Assembly (NCBI RefSeq): GCF_932294415.1
Contig: NC_065537.1
Location: 2,418,001-2,482,000, forward strand
DNA from: Quercus robur
Taxonomy: Eukaryota > Streptophyta > Magnoliopsida > Fagales > Fagaceae
Direction: 5' to 3'
DNA length: 64,000 nt
The translations under genes and the position numbers were made by a program. The notes under the pieces were generated by a model that was not told the DNA's origin, did not search any database, and was given only the letters and a program-made list of their open reading frames with translations. Shown piece by piece: positions 1 through 64,000 of the stretch (position 1 is the first letter of the stretch; each line of letters starts with the position of its first letter).

Positions 1-999
1 TTTGACACATAAAGGGTGAGAGATCAAACTAATACATTTCAAAATACTAGGGACTAATTTGACACATATGGTAGATGTTAAGACCAAAATGATAATTTCT
101 TCTAAATTATTTTTAACATCTTAGCAATCTCGCTAGAAGCCCATTCTAGACAGGATAATTTTTCATTTTCAAAACTGCTCCCATCGGTAGTAATGATAAC
201 GAAATTAACAAGAAGTGTATTAAGTGATTAAATAAGATCAATTTTGTTATGTGTAGCATGCTAAAAGTGACCCATTTAAGTTAATATTTGGATAACAAAT
301 GTAAAATTAATCTTTTTTTCTGAATTTATTTCAAGAGAAGTGTTGGGATCATATTTTACAAATAAATAAATAAAAAGAAAGTGAGAAAAGATGAGTCAAC
401 TTTCTAATGAAGACATGGGCTTTGGCATTTAAACAAATCATACTTTGGTTTACACATTTGAAAACCGATGGCCTAAAAAAAAGGCCACCGGATCATTGTC
501 AAAATAAGTGAAGACATCGGCTTGGTGGATTTCATTTTAAACATGGAACTGAAACTGATTTGTCAGGAAACTTACTAGTCCAACCATTAAAGTCAAGCAA
601 TAGAACAATGGCTTGAGAGTTGAGACTATCTGCCTTTTTTTTTTTTTTTTTTTTTTGAACAACTAGGTTGGGTTTCATATGTATCATTGTATGTAAGACA
701 CGTGCTTTTCATTATAAAGAATAATGATATATGTTGTGGTGGGCCTTTCTGTGCTTTCAGACTGGACTACTTCCTACCACGTTATGGCCCAATAGTTCTA
801 GGGTAAGAGAGTTAAGACTAACTTGATTGAAACTCACTTCAAGCTAGCTTGTGCGCAAGCTAGAGCCCCTATTTCTATGATCATGATCACGTGCCCATGG
901 TAGAAGATGCTGTCACTAGCAGGATGGTATAATATAATACAATAAGAAGAATATATTTGTTGCTAAGAAAAACAATGATTAATCCACTTTCTCAGTACG
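1..999. other. intergenic, no gene seen
   Basis: AT-rich sequence without a convincing reading frame or recognisable repeat. It contains a run of 22 T at 635-656 that could be the tail of an old retroposon. I see nothing else to annotate. Confidence 0.6.

Positions 1000-1037
<38 letters not shown>
1000..1037 (+). repeat. poly(A) tract, 38 A
   Basis: An uninterrupted run of 38 A directly precedes the dispersed repeat that starts at 1038. It may be a retroposon tail or the target into which the next repeat inserted. The short minus-strand frame through it is an artefact. Confidence 0.9.
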
Positions 1038-1039
<2 letters not shown>

Positions 1040-1175
1040 TCTGTTTGGATAAAACTTATTTTGCTGAAACTGAAAACTTATTGTTGAAAACACTGTAGCA
1101 ATTAAGTGGAAAAAAAGCAGATGAAAAAAACCAAATGCGGTACTGTAGCGGAACTGAAAACACTGTAGCATATAA
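1038..1175 (+). repeat. dispersed short repeat starting GGTCTGTTTGGAT
   Basis: The start motif GGTCTGTTTGGAT, followed by ACTTATTTTGCTGAAACTG and the motif AACACTGTAGCA, recurs on the opposite strand at 39284-39500. This marks a dispersed non-autonomous family. This copy is 3'-truncated or diverged after about 1175. Family class (SINE-like or MITE-like) is not settled; the other copy has a poly(A) end, which favours a retroposon. Confidence 0.65.
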
Positions 1176-1199
1176 ATACCAAAATTAAACCCTTTTTCC

Positions 1200-1461
1200 C
1201 TTTCCTTCATTCACTCTTCTTCGTACCCTAGCTAACGCCTCAGAGAGTTCCACGCCCACCAGAGAAGAACTGCATCGGTCCGACGCCGGCGAAGAGCTCA
1301 AGTAAGAAATCCGATTACTAAAGAAGAGAACCCCAGTCCGACGCCGGCGTGTACTCTTCCTTCAAAACAGGGATATCGCATCAGAACAGCAATGACACGA
1401 CTCACAGCCATAGCCCACCTGACCCATTCCTTCTTCCCCACAAAGCTCTTGAAACTTGTGA
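1200..1461 (+). other. possible 5' exon or transcription start region
   Basis: A GC-richer block containing the 13-base motif TCCGACGCCGGCG twice (about 1279 and 1338) and ending in a plausible donor, TGTGAG followed by GTAATG at 1461/1462. It precedes the EMB514-like exon by 3.3 kb on the same strand. The frames within it do not match the N-terminal part of DUF3223 proteins, so it could be an untranslated exon of that gene or part of an unrelated one. Confidence 0.3.
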
Positions 1462-2394
1462 GGTAATGAATTACACAATCCCATTAGCTGAGTTATTATT
1501 TTTTGGGTATGTGTTTATAATTTACACAATCTCAGGTGTCAAGAAATAAATAGCACCTAAAAGTTTGTTAGCTGATTTTTTTTTTTTTTTTCGTAACATC
1601 CAGAGGAAATTTTTGGGTCAGATTGGCCTAATCTGGGTCAGATGACACTTTTTTTATTTATTTATTTATTTTTATTGCTGTCCTTCGGATTGGGATCCAT
1701 GGATTCCTTGAGTGCCTACTTTTATTATTTTATTTCCAAGAAGCAGCCCTATGTAGAAAATTTTACTCTCATACAAATTTGGCAGTTGCAATTCAGTCAT
1801 GCTTTTAACAATTTTGCAACTGTCAACTGGCATGACAAGTTTTTTTTTTTTTACTACAAAAAATTAGCATTCTTCCTTTTCCTTTTGATTGCGAATGGCA
1901 TCATAACTGAGCTGAATTGTCAGTTGGGGGTTTGCATGTGTTATTGTCTTACCAGCAAAATTATGAACTTGTTTGATATCAGTAGTTGATAATGAAATCT
2001 GTATATTCTTTTCTAAATCTTGAACATGGACCTTCAAGTTGTGACACAAATAGTTATGGTTGCTAATGAAAGCTCTGTTTTAATTTCTGATGGTATATGT
2101 TTGGATGCAAGGGATTTATGGTTGAAAGTTTAAACCTTTTGCTGTTGATGTATAATTATACCAAGCACAGGGTTTGGGTTTTGGGTCATCACTGTTTTTA
2201 TTTTTTATTTTTTTTAATTCTATTTTAATTATTTGCTGTAAATTTGTTGGTTTTGGTTTTGCTCTTGAAAGCTGGGTTCATGAGACTACCCCTGTGAAAA
2301 TGGAAATTATGGGATCTATATCTGTTGTATGAATATGATTTGAAGGAAGTCAAGGGATTAGTCTGTAGCTTGATTATATTGCTCAGATGGCATG

Positions 2395-2395
2395 G

Positions 2396-2427
<32 letters not shown>
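2395..2427 (+). repeat. (GTT)n microsatellite
   Basis: About 11 perfect GTT units. It lies in a 1.9-kb AT-rich stretch (1462-3369) that otherwise shows no gene and is best read as intron or intergenic DNA. Confidence 0.95.
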
Positions 2428-3367
2428 AATGTTTCCTGATGGTGAGTTATTATCAGTCAGAATGATAATTGCACTTACCTTTATAGTTCTAGAAGTATTC
2501 TGTTTGGTTCTAGTTATTATCCATAGGTAGGTGTTTTGGTAGAAACATCTTTGCTGAAATGATTACTTTCCTGCTATTGTGTCAAGGAATTGTTTATGCT
2601 GCAAGCAAAAATGCTATATTGGATGTGGAGGGTAGTAAGGCGATGAAATTACTAAAATAATTCCACATTATAAGCATAATATATTACTTTGTAATTCTTT
2701 TACGACAATGATACCATTTCATGACTATTTCGGTAGAATTTGGTCAATCTAAAGGATTTATCCTTAAAATTCCTTTCAGATGATTAGTAGGTAGAAAGCA
2801 TTTGTATGTCCTTTACAATGGCCTACTAGGATTGAATAGATGAAGATCCACCCGTGATTAGCATGAAAATTTTTTAATTCCATTTCTTGTTTTAGTCCCT
2901 TTATTAACTCTCTCTCACATCTTCAAAACTCTAGGCTCACTGACTCCATATAGCATGTTCAATCTAGTAAATCATTCTTTCTATTTTCCTAAACAACCAT
3001 GTACTATGACAAACACTATGTTTGTGTCTTTTAATTATTATTACGAAGTTTTTCCTTTTCCTATATCAAACAACAAGATCCGAACCCATGGCATCTGCTT
3101 CATGAGGGTTGTAAAGAATCAAAAAAACAAGATACTTGTGGTTTAATAGATATTCAAATTCAGCAACACTGAATAACATGACATGTACCAATAATTCACT
3201 GTCCCTAATTTTAACCCAACAATAAGTGATGCTTGGAAAAGGCCCATATATCGTGTATTTGGAATAACAGACCTACAGAGGCTTTTCAGTGTCATCTATT
3301 CAATGGTGTAGAAACAAAAACATTGGCATTACTTTAGATTAATAACTATATACAAAGATTGAATTCA

Positions 3368-3644
<277 letters not shown>

Positions 3645-4812
3645 TTATATATAAACTAATGTAACCCTGAATTGTGGTTCTATGACTTATATTGTCAATA
3701 TGATTATTAGGGAGTTAAGATTACTTGGGGCATGTAGGAATTGGCATCCAAAGGTGGGATCCTCACATAGGGATACAACTTAACTCTATTGGTTCCTTAT
3801 TTGTGATGTTAGCTTTAAAGGAGGAAAAAATATGCCTATCCTCTTTGGTCCATAAAATTTTCTAAGGTTATATAAAGATGCCTTTTGCGCATTGGCCTCA
3901 ACTTTATTTTTTCCTTATTATTATTTTAATTAAAGATGCATGTTATATTTGTTGAGGAAAAATATTTCTATTTACGTAAATAATTAATGGATTTGGATTA
4001 TGTTTTCATGATATCAACAAAGATATAAAGGGCTTGAGCTGCACCTCTGACTTGTGGAAATATCATACCATGGTCTGTGGATTTTGTTTACTCTTGTTGT
4101 TTGTGTCCTTTGTAATGATTGTCAGTTTGGCGTTGACTGCATTGTTATACAAGATTCTATAAATGCCTTGCATGGTCTCTTTAGAATTATGAAATTTCAG
4201 GACCTCAATTGATGAAGCATCTTTTGCCTTTTACGTAGAAGTCTCATCACCTATTGAGAGTTTATTGTCTATGCTGTAGAACACGTGCTTGGTATCCCTC
4301 AACCAGTTGTTCTGTTATTCTCCTTTATTGCTTGGGGATTATCTGGCTTTTCTGAAAATTGTATCTACAAAAAGGTGTTTCAAAGTTGTAGTAGTACTTA
4401 TGACATCTTGCTTTTCATGCGGAATCGGGAATGTTGCCTTTTCTGTTTAGTGAGTTCTTTGCTTGTGTAATTGGGGCTTTCTGGTTGTAACCAGCCTATA
4501 CAATGTGGCCTCTTAACTTACAAGCTTTAGGAACGAAAAGCTAAAGATTGAATTGCACACTCCCCAGCCTGCCTGCCATCTTTCTCTCTGTGGGTGTGTG
4601 ATAAGTGTTATAGTTTTTGCTTCAAAAGAAAGAAAATTTATTCTTAAATGCTAACCATACAATTCACTAATAACTGCCACCTCAAGTCCCTTGGTTTATG
4701 TTCATAAAGTTTAATCTGTAGCAGGATTAATTGCCAGGCCTGAATTGTATAATGCATTTACTCAAGAGTTGATTTCTGTAAAATTCATGTCTTTACACAT
4801 TTTGTGTTGCAG

Positions 4813-5142
4813 TATGAGCAGATGGTGCTGATGGACTTGATTAAGAAGGGTCATCCAGAGCCAGATAAAAAGATTGGGGGAGGGGTTAGTGCTTTTCAGG
4901 TGCGGTACCATCCTATGTGGAAAAGTAGGTGCTTCTTCCTCATAAGGGATGATGAGTCTTTGGATGATTTTAGCTTCAGGAAGTGTGTAGATCATATACT
5001 TCCCTTGCCAGAAGAGATGAAGTTAAAATCTGATGTCAACAAGGCCTTAGGTGGTGGTAAAGGTCATGGTCAAAGAGGTGGTGGTCATGGTGGAAGAGGT
5101 GGTGGGCGTGGCCGTGGAAGAGGGGGTAGGTCGAGGAACTGA
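4813..5142 (+). CDS. EMB514: DUF3223 / EMB514 (DOMINO1)-like protein, 3' exon
   Basis: The exon follows a clear acceptor (TTGTGTTGCAG) and stays open for 109 codons to TGA at 5140. It begins YEQMVLMDLIKKGH, continues with IGGGVSAFQVRYHPMWKSR and DDFSFRKCVDHILPLPE, and ends in a Gly/Arg-rich RGG-type tail. This is the C-terminal two thirds of the plant DUF3223 domain found in EMB514/DOMINO1, a small nucleolar/nuclear protein needed for embryo development in Arabidopsis (family knowledge). The exon encoding the first part of the domain was not found in the 3.6 kb upstream, so the gene is either 5'-truncated here or has a distant first exon. An internal ATG (codon 4 of the exon) could start a shortened protein. 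No stop or frameshift is present, and codon use and preserved motifs suggest it is or was recently functional. Confidence 0.8.
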   Translation, partial: YEQMVLMDLIKKGHPEPDKKIGGGVSAFQVRYHPMWKSRCFFLIRDDESLDDFSFRKCVDHILPLPEEMKLKSDVNKALGGGKGHGQRGGGHGGRGGGRGRGRGGRSRN

Positions 5143-6943
5143 GGTATCATGTTTAATTTACCAGAGCTCGATTTTGCTTTTATGACGGGGAGAGTTGTTT
5201 TTAATTAAAGATGTTTTTAGAAGAAACATCAAGACTAGGTTACTTCAGTTTTATCCTCCTAATGCTGTTGTATTTTTCTTTATTCTACTCGATATTTATA
5301 TTTTAAGTGGTGGTTTCTTAAAGTTTTAAAGTTTTGAGATTGCAAGATGCCTATCTTTAACAACTGTAAATACTCTTGGGATGTGACTAAATATCCCATG
5401 AAATGAGTTTTTTTTTTACTCTTGTATAATTTCGGTTATATTGGGGAAATTATTCACTTGGTGTATTATACCTCCTCTTACGTGAAGGTTACATGAAGGT
5501 GGACCATACATGTTTATCCTGTGCAGAGGAGAGTGTAATCCACTGGGTGTACATAATTTTTGTTATATTGATGCAAATCATGCAAGCAGATAATTGAAGA
5601 AACTTAATTCCTGCAAACCACCCATAACAGGTAAATCTTAATGACTACAATCTTTGTTGGGAGGGATATTACTATTTTATTTTTGCTAAAATAGGATGAT
5701 ACTACTTGGCTAAAAAAAACCTTTGCTATGTGACATTTTAGTATACATTAAAAAAAAAAAAAAATTTGTGGAAACACTAGGGGATGCCAACAAGTTGATC
5801 TACAAAGCTCTTGGTGACATTTTAATATTTTATACATCAATGTTGCATTGTGGACCATGATAAAACTGAATTATCATAGAATTGGTTGTAGTAAATGATG
5901 AACCTCTAAAATTTATCGAATTTTTCCATGTCTTATATTTGTTTTTTATTTATTATTTTTTAAATTACATCTTTGTGTAAGGAGAGGGGGATTTGAACTT
6001 TGGACATTTTCGCTAGAAACATCAGAAAATGTTGTCTCAAGGCCATAAGCTTGTATCATATCTTTCTGTTTGAAGGTAAATAATTAAGGGATTGATATGT
6101 AACACCATTGAATTGGTTCATTCTACGGACTATGAAAAAAGTTTATAGAAGTTCATAATGTCATGGGAAACGAATTGTTCATTTTGGTCCTATGACACTA
6201 ATTTTGGTAATAGCTCTTGCTTCTTTAATGTTATTAGAAAGGGGATTTCATTTAGAGCTAAATTGAAACATACATGGTATTAGCATCCAACATATAAGAG
6301 ATATGCTACTATTACCAAAAAGAGTAATGTTTCGGACGAGATGGAATGGAACTAATAACACTGGTTTATTCAGCTTACTTAGTTTATATACAACTTTTTG
6401 AGTGTTTAATTTTTTTAAGATGCAATTGTATTTTTTAGATGTGACATACTCCAATGTGATGGTGAGTTGTGAATGCCTGAGTGATCAGAAGGTAAAATTC
6501 CTCACCATCAAAAGAGTTGTTACTTGCGTTAGATTTTATGTTCTTTCAGCAGTATATTACTGCCGAATCTGAAGGGCTAAGAACCCTGGTAGTCATCTGA
6601 GTATGTGATGCTGCATATGGTAAGATGATCATATATATAGACCAAGAACTGCTGCAATCACCACTGATTACATTAGTACAAAAGAATAAAGTGGTTGTTT
6701 ACTCAGTTTCACCTTCATGGTCTGATCACTCTATATAATTGTATGAGATTTAATTATTTAAAGGGGCTATACACTGGTGACTGAGATCATGGGAAGATTG
6801 AATCTATGAAATTTATAATTTCCAGGGGCTTCTTGTGGATGGCAAATAGCTTAGTAGATTGATTTTTCAGAAAGAATTATAGTCTGTACTTTCAGGCATT
6901 GCATCCTTAAATAGTTTTCATGACTTTATCACTAACCTACTCT
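5143..6943. other. 3' flank and intergenic region, no gene seen
   Basis: The first 150-250 bases probably hold the 3' untranslated region of the EMB514-like exon (T-rich, AATTAAAG-type signals). The rest is AT-rich with no convincing frame. A run of A lies near 5750-5764. Confidence 0.5.
5935..6050 (-). repeat. possible degenerate SINE
   Basis: On the minus strand AGTTCAAATCCCCC (5985-5998) fits a pol III box B, and it is followed by an A/T-rich tail at the low-coordinate end. A convincing box A is not visible, so this is a weak call. Confidence 0.3.
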
Positions 6944-7140
6944 TGATGCACCCCCTGATGCAGCACGTGATGCACCCTGATGTAGCACCTGATGCACTCT
7001 GATGCAGCACCTGATGCAGCGACTAATACAGCCCTGATGCACCCCCTGATGCAGCAGCTGATGCACCCTGATGCAGCACCTGATGCACTCTGATGCAGCA
7101 CCTGATGCAACGACTAATGCAGCCCTGATGCACCCCCTGA
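6944..7140 (+). repeat. 91-bp minisatellite built of TGATGCA subunits
   Basis: Two 91-bp units (6944-7034 and 7035-7125) plus a 15-base partial third unit starting at 7126. Each unit is itself made of about nine 9-11-base subrepeats with the core CTGATGCA. The two full units differ at only a few bases. The minus-strand frame through it (rich in Cys, Ile, Arg) is a by-product of the repeat. Confidence 0.95.
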
Positions 7141-7624
7141 GTTTGAGTCTGAATTGCAAAATAGATATCCTACAACCATGTTCAAATCATGTTAATACCA
7201 TGCCTTGAAAAGGAAGTTTAGAAATCAATGTTCAATGTTACTGCCAATATGGGCTATGTGAACAATAGGGGCACAAAAACAGTAGGGGCTGTGTGAACAA
7301 TACCAATGACTACTAACCAACACTCTCATATACACTCACAGCTTCTCTTACTGTGTATATACACTCATTAGGGTGTCAAGGTTGACTAATAAATGACCGC
7401 AATCAGTCAAACAACCAGCCCTGGAGTTCAATTTGTACAACCTAATATGTAATACTATGCTATATATATTTTTAATATAAATTATGACTAAAAGGTTTGT
7501 ACTGTGACTAGAGGAGTTAATAAGTAAGAAAACACTTTGTTAGCATAGAGGAGTTAATAAAAATGTGACTATTATATTTATGTGAGAGCACAGTCAATAT
7601 TGCACAAGGCTGGAAACAATATTT

Positions 7625-7736
7625 CAGCCCTGTTTGATTGTGCAACCAACCATAACATTGTTTTTCCAGCCCTGTTTGACTGTGCAACCAGCCATAACAT
7701 AATTTTTCCAGCCATTGCACAGTCAAACAGGGCTGG
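7625..7736 (+). repeat. 43-bp tandem repeat plus perfect 22-bp inverted repeat
   Basis: Two 43-bp direct copies start CAGCCCTGTTTGA at 7625 and 7668. The 22 bases at 7666-7687 are exactly complementary to 7715-7736 with a 27-base loop. A related 28-base block around CAATCAGTCAAACAACCAGC occurs at about 7400 and again at 7813. The 400-base region 7200-7840 seems to be one complex non-coding repeat. Confidence 0.85.
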
Positions 7737-7891
7737 TTGCATGGTCAAACAATGTTATAAGGAGAAATATTGCACAGTTCAACAACCAGCCCTGTTTAAT
7801 ACAAATGGCTGCAATCAGTCAAACAACCAGCCGTGGATAAATATATTGACAGAACCAGAAAAACAACCACAAGACATAGAACTTGCTTCAA

Positions 7892-7893
<2 letters not shown>

Positions 7894-7923
<30 letters not shown>
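7894..7923 (+). repeat. (AT)n microsatellite
   Basis: Fifteen AT units. The frames on both strands that run into it are not supported otherwise. Confidence 0.95.
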
Positions 7924-7926
<3 letters not shown>

Positions 7927-8231
7927 ATGACTTCTTCTTGCCAAACATGAACGACCATCATCAAAGTTTACCACAAATAACAGTGCATAACCATAAAAAA
8001 TAAAAAATAAAAAGATAGCTAAAAGAGGCATTGGGAAAACATATATAAATATGCCGAGAAGTTGACATAGGAATGATGAGCATTGTCTTACATACACAGC
8101 CATGGTAAGCTTTAGTTTCTACCAATAAAAAAAAAAAAAAAAAAAAAAAAAACAATAGTGCAACAAGTACAACACTAAAAATACGATTACTACACCAAGC
8201 CCATATTCCTATCGAGACAATTTTCTTTCCT

Positions 8232-9219
8232 TCAGTCAATATGAAATTCTGGGTGCCTTTGGTACTCTTTTTCTAGCCACTTCAGTTGGACATCCTTGTT
8301 ATCACCAAGGGCAGGAAACATGTGCCTACCCCACTCTTTTTCCATGAAGTAGATGGTGCTAAACAGATGAAGGTAATGACCCGAGTACACCCCTAGAAGA
8401 CTCAACACCATGTCCAAAATGGCTTTAATCTGAGAAGTTGCTATGGAAGCAATATCCTTACGTGTACTTACACTTCTACTCTCAACAATCACATTTGAGA
8501 TGCTTTTCAAAGAGTCGGACATCTCTTGCACAACTAAATGCTTTTTTTTTTTTTTTTTTTTTCTTATACATTGGCTTGAAAAGGTGGACACTGGTTGCCA
8601 AGCCTTTCCCCTTACTCACTGCTGGTCCTGCCCTCGACAATGATGGACCTTCAACCTCCATTGCGTCAACATTCATAAACGGTTCACATTGGGGGTCAAC
8701 AAATTCTGTGCTATCAGCAGAGTCCCCAGACCCTTCGGTGGTTTCCTTTGGTAATTGACCGCTCGTGCAGAACGCATTTTTCCCCATTGCAACCGTGCCT
8801 CCATACATGATGTTCAGGTAGTCATGATTCAGCAAACCTTTATTTTTAAAGGTTTTTGCAAGGGGACATGCCTACGTGTGGACAACCAGTAATTAGAACA
8901 CAATAATATAGTTGTAGACAAGAAAGAATTTCATAATTATGTAACGTGAACTAACCGCAATCTTTCGAGTCCACCACTCATTAGGGGCCTCAAGCATCCC
9001 AATTCCAACATCATAACCCAACCCAGTCTCATTGTCAAAACACTGGTTATAATCCTTCCACCCTTTTTTCAGATGATCCCATTTGTTTTTAATCTGAAGG
9101 TGAGTCACCACTTTTCCCATGTTATCCAACTGTTCAATCACATTGTCAACCCCAATTTTGGTCAAAAATCCTCCTTTCCTGGGGTTTGTTTGGTATTTGT
9201 TGCACGCTTTGCTGCTCAT
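8232..9219 (-). pseudogene. Myb/SANT-like DNA-binding domain protein, frameshifted
   Basis: Exon 1 runs from ATG at 9219 to 8956 and exon 2 from 8871 to the stop at 8232, with GT..AG borders and phase 0. Exon 1 carries a Myb/SANT-like (PF12776-type) domain with LQIKNKWDHLKKGWKDYNQ and ETGLGYDVGIG followed by NEWWTRKIA. Exon 2 starts ACPLAKTFKNKGLLNHDY, has an acidic Ser-rich middle, and ends with KWLEKEYQRHPEFHID, the usual C-terminal signature of this family. Such proteins are common in plants and are often relatives of the PIF/Harbinger ORF1 protein. The run of 21 A on the coding strand (8562-8542) separates the two halves of exon 2 into different frames; a run of 20 or 23 would keep one frame. 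The N-terminus is shorter than usual. It may be a pseudogene, or the run length may be an assembly error. Confidence 0.75.
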
Positions 9220-9239
9220 TCTTAACCTCTTATGGTGTG

Positions 9240-10357
9240 GATGAATCACTGGGCCTTCGTCCTTTGCATCCCATTTCTTCTTTTGGCTAGGTCTTGCTTA
9301 GGTATGGGCCCTTCTTCCTTCAGTTCGGCCCCTATCTCTCTTTACTTCTGGTTTGTGGGCCAGCTAGCGCTCTTGGCATGCCATTTCTTTGCTTCTGCAA
9401 TGTCACCACTTGATTTGTACTTGCTGGGCCTCTTTTGGTCCTGTCGTGCACTTTTCTCTTATTCAATTCACCTTGCCCAGCATTTTTGCTGGCTTAATTC
9501 TTATATTATCTCGGGCTTCCTTGGCCTATTTCATTCATTTGGGCATCCTCGGCCTGCTTTATTCCTTTGGGTATCCTTGGCCGATTCCATTCTTACGTTC
9601 CCATGGGCTTTTGCTACATCTTTTGGACTTCCCCAGCCCAATTACCGTATCCTTTTCTTTCGGGGTTTATTAGCCTTTGTGCCAACCCTATTTACTAATT
9701 CCTGACTTTGGGCTCTTCTGGCCCATTATTGCTTGCTTTTCATTTCTTATAATTCTCATGGTCTTACTACTTCCTTCTCTAGGCCCCCTTGGGCCCATTT
9801 GCTTTCTTTGGAGCCTTTTTACTATTTTATAGGCTCGTGGACCATTATTCGTACCATTTGGGCTTAATGGTCTTCTTCTTACTTTGCTAATTCTTCTTCC
9901 TTATTCTCTTCTATATATTGTTGGGCTTCTCCTTGTTATTTGGTCTTCTTACCAAAGTGGGCTTCAACATTCAACCCCTTAAGCATATAAAGTGCTCCTA
10001 CGGTTCATATGTAAATAAAAAAAAAAAGTATTTTCTCCTTCTTGTTTTCTCTTTTTTTTTTCTCTCGGGTTTTTCGAATAGTGAGCCCCACTTCATTTTA
10101 TTTCTTACCATGAACAGTGTTGTCTCTTCGAATTTCCTAGTTTTGCAATTATTCTGAAACACAGCTTTCGCTTCATTTATAATGCATTTTTTTACGGCTG
10201 ACCCGTTGAATCCTTTCACGTCATCATTAATGTCATTAGTACTTAAATTTATTCCATTCGCATCACTTGCACAAAACACTTTTTCATTTCTCTTCTTCTT
10301 CACCATGTCTTCTTCCTCAAATGCCTTTACCCACGTAATTTGACTAAACATCCCACC
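9240..10357 (-). other. probable 3' LTR and spacer of the 9.2-16.2 kb element
   Basis: A T/C-rich stretch on plus with many GGGCC/GGCCC motifs and no conserved protein, in the position expected for the 3' LTR. Hydrophobic frames here are compositional. A TATA-like TATAAAG at 9986-9992 on plus lies about 370 bases before the antisense gene's ATG and could serve it. LTR borders are not determined. Confidence 0.4.
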
Positions 10358-13300
10358 ATGACATCGACAAAATGCGAGGGTTCTTCTTGCTGTAAGGGGA
10401 AGGAAATTGCCTCCAACGATCCTACCATCGAAGCCGTAGGCAAAGATGCTCCTCTCTCCAAATCGAAGCACTCCAAGGAGGAAGAAAGAGGTTGCGACCT
10501 AAACAGCGAGTGCGCTTTTCTCATCGATCCATTGTATGACACCCACGCGTATTTTTTGAAGGTACCCGGTGACTATTTGCCTCTACCGCCGGGTCGTGTG
10601 TGGCTCTCTATTTGTTGTCGCGACATGGAGGTATCTTTGGCCCCTTTGGCTTCTTCGATCCCTGATCTCGATATACGCCAAGGTACTTTACTCCCTATGC
10701 CTATTCTCTTTAAATTTGGGTCGGGTACTTCTTTGGGTTGGAAGGACTGATTAGAAAAGGAGTTGTCTGATATGGGTTTCATGGCAGTGTTACAGCAGGC
10801 AGGCATGTTGAAGGTCATTGTTTCATCACATTGCTTGTCCAACTATAGGGACTTGTTCAATCTCCGCCATTTGATCCGTTGATGGTGCACCGCTACCCAT
10901 ACTTTCTTCCTTTCCTGTAGCGAGATCACCATGACTTTGGAGAATGTGGCAAACCAACTATTGTTGCTCATTCTTGGCGATGTGGACCCAAGTGACATGG
11001 AATTTTCTCTCGAGGAGGAGGCCGTGGTGGCCGTGTTGAGGAAAGGGATGGGTGGCAATGAAAAGTTGTAGCATTGGGTTAGGGCTTTCTCTAAGGCTTT
11101 CGATGTAGTCCGCCATGCAACCTTTGTTGCATTCTAACTTTGTAAGTTTGTCTTTGGCTCTCACCCTCATTATGCTGTAAAACCTCTCTATTTCCAGTTA
11201 GCTGTAAAGATTTCTACCAGGGTGAGTCTACCACTAGCCCCTATGTTTTTGAGTCATCTGTCTGTGCAGTTAGATATTTTGCATAGTGATGAAAAGTAGG
11301 CGGGTTCCTGCCATATAGTTTCTACTTCTGCCCATAGTACTATCTTGCAACATTTGCTATGGGAACGTTGTGCTAGGCACTTGGCTATGTGCAAGTCCGT
11401 TCGTTTTTCCAAAGAGAAGTATCGTTCATGTCTGAAAGTTATTACTAATTTTTGTGATCGTTCTATGTCAAAGTTTTCGTCGGCTTACCGCTGGGTTGGG
11501 TTGATGTCATTTGCGCATCCTGCCGTGGAATTCTTTGATAAAGGAGTTGGTTTTTGTTGGAGAGCATATAGGAATCGGGGCACTAGTTATAAATGTGCCG
11601 ATTCAATTATGGGTCCCTTTGTTGACACTGCTAGGACCACCACCTCATTGACTACTTTTGATGAGAGGGGGATTATGTACTTGGCAACCACTAATGCTTG
11701 ATGGCTACCTTACCTCGCTGATGAGGTGATTCAATTTATGCACTATTCTGCCAACAGAGTGAGAAGGTAGTTTAGGCTAGATCAAGACATTTCCAATGAT
11801 TTCTCTACCATCCTAGAGTTTGCTACTTATATCCGACCATTCTTGTGACATAGTGCTTTTGAGCTTTGGAGCAAGCATTTTATAGTAGTCACCATTCCAG
11901 GTTCACAAAGGGAAGGTATTTGCACAACTATGATGCATGGGTATTGGCAGGCTGTGATGACTTCATTTGGGTAGGAATTATTGGGTAGTCATGGGTTTTC
12001 TCTCATTCCTCCTAATGGTCTCCATGCTATCATCTCTGCCAACCCTCGATTACTTCTTCCCACCAAATCCATGGTGGCATATGCTAGGAAGCAAAATCGT
12101 TCTACTATATTTGAGTGGCAGGTAAAGGAAAATGGATGGTACTTGTATGCTAGTGAGCACCCCATGGGTTGGGAAAAGAAGGTGAAGGTTGTAAACCTTC
12201 CCTCGCCTACAAAGAAGGGTTCAATGTCTCGCTCTACCAAGCATAAGTTTGCCAAGAGAGGTGATGATTCTTCTGAGACTTATTACGACATTGTTCCCTA
12301 TGAGGACAACCTTCCTCTCATAGGTAATATAGTCCTTGAGGGTTCTCCTCCCCCTTCTGCTCATACTTATTCTAGTAGGCACCTTACTATGGGTAAGCCC
12401 AAGCCTGTTGCTCCACAGCCATCCACAGATGCTCCCCCTTCTAACAGGACTTGTGGCAGCAAGAGGGAGACATCTCCACCACCTTCGTCTGCCATCACTG
12501 AGTGGAGAGTATGTTATCTCTAACCGTGCATCTTTTTCATTTTTTCTTACTCATGGGATCATTCTTGCAGTATAATTGCACATGCATGCTCACTCGTCTT
12601 TTCTTTTGTGTTGCTTCTTGACAGTCTAAGCATAAGGAGGATACTTTTGTCACCCATCCCATCTTGCTTGACAAGCCCAAGTTGGAGGTAAATCCTTTCC
12701 TTTTGCATGCATTCTCGTTGCCATGTGTCATCATGTCCCCCGTTTCTCCTTTATATATATATCACCATTTATCCTGCACTCCTTTCTCCTTTTTCTCTTG
12801 TTTTCAAGTTGACCCTGAGCCCCTTTTTTGTATATCATCCTACTGTCGATGAGATTTCTGCCGCTATGCACACACCCATGGAGGGCTTCTTTAATGAGGT
12901 GGACATAGTGGCTCAGGCCATGGCCTCTGCTTCTACTACTGCGCAAGGAGTTTCTACGGAGGCTCCAATTCCTTCACATGAGCCTAGTCCTGTTAAGGAG
13001 AGTGCCCAAACCAAGAGAGTTGGTGAGTCCGTACCTATTCCTGCCGAGATCCTTACTCCTCAAAAAGGAGCTACTCCAGCGGGTGCATCTCAGACCGAGA
13101 GCATTTCTCTTGCTACTCCTTCTGTCATCTCTTCTAATGATCTCCTTGCTGTTCTCTCTTAGGCTGTGAAGAATGGCTCTTCCCTGGTGGTTATGCCTTC
13201 ATCTATTCCTAATTCTGCCACCTGTGGGCCTGATGTGGATTTGTCTTCTGATGAGGAATCCAAGGAGGTTCTTAAGGATTCTGAGGATGAGCTTGTTACG

Positions 13301-14268
13301 AAGAAGAGAGTTTCTGATTTTGATGAGGGTGATGATAGCGATCATGAGACTAAGGCCATAGGTATGTGTCTCTCACCTTTTGTTGGACCTTCTCTATTCT
13401 CTCTCGTCATTTTTTTTTTTAACTTCTTCTATATGTTCATTCCTTTAGTTACAGATAATCTTGAGGAGCCCAAGACTACAGCAGGCATTGCGGTGCCTTG
13501 AGCCACTATTCCTGCCACACCTGCAGCCCCCACTTCTGCCATACCTACAGCCCCCAATCCTACAGGTCTTGGTACATTTTCTTTCTCCCATATTTTCTTT
13601 AATCTTCATTATGAGTTTATTCATTCATGTTGTCCACCCTTCATGCCATATTTCTTGTTTCTCTCTAGGTCCAACTCCCATTGAGGTGGCTCCATCCTCC
13701 CGTTTCAAGATTAGCAGCAGCTCTGCCACTGTTCCTGATTCGGCGAGTGAGGCTGCTGCTTTCTTCACTCAATTTGACCAACCCAAGGTCAACGATCTCG
13801 ACCTCGCGGATTTCATAGCTTCTGGGTTCCTGGGGAGTGTATTTCCCACTTGGAGACAGTCTATAACAGCCATGGAGACTTTATACAGGGGTTCCTTCTT
13901 GGCTGATCTACGAGGAGCACTTCCTCAAGTTGTTGGGGAGTGTGATGAACGATATTGAGCATAAATTTATTGACACCATGTCTGCCGAGAGGATTTTGCA
14001 GTGGAGGGCCGCGGTCTAGGAGTTTTTCAAGGTTGGCTTTGCAATGGAGTTCCTGCTGGACCATCTGTAAGAGATTTCTTAAGCCTTCTTCACAAAGAAG
14101 GTTCAGCTTGTTGTAGATGCCATTGATGCTCGCATTGAGGCTTTGAAGAAGGAGATGGCAGACTTGGAGGCATGTCGCGAGCACCTCCTTTCTAGTGTTG
14201 CTGGCCTAGTCGCTTTAGAGATCAGACCTTTATTTTCGGCTTTTGATGAGACTTATTACATCATGTAG
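10358..14268 (+). pseudogene. plant mobile domain (aminotransferase-like) family gene carried by a retroelement
   Basis: It starts at ATG 10358 in good context (CCCACCATGA). One frame can be followed from 10358 to 12508 through stretches typical of plant-mobile-domain proteins, for example LLWERCARHLAMCKSVRFSK, GYWQAVMTSFG and EWQVKENGWYLYASEHP. It contains about nine in-frame stops and no frameshift. Splice-like borders follow (introns 12509-12624, 12688-12808, 13362-13454, 13566-13668). The later exons are Ser/Pro/Thr-rich and acidic, and end in a coiled-coil-like segment (KKEMADLEACREHLLS) at 14268. A frameshift lies near 13890. Plant mobile domain genes are known both as host silencing factors (MAIL1/MAIN family) and as cargo of LTR elements. 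Here the position antisense to pol argues for cargo. Not functional in this state. Confidence 0.7.
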
Positions 14269-14717
14269 TTTCCTATTTATTTTTTTTCCCCCATGTTTAT
14301 CTTCTTCCCCTTTCATTCTACCCAGTACATTTCCTTATTCTCTCTAGCACTTATTTGATAAGTCTGATATGACTTATACATTTTAGGTTTGTAATCTATT
14401 ATGATACATCTGCTACTCCATAGTCTTCATTACTTTTCACAAGTGAAAATATACTATAAAACTTTCTTGTGACACCATCCCTAGTAAGGGTGGTCACTTG
14501 AAAAAAAAAAAAAAAAAAACCTTAACAAGAGAAATGAACAACTATATGATGGTAATAGGGCCCATTTGATCCTTTCCATCCATCTAGGCCAAATGGTAAT
14601 ACCCACTTGCATATGCTTCCCTTATTACAAAGGGTTCCTCCCATTTTGGTGAAAATTTAGATGGTCTTGTCATACCTCACTTGACATGGTCCGCTGTTTT
14701 CAACATAAGTTGCCTTT
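14269..14717. other. spacer between antisense gene and pol remnant
   Basis: No coding signal. It contains an A run at 14501-14519 and T/C-rich sequence resembling a 3' untranslated region of the plus-strand gene. Confidence 0.5.
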
Positions 14718-16104
14718 CTACAAACACCCTTCCCTAGTTATCCTGCCATAAGCTTCAGTCATTCTTTGTCTGTATCTGCGACTACGCTTTTGAGCTTCTT
14801 CCCTTTCTTCATCTAATCCCTCTAGGTCTTCACATCTTTCTGTCATGAAGACTTCATTCTCCTTCTCTTTCTTTTGTGCTTGCATGACCCTTAAGAAGGG
14901 TGTCGTCACTTCAGCTAGGCTCATCACCTCTGTTCCATAGACTAAAGAGAAGGGTAAAAATCCTATAGAAGACTTGGGTGAGCTTCGGTAGGCCCAAAGG
15001 GTGTCTGGCAGATGCACTACCCATCCCTCAGCATATTCTTGATTCATCTTGCTAATGATCTTGATGGGAGTCATGTTTGTCGCCTTTGCCTACCCATTCC
15101 CTTGGAGGAAAATAGGGTGATGATAGGTGGTCTTTAATTTGACAAAATTATAACATCCTTCTTACCTCACTGTTGACAAATGGTGTGCCATTGTCACTGA
15201 TGATCCTATGGGGTACTCAAAACTAATAATTATGTTCTCTTTGATGAAATTTGCCACGGCTCCTCTTGTGGCCTTACGAAGTGGTATGGCCTCTGCCCAA
15301 TTGGTAAAGTACTCCATTGCCACAAAGATCCATATGTAGCCACGCAAGGGTGGATTAATTGGCCCATTAACTCAAGCCCCCATGTGTGGAAAAGCCATGG
15401 GGTAACCATGCTGTGTAAACTCTACAGGTGAATGTGAATTAGGTTGGCCTATACTTGGCAAATGTGGCATTTCTTCACAAATTCTGTTGTTTCTTTCTTC
15501 ATGGTGAGCCAATAATAGCCCATCTGCAGTAGGCATTGGTATAGCTTTTTCTTCCCTTAATGCTCCCTGCATTCCCCTGCGTGTACCTCCTTTATCATTT
15601 CTCTTGCTTTTTTAGGACCCAAACATCGTAACGGGTCCCCATTATACCCTTTCTTAAAAAGGGTTCCCTCATGCAAAAAGTAGTGTGCCATTTGAGCTTA
15701 TATTATTCACTATGCTTCTGTAGCGAGATACCCTTTGTCAGGTATTGCACAATCGGACTTCTCCAGTCTTCAGTGGTGAAAACAGCATAGCTTTCCTCCT
15801 TGTCTACTGCGAAATGGTAGGCCTTGCATTGGGTTTAGACTAGGTCTGCGTCCTTACCCATGCTTGGCCAATAAAAACCTACTCTCAAGAGCCTATGGTA
15901 AAGACTAATTTCTCCGCATAACCTGCATGTTCTGCTATGCACTTCCTTTAATTTCCTTTGGGCTTCCTCTTGCCCCACACATCTTGACAAGATCTCTCCA
16001 AGCGTCCTACGGTACAATTCTCCTTTCACTAGGGTATAGTCCTTAAATGCTTTCAAATCTACCATATCTTCTTCTTTCATTAAGGCTTCCTTTTTAAAAA
16101 CCAC
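14718..16104 (-). pseudogene. Ty3/gypsy integrase remnant
   Basis: From 16104 the minus strand reads an integrase N-terminal region (YTLVKGELYRRTLG, EEAQRKLKEVHSRTCRLCGE, GFYWPSMGKDADLV), a second CxxC-like stretch around 15500, the core around 15347-15162 (WAEAIPLRKATRGAVANFI) and the C-terminal part at 15074-14718 (HLPDTLWAYRSSPKSS, FSLVYGTEV). Several frameshifts and stops separate these pieces. The motif that normally holds the first catalytic aspartate reads TWGLELMG, with Glu in place of Asp. RT, RNase H and gag are absent. Confidence 0.85.
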
Positions 16105-16175
16105 GCAACATTATTGGGGTCGGGTCAGGTTGTCAATTGGATCAAACAAAACTAGGCTCCACAAAACCCAACACA

Positions 16176-16328
16176 TCCTATGGGGTGTTTGGGTGGGTGA
16201 TAGGTTGTAGTGGGCTGTTTGCAGTATTTTTACCGGAGATAAGAGGTAGAGCACTTTGTGATACAATGGATGAGGAAGAACGCAAAGAGAAGGCAATTTG
16301 TAATGGTGAAGGTGATCTATTGGCTTAA
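16176..16328 (+). pseudogene. organic cation/carnitine transporter, C-terminal fragment
   Basis: Only the last 50 codons remain, including SYGVFGWVIGCSGLFAVFLP, ETRGRALCDTMDEEE-type sequence (here EIRGRALCDTMDEEE) and the stop at 16326. It matches the C-terminal end of the minus-strand copy at 23627-23780, and the similarity continues for about 90 bases into the 3' flank. The upstream part of the gene is replaced by the gypsy element. Plant OCT proteins are 12-helix major-facilitator transporters of organic cations at plasma or vacuolar membranes (family knowledge). Confidence 0.8.
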
Positions 16329-17066
16329 TTAGCTTTTGGTTATCTCAAATTATGTAAAAATTGTGTGCAGTGATTGGTAAAAAATCTTTAAGATAAACAA
16401 CATTTATCTTTCATCAGATTGATTTTTTTTTTTTTTTTGAATTTCTTTTTTGAGTGTATGTGAATTTGACCTGGATTTTAACCACATAAAAAGCAAATAC
16501 AAATTCTCTCTTTTTAAATTTTCTATTTATTTATGTTTCACTGTGAATAACGTGTAAGTTTATAAGCATCATGTGCATAATCCTTTCAAAAACATCATTT
16601 GTTCATCTCAAATTGAAATGTCTACTAAAATGATATATTGTCAATATCTTATTTTGCAGACAACCTGAAGACATAAATATATGAAATAGCTGTAAAATTC
16701 TTCAAACAAAGCACCCACATTCTTTTAGAGTTGGTGATAGATCTTACAACAAGATCGTATCTATTTTACTTGAAATAAAGAGAATTCATTTCATTAATAA
16801 AATTTTATTTTATTTTTAAAATGTAACAATATACAAAATATTACGTCACTAAGAAATTGTAAATGGTGTGGCGCTACATTATAGCATTAAATCAACTTAT
16901 TTATAACCTTTTTCATGACAGGTTACCAATGCTAAAATTTCAGACATGAGTATATAGCTTTGGTAAACTTGGGAAAAAACATTTGGCAATCCATTAAAGC
17001 ATTGTGAGGGGTGTGAACTTTATATTAGTTTTTTAAAAGGTTTTTTTTTTTTTTTTTTTTTTTCCT
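16329..17066. other. intergenic flank of the truncated transporter
   Basis: No gene. The first 90 bases are 3'-flank shared with 23510-23625 in inverse orientation. About 16715-16810 resembles 37880-37965 (motif TTAGAGTTGGTGAT). T runs occur at 16423-16438 and 17041-17063. Confidence 0.5.
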
Positions 17067-18019
17067 TGTTAGGACATATGTGGAACATGTTACGAACATA
17101 TGTCATTTAGAATTGGCTAATCTTTTGACAAAAGGCACTTTACTTGTGATTGGGTGGATCTAGGATGTGTTTAATAATACGAGAAACAAGAGTTCAAGTC
17201 CAAGTATTGAAACCATGCAAATCTAACCAAGAATCAAGTGAAGAAGTGTTGTTCATTAAAGCTCAACGATGTATCTAGTGATATTTAATATGTGAAGCTC
17301 GACAGCTATATCTATCGAGAATTATGAAATTCAGATTTCCAGATCTAATTTTCACGCATATCCAAGCTATTTGTGTAGAGTTACTTTTCTCACAACCCTA
17401 GACATATATAAAGATTATTTTAATGGCCGTCTCAAATGATGCAAAGGTTGTCGCACTTGTTGTTACATGCATATGGTGACCGAATACAATCTGCCCTAGT
17501 TCATCTTTCTCTTGAAGAAACTGTTACGTTTGTACGCCGTAGAGTTTTGTAACCAAGGAGTTTCTTGATCTTCATCGACTGGATGAACTGAAGAACTTTG
17601 TAGCCAACATATTTCTCAAGTTGGTGTGTTAGTCACGTATTGGGATCTGTGCATCGATTAGTTAGTCATGTACTTAGAGCCGTACATTGAAATGAGAGAT
17701 TGTCACTACATTACAAGTCCAATTGTGTATTGGGGTAAGGGTTCAACTATAGATTAGTATAAGGTACTGGGATTCTTACTTGTAACCGCTTGTTTTGATA
17801 ATAGTGGATTCTTGGGAGTGGTAACCTTAAATTCACCCAATGGGGTTTTGCCTTGGTGGTTTTCCCCATTCGTAAACAAATCACCCATGTCAAATTTAAT
17901 TTCCGCTGCATTTAGTTATTTAGTGATTTGTTTGTGCAACCACACGTATTGCATATTAATAAACTTGACTAATTAATTGGTCAATTTACCTAAAGGGTCA
18001 ATACATTCTTGGCTTATCA
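17067..18019 (+). mobile_element. Ty1/copia 5' LTR
   Basis: It starts TGTTAGGACATATGTG and ends CTTATCA, and is followed two bases later by a decayed initiator-Met primer-binding site (TCATATCAGGGTAGGC). It is homologous over its whole length to the solo LTR at 24535-25516. A TATA-like ATATATAAAG lies near 17404. The copia gag follows at 18092. Confidence 0.85.
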
Positions 18020-18091
18020 AGTCATATCAGGGTAGGCACATTCTGATTAGGTTTTAATCTTTACTATGTGATCCATTGACTCCTGTTTGTC

Positions 18092-19010
18092 ATGGATAGA
18101 GAACAATTTTTAATTATCTCTCCTTTATTTGATGGCACTAACTATGTATACTAGAAAGTACACATGAGAGCTTTCTTGCAGTCTTTAGATGAAAAAGTGT
18201 GGCAAGTTGTGGAGATAGGCTAGACAAAGCCAAAAGAAGCGTCGGCTGATTGGGATGATGCTAAAATCAAGGTGGCAAACTTCAATAACAAGGCATTGAA
18301 TGCTCTATTCAGTACGGTCACAAATAAGGAGTTCAAGAAGATATCCTCTACTGAAACTGCGAAGGAAGTATGGACTATCCTCTAGACAACCTATGAAGGA
18401 ACTAAGGTTGTCAAGGATTCAAAACTTCAAAGGCTTATCACAAGCTTTGAAGAGATTAAGATGGAGGAGGATGAGTCATTTGATGAGTTCTATGCCAAGC
18501 TAAAGGATATAATGAACTCTGAATTTAATTTTGGGAAAACCATTCTAGAACCCATGATTATTAGAAAAGTGCTCAGATCTCTTCCAGAGAGATTCCATGC
18601 CAAGATCACCGCCATTGAGGAATCAAAGGAAATTGACCAAATTCCTTTTGCAGAACTAGTTGGCAACTTGCAAACCTATGAATTAGGTTTGTCTGGGATT
18701 AGGAAATTGAGAAAGAGCAAGAGCTTGGCTTTGAAGGCCAAAAGCAATGATACTGATGAGTTTTCTGATGATGATGATTCTAAGATGAAATCCTATATCA
18801 CAAGGTAGTTCAAAAAGTTCATGAAGAATGTCAATGCAAAAGGATTTGACAAAGATCGTAAGCAATCCAGTTCTTCACAATTCAAGAGCCAAGATAAAGA
18901 GAAGAAGGATACTAGGGATGGCGGTCAGTACACTGTTCTCTCTGGACCAAAATGCTTTGGATGTCAAGGTTATGGACATATGAAACAAGAATGTCCAACC
19001 TATCTCAAAA
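18092..19010 (+). pseudogene. Ty1/copia gag
   Basis: From ATG 18092 one frame runs to about 19010. It has the gag N-terminus (ISPLFDGTNYVY), the UBN2-type capsid core (LQRLITSFEEIKMEEDESFD, IIRKVLRSLPERFHAKITAI) and a CCHC zinc knuckle, CFGCQGYGHMKQEC, at about 18949. Four in-frame TAG stops (near 18150, 18220, 18384 and 18806) occur where relatives have Trp or Gln, and there is no frameshift. Protease, integrase and RT are missing because the element is cut by the next gypsy remnant near 19.0 kb. Confidence 0.85.
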
Positions 19011-19522
19011 CCTTAACACCCTTACAAACACTAAGGACTGCAATTTCATTCTCAGATCATCCAAAATCGCCAAGCAAGGGAGAACCGTGCACCAGGTTTT
19101 GAGGCATCATGCCATTTACAGTCAGGGAAACTAACTCCTGTTGTATGAACGCGACATATTAGGGCATGATTTAACCCACCGTGTAGGCAACTTCCGACCC
19201 AACTTGCTACAGAAGAAATAACCACAAAAATAGATAAAGAAAGGCGGCACAGAGGGTTAAAGTGAAACGCTCGCAGACATAATCCAAGCAAACACGCAAC
19301 GAACAGAATGTCATTCAAAAAGTTAAAAGCAGAATTGAAAGCAGAATTAATGTCTCATCGCCAAAACTCGGCAACCATTTACGGGACATCCCTGCGAAAT
19401 AAGGAAATTGTTCAGTCACCACAACCCAGTGACTTAGGCAAATATACCAATAATAAAATAAAATAAAAAATGCTATAAAAAGAAGTAAAAGCATGAAAAA
19501 AGCTGGACAGCAAGTAACTTAA

Positions 19523-21823
19523 TCAGGTGGAGGGTCTAGTTGGATCTGTCGTTTCATGCTGCCACTGGTCGATCACGGGAAAATGCAGGTCCTCACCGAG
19601 TAGGTCTTGTACAGTCAGGATACTGGTGGCTTCCATCTCATCTAGCTCTGCATGAGCATCAATCTGTTCCACCAGCTCCCTCATGCTTGCTGTTTCTTCC
19701 TCCTCAGCGGGCATTGTTGGCGCCTGAACAGCAGTAGCGGGGCTCGGAAAGGGGATTTGGCGGGGGTCTCTCAGGGGGGAATCCTCGGGAACGCCCAAAG
19801 CTTGCAGGGCGGCAAACCACCCAGCCTCAAAACCCAGCCTTCGAGCTTGGGCCACCACCGGTTCCGCAGATTTCTCGGCATCGGCAAACCCTTAGTTATA
19901 CCATTTTTGCTCACAGGCCTCCAAAGCTGCCCTTAGGTCAGTGAGTTCCTTGGCTTGGGAGGTGTTTAGGTTAATTGCTTTAGCTAGCTTCACGTCTGTT
20001 TCGTTCTGCTTAGCCAAGAGCTCCGAGCACCTCTTCTCTGCCAACGCTCTATTCTTCTCCGCGGCAGCAGCCTTCTTCTCGGCAGATTCAGCTGCCTTTA
20101 GTTTTTCCTTCGCCGTTTTGGCAACTAACTCCCGTGCCCCCCTCTCACGATCGACCTCCTCGGCAAGATCCTTTGCATGGCCAGCCAGTATGTGAGCCAA
20201 TTGAGTAGCCTGACAAACACAGAAGTTAGTACGGAAATGAAAAGAAATGAATGGAAAGTAATAGATGAACAAAGAGTTACCGCAATAGTATGCCACTCTA
20301 ACCGGCGCCCCACGGACTCCTCCGACCCGTCCTCAAAAGCATGCACATCGTCGGGAAGAAGAGGACCTTCAGCTAGGGTCTGACCACCCTCACCTTTCTC
20401 CCACATCCGCACACAGGCAGTTGAAGGCAGAGGCTTGCCGTCTAGTAGAAACTTAGGCTTCCACGCTAGTGCGGCTTGGGAGGAGGACGCAACGCCCGGC
20501 CCGACTTGGGTTTGCAGCTCGTGAATGACGATACCTCCTATTGGCCAGGGAGGGTTGATCAGCAACCCTCTGCTTTTTTGGGGCTCGTCTAGCTTGAGAA
20601 GAGGGTGGAGGGGGAGGCACCTGGCTTCGACCCTAAGAAGGTGGGGGCTGGGTGGGTTGTCGTGCACCGGGCACGAAACGATCAATGGTCATGACCCTCC
20701 TAGTCACCATGTCTTCGCCGAGATGGGTATCTGTAGCCGACAAGTTGGTCGCTTTAAGCACAGGATGCTCGGCCTCCACAACAAGGTTCTCGGGTACAAC
20801 GGGGTTCTTGGGCTGAGCGGGCTCTTGAACAAAGGCTTCTTCTTGAATAGCCTCGTGAGCTAACTCTCGAAGAAGCCGAGACACATGCTCCGCAGACTCG
20901 TCCCGCAAAGGAGCTAGCTCGTCCGAGCAGGTGTAGCGCTTTCCGAACTCCCTCGCCTCTCCAGTCGTAAGTTTCGGAGGCAGAAAATTCATGTACCGAG
21001 CGTCGATGTTCGACAAAAGTGGACTGTCAACCAATAGCGCCTATTTAAAGGACTGCCAGGTGGAATAAACGGGCTCTACTCTGAGGATCAGGTGCGAGGC
21101 TCGGAGTTGTCCGTCCCAATGCACGAATACCTCGGAACGGAGGATAAAGTTTAAGTCTTTAACGTGGACTGTTCTGATGTCCGGAACGAACACTTTGCCG
21201 TCTGCAAAAGAACGAAATGCTATATTAATATCTGATAATGAAAATCTACTTCAGTAAAGAGGAAATAAAAGAAAAAGAGGGGGGGGGGGGGGAAACGGTT
21301 AAGTCAAGAGATTGGTACGAACCCACTTCATGTCGTGAAAGAGGGCAGGGGACCTCCCCGGCAAACCAGTTGCTGCGCACCCGGACAAACTCCCTAGCCG
21401 AGTTCCTATTCGAATCAAGTAGGCATGATATCAGTCGTACCCGATTATCTCTAGTTTTTAGGTAAAAGTTGGAAGCTTTGTTCCCACAGAGACTATACAT
21501 GTGGTTAATATCATCGTAATCTAACTGTAAATCAAAGGTGTGGTTCAACCTACTAACGCAACTAACTACCCAGTAAAAGTTGGGGGGAAGCTGGTCGGAA
21601 CACAGCTTGTAGTACCTAAGTGTGTTAATCAAAAGGGGATCTAGGGGAACCTAAGTCCATCCTCTAGAATTGCCATTAAAGGAAAAAAGGTTGTACCATG
21701 CCCTCGGTGGAGAGCGATTTCGCTCTTGTGGCAGTAAGCCACTTCCACGTCATCGGGAACATTAAACTTTTGCCTAAAAATGGCCAAGGCAGCCGGGGCC
21801 TCCAGGAGATAAGAGTAACCCAT
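19523..21823 (-). pseudogene. antisense gene of a Tat-like element (gypsy-type putative transposase family)
   Basis: Exon 1 (21823-21323) starts MGYSYLLEAPAALAIFRQKF and includes NRVRLISCLLDSNRNSA. Exon 2 (21201-20281) starts after a TTTTGCAG acceptor with VFVPDIRTVHVKDLNFILRS. Exon 3 (20209-19523) is an Ala/Lys/Glu-rich coiled coil with an acidic tail. Introns of 121 and 71 bases fall at the same protein positions and phases as those in the antisense gene at 55201-57609: phase 1 in an Asp codon, and phase 0 before the coiled coil. Lesions include a 1-base loss near 21643 and in-frame stops at TAG/TAA where Gln is expected. The family resembles PF04195 proteins, annotated as putative gypsy-type transposase although no transposase activity is known. 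Its real function is unknown. Confidence 0.75.
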
Positions 21824-22016
21824 TTTTGAAACTTAATACTGTGAAAGGGAACTCGTAGAAATAAGTTGAAGGAATAGGAAAGGGAAGAGAACTTACTTTG
21901 GGTTCTAAAGGAGAAAGGAACTCTGGGCTGGTGAGTAAACGTACAAAGAAGTGATCGGCAGAGAGTAAGCTCAAGAAATCAGAGGTGGAAAAAGTGAAAG
22001 AATGTTCTAAAGAGAG

Positions 22017-22026
22017 CTATTTATAG
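22017..22026 (-). promoter_or_regulatory. TATA-like box for the antisense gene
   Basis: The minus strand reads CTATAAATAG about 45 bases before an upstream ATG at 21974 and about 195 bases before the main ATG at 21823. A GTAAGT donor at 21896 and a TTTCACAG acceptor at about 21844 suggest an intron in the 5' untranslated region. Confidence 0.5.
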
Positions 22027-22312
22027 GAGCAGAAGAGGGCATGGGAACGTTTAATCAGCAATAAATGGGCACGATTCACGAAAGACCCTGCGAGTGCCAA
22101 AGATAACCGACATGCGTGCCGCTTCGGTTCACGAACCGTCAGGCAATAATGACAACTGAACCTGGCGCCCCGGAATAACGCGTCTTTTGAGAAAAGCATT
22201 AATGAGAAGCCATAACCGCATGAGTCCCTGGTCGTAGGACTTTCGAAATCAAAAGGCTTAGTCGGCTCCTTGATTCTTCCCGACAGTTGGGTATGAATCA
22301 AGGGGGGGCTAA

Positions 22313-22879
22313 TGTACGGCACCAAGGTCCCAAGACCCAGATGGGCCCTAGGCTTAGGTCCAGTGGCATGGCCCCATCACTTTAAATTCTGCTTGAAACT
22401 ACCTTCACGTACTACGAGTTTTGAGCCTCGGCCCGTGACCTATGCTTGACATAAATTTCCTGAACAATTAATGAAACCTTGTCCGGACGTACCATAGGAT
22501 GCTCGGCAGTTCATGAAACATCACTACCGAGCATATTCACCTGAGTTGGAACCAAGTTCCAAAGCCATAATCGCTGCATTCCACTCTCACCTAAACATCC
22601 ACTTACAACAGATAATATTGGACCTTCAATTGCACTAACAATGGCAGTAATCATGATCTCCCCACTAACTTAGAGCTATAAATAGGAGAAGTTGGGGAAG
22701 AAAGAGGGGTTCAGAAAAAAAAGGGGAGAAAAAATAGTCATTTAGGAAGGGAGGAGGGATATTACTCTGAGTTTCTGTGCCGAGAATGACCCAAAGTAGG
22801 AAATCCTAAAGCCCACCCTATAAATAAGTTGTGAGCCCAAGTGAGGTTAGGCCCAACAGTCTCATTTCCGGCGCGCACA
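22313..22879 (+). mobile_element. 3' LTR of the 19.0-22.9 kb Tat-like element
   Basis: It starts TGTACGGCACC directly after the polypurine tract and CTAA, and probably ends GGCGCGCACA. It has a TATA box (CTATAAATAGGAG, 22676-22688) with a purine-rich leader after it. The right border is inferred from the TG..CA rule only. Confidence 0.65.
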
Positions 22880-22946
22880 AGTACTATGTTTGCTTCACCT
22901 ACTAATAATGTTAATTCTTAGAACAATGATGTTAAAACTGTTTTAG

Positions 22947-23346
22947 CTTGAATTGGTGTGGTTTGGCTTGATTTCGGTTGTGCTGGGTTAGTTTTGGTGG
23001 TTGGGGCTTGTTTGAATTGGTGTGGGTTGGGTTATTTCGGTGCTGCTATGTTGTTTTGGTGGTTGGGCTTCTTTTAATCGATGCAGGTTAGGTTGTTTCG
23101 GTGGTGTTGGGTTATTTCGGTGGCTGGAGCTTGTTTAAATTGGTGTGGGTTGGGTTGTTTCAATGGTGCTAGGTTGTTTCGGTGGTGCTTGGGCTTCGAT
23201 TTTGGTGGCTGGTGGTTGGGGACTTGCATTTGAACTGGGGATGCTGGATGGAGAAAGGAGACGGAGAGGTAAAGAGAGGAGAGATTTATAATATTTTATG
23301 GTGTAGTTATATTATTTTATTGTATTGTATTGTATTGTATTGTATT
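22947..23346 (+). repeat. GT-rich degenerate tandem repeat and (TGTAT)n
   Basis: About four diverged units of 65-75 bases with the motifs GAATTGGTGTGGGTTGGG and TTTCGGTGGT span 22947-23230. The pentanucleotide TGTAT repeats about five times at 23320-23346. The sequence to 23465 resembles the end of a small DNA-transposon derivative (GGATGTGAATGCTCTTA), but no clear partner terminus was found. Confidence 0.6.
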
Positions 23347-24534
23347 AAAAAATAAAAACTGGGATGTTAAGTGTACTATAAAGTAGGATGATATAATAGA
23401 TAAAATAATTTTTTAAGATATAAAATAGCAAATTTTATACAAACATGGATGTGAATGCTCTTACACATAAAAAAAGGAAAAAAAAATACAACCAAATCAA
23501 TAGTGTAAAACCTTCAACAATAAAAATCTTATGAAAAATAAATGTTGTTTGTCTTGAATAGTTTTGACCAACCACTACACACAACCTATAATTATTTTTA
23601 CATAATTTGAGCAAACCAAAAGCTAATTAAGCCATGACATCACCTTCCCCATTACAAGCTGCATTCTCTTTGTGTTCTTCCTCATCCATTGTATCACAAA
23701 GTGCTCTACCCCTTGTCTCTGGCAAACATACTGCAAGCAGCCCACAACACCCTATCACCAACCCAAACACACCATATGATGAAATTCCTTTTTTTCTCTC
23801 AACAACCACTAGCATCGGACCAAAGACACCACCAAACACAAGTGCTTGTCTCACCGACATAGCAGCTGAGTTCCTCACCCAAGTAGGGAACAACTCTATT
23901 GTGAATATGAGTAATATATTGAAAGCAGTACAAGCACAGAAGAAAGATATTTGCTCAAGTCCAATTTGGAATCTCGTCCACACCTGGCCTTTCAAAGCAC
24001 ACATGACTCTAAAAATCCCACTAATCATTGTGAAAGTAGGCACTGAAAATTTTCTGTTCAACTTACCTATGAGCAAGATAATGAACAATGAAGACAGTAT
24101 CTCTGATAAGGCATTGAAAGTGACACTCAAGTAGAGATTGAATGACAAGTTTCCTAGGCCTAATGGCATGCCATAGTACACCATGCCAATCCCAAAACCT
24201 ATTACCATAACCGGTGACAACCTTTCAAAGGCCTTTTTTTTTGCAACAACATTTTGAAAGCTGAGTAAACATTCCCATTATGTCACATTTCTTGCTAAAA
24301 CGAAACCCCAGAGAAGCTCCAGGTTGAACAACTATAATGGCTAGGTGGTGCAATGCTTTTCAATGTCGCCACTGCTTTTTCTTTACGTCCATGAAAAAAT
24401 AGCCATCTGGGTGACTCACAAACAAAGAAGTGAACTAACATAGAATACAAGATTCCTAGATAGAAGTCCATAAATAGAGAGATCTCCATGATGAACCTCT
24501 ATTCCAATAAGCTATAGATGGTAGTGATAAAACC

Positions 24535-25516
24535 TGTTAGGACATATGTGATTTACTTGCTAGGAATATGTGTCACTATTTTATGTAATTGGTTAATCCT
24601 TTGACAAAACGCACTTTACTTGTAATTGGATAGTTCAAGTGTTAAAGTCATGCAAGTCTGTCCAAGATTCAAGTGAGAAAAGTGTTGTTATTAAAACTCA
24701 ACAGCTAGCTCGATAGCTAGCAATCTATCAAGCCTTGAAGAGTTGTTCTAGCTCGTGGCTTGACAGTAGCTCGACAGACAGGTATCTGTCGAGGTTTATA
24801 AAGTTTAGTTTTTCAGGACTGTTTTTCATTTAATCCTTGATTATATGTTTGGGCTTTCTTTTCTCACAACCCTAAACATATAAAAGGGTTATTTTAAGGG
24901 CCGCCAAAGGTGACACAAGTTGTACAAGTGTTGAGCAAAGTTTGTTCAAGCAAATTGTGACAAAAAACTGAATTTGCCCTAGTTCATCTTTCTTGTGAAG
25001 AAGCTGCTGTGTTTGTGCACCGTAGGGTTTTGTAACCAAGAAGCTTCTCGATCTTCATTGTGTGATAAACTGAAGAACTTTGCAGCCAACAACCTTCTCT
25101 AGTTGGTGATTGAAGTCGCGTACTAGGATCCACGCAATTGGTTAGTCATTTACTGGGAGCCGTGCATTACAAGAAGAGATTTTCACTACAGAACAAGTCC
25201 AATTAGGTATTGGGATAAGGGTTCAACTGTAGGTTGGTATAAGGTACTGGGATTCCTTTACTTGTAACCGCTTGTTTTGATAATAGTGGATTCTCAAGAG
25301 TGGTGACCTTAAAATCACCTAGTGGGGTTTTTGCCGTGTTGGTTTTCCTCATTCGTAAACAAATCATCATGTCAAATTTACTTTCCACTACATTTAACTT
25401 AGTTGGTGATTTGTTTATGCTGCCACGCATATTGTATGTTAATTTGATTAATTAATAAACTGGGCTAATTAATCAATTAATTTATCGCAAGGGGTCGATA
25501 AATTTTTGGCCTATCA
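24535..25516 (+). mobile_element. solo Ty1/copia LTR
   Basis: TGTTAGGACATATGTG to CCTATCA, homologous to the LTR at 17067-18019. It is flanked by AAACC (24530-24534) and AGACC (25517-25521), a one-mismatch 5-bp target duplication. It interrupts the transporter coding sequence after FCFTIGV. TATA-like ATATAAAAG lies at 24878-24886. Confidence 0.85.
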
Positions 25517-25816
25517 AGACCCCTATTGTGAAACAAAAGAATCCTATCGCACCCACTTGGCCTCGCCACCTTTTTCCCACAAGCTCAATTGTTAACACAT
25601 GTTTATTTGTTTAGACCTCTTAAAGTAGATAGTTTAACCTAATATATTAGCCAAGTGATTACTTAGGTTAATTACGAGATCTGGGTTAAACAAAGAAAGA
25701 TCATATTATGCAAACAGTGGAAAAGTAAATAACACACAGATATGATCACCTAAGAAGACCAATGAAACGAACCACTTCAAGGTAAAAACCTGGAGAGGAT
25801 TTAACCTAGCTATCCT

Positions 25817-28364
25817 TGTGGACACAATAGGGAGTTGCCACTTAGTTTTTTTAATGGTTTAGGAACCATATATATAGCGTCCTCCCGAGGAAGGACCATT
25901 GATCTTACTACCAGAGATATGGGTTCGGAGTTAAAGTACGGTCTTGGGAAGGTATTAAGCATCCAAAACCGCCTAACCCTAAGGTTGGCTTCCCTTTATT
26001 GTGTCTTATGTCTTAACCCTATTAAAGGCATATTCAACACGCTAACATGCATCTAGTAAAAAAATATGGCATCTTCATCCAAAAACCCTAGCATACATCT
26101 ATCATGGCATACACATCTCCTAACATACATCTATCTCATCTCATCCAAGGTAGCAAGCACGTTCACACATCATAATCACCACCAATCAAGGGAATTAATC
26201 AAGCATATACATCATGTTCATCAATCAAGAAATTTCATCATGTTCATTAACCAAATCAAATGCATGTTCATTTAATTATGCATGACTTACCTCACTTACC
26301 TCATAGCACCACAGCACCTATGCATCAATGTATCTTCATGTTCATATGCATGTTCATGTGATTCAACCAAGATATAAACCTTAATTATCAATTCCACAAT
26401 CAAAGCATGTGAAACACGTTATTCTACTAACCCTAGACCTAAACATGTGAAAAACTAGACTCGACAAGATCTAAACATGTGATTAAAACTAACCAAAACA
26501 AACAAAATAACAAGAACCCCATATTTGGGTTTCTGGGCATGAGGAAGTATGTGTACGCATGACTCTAGTATGCATATGCATACATAAATATGTGCACGCA
26601 TATTGCCTAGAAACACAGTTTTAAAACAAGTAACAAATAACAATAAATAAATAAATAAAACCTAGCATGCTTATAATATATTACCAAATCACCTAAACTA
26701 CCAAAAAAATTATCAAAGATAAAAATAAATAAAATAAAATAAAATAAATAAAAAAGGAAAAACAAACAACACCTATTCCTAAACATGCATTATATTTAAC
26801 AATAAATAAGAACAACACTTAACACATCAAAACATGTTCATCAATATCCAATCATATTAACTTTCCAATCAAAACATGATATAAACCTTAATTATCAATT
26901 CCACAATCAAAGCATGTGAAACACGTTATTCTACTAACCCTAGACCTAAACATGTGAAAAACTAGACTCGACAAGATCTAAACATGTGATTAAAACTAAC
27001 CAAAACAAACAAAATAACAAGAACCCCATATTTGGGTTTCTGGGCATGAGGAAGTATGTGTACGCATGACTCTAGTATGCATATGCATACATAAATATGC
27101 GCACGCATATTGCCTAGAAACACAGTTTTAAAACAAGTAACAAATAACAATAAATAAATAAATAAATAAAACCTAGCATGCTTATAATATATTACCAAAT
27201 CACCTAAACTACCAAAAAAATTATCAAAGATAAAAATAAATAAAATAAATAAAAAAGGAAAAACAAACAACACCTATTCCTAAACATGCATTATATTTAA
27301 CAATAAATAAGAACAACACTAAACATATCAAAACATGTTCATCAATATCCAATCATATTAACTTTCCAATCAAAACATGGTGAGACAAAACAAAACAAAA
27401 TATGTTTCTAAGCATGAATAACATATAAATTAAGTAAGAAAAACAAAAACACAAATTATAAAAGATACAAATCAAGGAAAAGCCATGAAGAGAGATTCAC
27501 CTTGCTACGGAACACAAACTTGATTGATATTTAACCGACCCCTTAGTGCCTACACAACAAAATCAAATGACAATCAAAGGAATCAAATTATTTCAATAGT
27601 TCATAAGTGATCACAACTCAAAATAAAAAAGCATTATTGAAGAGATTGTTTTGAAAACGGTTTTGTAAGAATCTAGAAAGTAGTTTCTGCCTTAAGACTA
27701 TTAAAGAGAGGTTTTGAAGAACAAAAAAAAATGTTCATGATGGTTGTGTGTGCAGAAAATAAGAGTTAGAAAAGTGTTTTAGAGAAGTTTAGGTGAAAAA
27801 TCCACTATCTCTTGCTAGGGTCTAAGTTTGGAGGCATAAGTATGTATTTATATGTTTAAACTAGGGTTTTCATGCTTATTTTTAGGGTTTTGGACATTCC
27901 AAAGGGTCTAGGGGCCGGGCCTCATCAAAGAGGTAGGATTTGGGCTCTAAAACATGAAGTTTTGGGCCTCTGGAAAGCAGCTTGTGTGCACAGGCTTGAA
28001 GCTACATACACATGCATTCTCCTCACGCACACATGTGTTCCCAGAAATCCTAATTTTGACAACTCTAATGGGCCTATTTCAAACGGTCATAACTCACTCA
28101 ATTTAACTCCAAATTAGGCCAAATATATGTTCAAATTGAAGCTCAGGATGTCTACTTTCCAATGAAATAAATCTCACTCAAAAATTATTTGTCAATCAAA
28201 CATTATGGTAAAAACAATGAAGAAATGTCATTTTTCAGCATTGTTTTCAAAGAAATTTGAGTACTTTTGAGTTGTAATTACTTCTAAACTATCAAAATAA
28301 CTTCAATTACCTTTTGTAGACCTGCAAACTCGTCATTGGGACCAGGGACTAAAGTTTATTAACT
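25817..28364 (-). repeat. 3' LTR of the gag-only gypsy element
   Basis: Homologous to 33000-34958 but longer because of an internal 507-bp tandem duplication. About 20 bases at its 5' end (the TGTAGACACC.. start) appear deleted. The preceding polypurine tract on minus is CCAAAAGAAGGG (28381-28370). Confidence 0.7.
26371..27379 (+). repeat. 507-bp tandem duplication inside the LTR
   Basis: Copy 1 is 26371-26877 and copy 2 is 26878-27379. Both start GATATAAACCTTAATTATC. They differ by only a few substitutions and by the number of AAATA-type units. The other LTR has a single copy, so the duplication post-dates insertion or arose in the last replication cycle. Confidence 0.95.
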
Positions 28365-28456
28365 GTATGCCCTTCTTTTGGCTATACTTGCTCTGCAAGT
28401 GTAGTCAAAAGCTTGAAGAGACAAACCATTTTGTAGGTTAATAAACTTTAAGTCCA
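28343..28456 (+). repeat. inverted repeat at the LTR/internal border
   Basis: GGGACTAAAGTTTATTAAC at 28344-28362 is nearly complementary to GTTAATAAACTTTAAGTCC at 28438-28456. The second arm looks like the start of an LTR in the opposite orientation (ACCATTTTGTAGG). Confidence 0.65.
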
Positions 28457-29220
28457 CACATGCACACAACACTTACACGCAAACATGCAAGCAAACATTG
28501 GGCGTGGGTGCAAAATCCAATCACTGGATTCTACGAGTCCCTATTCTCCTAGGTTTGTTATCCTAAACCTTTGGTAAAGGGAAAAACAAAAAGCGGCTAC
28601 TATCCCAAGCCAGAAGAAAACTCATCACATCATCATATCATGTTATCATCACATTAACAACACATCATGAACACAACAAGAATGGCTACTATCCTAAACC
28701 AACAGAAACACATCAACACATCATAAACACAACATCAGTCATCAAAGATCCTAAGTTTGCTATCCTGAACTTAGAATCAAAGAAACACAACAAGAATGGC
28801 TACTATCTCAAGCCAAACTCACACATCACAACATCAAAAACACATCAACACAACATCATAAACATACGCATATCATCATAAGCACATCAACACGACATTA
28901 AAAGGTTCAAGAGACTTAACATCTCACATAAAGGAACTCATCATTCAAGACACATCATTTATTTCCAGAAGAAATTATTACTTAAGGAAATCAATATTAT
29001 TTATGAAATTCATCATTCAAATCCATCCATCTTTGAAAACTTTCTTCCATTTTTGAAACCTCTTTTGGATTTTTGAATCTTGAAATCTTTCTTTTGAAAT
29101 TCATGACTTTCTCCTTAAGTGCCAATCTCTCACTTGAATTATTGAATTCATTTTTGAATTTTGAAGCTTTCTTGAATCTTTTAGATTTGTCACAACAATT
29201 AGGTCCTATCAACACAACGA

Positions 29221-29478
29221 ATCACATCAGGTTTGGTCCAAACACATCAGGATAGAACCAAGTACAACATATCACATCATGTTTAGTCCAAATACATTAG
29301 GACAAAACCAAGCACAACGAGTCACATCAGGTTAGGTCCAAAACACATCAATACTGAACCAATTACAACAGGTCACATCAGGCTAAGTCCAAACACATCA
29401 GGACTGAAAAAGCACAATGGGCACATTAGGTTTGGTCCAAACACATCAAGATAGAACCAAGCACAACATATCACATCA
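29221..29478 (+). repeat. 50-bp tandem repeat, about five copies
   Basis: Diverged units beginning TCACATCAGGTTTGGTCC with period 48-51, in the internal region of the gag-only element. The preceding 28560-28900 holds looser repeats of ACAAGAATGGCTACTATC. Confidence 0.85.
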
Positions 29479-29484
29479 TTCCTC

Positions 29485-29720
29485 TTAATCTTCTCTTTAT
29501 TTATTTTTTTTCATCATTTTTTTTCTCTTTTTATTTGTTTTTCTCTTCTCATCTTTTTTTTTCTCTCTCTCTTCCGTCTTCTTTTCTTTTATTCTTTCTC
29601 TTCTCATCTCCATTCTTTCTTTTTCTCCTCTCATTTTCTTTGTGAACCTTCATTTTTTTTCTTTTCTTTATTTTCAACATCTCACTTTCTTTCTTCTTCT
29701 TTTTTTCTTTTCCTTTAAAT
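29485..29720 (+). repeat. polypyrimidine tract
   Basis: About 235 bases almost entirely C and T on plus, equivalent to a polypurine tract on the element's sense strand. Further long T runs lie at 30342-30372 and 30590-30612. There is no coding evidence in 28365-31330. Confidence 0.8.
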
Positions 29721-31329
29721 TTTATTTCCCATTCTTTTGGACTAAAAATTGCTTTTTCTCTTTAAAGCATTATCAAGGAAGAGTTGATTAGGTCATGGGT
29801 TCATTGCATTCATTTCTTTTTATGGGGGCACATATTTACTCAACACATCATTTGTTCACTTTATTGTTATTATTATGAACCTTTTGCCTTTGGAAGAGAC
29901 TCTAGACCAGAAACATTTCAAACACAACAAGAGTTTAGAGATAGTAGACCACAACATGATTTGAATACAAAGAGGACCTTGAAGAAAATTTGAAAGAGTT
30001 GAAGAAAGGAGGTAAAAACAAGGGATCATAGATCCAAATGATTTTGCACAACAATGTCTTTATTTTAACATGCGCACCTCACTTCTCTCATTTCCCTCTT
30101 ATTGTATTCTCCTAAATCAACTTATCTTTCACGTATGGTTATTTTTCTCCTCATCATGGTTGTTTTAGCTTGAAGTTAGTCTCATCTTTCCTTATATATT
30201 CCATTCCTTTGTCATTCCCATTCATGACTTGCCCCTAGCTTGGAGTGAGTTCACTATTTTTCTTGTTGCTCACTTCTTTTCAAGGTACCCTAACTTTTGC
30301 CTAGATTGCCCTTTCAGGTTTTCAACCTAGCGAGCCTTTCTTCCTTTTTTTTTTTTTTTTTTTTTTTTTTTTCACAACTAAGGCTAGACTTTCCAGAATT
30401 TGTAGGCTAAACAATCTCAACTGATCAGAGAGGACTTATTTTTGGACTATAATGAGGTTGAGATTCTAAGGCTTAAGAATGAAAAGATATTTGAGGCTCA
30501 AATTCAATTTTCTTCCCAAGGTATCCTAATTGCCAAGGATTACTACTCATCTTGTGCTTGCATTGTTTTCTTCTATCTCTTCCTTTCCTTTTTTTTTTTC
30601 TTTTTTTTTTTCTTTTCTCTTTTTTTCTTTTACCATATCCCTTGTTGGGAAAAGATATCATGTTACTTATAAATCATCATCACATTTCTTTATCATTCAT
30701 CCACAAAATTTTCCCCTAGTATAGAGTTGATCATTTCCAATATTAAAGTATGCCCCTAGTGTTAAGGGTAACCCTTTCAAATCACCATCTCTTAAGAACA
30801 TGCCCCTAGTGTAGGGGGTAATCTCTTGGCATGGGTATAAAGAAGGAATTCATCTAGGCTCTACGAGGTTAGCAAGTGGAAATAATCTCTCATTGTAAAA
30901 AGGGTAGCAGAAAAATGGCCTTTCATTCCTTCAACCTTGATTGCTTAGCCTTTCCAAACCTAGGTTAGCCTTTTCATCTCATCAAGTTCTCATCATTGTA
31001 GTGTCATCCACATGAAACAAGTTATTCATTCAATTTCTCTTTCCCATCTTTGAACTCACTCATGTCTTGTGCTTCAAGGAACCTCTCATCACTCTCTCAC
31101 TTGAATGGCCATCTTATTGAAAGTGAAATAACATTGATTTGGGAATTTAAAGGAATACGACTCAACATGATAAGAGGAAAAGACTCGACAACACAACAAG
31201 GGAAAGACTCAAATAGACTTAATGACAATTGAAAAAGACTCAACAAAATTGAAATGGCTCATCCTCTAGCAAAAGTGTTCAAATGGATCAAATCTCTTAA
31301 GCACATCCCTCTATTCATTCTTACTTATT

Positions 31330-32023
31330 TCTCACTTGCCCATTTCTTGAGGTTGTGGCTTGGCGTTCACCCCTTGATCTATCAAATCTTGAACTTCATG
31401 CTTCAACCTTTGGCAACTATTTGTCTTGTGCCCTATCCTTTGATGAAATGCACAATGGTCATTTCTATTCCAATTTGGTGGGATTGGATTTGGAAATGGA
31501 GTAGGATCAAGTGGCTTGAGGTGCCCCCCTCAGTCAAGACTACTAGTACTTCTGATTAAGGCATTTGAAAATCATTGAACAACCTTTCTTGTGGTTGAGC
31601 AACATTCACATTGTTGAGAGCACCACCCTTTTCTCCTTCATTGAACACTTTCTTTGCTTGAAACTTGGTTTCACTTAGGTCCAATTGTCCAATGTTAATG
31701 GCATCTTCAATTCTCATACCACAATCACATAACTCCTCAAAGGAATTGATAGGCAATGACAAAAGCCTATTATTGTATGCCAGAAGCAAGTTCTTAATGA
31801 TCATGCTAATCTGATCCTTTTCATTTGGCCTATTAACTATCCTTGAAACTTTGCTATTTAACCTTATCATGTACTCATAAAATGTCTTGTTGAACCCTTG
31901 CTTAGTAGTCTCCAAGTCTCTCAAAGTCACATCAATCACGGTGTTAAAGATGATTTGGTCCACAAACAAATCCACTAGCTCATTCCACACCTTAGTTTTG
32001 CTTGGAATCCAATTGCAAGTCAC
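31330..32023 (-). pseudogene. Ty3/gypsy gag of the gag-only element
   Basis: From 32023 the minus strand reads a retrotransposon gag core (VWNELVDLFVDQIIFNTVID, VTLRDLETTKQGFNKTFYEY, RPNEKDQISMIIKNLLLAYN, EELCDCGMRIEDAI) to a stop at 31556. In another frame a zinc-knuckle-like CAFHQRIGHKTNSC follows at about 31450, then QRLKHEVQDLIDQGV. This is the usual order of gag core and knuckle in this family, so a frameshift lies between. The N-terminal part of gag upstream of 32023 is not recognisable. Confidence 0.8.
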
Positions 32024-32999
32024 TCATCTCACCCTTAATCACACCTTAATCATTTTCTTTTTTCTTTTTTTCCTTTTTCATTGGGCTTTGAAAATTTCAC
32101 TTCTTAAAAAAATTATTTACAAAAGATTAGTTTTTTTTGAAAACTTTTCTTCTTTGCAAAAGGTTTTCTTCTTTTCTTGAAAATTTTTTGAAGTAGCCCT
32201 CTAGCTAGAACATATTGTGGCCCTCCTCTCAAAACCTATGAATCTCTCATCATTTTGGGCCTTGGCATACAACAAGGAGACCCAAGATTAGGGAAATTCA
32301 TATTGACTTTGTAGGATTTTGGATGCTAAGTCCATAGCATATTTGTTACCCTAGGCCCAAGGTTCTCCTTTTCAAGAGGACTTTTGATTTGGGCTTATGA
32401 TAGCAACTAGGCTATGGTCTTATAAACCTTTCAAGTTAAGACATACCTTTGGACTTTGGGATAAGTCTCTCATATGTGAGAATTTCTTTTCTTTTTGTCC
32501 CATTATCTTAGGGTGTACCATAACTTTTGGGTCATCCTCCAATTCTTTATTTTTTATCTTTTATTTGTCATTTTAGAATTAGGTGAACACAAGATATATG
32601 GTTGAACAAACAAGAGATATAAAGGGTACCCTCTTTTTGATAGGATCTAAGATCTCTCTAAGTGTGGATAGGCTCCTTAGAGCTAAAGGGATAGATAAGT
32701 AGGCCACTCACAACTAGGTGGGTCATGATTCCAACCAAGTGCCTAAGTGGATCTTTGTGGATTGGTGGTAAACTGTTAACATACTTAAAGCCCATCATAG
32801 GCAATGGCATACATTATGAGTTGGTGGGATGAACTTCAGAATACTCGGGCCCAAATGAAGCCTTCCATCTTCCCACTCATCACCAACCAAGGTAAAAGGG
32901 ACAATAGAACCAAGTGATGTGTGTGAAAACAAGTATAGAATGAGCCTTTATTAAGGTTAAGACATAGAACACATAGGAATTAAACTCATTATCCCTAGT

Positions 33000-34958
33000 A
33001 GAGTTGCCACCGGGGAGTCGCAACCTAATTTTGTAATGGTTTAGGAACCATATATATAGTGTTCTCTCAAGGAAGGACTATTGATCTTACTATCAGAGAT
33101 ATGGGTTCAGAGTTAAGGTACAGTCTTGAGAACGTGTTAGACACTTAAAATTGCCTAATCCTAAAGTTGACTTCCTCTCATTGTGTCTTATATCTTAACC
33201 CTATTAAAGGCATATTCAACACTTTTATACTCATATACACACTAACATGCATCTAGTAAACAAACATGACATCTTCATCCTAAAACCCTAGCATGCATCT
33301 ATCATGGCATACACATCTCCTAGCATACATCTATCTCATCTCATCCAAGGCAACAAGCACGTTCACACATCATAATCACCACCAATCAAGCATATTCATC
33401 AATTAAGAAATCTGATCATCCTCATCACCCAAATCAAATACATGTTCATGTAATTATGCATGACTTACCTCACTTACCTTATAGCACCACCGCACCTATG
33501 CATCAATGCATGTTCATGTGATTCAACCAAGATATAAACCCTAATTATCAATTCAACAATTAAAGTATGTGAAACATGTTATTCTACTAACCCTATACCT
33601 AAACATGTGAAAAAATAAACTTAATAAGACCTAAACATGTGATCAAAACTAACCAAAACAAACAAAATAGCAAGAACCCTAAATTTGGGTTTCTGGGCAC
33701 AAGGATGCGTACGCATACCACCCAGAACCACAATTTTAAAACAAACAACAATTAAACAAAACCTAGCATGCTTCTTATATATAACCAAACCACCTAAACT
33801 AACTACAAAAATATCAAAGATTAAAAAAAAAAAAAAAAAAAACCTATTCCTAAACATGCATTGGATTTAACAAGAAACAAGAACACTTAACACATCAAAA
33901 CATGTTCATCAATATATCCAATCATATCAACTTTCCAATCAAAACATAGTGAGACAAAACAAAACAAAACAAAACATATTTCTAATCATGAATAACATAT
34001 AAATTAAGTAAGAACAACAAAAACACAAATTATAAAAGATCCAAATCAAGGAAAAGCCATGAAGAGAGACTCACCTTACTATGGAACACAAACTTGATTG
34101 ATATTTAATCGGCTCCTCAGTGCCTACACAACAAGGTCAAATGACAATCAAAGGAATCAAATTATTTGAATGCTTCATAAGTGATCACAATTCAAAATAT
34201 AAAGGCATTATTGAAGAGATTGTTTTGAAAAAGGATTCAGAAAGTAGTTTCTGCCTTAAGACTACTAGAGAGAGGTTTAGTACAACAAAAAAAAAAAAAA
34301 ACATTCATGGTGGCTGTGTGCACAGAAAATAAGAGTTAGAAAAGTGTTTTGGAGAAGTTTAGGTGAAAAATACACTCTATCTTGCTAGGATCTGAGTTTG
34401 GAGGTATAAGGATGTATTTATATGTTTAAACTACAATTTTTAGGCTTATTTTTAGGGTTTTGGACATTTCAAAGGGTCTAAGGGTTGGGCCCCATGAACG
34501 AGATAGGGTTTGAGCCCTAAAATATGAAGTTTTGGGCATTTGGAAAGCATCTTGCATGCGCAGGTTTGAAACTGCATACGAATGCATTCTCCTCGTGCAT
34601 GCATGTGTTCCCAAAAACCCTAATTTTGACTATTCTGATGGCCCAACTTCAAACTGTCATAACTCACTCAATTTAAGTCCAAATTAGGCAATATTTGTAT
34701 TCAAATTTAAGCTCAAAATGTCTACTTTCCAATGGAACAAACCGTACTAAAAAAGACCTTGTGGATCAAAATTTATGGTCAAAATAGTGAGAAAATATCA
34801 TTTTTCAACATCGTTTTCAATTAGATTTTAGCACTTTTGAGTTGTGATTACTTCAAAACTATCAAAATAACTTCAATTACCTTTTGTAGACATGTCAAGC
34901 TTGTCATTGGGACCAAGGACTAAGGTTTATTAACTGGGTACAAAATGAGGTGTCTACA
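33000..34958 (-). repeat. 5' LTR of the gag-only gypsy element
   Basis: It starts on minus with TGTAGACACCTCATTTTG at 34958 and shares long colinear stretches with 25817-28364. The inner border near 33000 is approximate. No primer-binding site could be recognised, which suggests decay. Confidence 0.7.
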
Positions 34959-36538
34959 ATCCTCAAGGTAAAACAAATCCACTAAAAGAGAATTGAAATT
35001 TTTACAATAAGATTTAACCCTAAATCTATTGCTACCTCCTTTTAGTAACTTACTGACACGATCATGTACAAACTCTGAATCAACGGACTCTTTCTCTCTT
35101 GGATTTGCAGAACACAAACTCCCACGTTTGTGACTTTCAGATCCTACTCAAAGGTTTCAGATCACCGTTTGTTGATCTTGCAACAACTAGATTCCATAAG
35201 CACTTGATTGTAGATCTTGTTCTACTAGACACTTGTAGAGTTAGAAAGTATAGAACCTCTCAGATCTCACAGAAGTAACTCATAAGTCTTCCAAAAGTCA
35301 TCAAAACGTAGTTAGAGTTTTCCTTTTATACTTAGGAGTGTTAAATTGAAACCGTAAACATTTTTGGGGGCTTGGGCTTGATTTAAAATTCTGCAGAAAT
35401 GATTTTTTCACGATTTTCAATCAGTCGAGCTTGATCTTCAATTAATCGAGCTTCACAGAAAATCACTTCTTTTCCTGCAGCTTGAACATTCTTGAGTCTT
35501 GACTTGGAACACTTTGAGCAATGTCTAACACCCATTCTAGACATGTTTTTTTTTTGTTCTTGGTTTGCCAACATATACAAATTGGAACTCTAAACATTTA
35601 ATCCTAAATCTTTAGAACCTAACAACACAAGTGCATAAGTTCCAATTGTTGCACGTCCGAACCCACAAACCAATCTTAAAGCTGAGTAAACCCATATGTT
35701 GGTGGAGAACACAGTAAGCAAAGAAGATAGGGATACGGTTAAGCATGAAAGAGAGAGCATGTTTTCGCGACCAAGTGAGGAATCAGCAAGTGTGGCAAGA
35801 ATGAGTCCACCCACTAGGCCACCCATGAAGAAAGATGATGCAGGTAAGCTAGTGATAATGGAAGAAGAACACTCTAAGTTCCATTCTGATATGATTGATG
35901 TATAGGAAGGCCAATCCCATGCCCATCAATTCTTTGGAAGATAGCAAATGTTGGAGAATGAGTTGCAACCAAGTTGATGAGTAGTACAGTGCCATGTTGG
36001 GTATTGGTCAGTGAAGACACTAATGAATGTTTGTTGTGCATCAAATAGCCATGCAAAGGATACAAGTATGGTTTGGAAAATTTGGGCCCACCCAAAATCT
36101 CCTATACACCTTTCAATGGCGGAATCAAGGGATGGATGGTGTTTCTCTAGAGGTGGAGGGCTGCTTTCTGACTCGACCGAGTTGGGCTGGAAGAGAAGTG
36201 GAGTTGAATTGGCCATTTGGAACAAAGTTTATGCAAAGGTAGAGTTGGAATGAGAGGTCTGTGAATGAGTGAAGGCTTTTATAGATGTTTTAGGTCGTAA
36301 AGAGAATTTGTCACTTCTAAACGTACATAGCATGCAAATGTCAAAAATACGAAGTCAATAAAAACTACTCATCCATGATGATATGCCCACATTACTCGTT
36401 GTTCCTAGCTCACACATCGAAACTTAAAAACACAACAATTGCTTAAGGAAAAAAATTCAATCACACTAGTTTACATTATTATTTCATGTACATATTCATA
36501 ATTGTTACGGAAATATATATATATATATATATATATAT

Positions 36539-37678
36539 GGTTGGGTTCAACTTACGCCTAGTGTAACTTTAAGCAATATTACACCATTCAATCTTTTTTA
36601 ATTGGATGCGAATATTGATAAATCCACCATTAGATTACATTATCTTCATATATTCTCAATTTTTGCAAAATTTCAAGGTGATCAAAGATTAATAGTCATA
36701 TCATCAATCAATTGTTAAAATTCAAGTTTTTGTAATTTAAAATAATGCATAAAAGATGAGTTTATGGATCAAATGATAAATAACATCCAATTGATATGAA
36801 AATTGGCATGCACGTTAAGAACATATAAAATATGTAATTCAATGGTTGGATTTTCAAAATATTAATTCAATAACAAGTTATTGGGTTGTGTAACATTGCT
36901 ATATATATATATATATATATATATGGGTTGGGTTAAAATTACACCTTGTGTAACTTTAAGTAATATTACACCACTCAATATTTTTTAATTTGATATAAAT
37001 TTTGACAAATCCACCGTTAAATTATATTATCTTTGTATATTTTCTATGCTTGCAAAATTTCAAGATGTTCAAAAATTAATAGTCATGTCATCAATTAATT
37101 GTTTAAATTCAAGTTTTTGTAGTTTAAAATAATGCATAAAAAATGAGTTTATGGATCAAATGGTAAATGACATCCAATTGATATAAAAATTGGCATGAAT
37201 GTTAAGTACATATAGAACATATAATTCAACAGTGGGATTTTCAAAATATGAATTCTATAACAAGTTATTGGGTGATGTAACATTACTTAGAGTTACACTT
37301 GGTGTAACTTTAAGCAATATTACATCATTTAATATTTTTTTATTTGATGCAAATATTGACAAATCTACCGTTAGATTACATTATCTTTGTATATTCTCTA
37401 TACTTGCAAAATTTTAAGGTGATCAAAGATTAGTAGTCATGTCATCAATCAATTGTTAAAATACAAGTTTTTGTAGTTTAAAATAATATATAAAAGATGA
37501 GTTTATGGATCAAATAGTAAATAACATCCGATTAGTATAAAAATTGGTATGCATGTTATATAAAAACATATAGAACATGTAATTCAACGGTTGGATTTTC
37601 AAAATATTAATTCAATAGCATGTTATTGGGTGGTGTAATATTGCTTAGAGTTGCACCAAGTGAAACTTGAACCCAACC
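36539..37678 (+). mobile_element. MITE-like trimer inserted in an (AT)n tract
   Basis: The outer ends are imperfect inverted repeats of about 50 bases: GGTTGGGTTCAACTT.. at 36539 and ..AACTTGAACCCAACC ending at 37678. (AT)n tracts flank both ends (36512-36538, 37679-37697) and a third lies inside (36898-36923). Three homologous units of about 355-390 bases share AATAATGCATAAAAGATGAG (near 36740, 37130 and 37485). No coding capacity. Targeting of TA repeats recalls TA-specific MITE families, but I cannot name the family. Confidence 0.75.
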
Positions 37679-38084
37679 ATATATATATATATATATAATG
37701 TCCTTATTTTAACACATAAAAGTAAATGTGAAAAAAGAAATGAAAATTAGTGGATGTATGAGAATTAAAATCCAATCCTAAAGTGTGATGTTATCTTTGT
37801 CTTAATTCATAGTCATCCTGAATATATACAAACACACAGTATAGCACATCTGCAAATTACTTCAAGAACATATAAAACATCGATCTCTTGTTAGAGTTGG
37901 TGATGACTCTTACAACATAGGATGTTCTCCATTTCAAAGAGTTTCATTTCATGATTAAAATTTTATATAAATAAACAAATAAATTCTTGAACAAAACCTG
38001 TGTTATGTGGTTCTGTTTTTTGTGACATCATGGCTGCGTCTAGATGTTTTTGTCTGCTTTACTAGATGAATTGAATATGTCGAT

Positions 38085-38635
38085 TGTTAGAAATCAACAC
38101 TAACTCTCTTGTCTCTAGAAATTTCTAGAGCATTCTAGAAACTTCTAGAGTTCCACTCAATTTACTTCTCTCCGGAATTCTCTAGAAAGTTCTCTTGCAT
38201 TTCGGAAATTTCTCCATGATGCTCTTTCGGGATTTCTCTATGAGATATCTCTAGAGACTTCTATGAAGAAGTAAATCTTAGCCACATGTTTATAGAATAG
38301 TCTAGAAGCTTGGTAAATAAAGTATTCAAAAAGAAGATGCTAGAAGCTTCAAGTTGGTTTCCTAACCAACATACACCTAGTATAAATAGATGTGGTGGTA
38401 TGTGAAGATGTGTGTGAGATTAGTGAGAGACTTGTGAAGAGTGTGAAGTGAAGAAATAAGTAAGAGCTATTGTGTAGTGTCAATACATAGGTGTCTAGAG
38501 AGTTGGTGTGTGTGTCTTGTAAAAGCATTAATGCTTGTAAAGTGTTGTAATTCAAAGAGTCAAGTTTTTAAATAAAAACTCTCTGTTCACTCATTTGTTC
38601 AATAATCTAGTGTCAGAGCTTCCACTAACTCAATA
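38085..38635 (+). mobile_element. solo or miniature copia-type LTR element with heat-shock-like promoter
   Basis: It starts TGTTAGAAATCAACAC and contains an HSE-like array, a TATA box (TATAAATAG, 38381), a transcribed-looking middle and a polyadenylation-like AATAAAAACTC. CTAGTGTCAGAGC resembles a primer-binding site near its end. TCGAT flanks it at 38080-38084 and 38636-38640. The homologous segment at 60507 lacks the insertion and has TCTAT once. No coding capacity. Confidence 0.75.
38118..38150 (+). promoter_or_regulatory. heat shock element-like array
   Basis: GAA at 38118, TTC 38123, GAG 38128, TTC 38133, GAA 38138, TTC 38143, GAG 38148: seven alternating units with exact 5-base spacing, five of them perfect. 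Two further GAAnnTTC pairs lie at 38185-38192 and 38205-38212. The array is about 230 bases upstream of the TATA box. Confidence 0.65.
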
Positions 38636-39283
38636 TCGATTGATTATACTTGATTGTATAACAGCAGTTTTTTTGAATTGTTTATTAAAAAAAACATTAA
38701 ATTTTTTTTTAATTGTTTAATATTATTTTTTCTTTTTTAATTTTTTTTAGTTAGATAGTGGAGAAAAAGAAGGTGGGATTCTAAGAATAGGAAAGTTAAA
38801 AAAAAAAAAAAAAAAAAAAAGTATAAAGAAATGAAGGGAGAATGATTATCAGAGTCTTTGGCAATTTTGTTCTTAATTAATTATTGTTTTTGTATAACTG
38901 TGACTCATGACTTTGTTTTTGGTGTTCGTACGAGTAGCATGTGTGCCGTGGCACTTCCTAGGGGCTAGATTAATTGAATATTGAATTTATGCAAGAAAGC
39001 AATTTGTCTCTATTCCTTGCATGAATCATTAAAGTGTGTTTAGGAGCTAGTAGTTATCAGCTGGCTTATTGCTTAAATTATGTATTATTTGCGAGTCTTA
39101 CACAGATCCCATTCAAACTTAACTAGTAGTCGGAATAACTTTTTTGTCAAAATGTTAGGGAAAGTAACTGTTTGCGAATCTTACCTTATGATTTTTTTTA
39201 CAAAGGTGCTTTTTTTCTATTACTGATTTCGCTTTACTTTTATTTTATTTTCCCTCATGTCAAAAGGCGTTTGCATTTTCTAA

Positions 39284-39500
39284 TTTTTTTTTTTTTTTTG
39301 TTCCAGCCGCACTATTTGACCAAGTTAACTATGAACAGTGCATAGATGTACTATTCATGGACCCACAAATTCCACTTTTCAGTCACTTTTTCATTAAAAA
39401 TGGGTCCCACAACACTAGTTACACATTTAAAATTATTTTGCTACAGTGTTTTCAGTTTTCAGTTTCAATTTCAACAAAATAAGTTCTATCCAAACAGACC
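39284..39500 (-). repeat. dispersed short repeat, GGTCTGTTTGGAT family
   Basis: On minus it starts GGTCTGTTTGGATAGAAC at 39500, contains AACACTGTAGCAAAATAA, and ends in a run of 16 A at 39284. The same 5' end is present at 1038. The poly(A) end suggests a retroposon. Confidence 0.7.
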
Positions 39501-41567
39501 CTAAGTCAAGTAAGCTATTTCTTTTTACTTAAAGCAATTTTCTTTGTTAGGGCCATATTTTTCATGCGTTGGTATATGCTTTGATAAAATACATTTTACT
39601 CGTAATTGGGTAAATCTAAGGATTAAATTAAGAAATAAGTGAAGAAAAGCTAACAACTAACGAGCACTTCCAAAATGTTAGGGTCATACAGCTTGCTTTG
39701 CATGTATTTGGACATTCCTTTATAGTAACAACTAACGAGCACTCCCAAAATGTTAGGGAGGAGGGTTTCTCCCAGGGCCAGGGCCCGTTTCTCTTTTACT
39801 TTTTTATCTTTATTAGTCATCAAGATAGACTCAATAGATTTGGTAAAAGAGAACTCTTTTTGTCACGGGGAAAAAAAATAAAGAAAGAAAGAAAAGAGAA
39901 ATATTTGATGGATTTCGTGAGGGATGGGCTGAGCAGGCCACCGAAATACGACATGTTCTATCTGTCATATTGGGCCCAATATTTAGTTCGCCCAAAATGA
40001 AACCTTGGAAACAGAAGCTTCTGTTTTAGACTTTCTTCCTTTCACACTGTGTTGGTGCCTTCATCGAGTTTGGACCTATAATCATCTGAATCATCATTTG
40101 GCTCCATCCGTGGAAAACATGTATTTGCCGAAGACAAAGATTGTATGTTTAATTAATGACCCCAAAAAAAAAAAAAAAAAAAAAAACGCTAGTCACATAT
40201 GTACTATATTTCAAAATGACTAGTTTAGTCACAATTAAAACTCAATGTAGTTGAAAAAACTAAGATCACACCAATATATATATATGCCTGATGTGGGTAC
40301 TCAAGCACACATCCCACAACATACACTCAAATAATATTCAATCACTCAAATGCATCACAATCTCCTTCACTTGAATCCCTAAATTGTGATGCATGTAGGT
40401 TTAATCTATATACGATGTAGGTTTTTTAACCTCAATTATAATTTGATAATAGTTGGTTTTTAATTATTTTTAATACATGTTGAGCATTGAAAATGTATAT
40501 TTTGAGTAATTGCTCGTTGTAATTTCATTTGATAAGTGTATGGTGAATTGTTATTGGACAATATGCATTAAGAGACAAATCTTTAAATAGTGCTAGGGGG
40601 TGCTTAACACCTTTTCATCTCGTAACTTAGCCTCCCAACTTAAATTTGGGACTATAAGCTATGTAGTCTTTTCTATTTAACTTTCATCCTCGGATATTGT
40701 CAATAGGTCATAAAGAGCTTGTATTTTCTTGTAATTGATATAGTATTTTGTAAACAAAGAAATATGTAACGTGGTTCTTAATATTTCCATTTACAAGTGG
40801 CGATTCCATGTAATAGAATCCATCACTATTTCTTGAGTGCATTTAATTAGTCCTGATAATCTATAGTAAAATGACCATAACTAGCTTCTTCTAGATATTT
40901 TAAATTGCACACATTTAGATGCATTGCAAACTAGAGACATAAAAATTTTCAATAGTATATAACTTGCGGGGTAATGTTTTTTGTGATAATTCTAGAATTA
41001 ATTTAGAAAATGAATTAAAAATGCTAAGGTTTTTTATTAAGTTATTCTTTTGATCATGGTACACTCTGTTGTTAATTGTTTTCGTTCCACACCAATGTTT
41101 AACTAGCTCACAGAAGAAAACTAGGAAAGAAAAAATGTAAGTGATGACATTATGATATTACCTAAAATATTTAAATTTGAAAAGGTGCTAAAGCTAATGT
41201 CTCTTTGGTAATTTAAATTACAAGATTTTTGTATTATTCTTTCTTGCTTTACTCATTTCCCATGTGACATATATCTGACCATTCTTCTAGGTCCTTTTTT
41301 TTTTTTGGTAAACAATTCTTGTAGGTCCTTCATAGTTTGAAGTTCAACGATGAAAATATTCTGCACAAATGGATGGTGGCTTTCGCCTCTCCTCTTATTT
41401 TCACAAACCGTAGAGAATTCTGTCAAATTGGGGGGCAGACGGGACAGGACATGGCTTTCTTTTCTATAAATTAGTAGTATTCTCACGCTTCCTTGTTGGC
41501 AAGATTTGAAAGGAATCCATTATTTGATGCTAAAACGTTTTATTCTTTGAAATAATTATACTTTCCT
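39501..41567. other. intergenic, includes one copy of a 1.25-kb duplication
   Basis: No gene recognised. A 33-base direct repeat starting TAACAACTAACGAGCAC lies at 39651 and 39726. The block 39845-41075 is duplicated at 46068-47345. An A run is at 40166-40186. Confidence 0.6.
39845..41075 (+). repeat. segmental duplication, copy 1
   Basis: Colinear with 46068-47345, with shared blocks such as TCATATTGGGCCCAATATTT, GCCTTCATCGAGTTTGGACC and GCTTCTTCTAGATATTTTAA. Divergence includes small indels and a much longer T run in copy 2. No conserved reading frame. Confidence 0.85.
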
Positions 41568-42210
41568 CTCTTTAAGTTTAGGAAAATGATACTTCACTCC
41601 AAAATTGAAACGAAAAAACACTTCATCCCCTCCTTGGACATCTCAACTGACTAAAATTTGTTAAATTAATATGGGGTAATTAAACTTCCTTTCTTTAGGT
41701 TTGAGGAAATAATGACACTTCACTCCAAACTTGACGGAGAAAAACACTTTCCCCCCTTGACATCCACTTAATCAAATTTTATTAAATTAATAATATTAAA
41801 AATGTTTTGAACTAACCTACCATTTGTTTAAGGGAAGATTTCAAAAAATTTATCCTTCATTTCATAATTAAAATTAATTGATTTAAACTTTTAATTAAAT
41901 TGTATTTTAAAAGTATTAAGTATGAATTTTTCTTATTTTTTCTTTTTTCTTTTTTCAATGGGTTATTGAGAGATTTGACATTGCAAGTGTTTTGGTACTT
42001 AATAATTTTGCATGTTTATTTTAAATTAATTAGTTTTTTTATTAACCCTAGTTAAATTTTAGTAAATAGATTCTTATAGAAATTTAGAATATTTTGTTAT
42101 TAATATAAATAAAATGAGCGAAGTGTTAATTTCTTCAAACCTCAGAGGAGGGAAGTGTTTATTCCCTTAAGGTTTGGAGTGGAGTGTCATTCCTCCACAC
42201 CTCAAAAAAG
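41568..42210 (+). mobile_element. possible MITE with long imperfect inverted ends
   Basis: The left end carries two direct 110-120-base units with CACTTCACTCCAAA (near 41595 and 41720). The right end (42120-42205) is their inverse, with GGTTTGGAGTGGAGTGTCAT. AT-rich and non-coding between. Exact termini and target duplication not resolved. Confidence 0.5.
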
Positions 42211-42406
42211 TAATACTTCAACAATAGAGTTCTACAAATGGAATCTCTTGTTCAGTCCCTATGTGATCTGTTGTCTTTGTTTCTCTCTATTTGTTGGTGT
42301 TTTGGGTGTTTATTGTGTTTTTCTTAAGCAAAAAATAAATAAACATTTTATCATGGCTAGGCTTTGTATAAGAATTGAAAGTTCAAAAACGTGTACAAAA
42401 CACCTT

Positions 42407-43486
42407 TGAACGTTTAGACCCCCAAAATACAACTTAACCAAATCAAGCAATATGTCAAACAACAAGTGTGCGGAAACTTAACACATGCTATAATATGAAA
42501 TTGGTTAAACAACTATCTAAGCCATAACAAAATAAAACCACAGCAGATAAAATAAAGGCAAAGATAGAGAGGAAGGAAGATGCAAACACAAAGATAACAC
42601 CCGATGTGTTATCGAAGAGGAAACCGAAGACCTCGGCGAAAAACCTCTCCGCCGCCCTCCAAGCGGTAATCAATCCACTAGAAAATACAGTTGGGATACA
42701 AGGACAGCAATAGACCCTCCAAGCCTAATCTACCCAGTGCACCTAAGCCCTCCAAGCTTCTTGCTCCAACGAGGTTGCGCCGAACCTTTTTCTTTTCTAG
42801 CTTCCCGGATTCCGCTACTAGACCGTAGCATCAACCAATGAAGATTGGCTCCTTCCTAACTGCTTCCCAGAACTCCAAACAACTGTCTCACAGAGATGAT
42901 AATGGTGAGAACCAGGTTTGGTATAATGCCTCTCAAGGATTTAACAATGGAGAGGAAGAGGGTTGAGGAATATGATGAGACTCTAAGGTAGGGATTGTGT
43001 GTGAAACAATCTTGTTTCTCTTTAGGGTTTCTCTCTCAAAATTCTCTCTGGAAGCTCTCTTTCAATCGTGGGTTAAAGGGGTATTTATACTGGAGTGGCA
43101 GAGGAATGTGAAACGTCAGGTTTTGGCAAAACAGGGGTGGCTCGCGGCTTGACCTCGCGGCTTGACCAAGTCGCGAGATCCAGTCGCGAGTTAACCGTAT
43201 GGCCAGTTGTCCTGTTTTGTCCTGTAGTGCTCCAGCTAGCATGACTGTTCATCTTCCAACATGCTTGGCACGTGTGCAGCTTCTGGCGGCTTGCAGCCGC
43301 GAGTCCACCCGCGAGTCCCAGCCGCGACACTCTGTTTTCTTACACACTCTTGAGCAATCTTCACTCTATCTCACTCACTACCCTTACAACAAACCCACCT
43401 AAATACAGGGTTACTAAATGCTGAATTAGAAGCAAATTTGGCACGGAATAAAGCCAATTAGATGGTTGAATAAATTCAACCTTACA
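42407..43486 (-). mobile_element. solo LTR (copia-type)
   Basis: On minus it starts TGTAAGGTTGAATTTATTC at 43486 and ends GGTCTAAACGTTCA near 42407. It has a TATA box (GTATAAATACC, about 43093-43083) and repeated CTCGCGGCTTGAC motifs. GC content is higher than the surroundings. No internal region follows and no target duplication could be matched, so the ends are approximate. Frames inside are not supported as genes. Confidence 0.6.
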
Positions 43487-43976
43487 AGAATGTTGACTGA
43501 TTTTGTGTACCGAATCCTAATTTACTAACCATGGCTAGGCTTGTAGTATCTTAAAAATCCTCATCAATTGTATCATTTTATCAAATGTGTCAATGAGATG
43601 GTACTCTTGAAGCACTGCTCTATATCATGTCCAATTGCCTCATGTCCATTAGTTGAAATCATTCCTTATTTATACTCTACTACATCTCACTCCAATTATA
43701 TATGGTCTTCTTGACGACCGCATTAAACATTTATTATGATAATCTCTTGTTTTGGTTGTGATGGTATCAATTTTTATTCCTATAGTTGTATGGAAGTTGC
43801 ATCTTCCACGTAATAACCCCCTCCAAGAATTATAAATGTACTTGAATAGATCAATTGTATTATATCGTCATTCTTATTAGCATAATAAGCTAATATTGTG
43901 GCATTAAGTTGTGATATTTTTTACTTATTTGAGAGCATTCTTCTTGATAGAATTATATTTTTAGGAGTACCATGCC

Positions 43977-44106
43977 AATGAGGTCTAGCTCAAATGGCAC
44001 TACTTTTTGTTAGAGTAAGGTGGGGTTTTGTTAGAGTAAGGTGGGGGGTGAGGTCGTGGGTTCAAGTCTCACCGGGTGTGTTTGTAACTTTCTACTAAAA
44101 AAGGAA
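43977..44106 (+). repeat. tRNA-derived SINE
   Basis: Box A-like TCTAGCTCAAATGG at 43984-43997 and box B GGTTCAAGTCT at 44059-44069, followed by CTACTAAAAAA. An 18-20-base tandem duplication (TTGTTAGAGTAAGGTGGGG) between the boxes lengthens the usual spacing. Confidence 0.75.
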
Positions 44107-45420
44107 GCTTCAAAGGAAGGTTCAAGTGTACTACCCTTTGCTTGGTTGCTTGTGTTGTGTATTTAGAGCTTCCATGTTAATTCAAGTTTTGCTATACCCT
44201 TTGTTTCTAGCATAGAGCAAAGTTTGCATGCTAATAGCATAGATAACTATTTTTCTATATTCTGGCATGGTTGTGTTCTGAATTGGAAGTCAATTATTAT
44301 GGAGTTTTTTTGTTGCAGCATTGGGATTTGGCAGATAAATATCCCTTGTTATTATAATTTTTTTACTGGAGAAAAAATTACTATTATTTATATCTAAGCT
44401 TTTAAATTTGTATGATTTAATTATATATTTGAGTGTTTTGAATTCTTGTGTGAAGAGTCTGAAGACATATGAGCTTCCTGAAATTCTTGTTGCTTCAAAT
44501 ATGATTTAGGCCCTATCTATAATATGGTTTGTCACCAGTATGTATCGTTAACTATAACTTAAATCTGATTGTTAGATCACTTAAAAAGAAGAAGTACATG
44601 AACTACTTTTTTGGGGGGCTGAACCTGAAACTTTGTGTGGGCTACTGCGTGAGGCCTGCATGCAACTATCATGTTCATGTCGGGTTCAGCCATATTTTAT
44701 CTATTGAAACTTATCATATAATGAAAGCAAATAGCAAGTGCTATTTCAAATCCAGATGGCAAGAAAAATAGGGGCTTTAACTAATAACCTTAGCTTGAAG
44801 ATATATACATAGTCTATATAATTTACTTAGTTGGTTCATGTACATGTTTGTGCTCCTTATCAGAATCCTCACCTTTTCACTATTTCAAATCATGCATTGC
44901 CTCTTTCTTTTTATTTGGAATTGGAACTACTTTTCAATCATACAATCTAAGCATGTCTGTGAGAGATTTCATTTTCTTGTCATTCTATTCCATTTATATG
45001 CACTTATTGAGTAATCATAATTTGTATGTAGGATGTTCCTCTGGTCTAACAATCTCCAGCTCTTAAAAATCATTAGCCGCATCCCATCAACCAAGCAGCC
45101 GATAAGTTTTATCTTGGTGTTCGAGGACTTTTTTGTGTACAAAGAACTATGGAAGAACAACCGCATTTTTTGCAAGTGTTGAAGGATATTTTTAAACACT
45201 TTGGAACTTTGATTATAGTATTATCTTAATTTGAGTGGCTGTTTTTTTCAAAGGACCACATCTGTTTTTGTTAATCTTATGATGATGGTTATAGACAATG
45301 TTATGTATTTGATAATATATTTCTATGTTATTATAATGTTAGTTTGGAGACATTTGTGGTATTGTTAATTAGTTACATTTGTGGTATTGTCTCAATAGAG
45401 CTAAAATTATTACAGGTTTT
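44107..45420. other. intergenic, no gene seen
   Basis: AT-rich, with scattered short frames and a few splice-like motifs (for example TTGTTGCAG at about 44320) but no recognisable protein. Confidence 0.5.
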
Positions 45421-45479
45421 TTGTAATAGGTCTGTGGTTTTAAAACCCAAAAAAAAAAAAAAAAAAAAAAAAAAACAAC

Positions 45480-45773
45480 AACAACAACAACAATTTAACC
45501 TATAGCAGTGAGCAAAAAGCCCTGCCAAAGGTCTAAAATTATGTTTTAAATGAAGCTCTATAGTGGCGTTTATAGCTCGCCGCAAAAAACAAAAAAGGCC
45601 ACTAAAAGGTGTATTTATAGCAGCGTTTTTTGTTACTGTCGCAATAAAACTATTGCGGCAGTGCAAGGCTAGCAGGAGGAACCGTCGCAATAGGCCAAAT
45701 GGGCCTTCAGCGGCGGTTTTTGGGGCTTTTGCGGCAGTTTTGGCCCGCCGCAATAGCCAAGTTTTTTTTAGTG
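45480..45773 (-). mobile_element. CACTA-type element end or fragment
   Basis: The segment ends TTTTTTTTAGTG at 45773, the complement of a CACTAAAA terminus. It is full of short subterminal repeats in both orientations (TATAGCAGCG, TTGCGGC, GCCGCAATAG), typical of CACTA/EnSpm ends. No matching opposite terminus was found, and the preceding A run and ACA repeats (45450-45492) are simple sequence. Confidence 0.45.
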
Positions 45774-45817
45774 GCAGTTACAATTTTAAAAACTGAAAAG
45801 GTTGGCAGGATTATCTT

Positions 45818-45993
45818 CTTCATTTTTTATTATTATTATTTTTTTTACAAGATAGAAATTATATTCTAGCCTAATCTAAGTGTATATGTATGTGAAGCTC
45901 CCTCTTGAAAACTTGAACCCCGACCCTTGTCCCCCACACCCCACAAGCATTTATACTTGTGCAATGACCATTGCACCAAGGGTGTGCGGTGGT
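45818..45993 (-). repeat. tRNA-derived SINE with 14-bp target duplication
   Basis: On minus, box A TTGGTGCAATGGTC (45979-45966) and box B GGTTCAAGTTTTC (45919-45907) are followed by a 3' region ending in A-rich sequence near 45848. GGCAGGATTATCTT flanks it at 45804-45817 and 45994-46007, a perfect target-site duplication. Confidence 0.9.
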
Positions 45994-46067
45994 GGCAGGA
46001 TTATCTTTTTTAAATGGTACAAAAAGTATTCAACATAGCTTAATGCCAAAAATAAATAAATAAAGAA

Positions 46068-46983
46068 AGAAAGAGAACTCTGTCGTTTGGTCACCAGGAA
46101 AAAAGAAAGAAATAAAGAAAGAAAATAGATTTGATGGATTTTGAGAGGGATGGTCTGAGCAGGCCACCAAATTAAGACATGATCTACTTGTCATATTGGG
46201 CCCAATATTTAGTCCACCCAAATAAACCCTAGGAAACAGAATCATGTTCTTTCACTCTATGTGGGTGCCTTCATCGAGTTTGGACCTATAATCATCAAAA
46301 TCAACATTTGGCTCCATTTGTGGAAAACATGTATTTGTCTAAGCAAAGATTGAAAGTGTAACAACTCAAGAAAAAAAAAACGCCAAGAATGTTAGTCTAA
46401 TCATAATTACAACTTCTTGTAGTTTTTAATAAAACTAATTAAGGTCACCCCAATATATGCCCAATGTGGGTACCCATATCAGGCAATATACTGTGATGCA
46501 ACACACCCCACAACACACACTCAATTAATACCCAATTAATCTGAGCCATCACAATCTCCCTCACTTGAATTACAAAATTGTGATGAATGTAGGTTTAACC
46601 TATTCATAATGTAGGTTTAACCTCACATGTGATTTCATAATAGTTGATTTTTAATTATTTTTCATGTAAATTTCATGTTTTATTATTATTATTATTATTC
46701 AATACTTGGTGGACATAGAAAATGTACATTTTGAGTGATTGCTCATTGTAATTTCATTTGATAAGTGTGTGATGAATTGTTATTGGACAATATGCATGGA
46801 GAGACAAATCTTTAAATAATATTGGAGGGTGCTTAACACCTTTTTCATCCCATTACTTCGCCTCCTAACTTAAATTTGAGATTGTAGGCTATGTAGTCTT
46901 TTTAATGTAACTATCATCCTCGGAGATTGTCAGCAGGTCATAAAGAACCTTTAACGTATTTTGTAAACTAAGAAATATGTAAT

Positions 46984-47033
<50 letters not shown>

Positions 47034-47345
47034 CCATTTACAAGTGGCGGTTCCATGTAAGAGAATCCATAATTCACCATTTCTTGAGTGCATTTAATTA
47101 GTCCTGATAATCTATAGTAAAAAAATGACCATAACTAGCTTCTTCTAGATATTTTAAATTGCACACATTTAGATGCATTGCAAACTAGAGACAAAATTTT
47201 TCAATGGTATATAACTTGCAGGGTAATATTCTTTAAGATAATTCTAGAATTAATTTAAAAATTGAATAAAAATGCTAACTAAGGTTCTTTAATACTTCAC
47301 CAACTTGATATTCAATTTTTATTAAGTTATTTGCTTGATCATGGG
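46068..47345 (+). repeat. segmental duplication, copy 2
   Basis: Direct copy of 39845-41075. It contains a 42-base T run at 46985-47026 and a (TTA)n at about 46682-46699. No gene recognised. Confidence 0.85.
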
Positions 47346-47417
47346 ACGTTCCGGCATTTGTTTTTGGTCATTATTTGTTTTATATGGAGTTATTTATTTT
47401 CAAGTCGAGGAGCTTGA

Positions 47418-47674
47418 TGTAAGACATAATTTACTATTTACTTATTGTAATTTATTAAATTTGGGATTTTTATGTAAAAAAAAATGTTATTTTAGGTTTA
47501 GGTGATTTATTTCCTTGTTTTTAGGTGCTTTTAATGTTTTTAGGTCAAATTTAGTTCCTGTTATGGTTAGGCATTAATTAGGATTTATTTTAGAATATAT
47601 TTTCTTGTCTGCCTAATTTTATAGAGCCTTTAAATAGGCCCCTAAGTTTGTACACGTTTTTCATAGATTATTGA
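47418..47674 (+). mobile_element. possible older LTR, left part
   Basis: It may start TGTAAGACATAATTTAC. It runs up to ATTGA, where the Tat-like element is inserted, and appears to resume at 58844 with motifs such as TTATTGTCTCTCTGGTGAAT and GGATTCAAGGAATCCTCG. These recall gypsy LTR 3' regions. The ends are not proven. Confidence 0.35.
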
Positions 47675-48350
47675 TGTGGGGCCCGGCCCAAAATAATGGG
47701 CTAGTCAAACCACGGGCCCGTTCGAGAAGATCCTGTCCGAGGAGAAGTCACAGCCAAAACCTTATTCAAGCCCAATTGCGGTAAAAGAAACCTGTCCGAG
47801 GAGTAACTCCTCCTCGGAAATTACGAAGTTCGGACGAAGAGCTCGCCCCAACCATTGCAGTTCATCCTCCAAGCATATAAAAAAGAATAAAACCCAAAAT
47901 ATCTCATGGAAAGCTGCCACCACCATATTAAATGTGTCACAACCACCCTCTTGGCCGCATTAATGAGGAAAAGACCCCTGAACAGTATTACCTTGGCCAC
48001 TGCAACTCACAAGGGAGTGATAAGGGTGTTTGATAGAACAGGTGCTCAAGTGGGGGCTTAGATGATCAACAAGTGTAAGGTTCAGATAAGAATGAGAGAG
48101 CTACGTAATGTAGTGGAGTCCCTCAAAGAGAGGGGGGAAAAAATGCATTCGGCACTCAGGAAATAGAATCTTCTGTTAGATATCCATTCTTGTGTTTTTA
48201 TTCCTGCAACAATATTTTCCATGCATCAGACCGATTAAGGTAACTGAGGCTAAGTTCTTAGACCCATCCTCTACAAATACTTATTGTGGGTTGCGCCTTG
48301 GGCCAAGGCCTGATCAATAGGGTTTGGGCCAGGAAAATCGTGCAACTACA
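47675..48350 (+). repeat. 5' LTR of the Tat-like element
   Basis: TGTGGGGCCCGG to CAACTACA. A TATA-like CATATAAAAAAG lies at 47874-47885. The motif CCGAGGAG recurs here and in the internal regions. Confidence 0.95.
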
Positions 48351-48352
48351 AT

Positions 48353-48370
48353 TGGCACCGTCTGTGGGAA
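48353..48370 (+). promoter_or_regulatory. primer-binding site
   Basis: TGGCACCGTCTGTGGGAA begins two bases after the LTR, as expected for a tRNA 3'-end complement starting TGG. The tRNA was not identified. Confidence 0.75.
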
Positions 48371-48403
48371 GAACTAGGGCATCAGCTAGCACAACGGTCG
48401 AGT

Positions 48404-49389
48404 ATGGCAGAACTAGGCCCACACCAGGAGAATCCTCACCAGGCTAACTCCCAACAGACACAACCCGCCGAGTCCCAGAGGCAAAATAACCCCACCAACC
48501 CAAGCGGCAGGGGGAATTGTGAGGGAAGTGTGCATACTATCCGGACGAGCCAAAGCCACACTCAGATAGGTAGTCACATGTCCCAGAGGCGAAATAGTCA
48601 TCAGGCCATGCAGCGAGAGATAGATGACCTGAAAAGGAAGTTACGACGTGTGCGGCGAAAACGATCTCCCTCTGACTCAGACGAGTTTTCTAATGCGGAG
48701 GATGCGAGTTACCGACGGAGGTCAAGGACCCCCCAAGTGAAACATTTTCCTACGAAAGGGAACCACGCCCTGTACGGAAGTATGAGAACCCATCTAGCAA
48801 GGGTTCGGGGAACGATGTTATGAAGAAGGCGCTGGACCAGGTTTCAAGGTCACCCTTCACGTATAGAATTGAAGGGGCTAAGCTGCCTCGACGCTTCAAC
48901 CAACCGGCGTTCGCCATCTATAACGGCCGAGCAGACTCGGTAGAGCATGTGAGCCAGTTTAACCAGAAAATGGTAATCTACTCGCAAAATGAAGCCCTAA
49001 TGTGCAAAATCTTCCCATCCAACTTGGGATCAATGGCGAAGAGGTGGTTTAACAACTTGAAGACAAATTCCATAGGCTCCTACAAGCAGCTTACTCAGGC
49101 TTTCTGCTCCCGTTTTATCACAAACACCAGAGCCTCTCGACCCCTTAGTTCACTATTGTCCTTATCCATGCACGAAGGAGAAACCCTGAAAGCATACTCG
49201 GATAGATATTGGGAGGTGTATAACGACTTAGATGACAACCATGATGATGTTGCTATCAGCACGTTCAAAAGTGGCCTTCCCACCGAGCATAGCTTAAGGA
49301 AATCCCTCACTGGTAAACCAGTTGCCGACGTTCATCAGTTGATGGATAGGATCGACAAGTACAAAAGGGTGGAGGAAGATCAGCTGTAA
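48404..49389 (+). pseudogene. gag of the Tat-like element
   Basis: ATG at 48404 opens a polar, Gln/Arg-rich N-terminus. A one-base loss in a six-C run at 48729-48734 shifts the frame; from 48820 the main gag-pol frame holds the capsid core (RRFNQPAFAIYNGRADSVEH, KRWFNNLKTNSIGSYKQLTQ, RPLSSLLSLSMHEGETLKAY). It ends at TAA 49387, where CAA (Gln) would keep the frame open. Gag forms the particle in which reverse transcription occurs. Confidence 0.9.
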
Positions 49390-50355
49390 GGAAGGGGAAA
49401 GGAGAAGGTCATCCCCCCCAAAGCAAATGACTTTAGGTCGGAACGGTATAACCCTAGCCAGCCGAGGAGAGATTTTTCGCGACAGGCTGGACAGAGCCAC
49501 CCACAAACAGTGAATGCCGTGTTCAGGGAGCCAATACAACAGGTGCTGGAGAAAGTAAGGAACGAGCCCTATTTTAGATGGCCAGGAAAGATGGCCGGAG
49601 ACCCTTCCAAACGTAACCAGAACCTGTACTGCCACTATCATCAGGACCATGGGCATACCACCGAGGATTGCAGGAATCTATGGAATCACCTGGATCAGTT
49701 GGTCCAAGAAGGGAAATTACGTCACCTTCTGCACCCCTCGAGCGGCCACACCGGTCAAGCAATACAAGAATCCCGAAAGGATGTGTCCTTAAGACCCCCC
49801 GCCGGAACGATACATGTCATCCTCGCCGCACTAAGGAGAACTGGGCCACCCATCCCCAGGATACTGGCTGTTGATCAGCTTCCTTCCGAGGACAGCCAAA
49901 GGGAACCCAAAAGGTCAAAAAAGCGAAGCTCTTTGATACTGGGATTCTCGGATGAGGATAAGAGAGGAACTATTCAACCTCACGACGATGCCTTGGTCGT
50001 TACGTTAAGAATTGGAGGCTTCGATGTTAAAAGGGTGTTAGTAGACTTGGGAAGTGCGGTAGAGATAATGTACCCTGATCTATACAAGGGGCTGAACCTG
50101 AAGCCGGAAGATTTGACAGCCTATGACTCCCCCCTTCTCAGCTTCGAAGGGAGGATTGTTACACCAAAGGGGCAGATTCGACTACCCATACAGACTGGGT
50201 CGGAGGTGGTCGAGGTAAATTTTATCGTGGTCGATGCTTACTCACCCTACACCGCAATAGTTGCCAGGCCATGGATCCACGCCCTAGAAGCCGTATCCTC
50301 CACACTTCACCAAAAAGTAAAATACCCATCCAGGGGACAAGTAGAAGAGATCTGA
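49390..50355 (+). pseudogene. gag C-terminus and protease
   Basis: Same frame as gag. A zinc-knuckle-like CHYHQDHGHTTEDC lies at about 49631-49672, followed by a linker and the protease around 49980-50300. The active-site region reads VDLGSAVEIMYPDLY, where retropepsins normally have D-S/T-G; here the residue after the Asp is Leu. The frame is stopped by TGA at 50353, and by TAG at 50440 in the following linker. Confidence 0.85.
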
Positions 50356-50559
50356 GGAGATCAGGCCGTAGCCAGGAAGTGTATGGTGGCCGCCATCTTA
50401 CATCGGCCCGATGTCGAGTCCTCGGCCCCACAGAGCTTATAGCAACCAGCCTCCTCGGCCAGGCAAGGGGATGGCCTAGCCGAGGAGATAAGGTGTGAAA
50501 GTTTAGATAAGATCGCTGTCAACAACGACCCGGAGAAGTTTTTTCAGGTCGGCTCTGAG

Positions 50560-51486
50560 TTGCCTTCTCAAGAAAAAGAGGAACTGGTCAGATTTCTCAG
50601 AGGAAATGTCGACGTGTTTGCATGGGACGCCTACAACGCCCCAGGAGTTGATCCTAGCCTTATTTGTCACCACCTGAACGTCAACCCCTCTTCCACTCTG
50701 AAGAAGCAGCCACCCCGACGCCCTTCAAAGGAACATGCTAGTGCCGTAAGAAACGAAGTGGCAAAACTGAAAAGAGCAGGAGCTATTAAAGAGGTCTTTT
50801 ACCCCGAATGGTTGGCAAACACGGTGGTGGTAAGGAAGAAGACAGGGAAGTGGAGAGTCTGCGTGGACTTCATGGACCTGAACAAGGCGTGCCCAAAGGA
50901 CCCATTCCCCCTTCCCCGAATCGACAGATTGGTGGATGCCACCATGGGTCACCCTCGAATGAGCTTCTTGGACGCCTTCCAAGGCTATCATCAGATCCCC
51001 CTTGCGCTAGAAGACCAAGAGAAGACGGCTTTCATGACGCCCATCGGAAATTATCACTATAAGGTGATGCCGTTTGGGCTGAAGAACGCAGGCTCAACCT
51101 ACCAAAGGATGATGACCCGGATGTTCGAGCCACAGCTGGGCAAGATCATTGAGGTTTACATAGACGATATGGTTGTAAAGAGTAAAAGGGTGTCCGAGCA
51201 CGTGAAAGACCTCGAAAAAATCTTCGCTATCTTAAGGGAACACCGGTTGCGGTTGAATGCTTCCAAATGTTCATTCGGGGTCGGGTCGGGGAGATTTTTA
51301 GGGTACATGGTAACCCACAGGGGAATAGAAGTGAGCCCTGATCAAATCAAAGCAATAAACAGCCTACAGGCTCCTCGGAACCCGAAGGAAGTGCAGAAGC
51401 TCACTGGTATGATTGCAGCATTAAACCGGTTCATATCGCGGTCAGCGGATCGATGTCGACCTTTTTACCTCCTGATAAATAAGTAG
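50560..51486 (+). pseudogene. reverse transcriptase
   Basis: An open 308-codon stretch with the RT motifs in order: GKWRVCVDFMDLNKACPKD, MSFLDAFQGYHQIPLALEDQ (first catalytic Asp), MPFGLKNAGSTYQRMM, VYIDDMVVKS (catalytic YIDD, at about 51154) and LNASKCSFGVGSGRFLGYM. All catalytic aspartates are present. It stops at TAG 51484 at the RT/RNase H border. Confidence 0.95.
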
Positions 51487-52428
51487 AAAGGGTTTGAATG
51501 GTCGGAGGATTGTGTTCTGGCTTTCTAGCAGCTTAAGGAATACCTGTCACGACCACCCATCATGTCCAGCCCTGAGGCAGACGAGGTGTTGTTTGCATAC
51601 ATCGTTGTAGCTCCCCATGCTGTAAGCCTGGTACTGATATAGGATGATAATGGGGTGCAGCGACCGGTTTACTATGTGAGCAAATCATTACATGAGGCCG
51701 AGGTGCGATACCTACCTCTAGAAAAGGCAATTCTGGCGGTAGTACATGCCACCCGGAAGCTCCCTCATTACTTTCAGGCGCATACGGTCATCATTCTAAC
51801 TCAACTTCCCCTTCGAGTAGTGCTTCGAAACGCTGACTACACAGGAAGGATCGCCATGTAGAGTGCGCTTTTGGGGGCCTTTGATATTAAATATATGCCC
51901 AGATCCTCCATCAAAGGTCAGGTCCTCGCAGACTTGGTAGCGGAGTTTGCTGAACCCTCTATAGAAACAATAACCGAGAAGAAAAACATGGATGGAAAAT
52001 CGGTTGGTGTAATTTCAGCAGGGGGGACCTTGCATTGGAAGGTCTACGTGGATGGCGCGGCCAACTAGAGAGGATCTAGAATTGGGATAGTTTTAATATC
52101 ACCGGACGGTGCTGTCATTGAAAAATCACTGAGGCTCGGGTTCTCGGCTACGAACAATGAAGCCGAATACGAAGCTTTACTTCAAGGGATGACGATGGTT
52201 CAAAGATTGGGTGGAACAGTAATAGAAGCATTCTCGGACTCCAGGTTGGTCGTCAGCCAAGTGATGGGTGAGCTGGAAGCCAGAGATGCTAGGATGCAAG
52301 AGTATCTAGGACAAGTTAAACGCTTACAGACAAGTTTTGAATCCTTCAATCTGACGCACATTTCCAGGAGTGTAAACACCCATGCAGACTCGCTGGCCAC
52401 TCTCGCCACGTCCTCGGCGTATAATCTA
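51487..52428 (+). pseudogene. tandem RNase H domains
   Basis: The same frame continues with the usual Ty3 RNase H (RPVYYVSKSLHEAEVRYLPL, ILAVVHATRKLPHYF) and then a second RNase H of the RVT_3 type (WKVYVDGAAN at 52046, SATNNEAEYEALLQGM, EAFSDSRLVVSQVMGE, HADSLATLA) with the D-E-D-D residues visible. Two RNase H domains are a known trait of the Tat lineage. Five TAG stops in this gag-pol segment (51484, 51526, 51640, 51859, 52066) break it. Confidence 0.9.
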
Positions 52429-53757
52429 CCGCGAATGATCCTTGTCGAAGATCTAGTCCAAGTAGGTCCCATTAGAAGAAACCCGGCCCAGGTCCATCAG
52501 ATCAGAAAGAGCCCCAGCTGGATGGATTCCATTAAGAACTTCCTCCAAGACGACATCCTACCAGAGGAAAAGTTGGAGGCCGAGAAGGTACGGAGGAATG
52601 CTCCTCGGTTCTGGCTATCGGAGGACTACAAACTATATCGGCGCTCCTACTCTGGACCGTACCTACTCTGCGTACATCCAGAAGAATCCGAGTCTCTACT
52701 TGAAGAGTTACACGAGGGAATTTGTGGAAGTCACACCGGAGGGAGGTCGCTGGCGCACAGGGCACTCACCCAAGGATACTGGTGGCCGAACATGCAAAGA
52801 GAGGCCCAAGAATACGCTAAGAAGTGTGATCAGTGCCAAAGATTTGCCCCAAATATCCACCAACCTGGAGGGGTTCTCAAGCCCCTCTCTAGCCCATGGC
52901 CGTTCGCACAATGGGGTCTTGATATTGTCGGACCATTCCCCAAAGCCGCGGGGAACAAGCGATACATCATAGTCGGAACCGATTACTTCACTAAATGGGT
53001 GGAGGCTGAACCTTTGGCCAACATTAGGGACATGGATGCCCAGAAATTCATCTGGAAGAACATTATCACCCGCTTCAGAACTCCACGTACACTCATTTCC
53101 GACAATGGTCTTCAATTCGACAGTAAGAGCTTTAGGGAGTATTGCCGCGAGTTTGGGATAATTAACCGATATTCCACCCCCACCTACCCCCAAGGAAATG
53201 GGCAAGTCGAGACCGTGAACAAGGTCATAGTGAACGGACTGAAGAAAAGACTGGATGAGGCAAAGGGGAGATGGGTAGAAGAGCTCCCACACGTTTTATG
53301 GACCTATCGGACAACGCTGCGACGGTCAACCAGTGAGACCCCCTTTTCGTTGACTTATGGGGCTGAGGCCGTGCTCCCAATCGAGAACAACTTTCCCACA
53401 CTGAGGTCTAACTCGTTTACCCCAAACGGTAACGACGAGTTGTTGGGAAGAAGTCTAGACCTAGCCGAGGAAAGAAGGGAAAAAGCAACGATCCATATGG
53501 CCTATTATCACCAGAAGCTGAGACAAGGGTATGATGCCAATGTTAAACTACGACCTCTAGGTCCGGGTGATCTCGTGATAAGGAAGATTCTCGGTAGCGC
53601 AAAAAACCCCTCTTGGGGCAAGCTGGGGCCCAGTTGGGAAGGACCACACCATGTCACTTCTGTGGCTGGGATAGGCGCCTACTATCTAGAAGATTTGGAT
53701 GAAAAAACTGTACCTCGACCATGGAATGTAAATAACCTCAGAAGATATTATTATTAA
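52429..53757 (+). CDS. integrase
   Basis: Open to TAA at 53755 (the open frame begins before 52189, inside RNase H). It shows the HHCC zinc domain (LLEELHEGICGSHTGG, YAKKCDQCQRFAPN), the catalytic core with D (WGLDIVGPFP), D (LISDNGLQF) and E (PQGNGQVETVNK), and a C-terminal module (LRPLGPGDLVIRKILG, PSWEGPHHVTSVAGIG). The enzyme inserts element cDNA into the genome. This domain alone is lesion-free, but it would normally be made from the upstream polyprotein, which is interrupted. Confidence 0.9.
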   Translation, partial: PRMILVEDLVQVGPIRRNPAQVHQIRKSPSWMDSIKNFLQDDILPEEKLEAEKVRRNAPRFWLSEDYKLYRRSYSGPYLLCVHPEESESLLEELHEGICGSHTGGRSLAHRALTQGYWWPNMQREAQEYAKKCDQCQRFAPNIHQPGGVLKPLSSPWPFAQWGLDIVGPFPKAAGNKRYIIVGTDYFTKWVEAEPLANIRDMDAQKFIWKNIITRFRTPRTLISDNGLQFDSKSFREYCREFGIINRYSTPTYPQGNGQVETVNKVIVNGLKKRLDEAKGRWVEELPHVLWTYRTTLRRSTSETPFSLTYGAEAVLPIENNFPTLRSNSFTPNGNDELLGRSLDLAEERREKATIHMAYYHQKLRQGYDANVKLRPLGPGDLVIRKILGSAKNPSWGKLGPSWEGPHHVTSVAGIGAYYLEDLDEKTVPRPWNVNNLRRYYY

Positions 53758-53828
53758 TGAAAGTGGTTTAGCCCATGTTTTGTTTCGTGATTATCTCCTC
53801 CCTACTGGCCTATTCATAACTATTCATA

Positions 53829-54881
53829 GTTTTAAACAAAACCTAAGTCTTGCATGGCTCCTCGGACCACAGACTTAGGGGAAATTATTACTCATGACAA
53901 TTTATACAAGTTTTAAACAGAACCTAAGTCCTGCATGGCTCCTCGGACCACAGACTTAGGGGAAATTATTACTTATGGCAACTATTCATAGTTTTAAATA
54001 GAACCTAAGTCCTGCATGGCTCCTCGTACCACAGACTTAGGGGAAATTATTACTCATGACAATTTATACAAGTTTTAAACAGAACCTAAGTCCTGCATGG
54101 ATCCTCGGACCACAGACTTAGGGGAAATTATTACTTATGGCAACTATTCATAGTTTTAAACAGAACCTAAGTCCTGCATGGCTCCTCGGACCACAGACTT
54201 AGGGGAAATTATTACTCATGACAATTTATACAAGTTTTAAACAGAACCTAAGTCCTGCATGGCTCCTCGGACCACAGACTTAGGGGAAATTATTACTCAT
54301 GACAATTTATACAAGTTTTAAACAGAACCTAAGTCCTGCATGGCTCCTCGGACCACAGACTTAGGGGAAATTATTACTTATGGCAACTATTCATAGTTTT
54401 AAACAGAACCTAAGTCCTGCATGGCTCCTCGGACCACAGACTTAGGGGAAATTATCACTCATGACAATTTATACAAGTTTTAAACAGAACCTAAGTCCTG
54501 CATGGCTCCTCGGACCACAGACTTAGGGGAAATTATTACTTATGACAACTATTCATAGTTTTAAACAGAACCTAAGTCCTGCATGGCTCCTCGGACCACA
54601 GACTTAGGGGAAATTATTACTCATGACAATTTATACAAGTTTTAAACAGAACCTAAGTCCTGCATGGCTCCTCGGACCACAGACTTAGGGGAAATTATTA
54701 CTTATGACAACTATTCATAGTTTTAAACAGAACCTAAGTCCTGCATGGCTCCTCGGACCACAGACTTAGGGGAAATTATTACTCATGACAATTTATACAA
54801 GTTTTAAACAGAACCTAAGTCCTGCATGGCTCCTCGGACCACAGACTTAGGGGAAATTATTACTTATGGCAGGTTGGGAAA
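53829..54881 (+). repeat. 81-bp tandem array, 13 units
   Basis: Units start GTTTTAAACAGAACC every 81 bases from 53829 to 54801. The core GTCCTGCATGGCTCCTCGG is nearly invariant, and the arms CCTAAGTC and GACTTAGG form an 8-bp stem in each unit. The last 20 bases come in two types, ATGACAATTTATACAA (A) and CTTATGGCAACTATTCATA (B), in the order A B A B A A B A B A B A B. It lies between pol and the antisense gene. Confidence 0.97.
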
Positions 54882-55200
54882 TTATTACTTGAGGGAAATC
54901 ATTTTAAGGCGTGCGCGCAGTCTAGTACCATTGCAACCCTCATTCAAATTCGCCGCCCAGCATCCTTTTTATCTCGACCATTTACATTTATTTATGTCAT
55001 TGCAAACGTTAAAGAAAAAAAAAAAAGGAGTGGTACTAGCATACATCCATAGAAAGCAAAGCGAACGTTCTATATTAATATTCCGAGGTCAATACAAAGA
55101 GAGGTCCTTACAAAAGAGCGCAAAAACAGGACGACTCTCATTCAAAAAAATAATAATAATAAAGAGAGGAAGGGAATATAAAAATTAAAAAGCCTAAAAG

Positions 55201-57609
55201 CTAAGCCTTGGCAGGAGGATCTTCTTTCTGCTCTGGCTGAGGAGGAGGAGCCTCGATGGTAGGGTCCATAGCAAGATCCTTCGATTTATCAGGCACAGGG
55301 ACGGCATCAGGCACCGCCAGATCCTGCTCCGAAGCCACTTGGACGCCATCAGGATTCTCTCGGATCTCCTGAGGATAGAAGATGTTCTCGGGCAGTCTCA
55401 GCGCCGAATCCACAAGAATTCCTGCAGCATCAAGGGCGTGAGCCCATGAGATGCTGCAGTAGTCCCTGCACACCTCGGGGATCTCCTCGGATAGCCTGGC
55501 CTCCGTTTCTTGGACCCCGAGCTGACGAGAAGCACTTTTTTCAGCCTTTGCAGCTTCTTGTTTCAGCTGGGCCTCCTCTTTGACCCGCCGCAGCTCATCC
55601 TCGACTTTTTGCAGGGCAACCTTGACATCCAGCACTGCCTGCTTCTCGGTGGCAAGGTTGATCTGGGTCGAGTACAGCTCTTTGCACTGATCCTCTGCCT
55701 GGGTCTCAGCACTTTTCAAACCGGCCTCTGCACTCTTGCGCCGTTTCTCTGACTCCTTGAACTTCTCTGTGAGTTCAAGGTGATCGTGTTTGAGGGATCC
55801 CAAGGCTTTCTCCATCTCCGTCCGAGACTGGGTCTCGGCCTCAGCCCGACTGCGATTATCACGACAAAATTCCTCGGCCACAAATACCTGCTGAGTAATC
55901 TGCGAACGAAACAAGATTGGTTTAAAACTTAGCAGGGTAAAATAAATTAATAAAACAGTGAAAGGATTACTTACCATCGCGAGATCCCTTTTGAGGGATA
56001 GGAAAATCTCAGGCTGAGAGAACCGCCTATATGCCTCCATATCCCGAGGAAGGAGTAGGGGTTACACCAAGGCATCAGCCACGTACCCTGCTCGGCCCCG
56101 GTTGTACTCTCGGATCAACGAATTGTAGGGGATGGCAACCCTATCCAGCTCCAACTTGGGGCTCCATGTACGCAGGGTAGCGCGCACCTTAGCACGATTT
56201 TCATCGTCCCGGCTCTCCGTGGAGTTTGCCCTCTTACTCCTCTGTCCCTTAGTAGCCTTTTGCTACTTGGCCGGTCGAAGAGCCACTTCACCCTCCTCAG
56301 GAATGTCAGCCTGCCTCTTCTTTTTTAGGTCAGGGTTAACCTTGAGGCCAGGGTCAGAAGGGACCTGAGGGGCGATTGGAGGAGGATCCTGGGTTTGTGC
56401 CTTGGCAGGCGCCTTTGAGGACTGACCCTTTCCTCGGCTGGACATCAATTCTTGCAAAGATTTTCCCATATCACCTACTTCCCCGTTCGAGGAGTCGTCC
56501 GAGCAAGTTATTATGATTGGACCGCTAGCCACGGAGTTGCGGTCCTGCTCTCTTTCAGGATCAAAAAGCTCAACCACGGAGTCTTGCTGAACCTCCTCTC
56601 CAAAATAAAACTCGTCTATCTCTTCCTCAAGGGAAAGACGAGACGATTCGGTTTCCCCTTCAACCGGGACAGCAACGCCAGGTTCGTCTAGCGGAGGTAG
56701 TTGCTCTGCTAGATAGGGATCTCGAACGCCGGGTAGTACGACTGGTGGAAGATCACGTTGAGCTAGGAACCCGGTCTTAGACACGTCAATCCTAGCCAAC
56801 CTCAGACTGCCAGCCCTTATGGCGTGACCGATAGCTTGGAAAGAGCGGCTTAGAGGTTGATAGCCCAGAACGAGATGAGCCGCACGTAACTGTCCGTCCT
56901 CGGTAACGTAAATTTCCGACCTTAGAAGGTAGTTCAACACCGGCACATTCACGAGGCTTAGCCGAGGAGCGACATGAGCTTTATCTGCAAACGTCCAAGA
57001 AAAGTGGGATTAGTTCATGAAATTTTCCAATTGTAAAGAAAGCGAGAAAAATAACCCCCCAATACTAAACCCTTTCCCGAAAAGGATTGGCCCTAAAGAC
57101 GCCGCACCTGGGATTCCTGCCCGAGTTGGACAATGAATACCATCGAACCACTCCCCCGAAGCAATAAGGAAATCATTCTTCATGGTCTTATTGGATATTG
57201 GGAGACAAGAGATCAACCTAACGACCTTGGATCGGGATTTAAGATAATACCCTCCGTTCTCGATGTGGTGACACTCATACAGATAAACCACATCGTGCCA
57301 GGTAAGGCCTAGATTCATCCGCTCGTCTAGGACATCTACACAGCCTAGTATCTTGAACATGTTTGGGGCACACTGATGCGGTGTCAACCTATGGTTGAAC
57401 ATGTATTCCCTTGTAATCCTACGCATGGGAAGTGTCATCCCTCCCTCTATGAAAGCAATCATGGGGATAACAACTTCTCCCTCGCCTCTATCTGTCAATA
57501 CTCCTTCAAGAGGACAGTACTGCAGCCCCACCCCCGGGGGAATGTGGTATTTTGCCCTAAAGGCCTCCATAGCGGCCGGAGTTTTTACTAGTTTTTCAAA
57601 TCTACCCAT
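55201..57609 (-). pseudogene. antisense gene of the Tat-like element (gypsy-type putative transposase family)
   Basis: Exon 1 is 57609-57108 (MGRFEKLVKTPAAMEAFRAK, CHHIENGGYYLKSRSKVVRL), exon 2 is 56984-55975 (VNVPVLNYLLRSEIYVTEDG, then an acidic region and a basic KKKRQ/KRAN stretch) and exon 3 is 55899-55201, a long Lys/Glu/Ala coiled coil with a Pro-rich tail. Introns of 123 bases (phase 1, acceptor GTTTGCAG) and 75 bases (donor ATG/GTAAGT, phase 0) have canonical borders on this strand. The joined length is 2211 bases. Two in-frame stops, TAG at 56265 and TAA at 56064, lie where Gln codons would fit; there is no frameshift. The second intron has no stop and a length divisible by three, so its removal is inference. 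The family is related to PF04195; no catalytic motif is visible and the role is unknown. Confidence 0.8.
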
Positions 57610-58163
57610 CTAAGCTGAACTGGAGGAATGAAAATAAAGACCGAGGAGAAAAGTAAAGTCCGAGGAGAGAATCGGAACGGCGAAATGAACGAAATTTACC
57701 GATACCTTCACAAAACGCTCAATGGGATGCCTGGAAATCTCTCTTGGAGGAGACGCTTCACGAAAAACGGCTATGGAGGCTTAGCGGACGCAAGTATTTA
57801 TAGATCTCTGGAGTTCGATGGAGTTCTCTAGAATCCTCTGGGGTTTATGAGATGCAGATAAAAAGAAAAACTGAAACCCTCTGACATCTTATATAGCCGG
57901 GAGGAGAGAGAAAAGATCGCTCCTGCCTAAAAAGTCGAGAAAAAATGATGGCCGTTCGATCCACGTCTCACCGTTGGATGAAGGGGACAGAAAGCCTTCG
58001 GAAGTAAATGGCCACGCCTCGTAAATTGTAGCGCGTTGTAGCGCGTCCAAAGTAACTGCCCGCACGCGCGCCCCAAGCCCTCCTTACCTCCATCCTCTCA
58101 CTAACATCAAAACCCCGCTTTTCTCTTCGGAAGGAGATAAAAACCGGAGTTTTGAGGGGCTAT
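57610..58163. other. 5' region of the antisense gene and polypurine tract
   Basis: Non-coding. It holds the leader of the minus-strand gene and, at the other end, TTTTGAGGGGCTAT (58150-58163), the probable polypurine tract priming plus-strand DNA directly before the 3' LTR. The GGGGCTA motif is shared with the element ending at 22879. Confidence 0.65.
57888..57896 (-). promoter_or_regulatory. TATA-like box for the antisense gene
   Basis: The minus strand reads CTATATAAG about 280 bases before the ATG at 57609. It is inside the element but outside the LTR, so the antisense gene could have its own promoter. Confidence 0.5.
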
Positions 58164-58838
58164 TGTGGGGCCCGGCCCAAAATAATGGGCTAGTCAAATC
58201 ACGGGCCCGTCCGAGAAGATCTTGTCCGAGGAGAAGTCACAGCCAAAACCTTATTCAAGCCCAATTGCGGTAAAAGAAACCTGTCCGAGGAGTAACTCCT
58301 CCTCGGAAATTATGAAGTTCGGACGAAGAGCTCGCCCCAACCATTGCAGTTCATCCTCCAAGCATATAAAAAAGAATAAAACCCAAAATATCTCATGGAA
58401 AGCTGCCACCACCACATTAAATGTGTCATAACCACCCTCTTGGCCGCATTAATGAGGAAAAGACCCCTGAACAGTATTACCTTGGCCACTGCAACTCACA
58501 AGGGAGTGATAAGGGTGTCTGATAGGACAGGTGCTCAAGTGGGGGCTTAGATGATCAACAAGTGTAAGGTTCAGATAAGAATGAGAGAGCTATATAATGT
58601 AGTGGAGTCCCTCAAAGAGAGGGGGGAAAAATGTATTCGGCACTCAGGAAATAGAATCTTCTGTTAGATATCCATTCTTGTGTTTTTATTCCTGCAACAA
58701 TATTTTCCATGCATCATACCGACTAAGCTAACTGAGGTTAAGTTCTTTGACCCATCCTCTACAAATACTTATTGTGGGTTGCGCCTTAGGCCAAGGCCTG
58801 ATCAATAGGGTTTGGGTCAGGAAAATCGTGCAACTACA
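58164..58838 (+). repeat. 3' LTR of the Tat-like element
   Basis: Same ends as the 5' LTR, 18 substitutions and one indel apart by eye. Confidence 0.95.
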
Positions 58839-58843
58839 ATTGA

Positions 58844-59060
58844 TATTAAAAAAAAATTTAGACTTTGTTTATTGTCTCTCTGGTGAATTACAGAACCCTT
58901 TTTCCTTATGGATTCAAGGAATCCTCGTGAATTCAAGGTTATTTTCAGAAGCAAACATATATTGTTTCTTGTTTTCTAAAAGTAGACATATTTTGCTTCT
59001 TGACGCTTCTACATCTTGTATTAGATTTGATGCTATTCAATTATATTACTATTGTAGGAT
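58844..59060 (+). mobile_element. possible older LTR, right part
   Basis: Likely continuation of 47418-47674 across the insertion; see there. The right border is unknown. Confidence 0.35.
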
Positions 59061-59213
59061 CCATGAATTTATTTTTTATTAATGGAGATAAAACACATAC
59101 AATTTGTAACTTATAGGTAAGTAAATTTTCTAATTTATTTTTACAAATAAATTATTAGGAAGAACCAAATCTTATAAAAACGTACAGAATTCAAAGATTT
59201 GTTGCCAAATATG

Positions 59214-60265
59214 TAGACATGGCAAAATGGGTTAGAACTTTTTGACCCGACCCGAACCCGAACCATTTTTTATAACTGTTTTTTTTTTTTTTTTTTGTAA
59301 AAAAAAAATAATAATAAAATTAAGACAATGTTGAATTTAATTGTTTGTTGTGAGCTTTAAGGAAACAATTGAGACATTTATATAATTGTATGCAAATTAA
59401 TTAAAAGATGAATGATTGAGCATTCCGTAATAAGTAAAGATTTTTAGATATCAAATAGCAAAGTGTATGCCAAGATAATCTGGTTACAGTACAGTTAAAA
59501 AAATAGATTTAAAATTATAGACATGTGTGAGAAACATTCACAAGTGTGAAAATAGTGAAGCCAAAGTATCAAATTAACATAAATTATAAATGCTTAAACT
59601 TATTTTTTAACAATTTATGTCCAACATAAACGGATTTTCAAAATAAATTATAATATTTCCTAGAGTGTGTGTTGCTTAACAATGATATGATATTCATAAA
59701 AGAGACCATGTATAAATAAGTAAACAATCAAACTTTAATATATATCTCAAATTGAAATAAAATGCCAACCACAATTGACAATAGATTATAAAATTAATTT
59801 TCAAGATTGTAAATTTCTTATATGTTTTTATTCTTTGTCAAATGAATTATCAAATAAGTCATTTGTAATTTTGTTTTATATTTTGGAATGTTGATATGTG
59901 TAGAAATAAAACTTGTGTATTTGTTTTACTTATCTTTGTGTTATTTTGTTTTAGATAGTAATGTTAGGATTTGTATAATTTTAAAATTATTGAATAAATA
60001 TTAATAAGTGTAATTCATTCTTGGTATAAGTGGTGAATTCAAAGTAATGCATTTTATATCAAGTAATTTGTTGTATGACTTTCTAAATGGCAAATACATG
60101 TTGTTTAAAAAAAAAAAAAATCATATGAAAATACGGGTCAACCCGACCCGACCCGACCCGCAACCCGATTAACTCAAACCCGTTTTTTTAACCCACTTAA
60201 AATGACCAGTTTTTTTACCTGCAACCCAATTGACCTGACCCAACCCACCCATTTTGCCATGTCTA
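59214..60265 (+). mobile_element. non-autonomous hAT-type element
   Basis: Perfect 19-bp terminal inverted repeats TAGACATGGCAAAATGGGT, and an exact 8-bp target duplication CAAATATG at 59206-59213 and 60266-60273. Subterminal GACCCGACCC repeats are typical of plant hAT derivatives. The 1.05-kb interior is AT-rich and has no transposase. Confidence 0.95.
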
Positions 60266-60273
60266 CAAATATG

Positions 60274-61608
60274 CTGCATTAAGCTAATCATTGCTGTTTA
60301 GCCACTAGCTTAAAGGAAATTAATATATATTTTGCAAATCCTCAATTTCGTCATATACAATTTTTTAAGGTTTCAATTTTCTTAACTAACTATATTATTT
60401 AAATTCTTAATAAATAAACAAATAAATTTTTGAACAAAACCAGCGTTTGGACGTGTTTGTCCGCTTCCCGGAATGAATGTCTATTTTTTTAAGGCATATG
60501 AATGTGTCTATTGATTATACTTTTTTTCTATTATGCTTGATTGTGGGGGAAGAAGGATTCAAAAAAGGTAATTTCATTCTTAATTAATGATTGTTTTTGT
60601 TTTGTATAACTGTGACTCATGACTTTGTTTTCGGTGTTCGAACGAGTAGCATGTGTGCCAAAGAAATCCTAGTGGCTAGATTAATTGAATATTGAATTTA
60701 TGCAAGAAAGCAGTTTTTCTCTATCCCTTGCATGAATCATTAATGTGTGTTTGGGAGCTAGTAGTTATCAGCTGGCTCACTACTTAAATTATATATTGTT
60801 TGTGGGTCTTACATAAATCCCGTTTAAACTTAATTTAGTTATTTAAAGTCGAAATTAACAGCCTTTTTTGTCAAAATGTTAAGTTAGGTAACTGTTTACA
60901 AATCCTACTTTATGATATTATGGTATCGGTGTGTACCGTTGCACTGTTTATATATATATATATATATATATACTCGTGAACACAATTATTAATATTATTA
61001 TTATTAGTACACATTTTGATAGTTGCTACATTTTAAAGTTTCTAATTGTAAGTAATGAATTTGAGATCTATTTTTAAGTAATGAGCTTAATTGAAGACTG
61101 TTTAGTTTAGTATTAGACAAATAACAACTGCAGGCATGAACATTTGGAAAAAAAATAGACATTTGGAGTGAAGCAATTCAAAATGCAAACATTTGCAGTA
61201 GAAGACCAAACATCAATTAATAAACAGTTTGGAACTAAGTATTCATATATAAATAGTTTTTTTAATAAAAAAAAATAGAAGAATTTTTGAACACGTGTAT
61301 TTAGAGACCAGTTTATAAGTTATAACTAAGAAGTATGATTTCGTGAAAGTTTCCTAATATTCTTTTAACTCAAAATTTTTTTTTTTTTTTTTTTGGTTAT
61401 AGGGATAATACATATAAACTAAGAAGCCAAAATAGCTAGGTTCGCGGCTGTAAGCCTACAATAATTAGTCCTATTTACATCAGAGCAGATAGGATCAATA
61501 ACAAAGGATGGGGGAGCATCAAAAACACAGAATTCTACATCAAGATTACATCCATTCTTTGCAACAACCTCCACATGTGAATTGTTGGTATTTTTGATGC
61601 TTTATCCC
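60274..61608. other. intergenic, partly duplicated from 38-39 kb
   Basis: 60400-60920 is colinear with 37960-39195 without the 551-bp insertion. An (AT)n lies at 60948-60971. 61376-61395 is a T run followed by about 200 bases of unknown retroposon-like sequence. No gene recognised. Confidence 0.6.
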
Positions 61609-61632
61609 CTCTCTCTCTCTCTCTCTCTCTCT
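61609..61632 (+). repeat. (CT)n microsatellite
   Basis: Twelve CT units about 210 bases before the F-box ATG. CT-rich tracts are common in plant 5' untranslated regions, so it probably belongs to that gene's leader. Confidence 0.9.
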
Positions 61633-61840
61633 AATACGTCTACTTTTCACAGAAACCTCTCCCTGCACTCGCCATTTAGCTTAAAAATTCTCTCTTTCTC
61701 TCTCGTTTCATCCATTTGATTGCTCAGGCTCTTTCCCAATTTCATCATTTTTTCTATTTTGTTATAAAATTTCTCTTTGCTCATCAATTTCATTTGCTGG
61801 TAGAAGTAAACAGTACATCTCCAATTCTATCTGAGATAAA

Positions 61841-62735
61841 ATGTCTGAAATGAGACAACCACCAATTCTTCAACAGAGGAAGAACCATGTTCCAAATGAC
61901 ATCATATTCAACAGCATCCTGACCAGGGTACCGGTGAAATCATTGATGAGATTTAGGTGTGTATGCAAATCCTGGGACTCCTCAATCACCACTCCTAATT
62001 TCATCTCCACCCACCTTTACAACAACAAAAACAAACATCCCCATCATCATAATAATGCTAATGGTTATGTCATACATATGCCATCGCTTCCTTCTTCTTC
62101 TAACAGACCAGTCATTATGGTCGCTTTTGACAGAACCTTTGATAGGATTTATGAGACTGAAATTCCTTCTGATTTTGTGCATGTCCATATAGTGGGTTCT
62201 TGCAATGGCTTATTGCCTGATACTTGCTTAAGACAATTAATGTGTGTTACACTCGGATTTGCTTATCAGTCCGAGAATGATGACTACAAGGTTGTCAGGA
62301 TTTCATCTTCTAATTTGTATGGACATGAGATTGAGGTGTAACTTTAGGTTCAAATTCATGAAGGTATGAAATCTCATTACCAACCAATGTAACGTTCTGG
62401 GCAGAGAGAGCTCATCCAAAGATTCCAAACCCATTGGTTAGTGGAGATTTGCACTGGATGGCATTAATTAATGGAGAGAATCGCTGGACAGCAAATAAAA
62501 GAACTATTGTGGCATTTGATGTCAATTTTGAGAAATTCAGAACGTTAAAACTGCCTGATAAGTCTATGTCTCGTATCGGTATAATTGCTAGAAAGGTACA
62601 ACTTGATAAGAGATGTCTCGCATTATTCAAAGGGAAACTGGCTTACATTAAATATGGACCACGTGGCTACGAATACTCCATATGGGTGATGAGGGAGTAT
62701 GGTATGGTTAAGTCTTTTGGAATAAATTTTGGCAA
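61841..62735 (+). pseudogene. F-box protein (F-box/kelch, FBA-type)
   Basis: ATG 61841 opens an F-box (NDIIFNSILTRVPVKSLMRF, RCVCKSWDSSITTPNFISTH) at residues 17-60. A His/Asn-rich linker follows, then SCNGLLPDTCLRQ and LGFAYQSENDDYKVVRI, typical of FBA_1 proteins. One base is missing at 62339-62341, giving TAA; the next frame carries one TGA at 62359 (Trp expected) and then continues with SGDLHWMALINGENRW and AYIKYGPRGYEYSIWVMREY. At about 62735 the FBA domain is cut off by a repeat. F-box proteins are substrate receptors of SCF ubiquitin ligases. This copy has two point lesions plus a 3' truncation. Confidence 0.9.
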
Positions 62736-64000
62736 AAACCACATTTTCGTATTTACATTTTCACGCGATTTTCACTTTGTTCTTTAACTTTTTTTTTTCC
62801 ACCACTTTTAGTCCCTATCTTGAAAAACGAGTCGTTTTTGTCCCTGCCGTTACATCAAAAACGGAAATTGCACAGGTAGCAAACGGAAGCTGATGTGGCC
62901 ACTAAAATAATAATAAAAAATGTTATTTGACATTAAAAAATGCCACGTCAACATCTAAATTAAAAAACTTAATTTATTAATTTTAACAAAATAAAAAAAT
63001 TAAAAACAGAATTAAAAACTAAAAATCATATGAATTGAGATCTAAGTGTATCTTGAACAAGAACACAAGCCCAAATCTAAGAACACAAAATTAAAAACCC
63101 AAAAAATAAGAACAAAAAATTAAACTATGAGCCCAAATCAAATTAAACATGAACAAGAAATTAAACATGAAAACAAAATTTAAAACCCAGAAAATTAAAA
63201 CCTTAGAGCCGAAACCTAGAATTAGAATTCATGCCAACATTCTTGACAAACCCAAATAAAATTGATAAATTAAACATGAACACATTATATATTTGAACAA
63301 GAACACAAACCTAGCAAGTTTAAAACCCAAAAAATTAAATTCAAACCTAGTAAAATGAAATTTGAGCCTCCAAATCTCACATCCCAACAAATCCAAGCAA
63401 CCACCAACAAATTGGCAAAACCCAACCCACCACCACTCCACTGACCCCCCACACCACCAATAGATCAGAACAAAACCACCCACCTCCACTCCACCGACCA
63501 CACAAATCCATGTGTTGGAGAGGGAAAAAAGAAAAAACAGCTGGCCAACCACCCATCGCAACCCACAATCCAAGCCACCACTCCACTGACCCCCCACACC
63601 ACCAATAGATCGAAACTAAACCACCCACCTCCACTCCACCGACCACACAAATCCACGTGTTCGAGAGGGAAAAAAGAAAAAACAACCGGCCAACCACCCA
63701 TCGCAACCCACAATCCCAACCACCACCATGTCCCAGCCACCCAACAAAAATCCACAAACCCAGCCTTAAAATCAAGATTGGTAAGCCATAAGCCCATGTA
63801 GCACTAAAACTATAAAATCAGTAACCCCACATAGCAAAAAAGTAAAGCCAATGAGTGAGCTATTGAAGGTGGAGGTAAAGTCGGTGGAGGTGGAAAATAA
63901 CGAAAAAAACCCAGGAAGTTCAAACCTGAGAATTGATGTGTAGAGCTGACCACGGTGGAAGTGAGGCTAGTCATGGGTGGAGGTGAGGCCGGTCATGGGT
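62736..64000. mobile_element. Mutator-like or similar non-coding repeat, right end outside the window
   Basis: It begins near GGCAAAAACCACATTTTC and continues with TAGTCCCTATCTTGAAAAAC and GAGTCGTTTTTGTCCCT, motifs widespread in plant non-autonomous DNA elements. It then becomes A-rich with AAATTAAACATGAACAAG repeats and C/A-rich sequence. No transposase. Minus-strand Trp/Gly-rich frames (63229-63797) are compositional. The class is uncertain. Confidence 0.45.
63433..63722 (+). repeat. 145-bp tandem duplication
   Basis: Two near-identical 145-base units starting CCACTCCACTGACCCCCC at 63433 and 63578, inside the repeat that truncates the F-box gene. Confidence 0.9.

Follow-up and report, generated by a model that had tools for sequence, protein, structure and literature searches.

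Antisense genes located between pol and the 3' LTR have already been published for retrotransposons of the Retand (Tat) type, as the original prediction had noted for Tat-group elements; antisense ORFs are reported in both PMC11963269 and PMC7264820, and in the former TRP28 is found in 97% of Retand clusters. Retand elements are described there as having a long region between pol and the 3' LTR (2.9-6.6 kb), an antisense ORF and often a tandem array (PMC11963269), and a further mark of the group is a second RNase H (aRH) between the RNase H and the integrase (PMC6317226). Both surveys employed ORF finders, with a length cut-off of 600 bp in PMC11963269 and of 250 codons in PMC6317226, where the antisense ORF is named eORF-3'R. 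In maize Grande, gene23 was described as an antisense accessory gene with its own promoter and a nuclear product (Gomez-Orte 2013, via PMC7264820), and the same review calls for a search for spliced antisense transcripts that may exist. The word 'intron' is absent from the main texts of PMC11963269 and PMC7264820, supplements aside, and in PMC6317226 it appears only for the sense-strand Ogre intron and in the title of a reference. No description of introns in antisense TRP28 genes was found in the open-access literature that was searched, an earlier description elsewhere being possible.

The window, that is the whole stretch of 64 kb that was analysed, contains a Ty3/gypsy element at positions 47675-58838, with the following parts.

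47675..48350, plus strand: 5' LTR, 676 bp, with the target-site copy ATTGA before it at 47670-47674
48694..49386, plus strand: gag piece, PF03732 (1.9e-13)
50443..51483, plus strand: reverse transcriptase (RT) piece, PF00078 (3.8e-32)
52069..53754, plus strand: RNase H-like (PF13456) and integrase (PF17921, PF00665) piece
53737..55008, no strand: tandem array with an 81-bp period, flanked by pol and by the 3' end of the antisense gene
58164..58838, plus strand: 3' LTR, 675 bp, with the target-site copy ATTGA after it at 58839-58843

The element is structurally complete, with paired LTRs ending in TG...CA and a 5-bp duplication (ATTGA) on both sides, so that the complete LTR retrotransposon of the original prediction was recovered. 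The 5' and 3' LTRs differ by 18 substitutions and one 1-bp gap across 676 aligned columns. When the element was tested by profile search, its domains appeared in the order gag, RT, RNase H and integrase, as for Ty3/gypsy, and the protease match was weak and under the cut-off (PF13650, 0.0085). The gag-pol of this copy is a single frame with eight in-frame stops ahead of the terminal stop. A single PF13456 match was detected in the element with a profile set that holds no aRH model, and the region from pol to the 3' LTR, of about 4.4 kb, contains both the antisense gene and the 81-bp array, as described for Retand (Tat) elements. Judged on this architecture, the element is probably of the Retand type (Tat, Ty3/gypsy), and its sizes (LTR of 676 bp, pol to 3' LTR of about 4.4 kb) fall inside the ranges published for Retand in PMC11963269. 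Elsewhere in the window, a number of long direct repeats, spaced 6.5-7.2 kb and sharing 71-92% identity, were observed at 25847-28016 and 33029-34586, which suggests another, older LTR element.

The antisense gene lies on the minus strand, between the 81-bp array and the 3' LTR, from an ATG at 57609 to a stop at 55203-55201, and is divided as follows.

57108..57609, minus strand: exon 1, 502 nt, with the ATG at 57609 and a TRP28-like domain
56985..57107, minus strand: intron 1, 123 nt, GTGCGG...TTGCAG, phase 1, holding an in-frame stop
55975..56984, minus strand: exon 2, 1010 nt, with stops of the window copy at 56265-56263 and 56064-56062
55900..55974, minus strand: intron 2, 75 nt, GTAAGT...TCGCAG, phase 0
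55201..55899, minus strand: exon 3, 699 nt including the stop, charged and coiled-coil-like by eye
57888..57895, minus strand: TATATAAG box upstream of the gene and outside the LTR, candidate promoter element

A three-exon gene opposite gag-pol, between pol and the 3' LTR, with canonical GT..AG introns in its own direction, had been predicted; its junction bases (57108/56984 and 55975/55899) proved to be exact, and the ends of both introns can be read off the window copy as given above. The longest open stretch on the minus strand, of 286 aa, exceeds chance (mean 112.5 and maximum 203 in 300 Markov shuffles). The spliced frame of the window copy has two internal stops, both in exon 2 (codons 408 and 475), and because of these and of the eight stops in its gag-pol, the window copy is a fossil.

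The genome (786 Mb) was searched for copies of the gene, and family A was taken as the best 40 of 1592 candidates, window copy included; similarity over the full query decided the ranking, which favours copies without indels. The antisense gene is thus present in at least 40 copies at 89-100% identity (best 40 of 1592). An uninterrupted spliced frame of 736 aa was found in 4/40 of these copies; of the others, two lack internal stops and show a shifted end, 1-5 internal stops occur in 30, and at least seven in four.

In intron 1, the donor GT is intact in 40/40 copies and the acceptor AG in 39/40, and in intron 2 the figures are 40/40 and 38/40, respectively. Therefore, GT/AG is kept at 157/160 splice ends, compared to 92% expected from the variation in the interior of intron 1 (p = 9e-4, a rough value as the copies are related). 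An in-frame stop is present within intron 1 of 39/40 copies, the exception being L009, in which the boundary of exon 1 is shifted by one base. Both introns are multiples of 3 in length, and by subtraction intron 2 adds no in-frame stop in 37/40 copies; as it is a multiple of 3 and rarely adds a stop, its splicing is not needed for the frame of family A. These lengths, and the lack of added stops in the second spacer, would be compatible with an organization without true introns, consisting of two or three separate ORFs, or of one read-through ORF with spacers, in the way that ORF-finder surveys list them, but the conservation of the splice ends and the stop in intron 1 (the fortieth copy being the shifted L009) argue against it, and with the data for further genes given below we regard it as very improbable. 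Only one gap was seen in the 198 bp of the two introns, a figure to be read with the fact that sampling of the best full-length copies favours few gaps. The introns are T-rich on the gene strand compared to the exons (0.38-0.56 vs. 0.19-0.30, in the window gene and in L050 of family B, minus exon 4 of L050).

Genes of two other families, B and C, were obtained by a PF04195 search of the genome, which gave 150 scored matches of 4148 candidates, 12 of the 150 being fetched and picked to spread over match types. Splice models were built with anchored patterns chosen from alignments and tried on nine loci, of which seven were completed; L044 and L046 were not, their acceptor patterns being unmatched, and L041, L043 and L052 were left out. 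The B and C genes have three introns each, the extra middle one being absent from A, and 6/7 completed models are intact (642-671 aa), with an internal stop in L047. As in A, the first intron of all seven models has phase 1 and the final one phase 0. The 21 modelled introns measure 65-116 nt, and 12/21 are not multiples of 3, with at least one such intron per model, because of which the B and C frames are restored only by intron removal. With regard to the donors, intron 1 has GTGCGG in most A copies, GTGCGT in all seven completed models of B and C and GTGTGT in L044; GTAAGT is shared by the second intron of A and the middle one of B and C.

For family B, a copy set was obtained with the joined exons of L050 as query, and the best 40 of 337 candidates were scored. 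Every match in this set was broken at the exon junctions, and no intronless (processed) copies were found among these best 40 of 337. Exon 2 measures 180 nt in 40/40 scored copies, and intron 1 ranges from 86 to 90 nt and intron 2 from 73 to 107 nt, with a modulo-3 remainder of 1, 2 or 0 in 19, 12 and 9 copies, respectively. Spacers of which 12/21 are not multiples of 3 and which differ in length between copies again argue against the absence of true introns. In one family B copy (G000:C5:77942002-77942714), a tandem duplication covers the end of exon 1 together with part of exon 2.

The position of these genes was checked in one B element and in one C element. Reverse transcriptase and integrase are encoded beside the gene and on the opposite strand in both cases (in L053 for L050 of family B, and in L054 for L048 of family C), with 45-55% identity to those of the window element over both domains and 53-55% for RT alone. 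The family B genes L045, L050 and L051 were also seen to be followed by a tandem array, with units of about 66 bp. Kept splice sites in three element families bear out the central claim of the original prediction, namely that an intron-bearing gene is carried antisense and propagated with its introns. Capture of a host gene, or of a fragment, directly from the genome would also yield an intron-bearing structure, but a recent capture by one element copy appears extremely improbable in view of the 40 or more copies at 89-100% identity and of the related gene in the same place in two families whose RT is only 53-55% identical; in addition, no TRP28 outside transposable elements is reported in PMC11963269. 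An ancient capture of a host gene is possible.

A second gene of the same kind was detected within the window.

19523..21823, minus strand: W2, decayed gene of the same kind, 32-39% amino-acid identity by exon piece
21322-21202, minus strand: first intron of W2, 121 nt, phase 1
20280-20210, minus strand: second intron of W2, 71 nt, phase 0

The introns of W2 interrupt the same residues and in the same phases as those of the window gene (compare ...AGIP/DKAHV with ...RHEV/DGKVF, and ...DLAM/ITQQ with ...HTIA/ATQL), an equality of positions and phases that also speaks against the absence of true introns. Direct repeats with 77% identity were noted around W2, at about 17296-18021 and 24768-25518. 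In the comparison of A with B and C, the profile alignment ends some 11 residues ahead of the B intron, and the last intron was not reached with significance; as the alignment stops short of the introns, their common origin in A and in B and C is likely, but not proven.

The effect of selection was analysed in 38 copies of family A, the frameshifted L006 and L009 having been dropped. Mean pairwise dN/dS was 0.258 for exon 1, 0.221 for exon 2 and 0.215 for exon 3, and 0.225 for the whole spliced frame of 736 codons; thus, a value near one, named in the original prediction as the contrary outcome, failed to appear. The introns read in frame gave values also below one, 0.485 and 0.345, on only 40 and 24 codons. 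Pairwise divergence at codon positions 1, 2 and 3 was 5.3, 3.8 and 10.2%; for the introns it amounted to 6.0 and 7.7%, and for the upstream flank to 9.2%. Variants common to at least four copies were distributed over codon positions 1/2/3 as 37/36/113 (p = 2e-14), whereas singletons were evenly distributed (162/148/164, p = 0.62). As the third-position excess is seen in shared variants and not in singletons, selection acted during propagation and decay followed insertion. For family B, dN/dS per exon was 0.05-0.19 (four copies, all six pairs), with dS above 1, and hence imprecise, in 10/12 exon comparisons with L042. Every exon in families A and B is under purifying selection.

These data also bear on whether the antisense transcript acts mainly as RNA, pairing with the genomic RNA, giving rise to siRNA or damping pol, with the protein being incidental. 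The gene is wholly inside the element and antisense to it, and the possibility was raised in the review PMC7264820. However, a role as RNA predicts no codon bias, whereas the shared variants favour third positions and dN/dS is 0.05-0.26 in the A and B exons; likewise, the length of exon 2 is fixed in all the scored family B copies while that of intron 2 varies. We therefore regard a role mainly as RNA as improbable.

Upstream of the gene, the TATA-like box that had been predicted outside the LTR corresponds to TATATAAG at 57895-57888, and is kept in 36/40 family A copies. The more relaxed pattern TATA[AT]A is present at this site in 39/40, L033 being without extracted sequence there, and a second TATA at 57802 was found in 1/40 only. 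In the 40 copies, conservation of the TATA stretch does not clearly exceed that of the sequence around it, and the use of this stretch as a promoter is a prediction from its sequence and position. In several copies, the leader upstream of the ATG at 57609 and the matching loci showed GTAAGT-like and AG motifs by eye, which may correspond to a further intron in the 5' UTR. A conserved poly(A) signal was considered and dropped, as AATAAA was found downstream of the gene in only 8/40 family A copies.

The proposed link of the product to PF04195 held in part. Exon 1 of the window gene reached 16.0 bits, under the Pfam cut-off of 26.2, but the relatives L050 (family B) and L049 (family C) passed it with 42.1 and 40.2 bits, and a profile comparison aligned residues 16-167 of A with 118-270 of B and C (E = 2.9e-7, probability 93%). 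Residues G57, P61, P82 and N83 are nearly invariant (at least 90%) in 14 aligned pieces, some of them partial, and their spacing is that of the conserved TRP28 residues G21, P25, P46 and N47 published in PMC11963269, L34 and F55 not being part of the comparison. Matches to a fibronectin-type domain (PF23003) and to a bZIP-like domain (PF00170) were set aside as their scores were under the cut-off. A fold search of the protein gave no match, and hence none backing DNA binding. Based on the literature (PMC7264820; PMC11963269), the protein might be nuclear and DNA-binding, form a coiled-coil dimer and help the element in trans, for example in nuclear entry, integration or transcription, a role that we put forward as a speculation and hold to be rather doubtful.

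With its exon-intron structure, its kept splice sites and frames, the selection on it and its antisense placement, seen in a single element for each of families A, B and C, the antisense gene is, with high probability, a spliced protein-coding accessory gene of a Retand-type element, with its own TATA promoter and with introns kept by virtue of its antisense position; its transcription, splicing and promoter use are deduced from the sequence. In such a scheme, integrated copies would be read by RNA polymerase II from the TATA promoter, situated between the 3' LTR and the start of the gene, and the antisense transcript would be spliced and translated into a protein that has a TRP28-like domain at its N-terminus, followed by a low-complexity region and an end resembling a coiled coil. 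The genomic RNA would carry the introns as their complement (CT...AC), invisible to the spliceosome, and because CT...AC cannot be spliced, for reasons of strand chemistry, the introns would survive copying, pass unspliced through reverse transcription and be inherited by the new copies. Such survival fits the presence of introns in the 40 A copies and in the 40 scored B copies. The introns may in addition serve as a strand check, the full protein being made only from nuclear RNA of the antisense promoter and never from genomic RNA.

In a broader reading, the separate 'antisense ORFs' of Retand/Tat elements, at least in eudicots, could be exons belonging to a single ancient gene that is spliced; it would descend from an intron-bearing cellular gene taken up introns included, and its antisense orientation would have shielded those introns from loss over a prolonged succession of reverse transcriptions. 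We advance this tentatively, as a serious possibility falling somewhat short of an even chance. Surveys of unbroken ORFs would fragment such a gene, which may explain part of the heterogeneity of 'extra ORFs'. The conserved exon-intron structure opens its annotation, phylogeny and expression to direct testing in RNA data, the shared intron positions provide a new marker for the origin of the gene, and a gene carried backwards represents a route by which a retroelement keeps introns in the long term. The finding of introns also answers the call for spliced antisense transcripts in PMC7264820.

Compared to known systems, only the intron architecture would be new, as antisense genes, one of them with its own promoter (Grande), have already been published. 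The TRP28 (PF04195) ORFs of Retand share with the genes described here the antisense orientation, a location after pol and before the 3' LTR, a domain of TRP28 type and an adjacent tandem array; the surveys list unbroken ORFs, whereas the ORFs described here make up the exons of a single gene whose introns are conserved from family to family. As far as its description goes, gene23 of Grande resembles the window gene in being antisense between pol and the 3' LTR. In HTLV-1, the antisense gene HBZ likewise belongs to an LTR retroelement, and its transcripts undergo splicing and polyadenylation, according to PMC1459196; because of it the principle of a spliced antisense gene is not wholly new. 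However, HBZ transcripts start inside the 3' LTR, and of an animal retrovirus, whereas the candidate promoter here is outside the LTR, and in genes of the window type the coding region itself is split by two or three introns. Splicing of sense RNA in plant LTR retrotransposons is described for the Ogre intron (PMC6317226) and for the env of Bagy2 (PMC7264820). As Ogre and Bagy2 splice their sense RNA, a fraction of this RNA has to remain unspliced to be copied, a loss from which antisense introns escape. Retrotransposition assays make use of an antisense indicator cassette with an intron in the sense of the element, which is lost on copying. Here, in contrast to those cassettes, the intron lies in the sense of the gene and is kept on copying.
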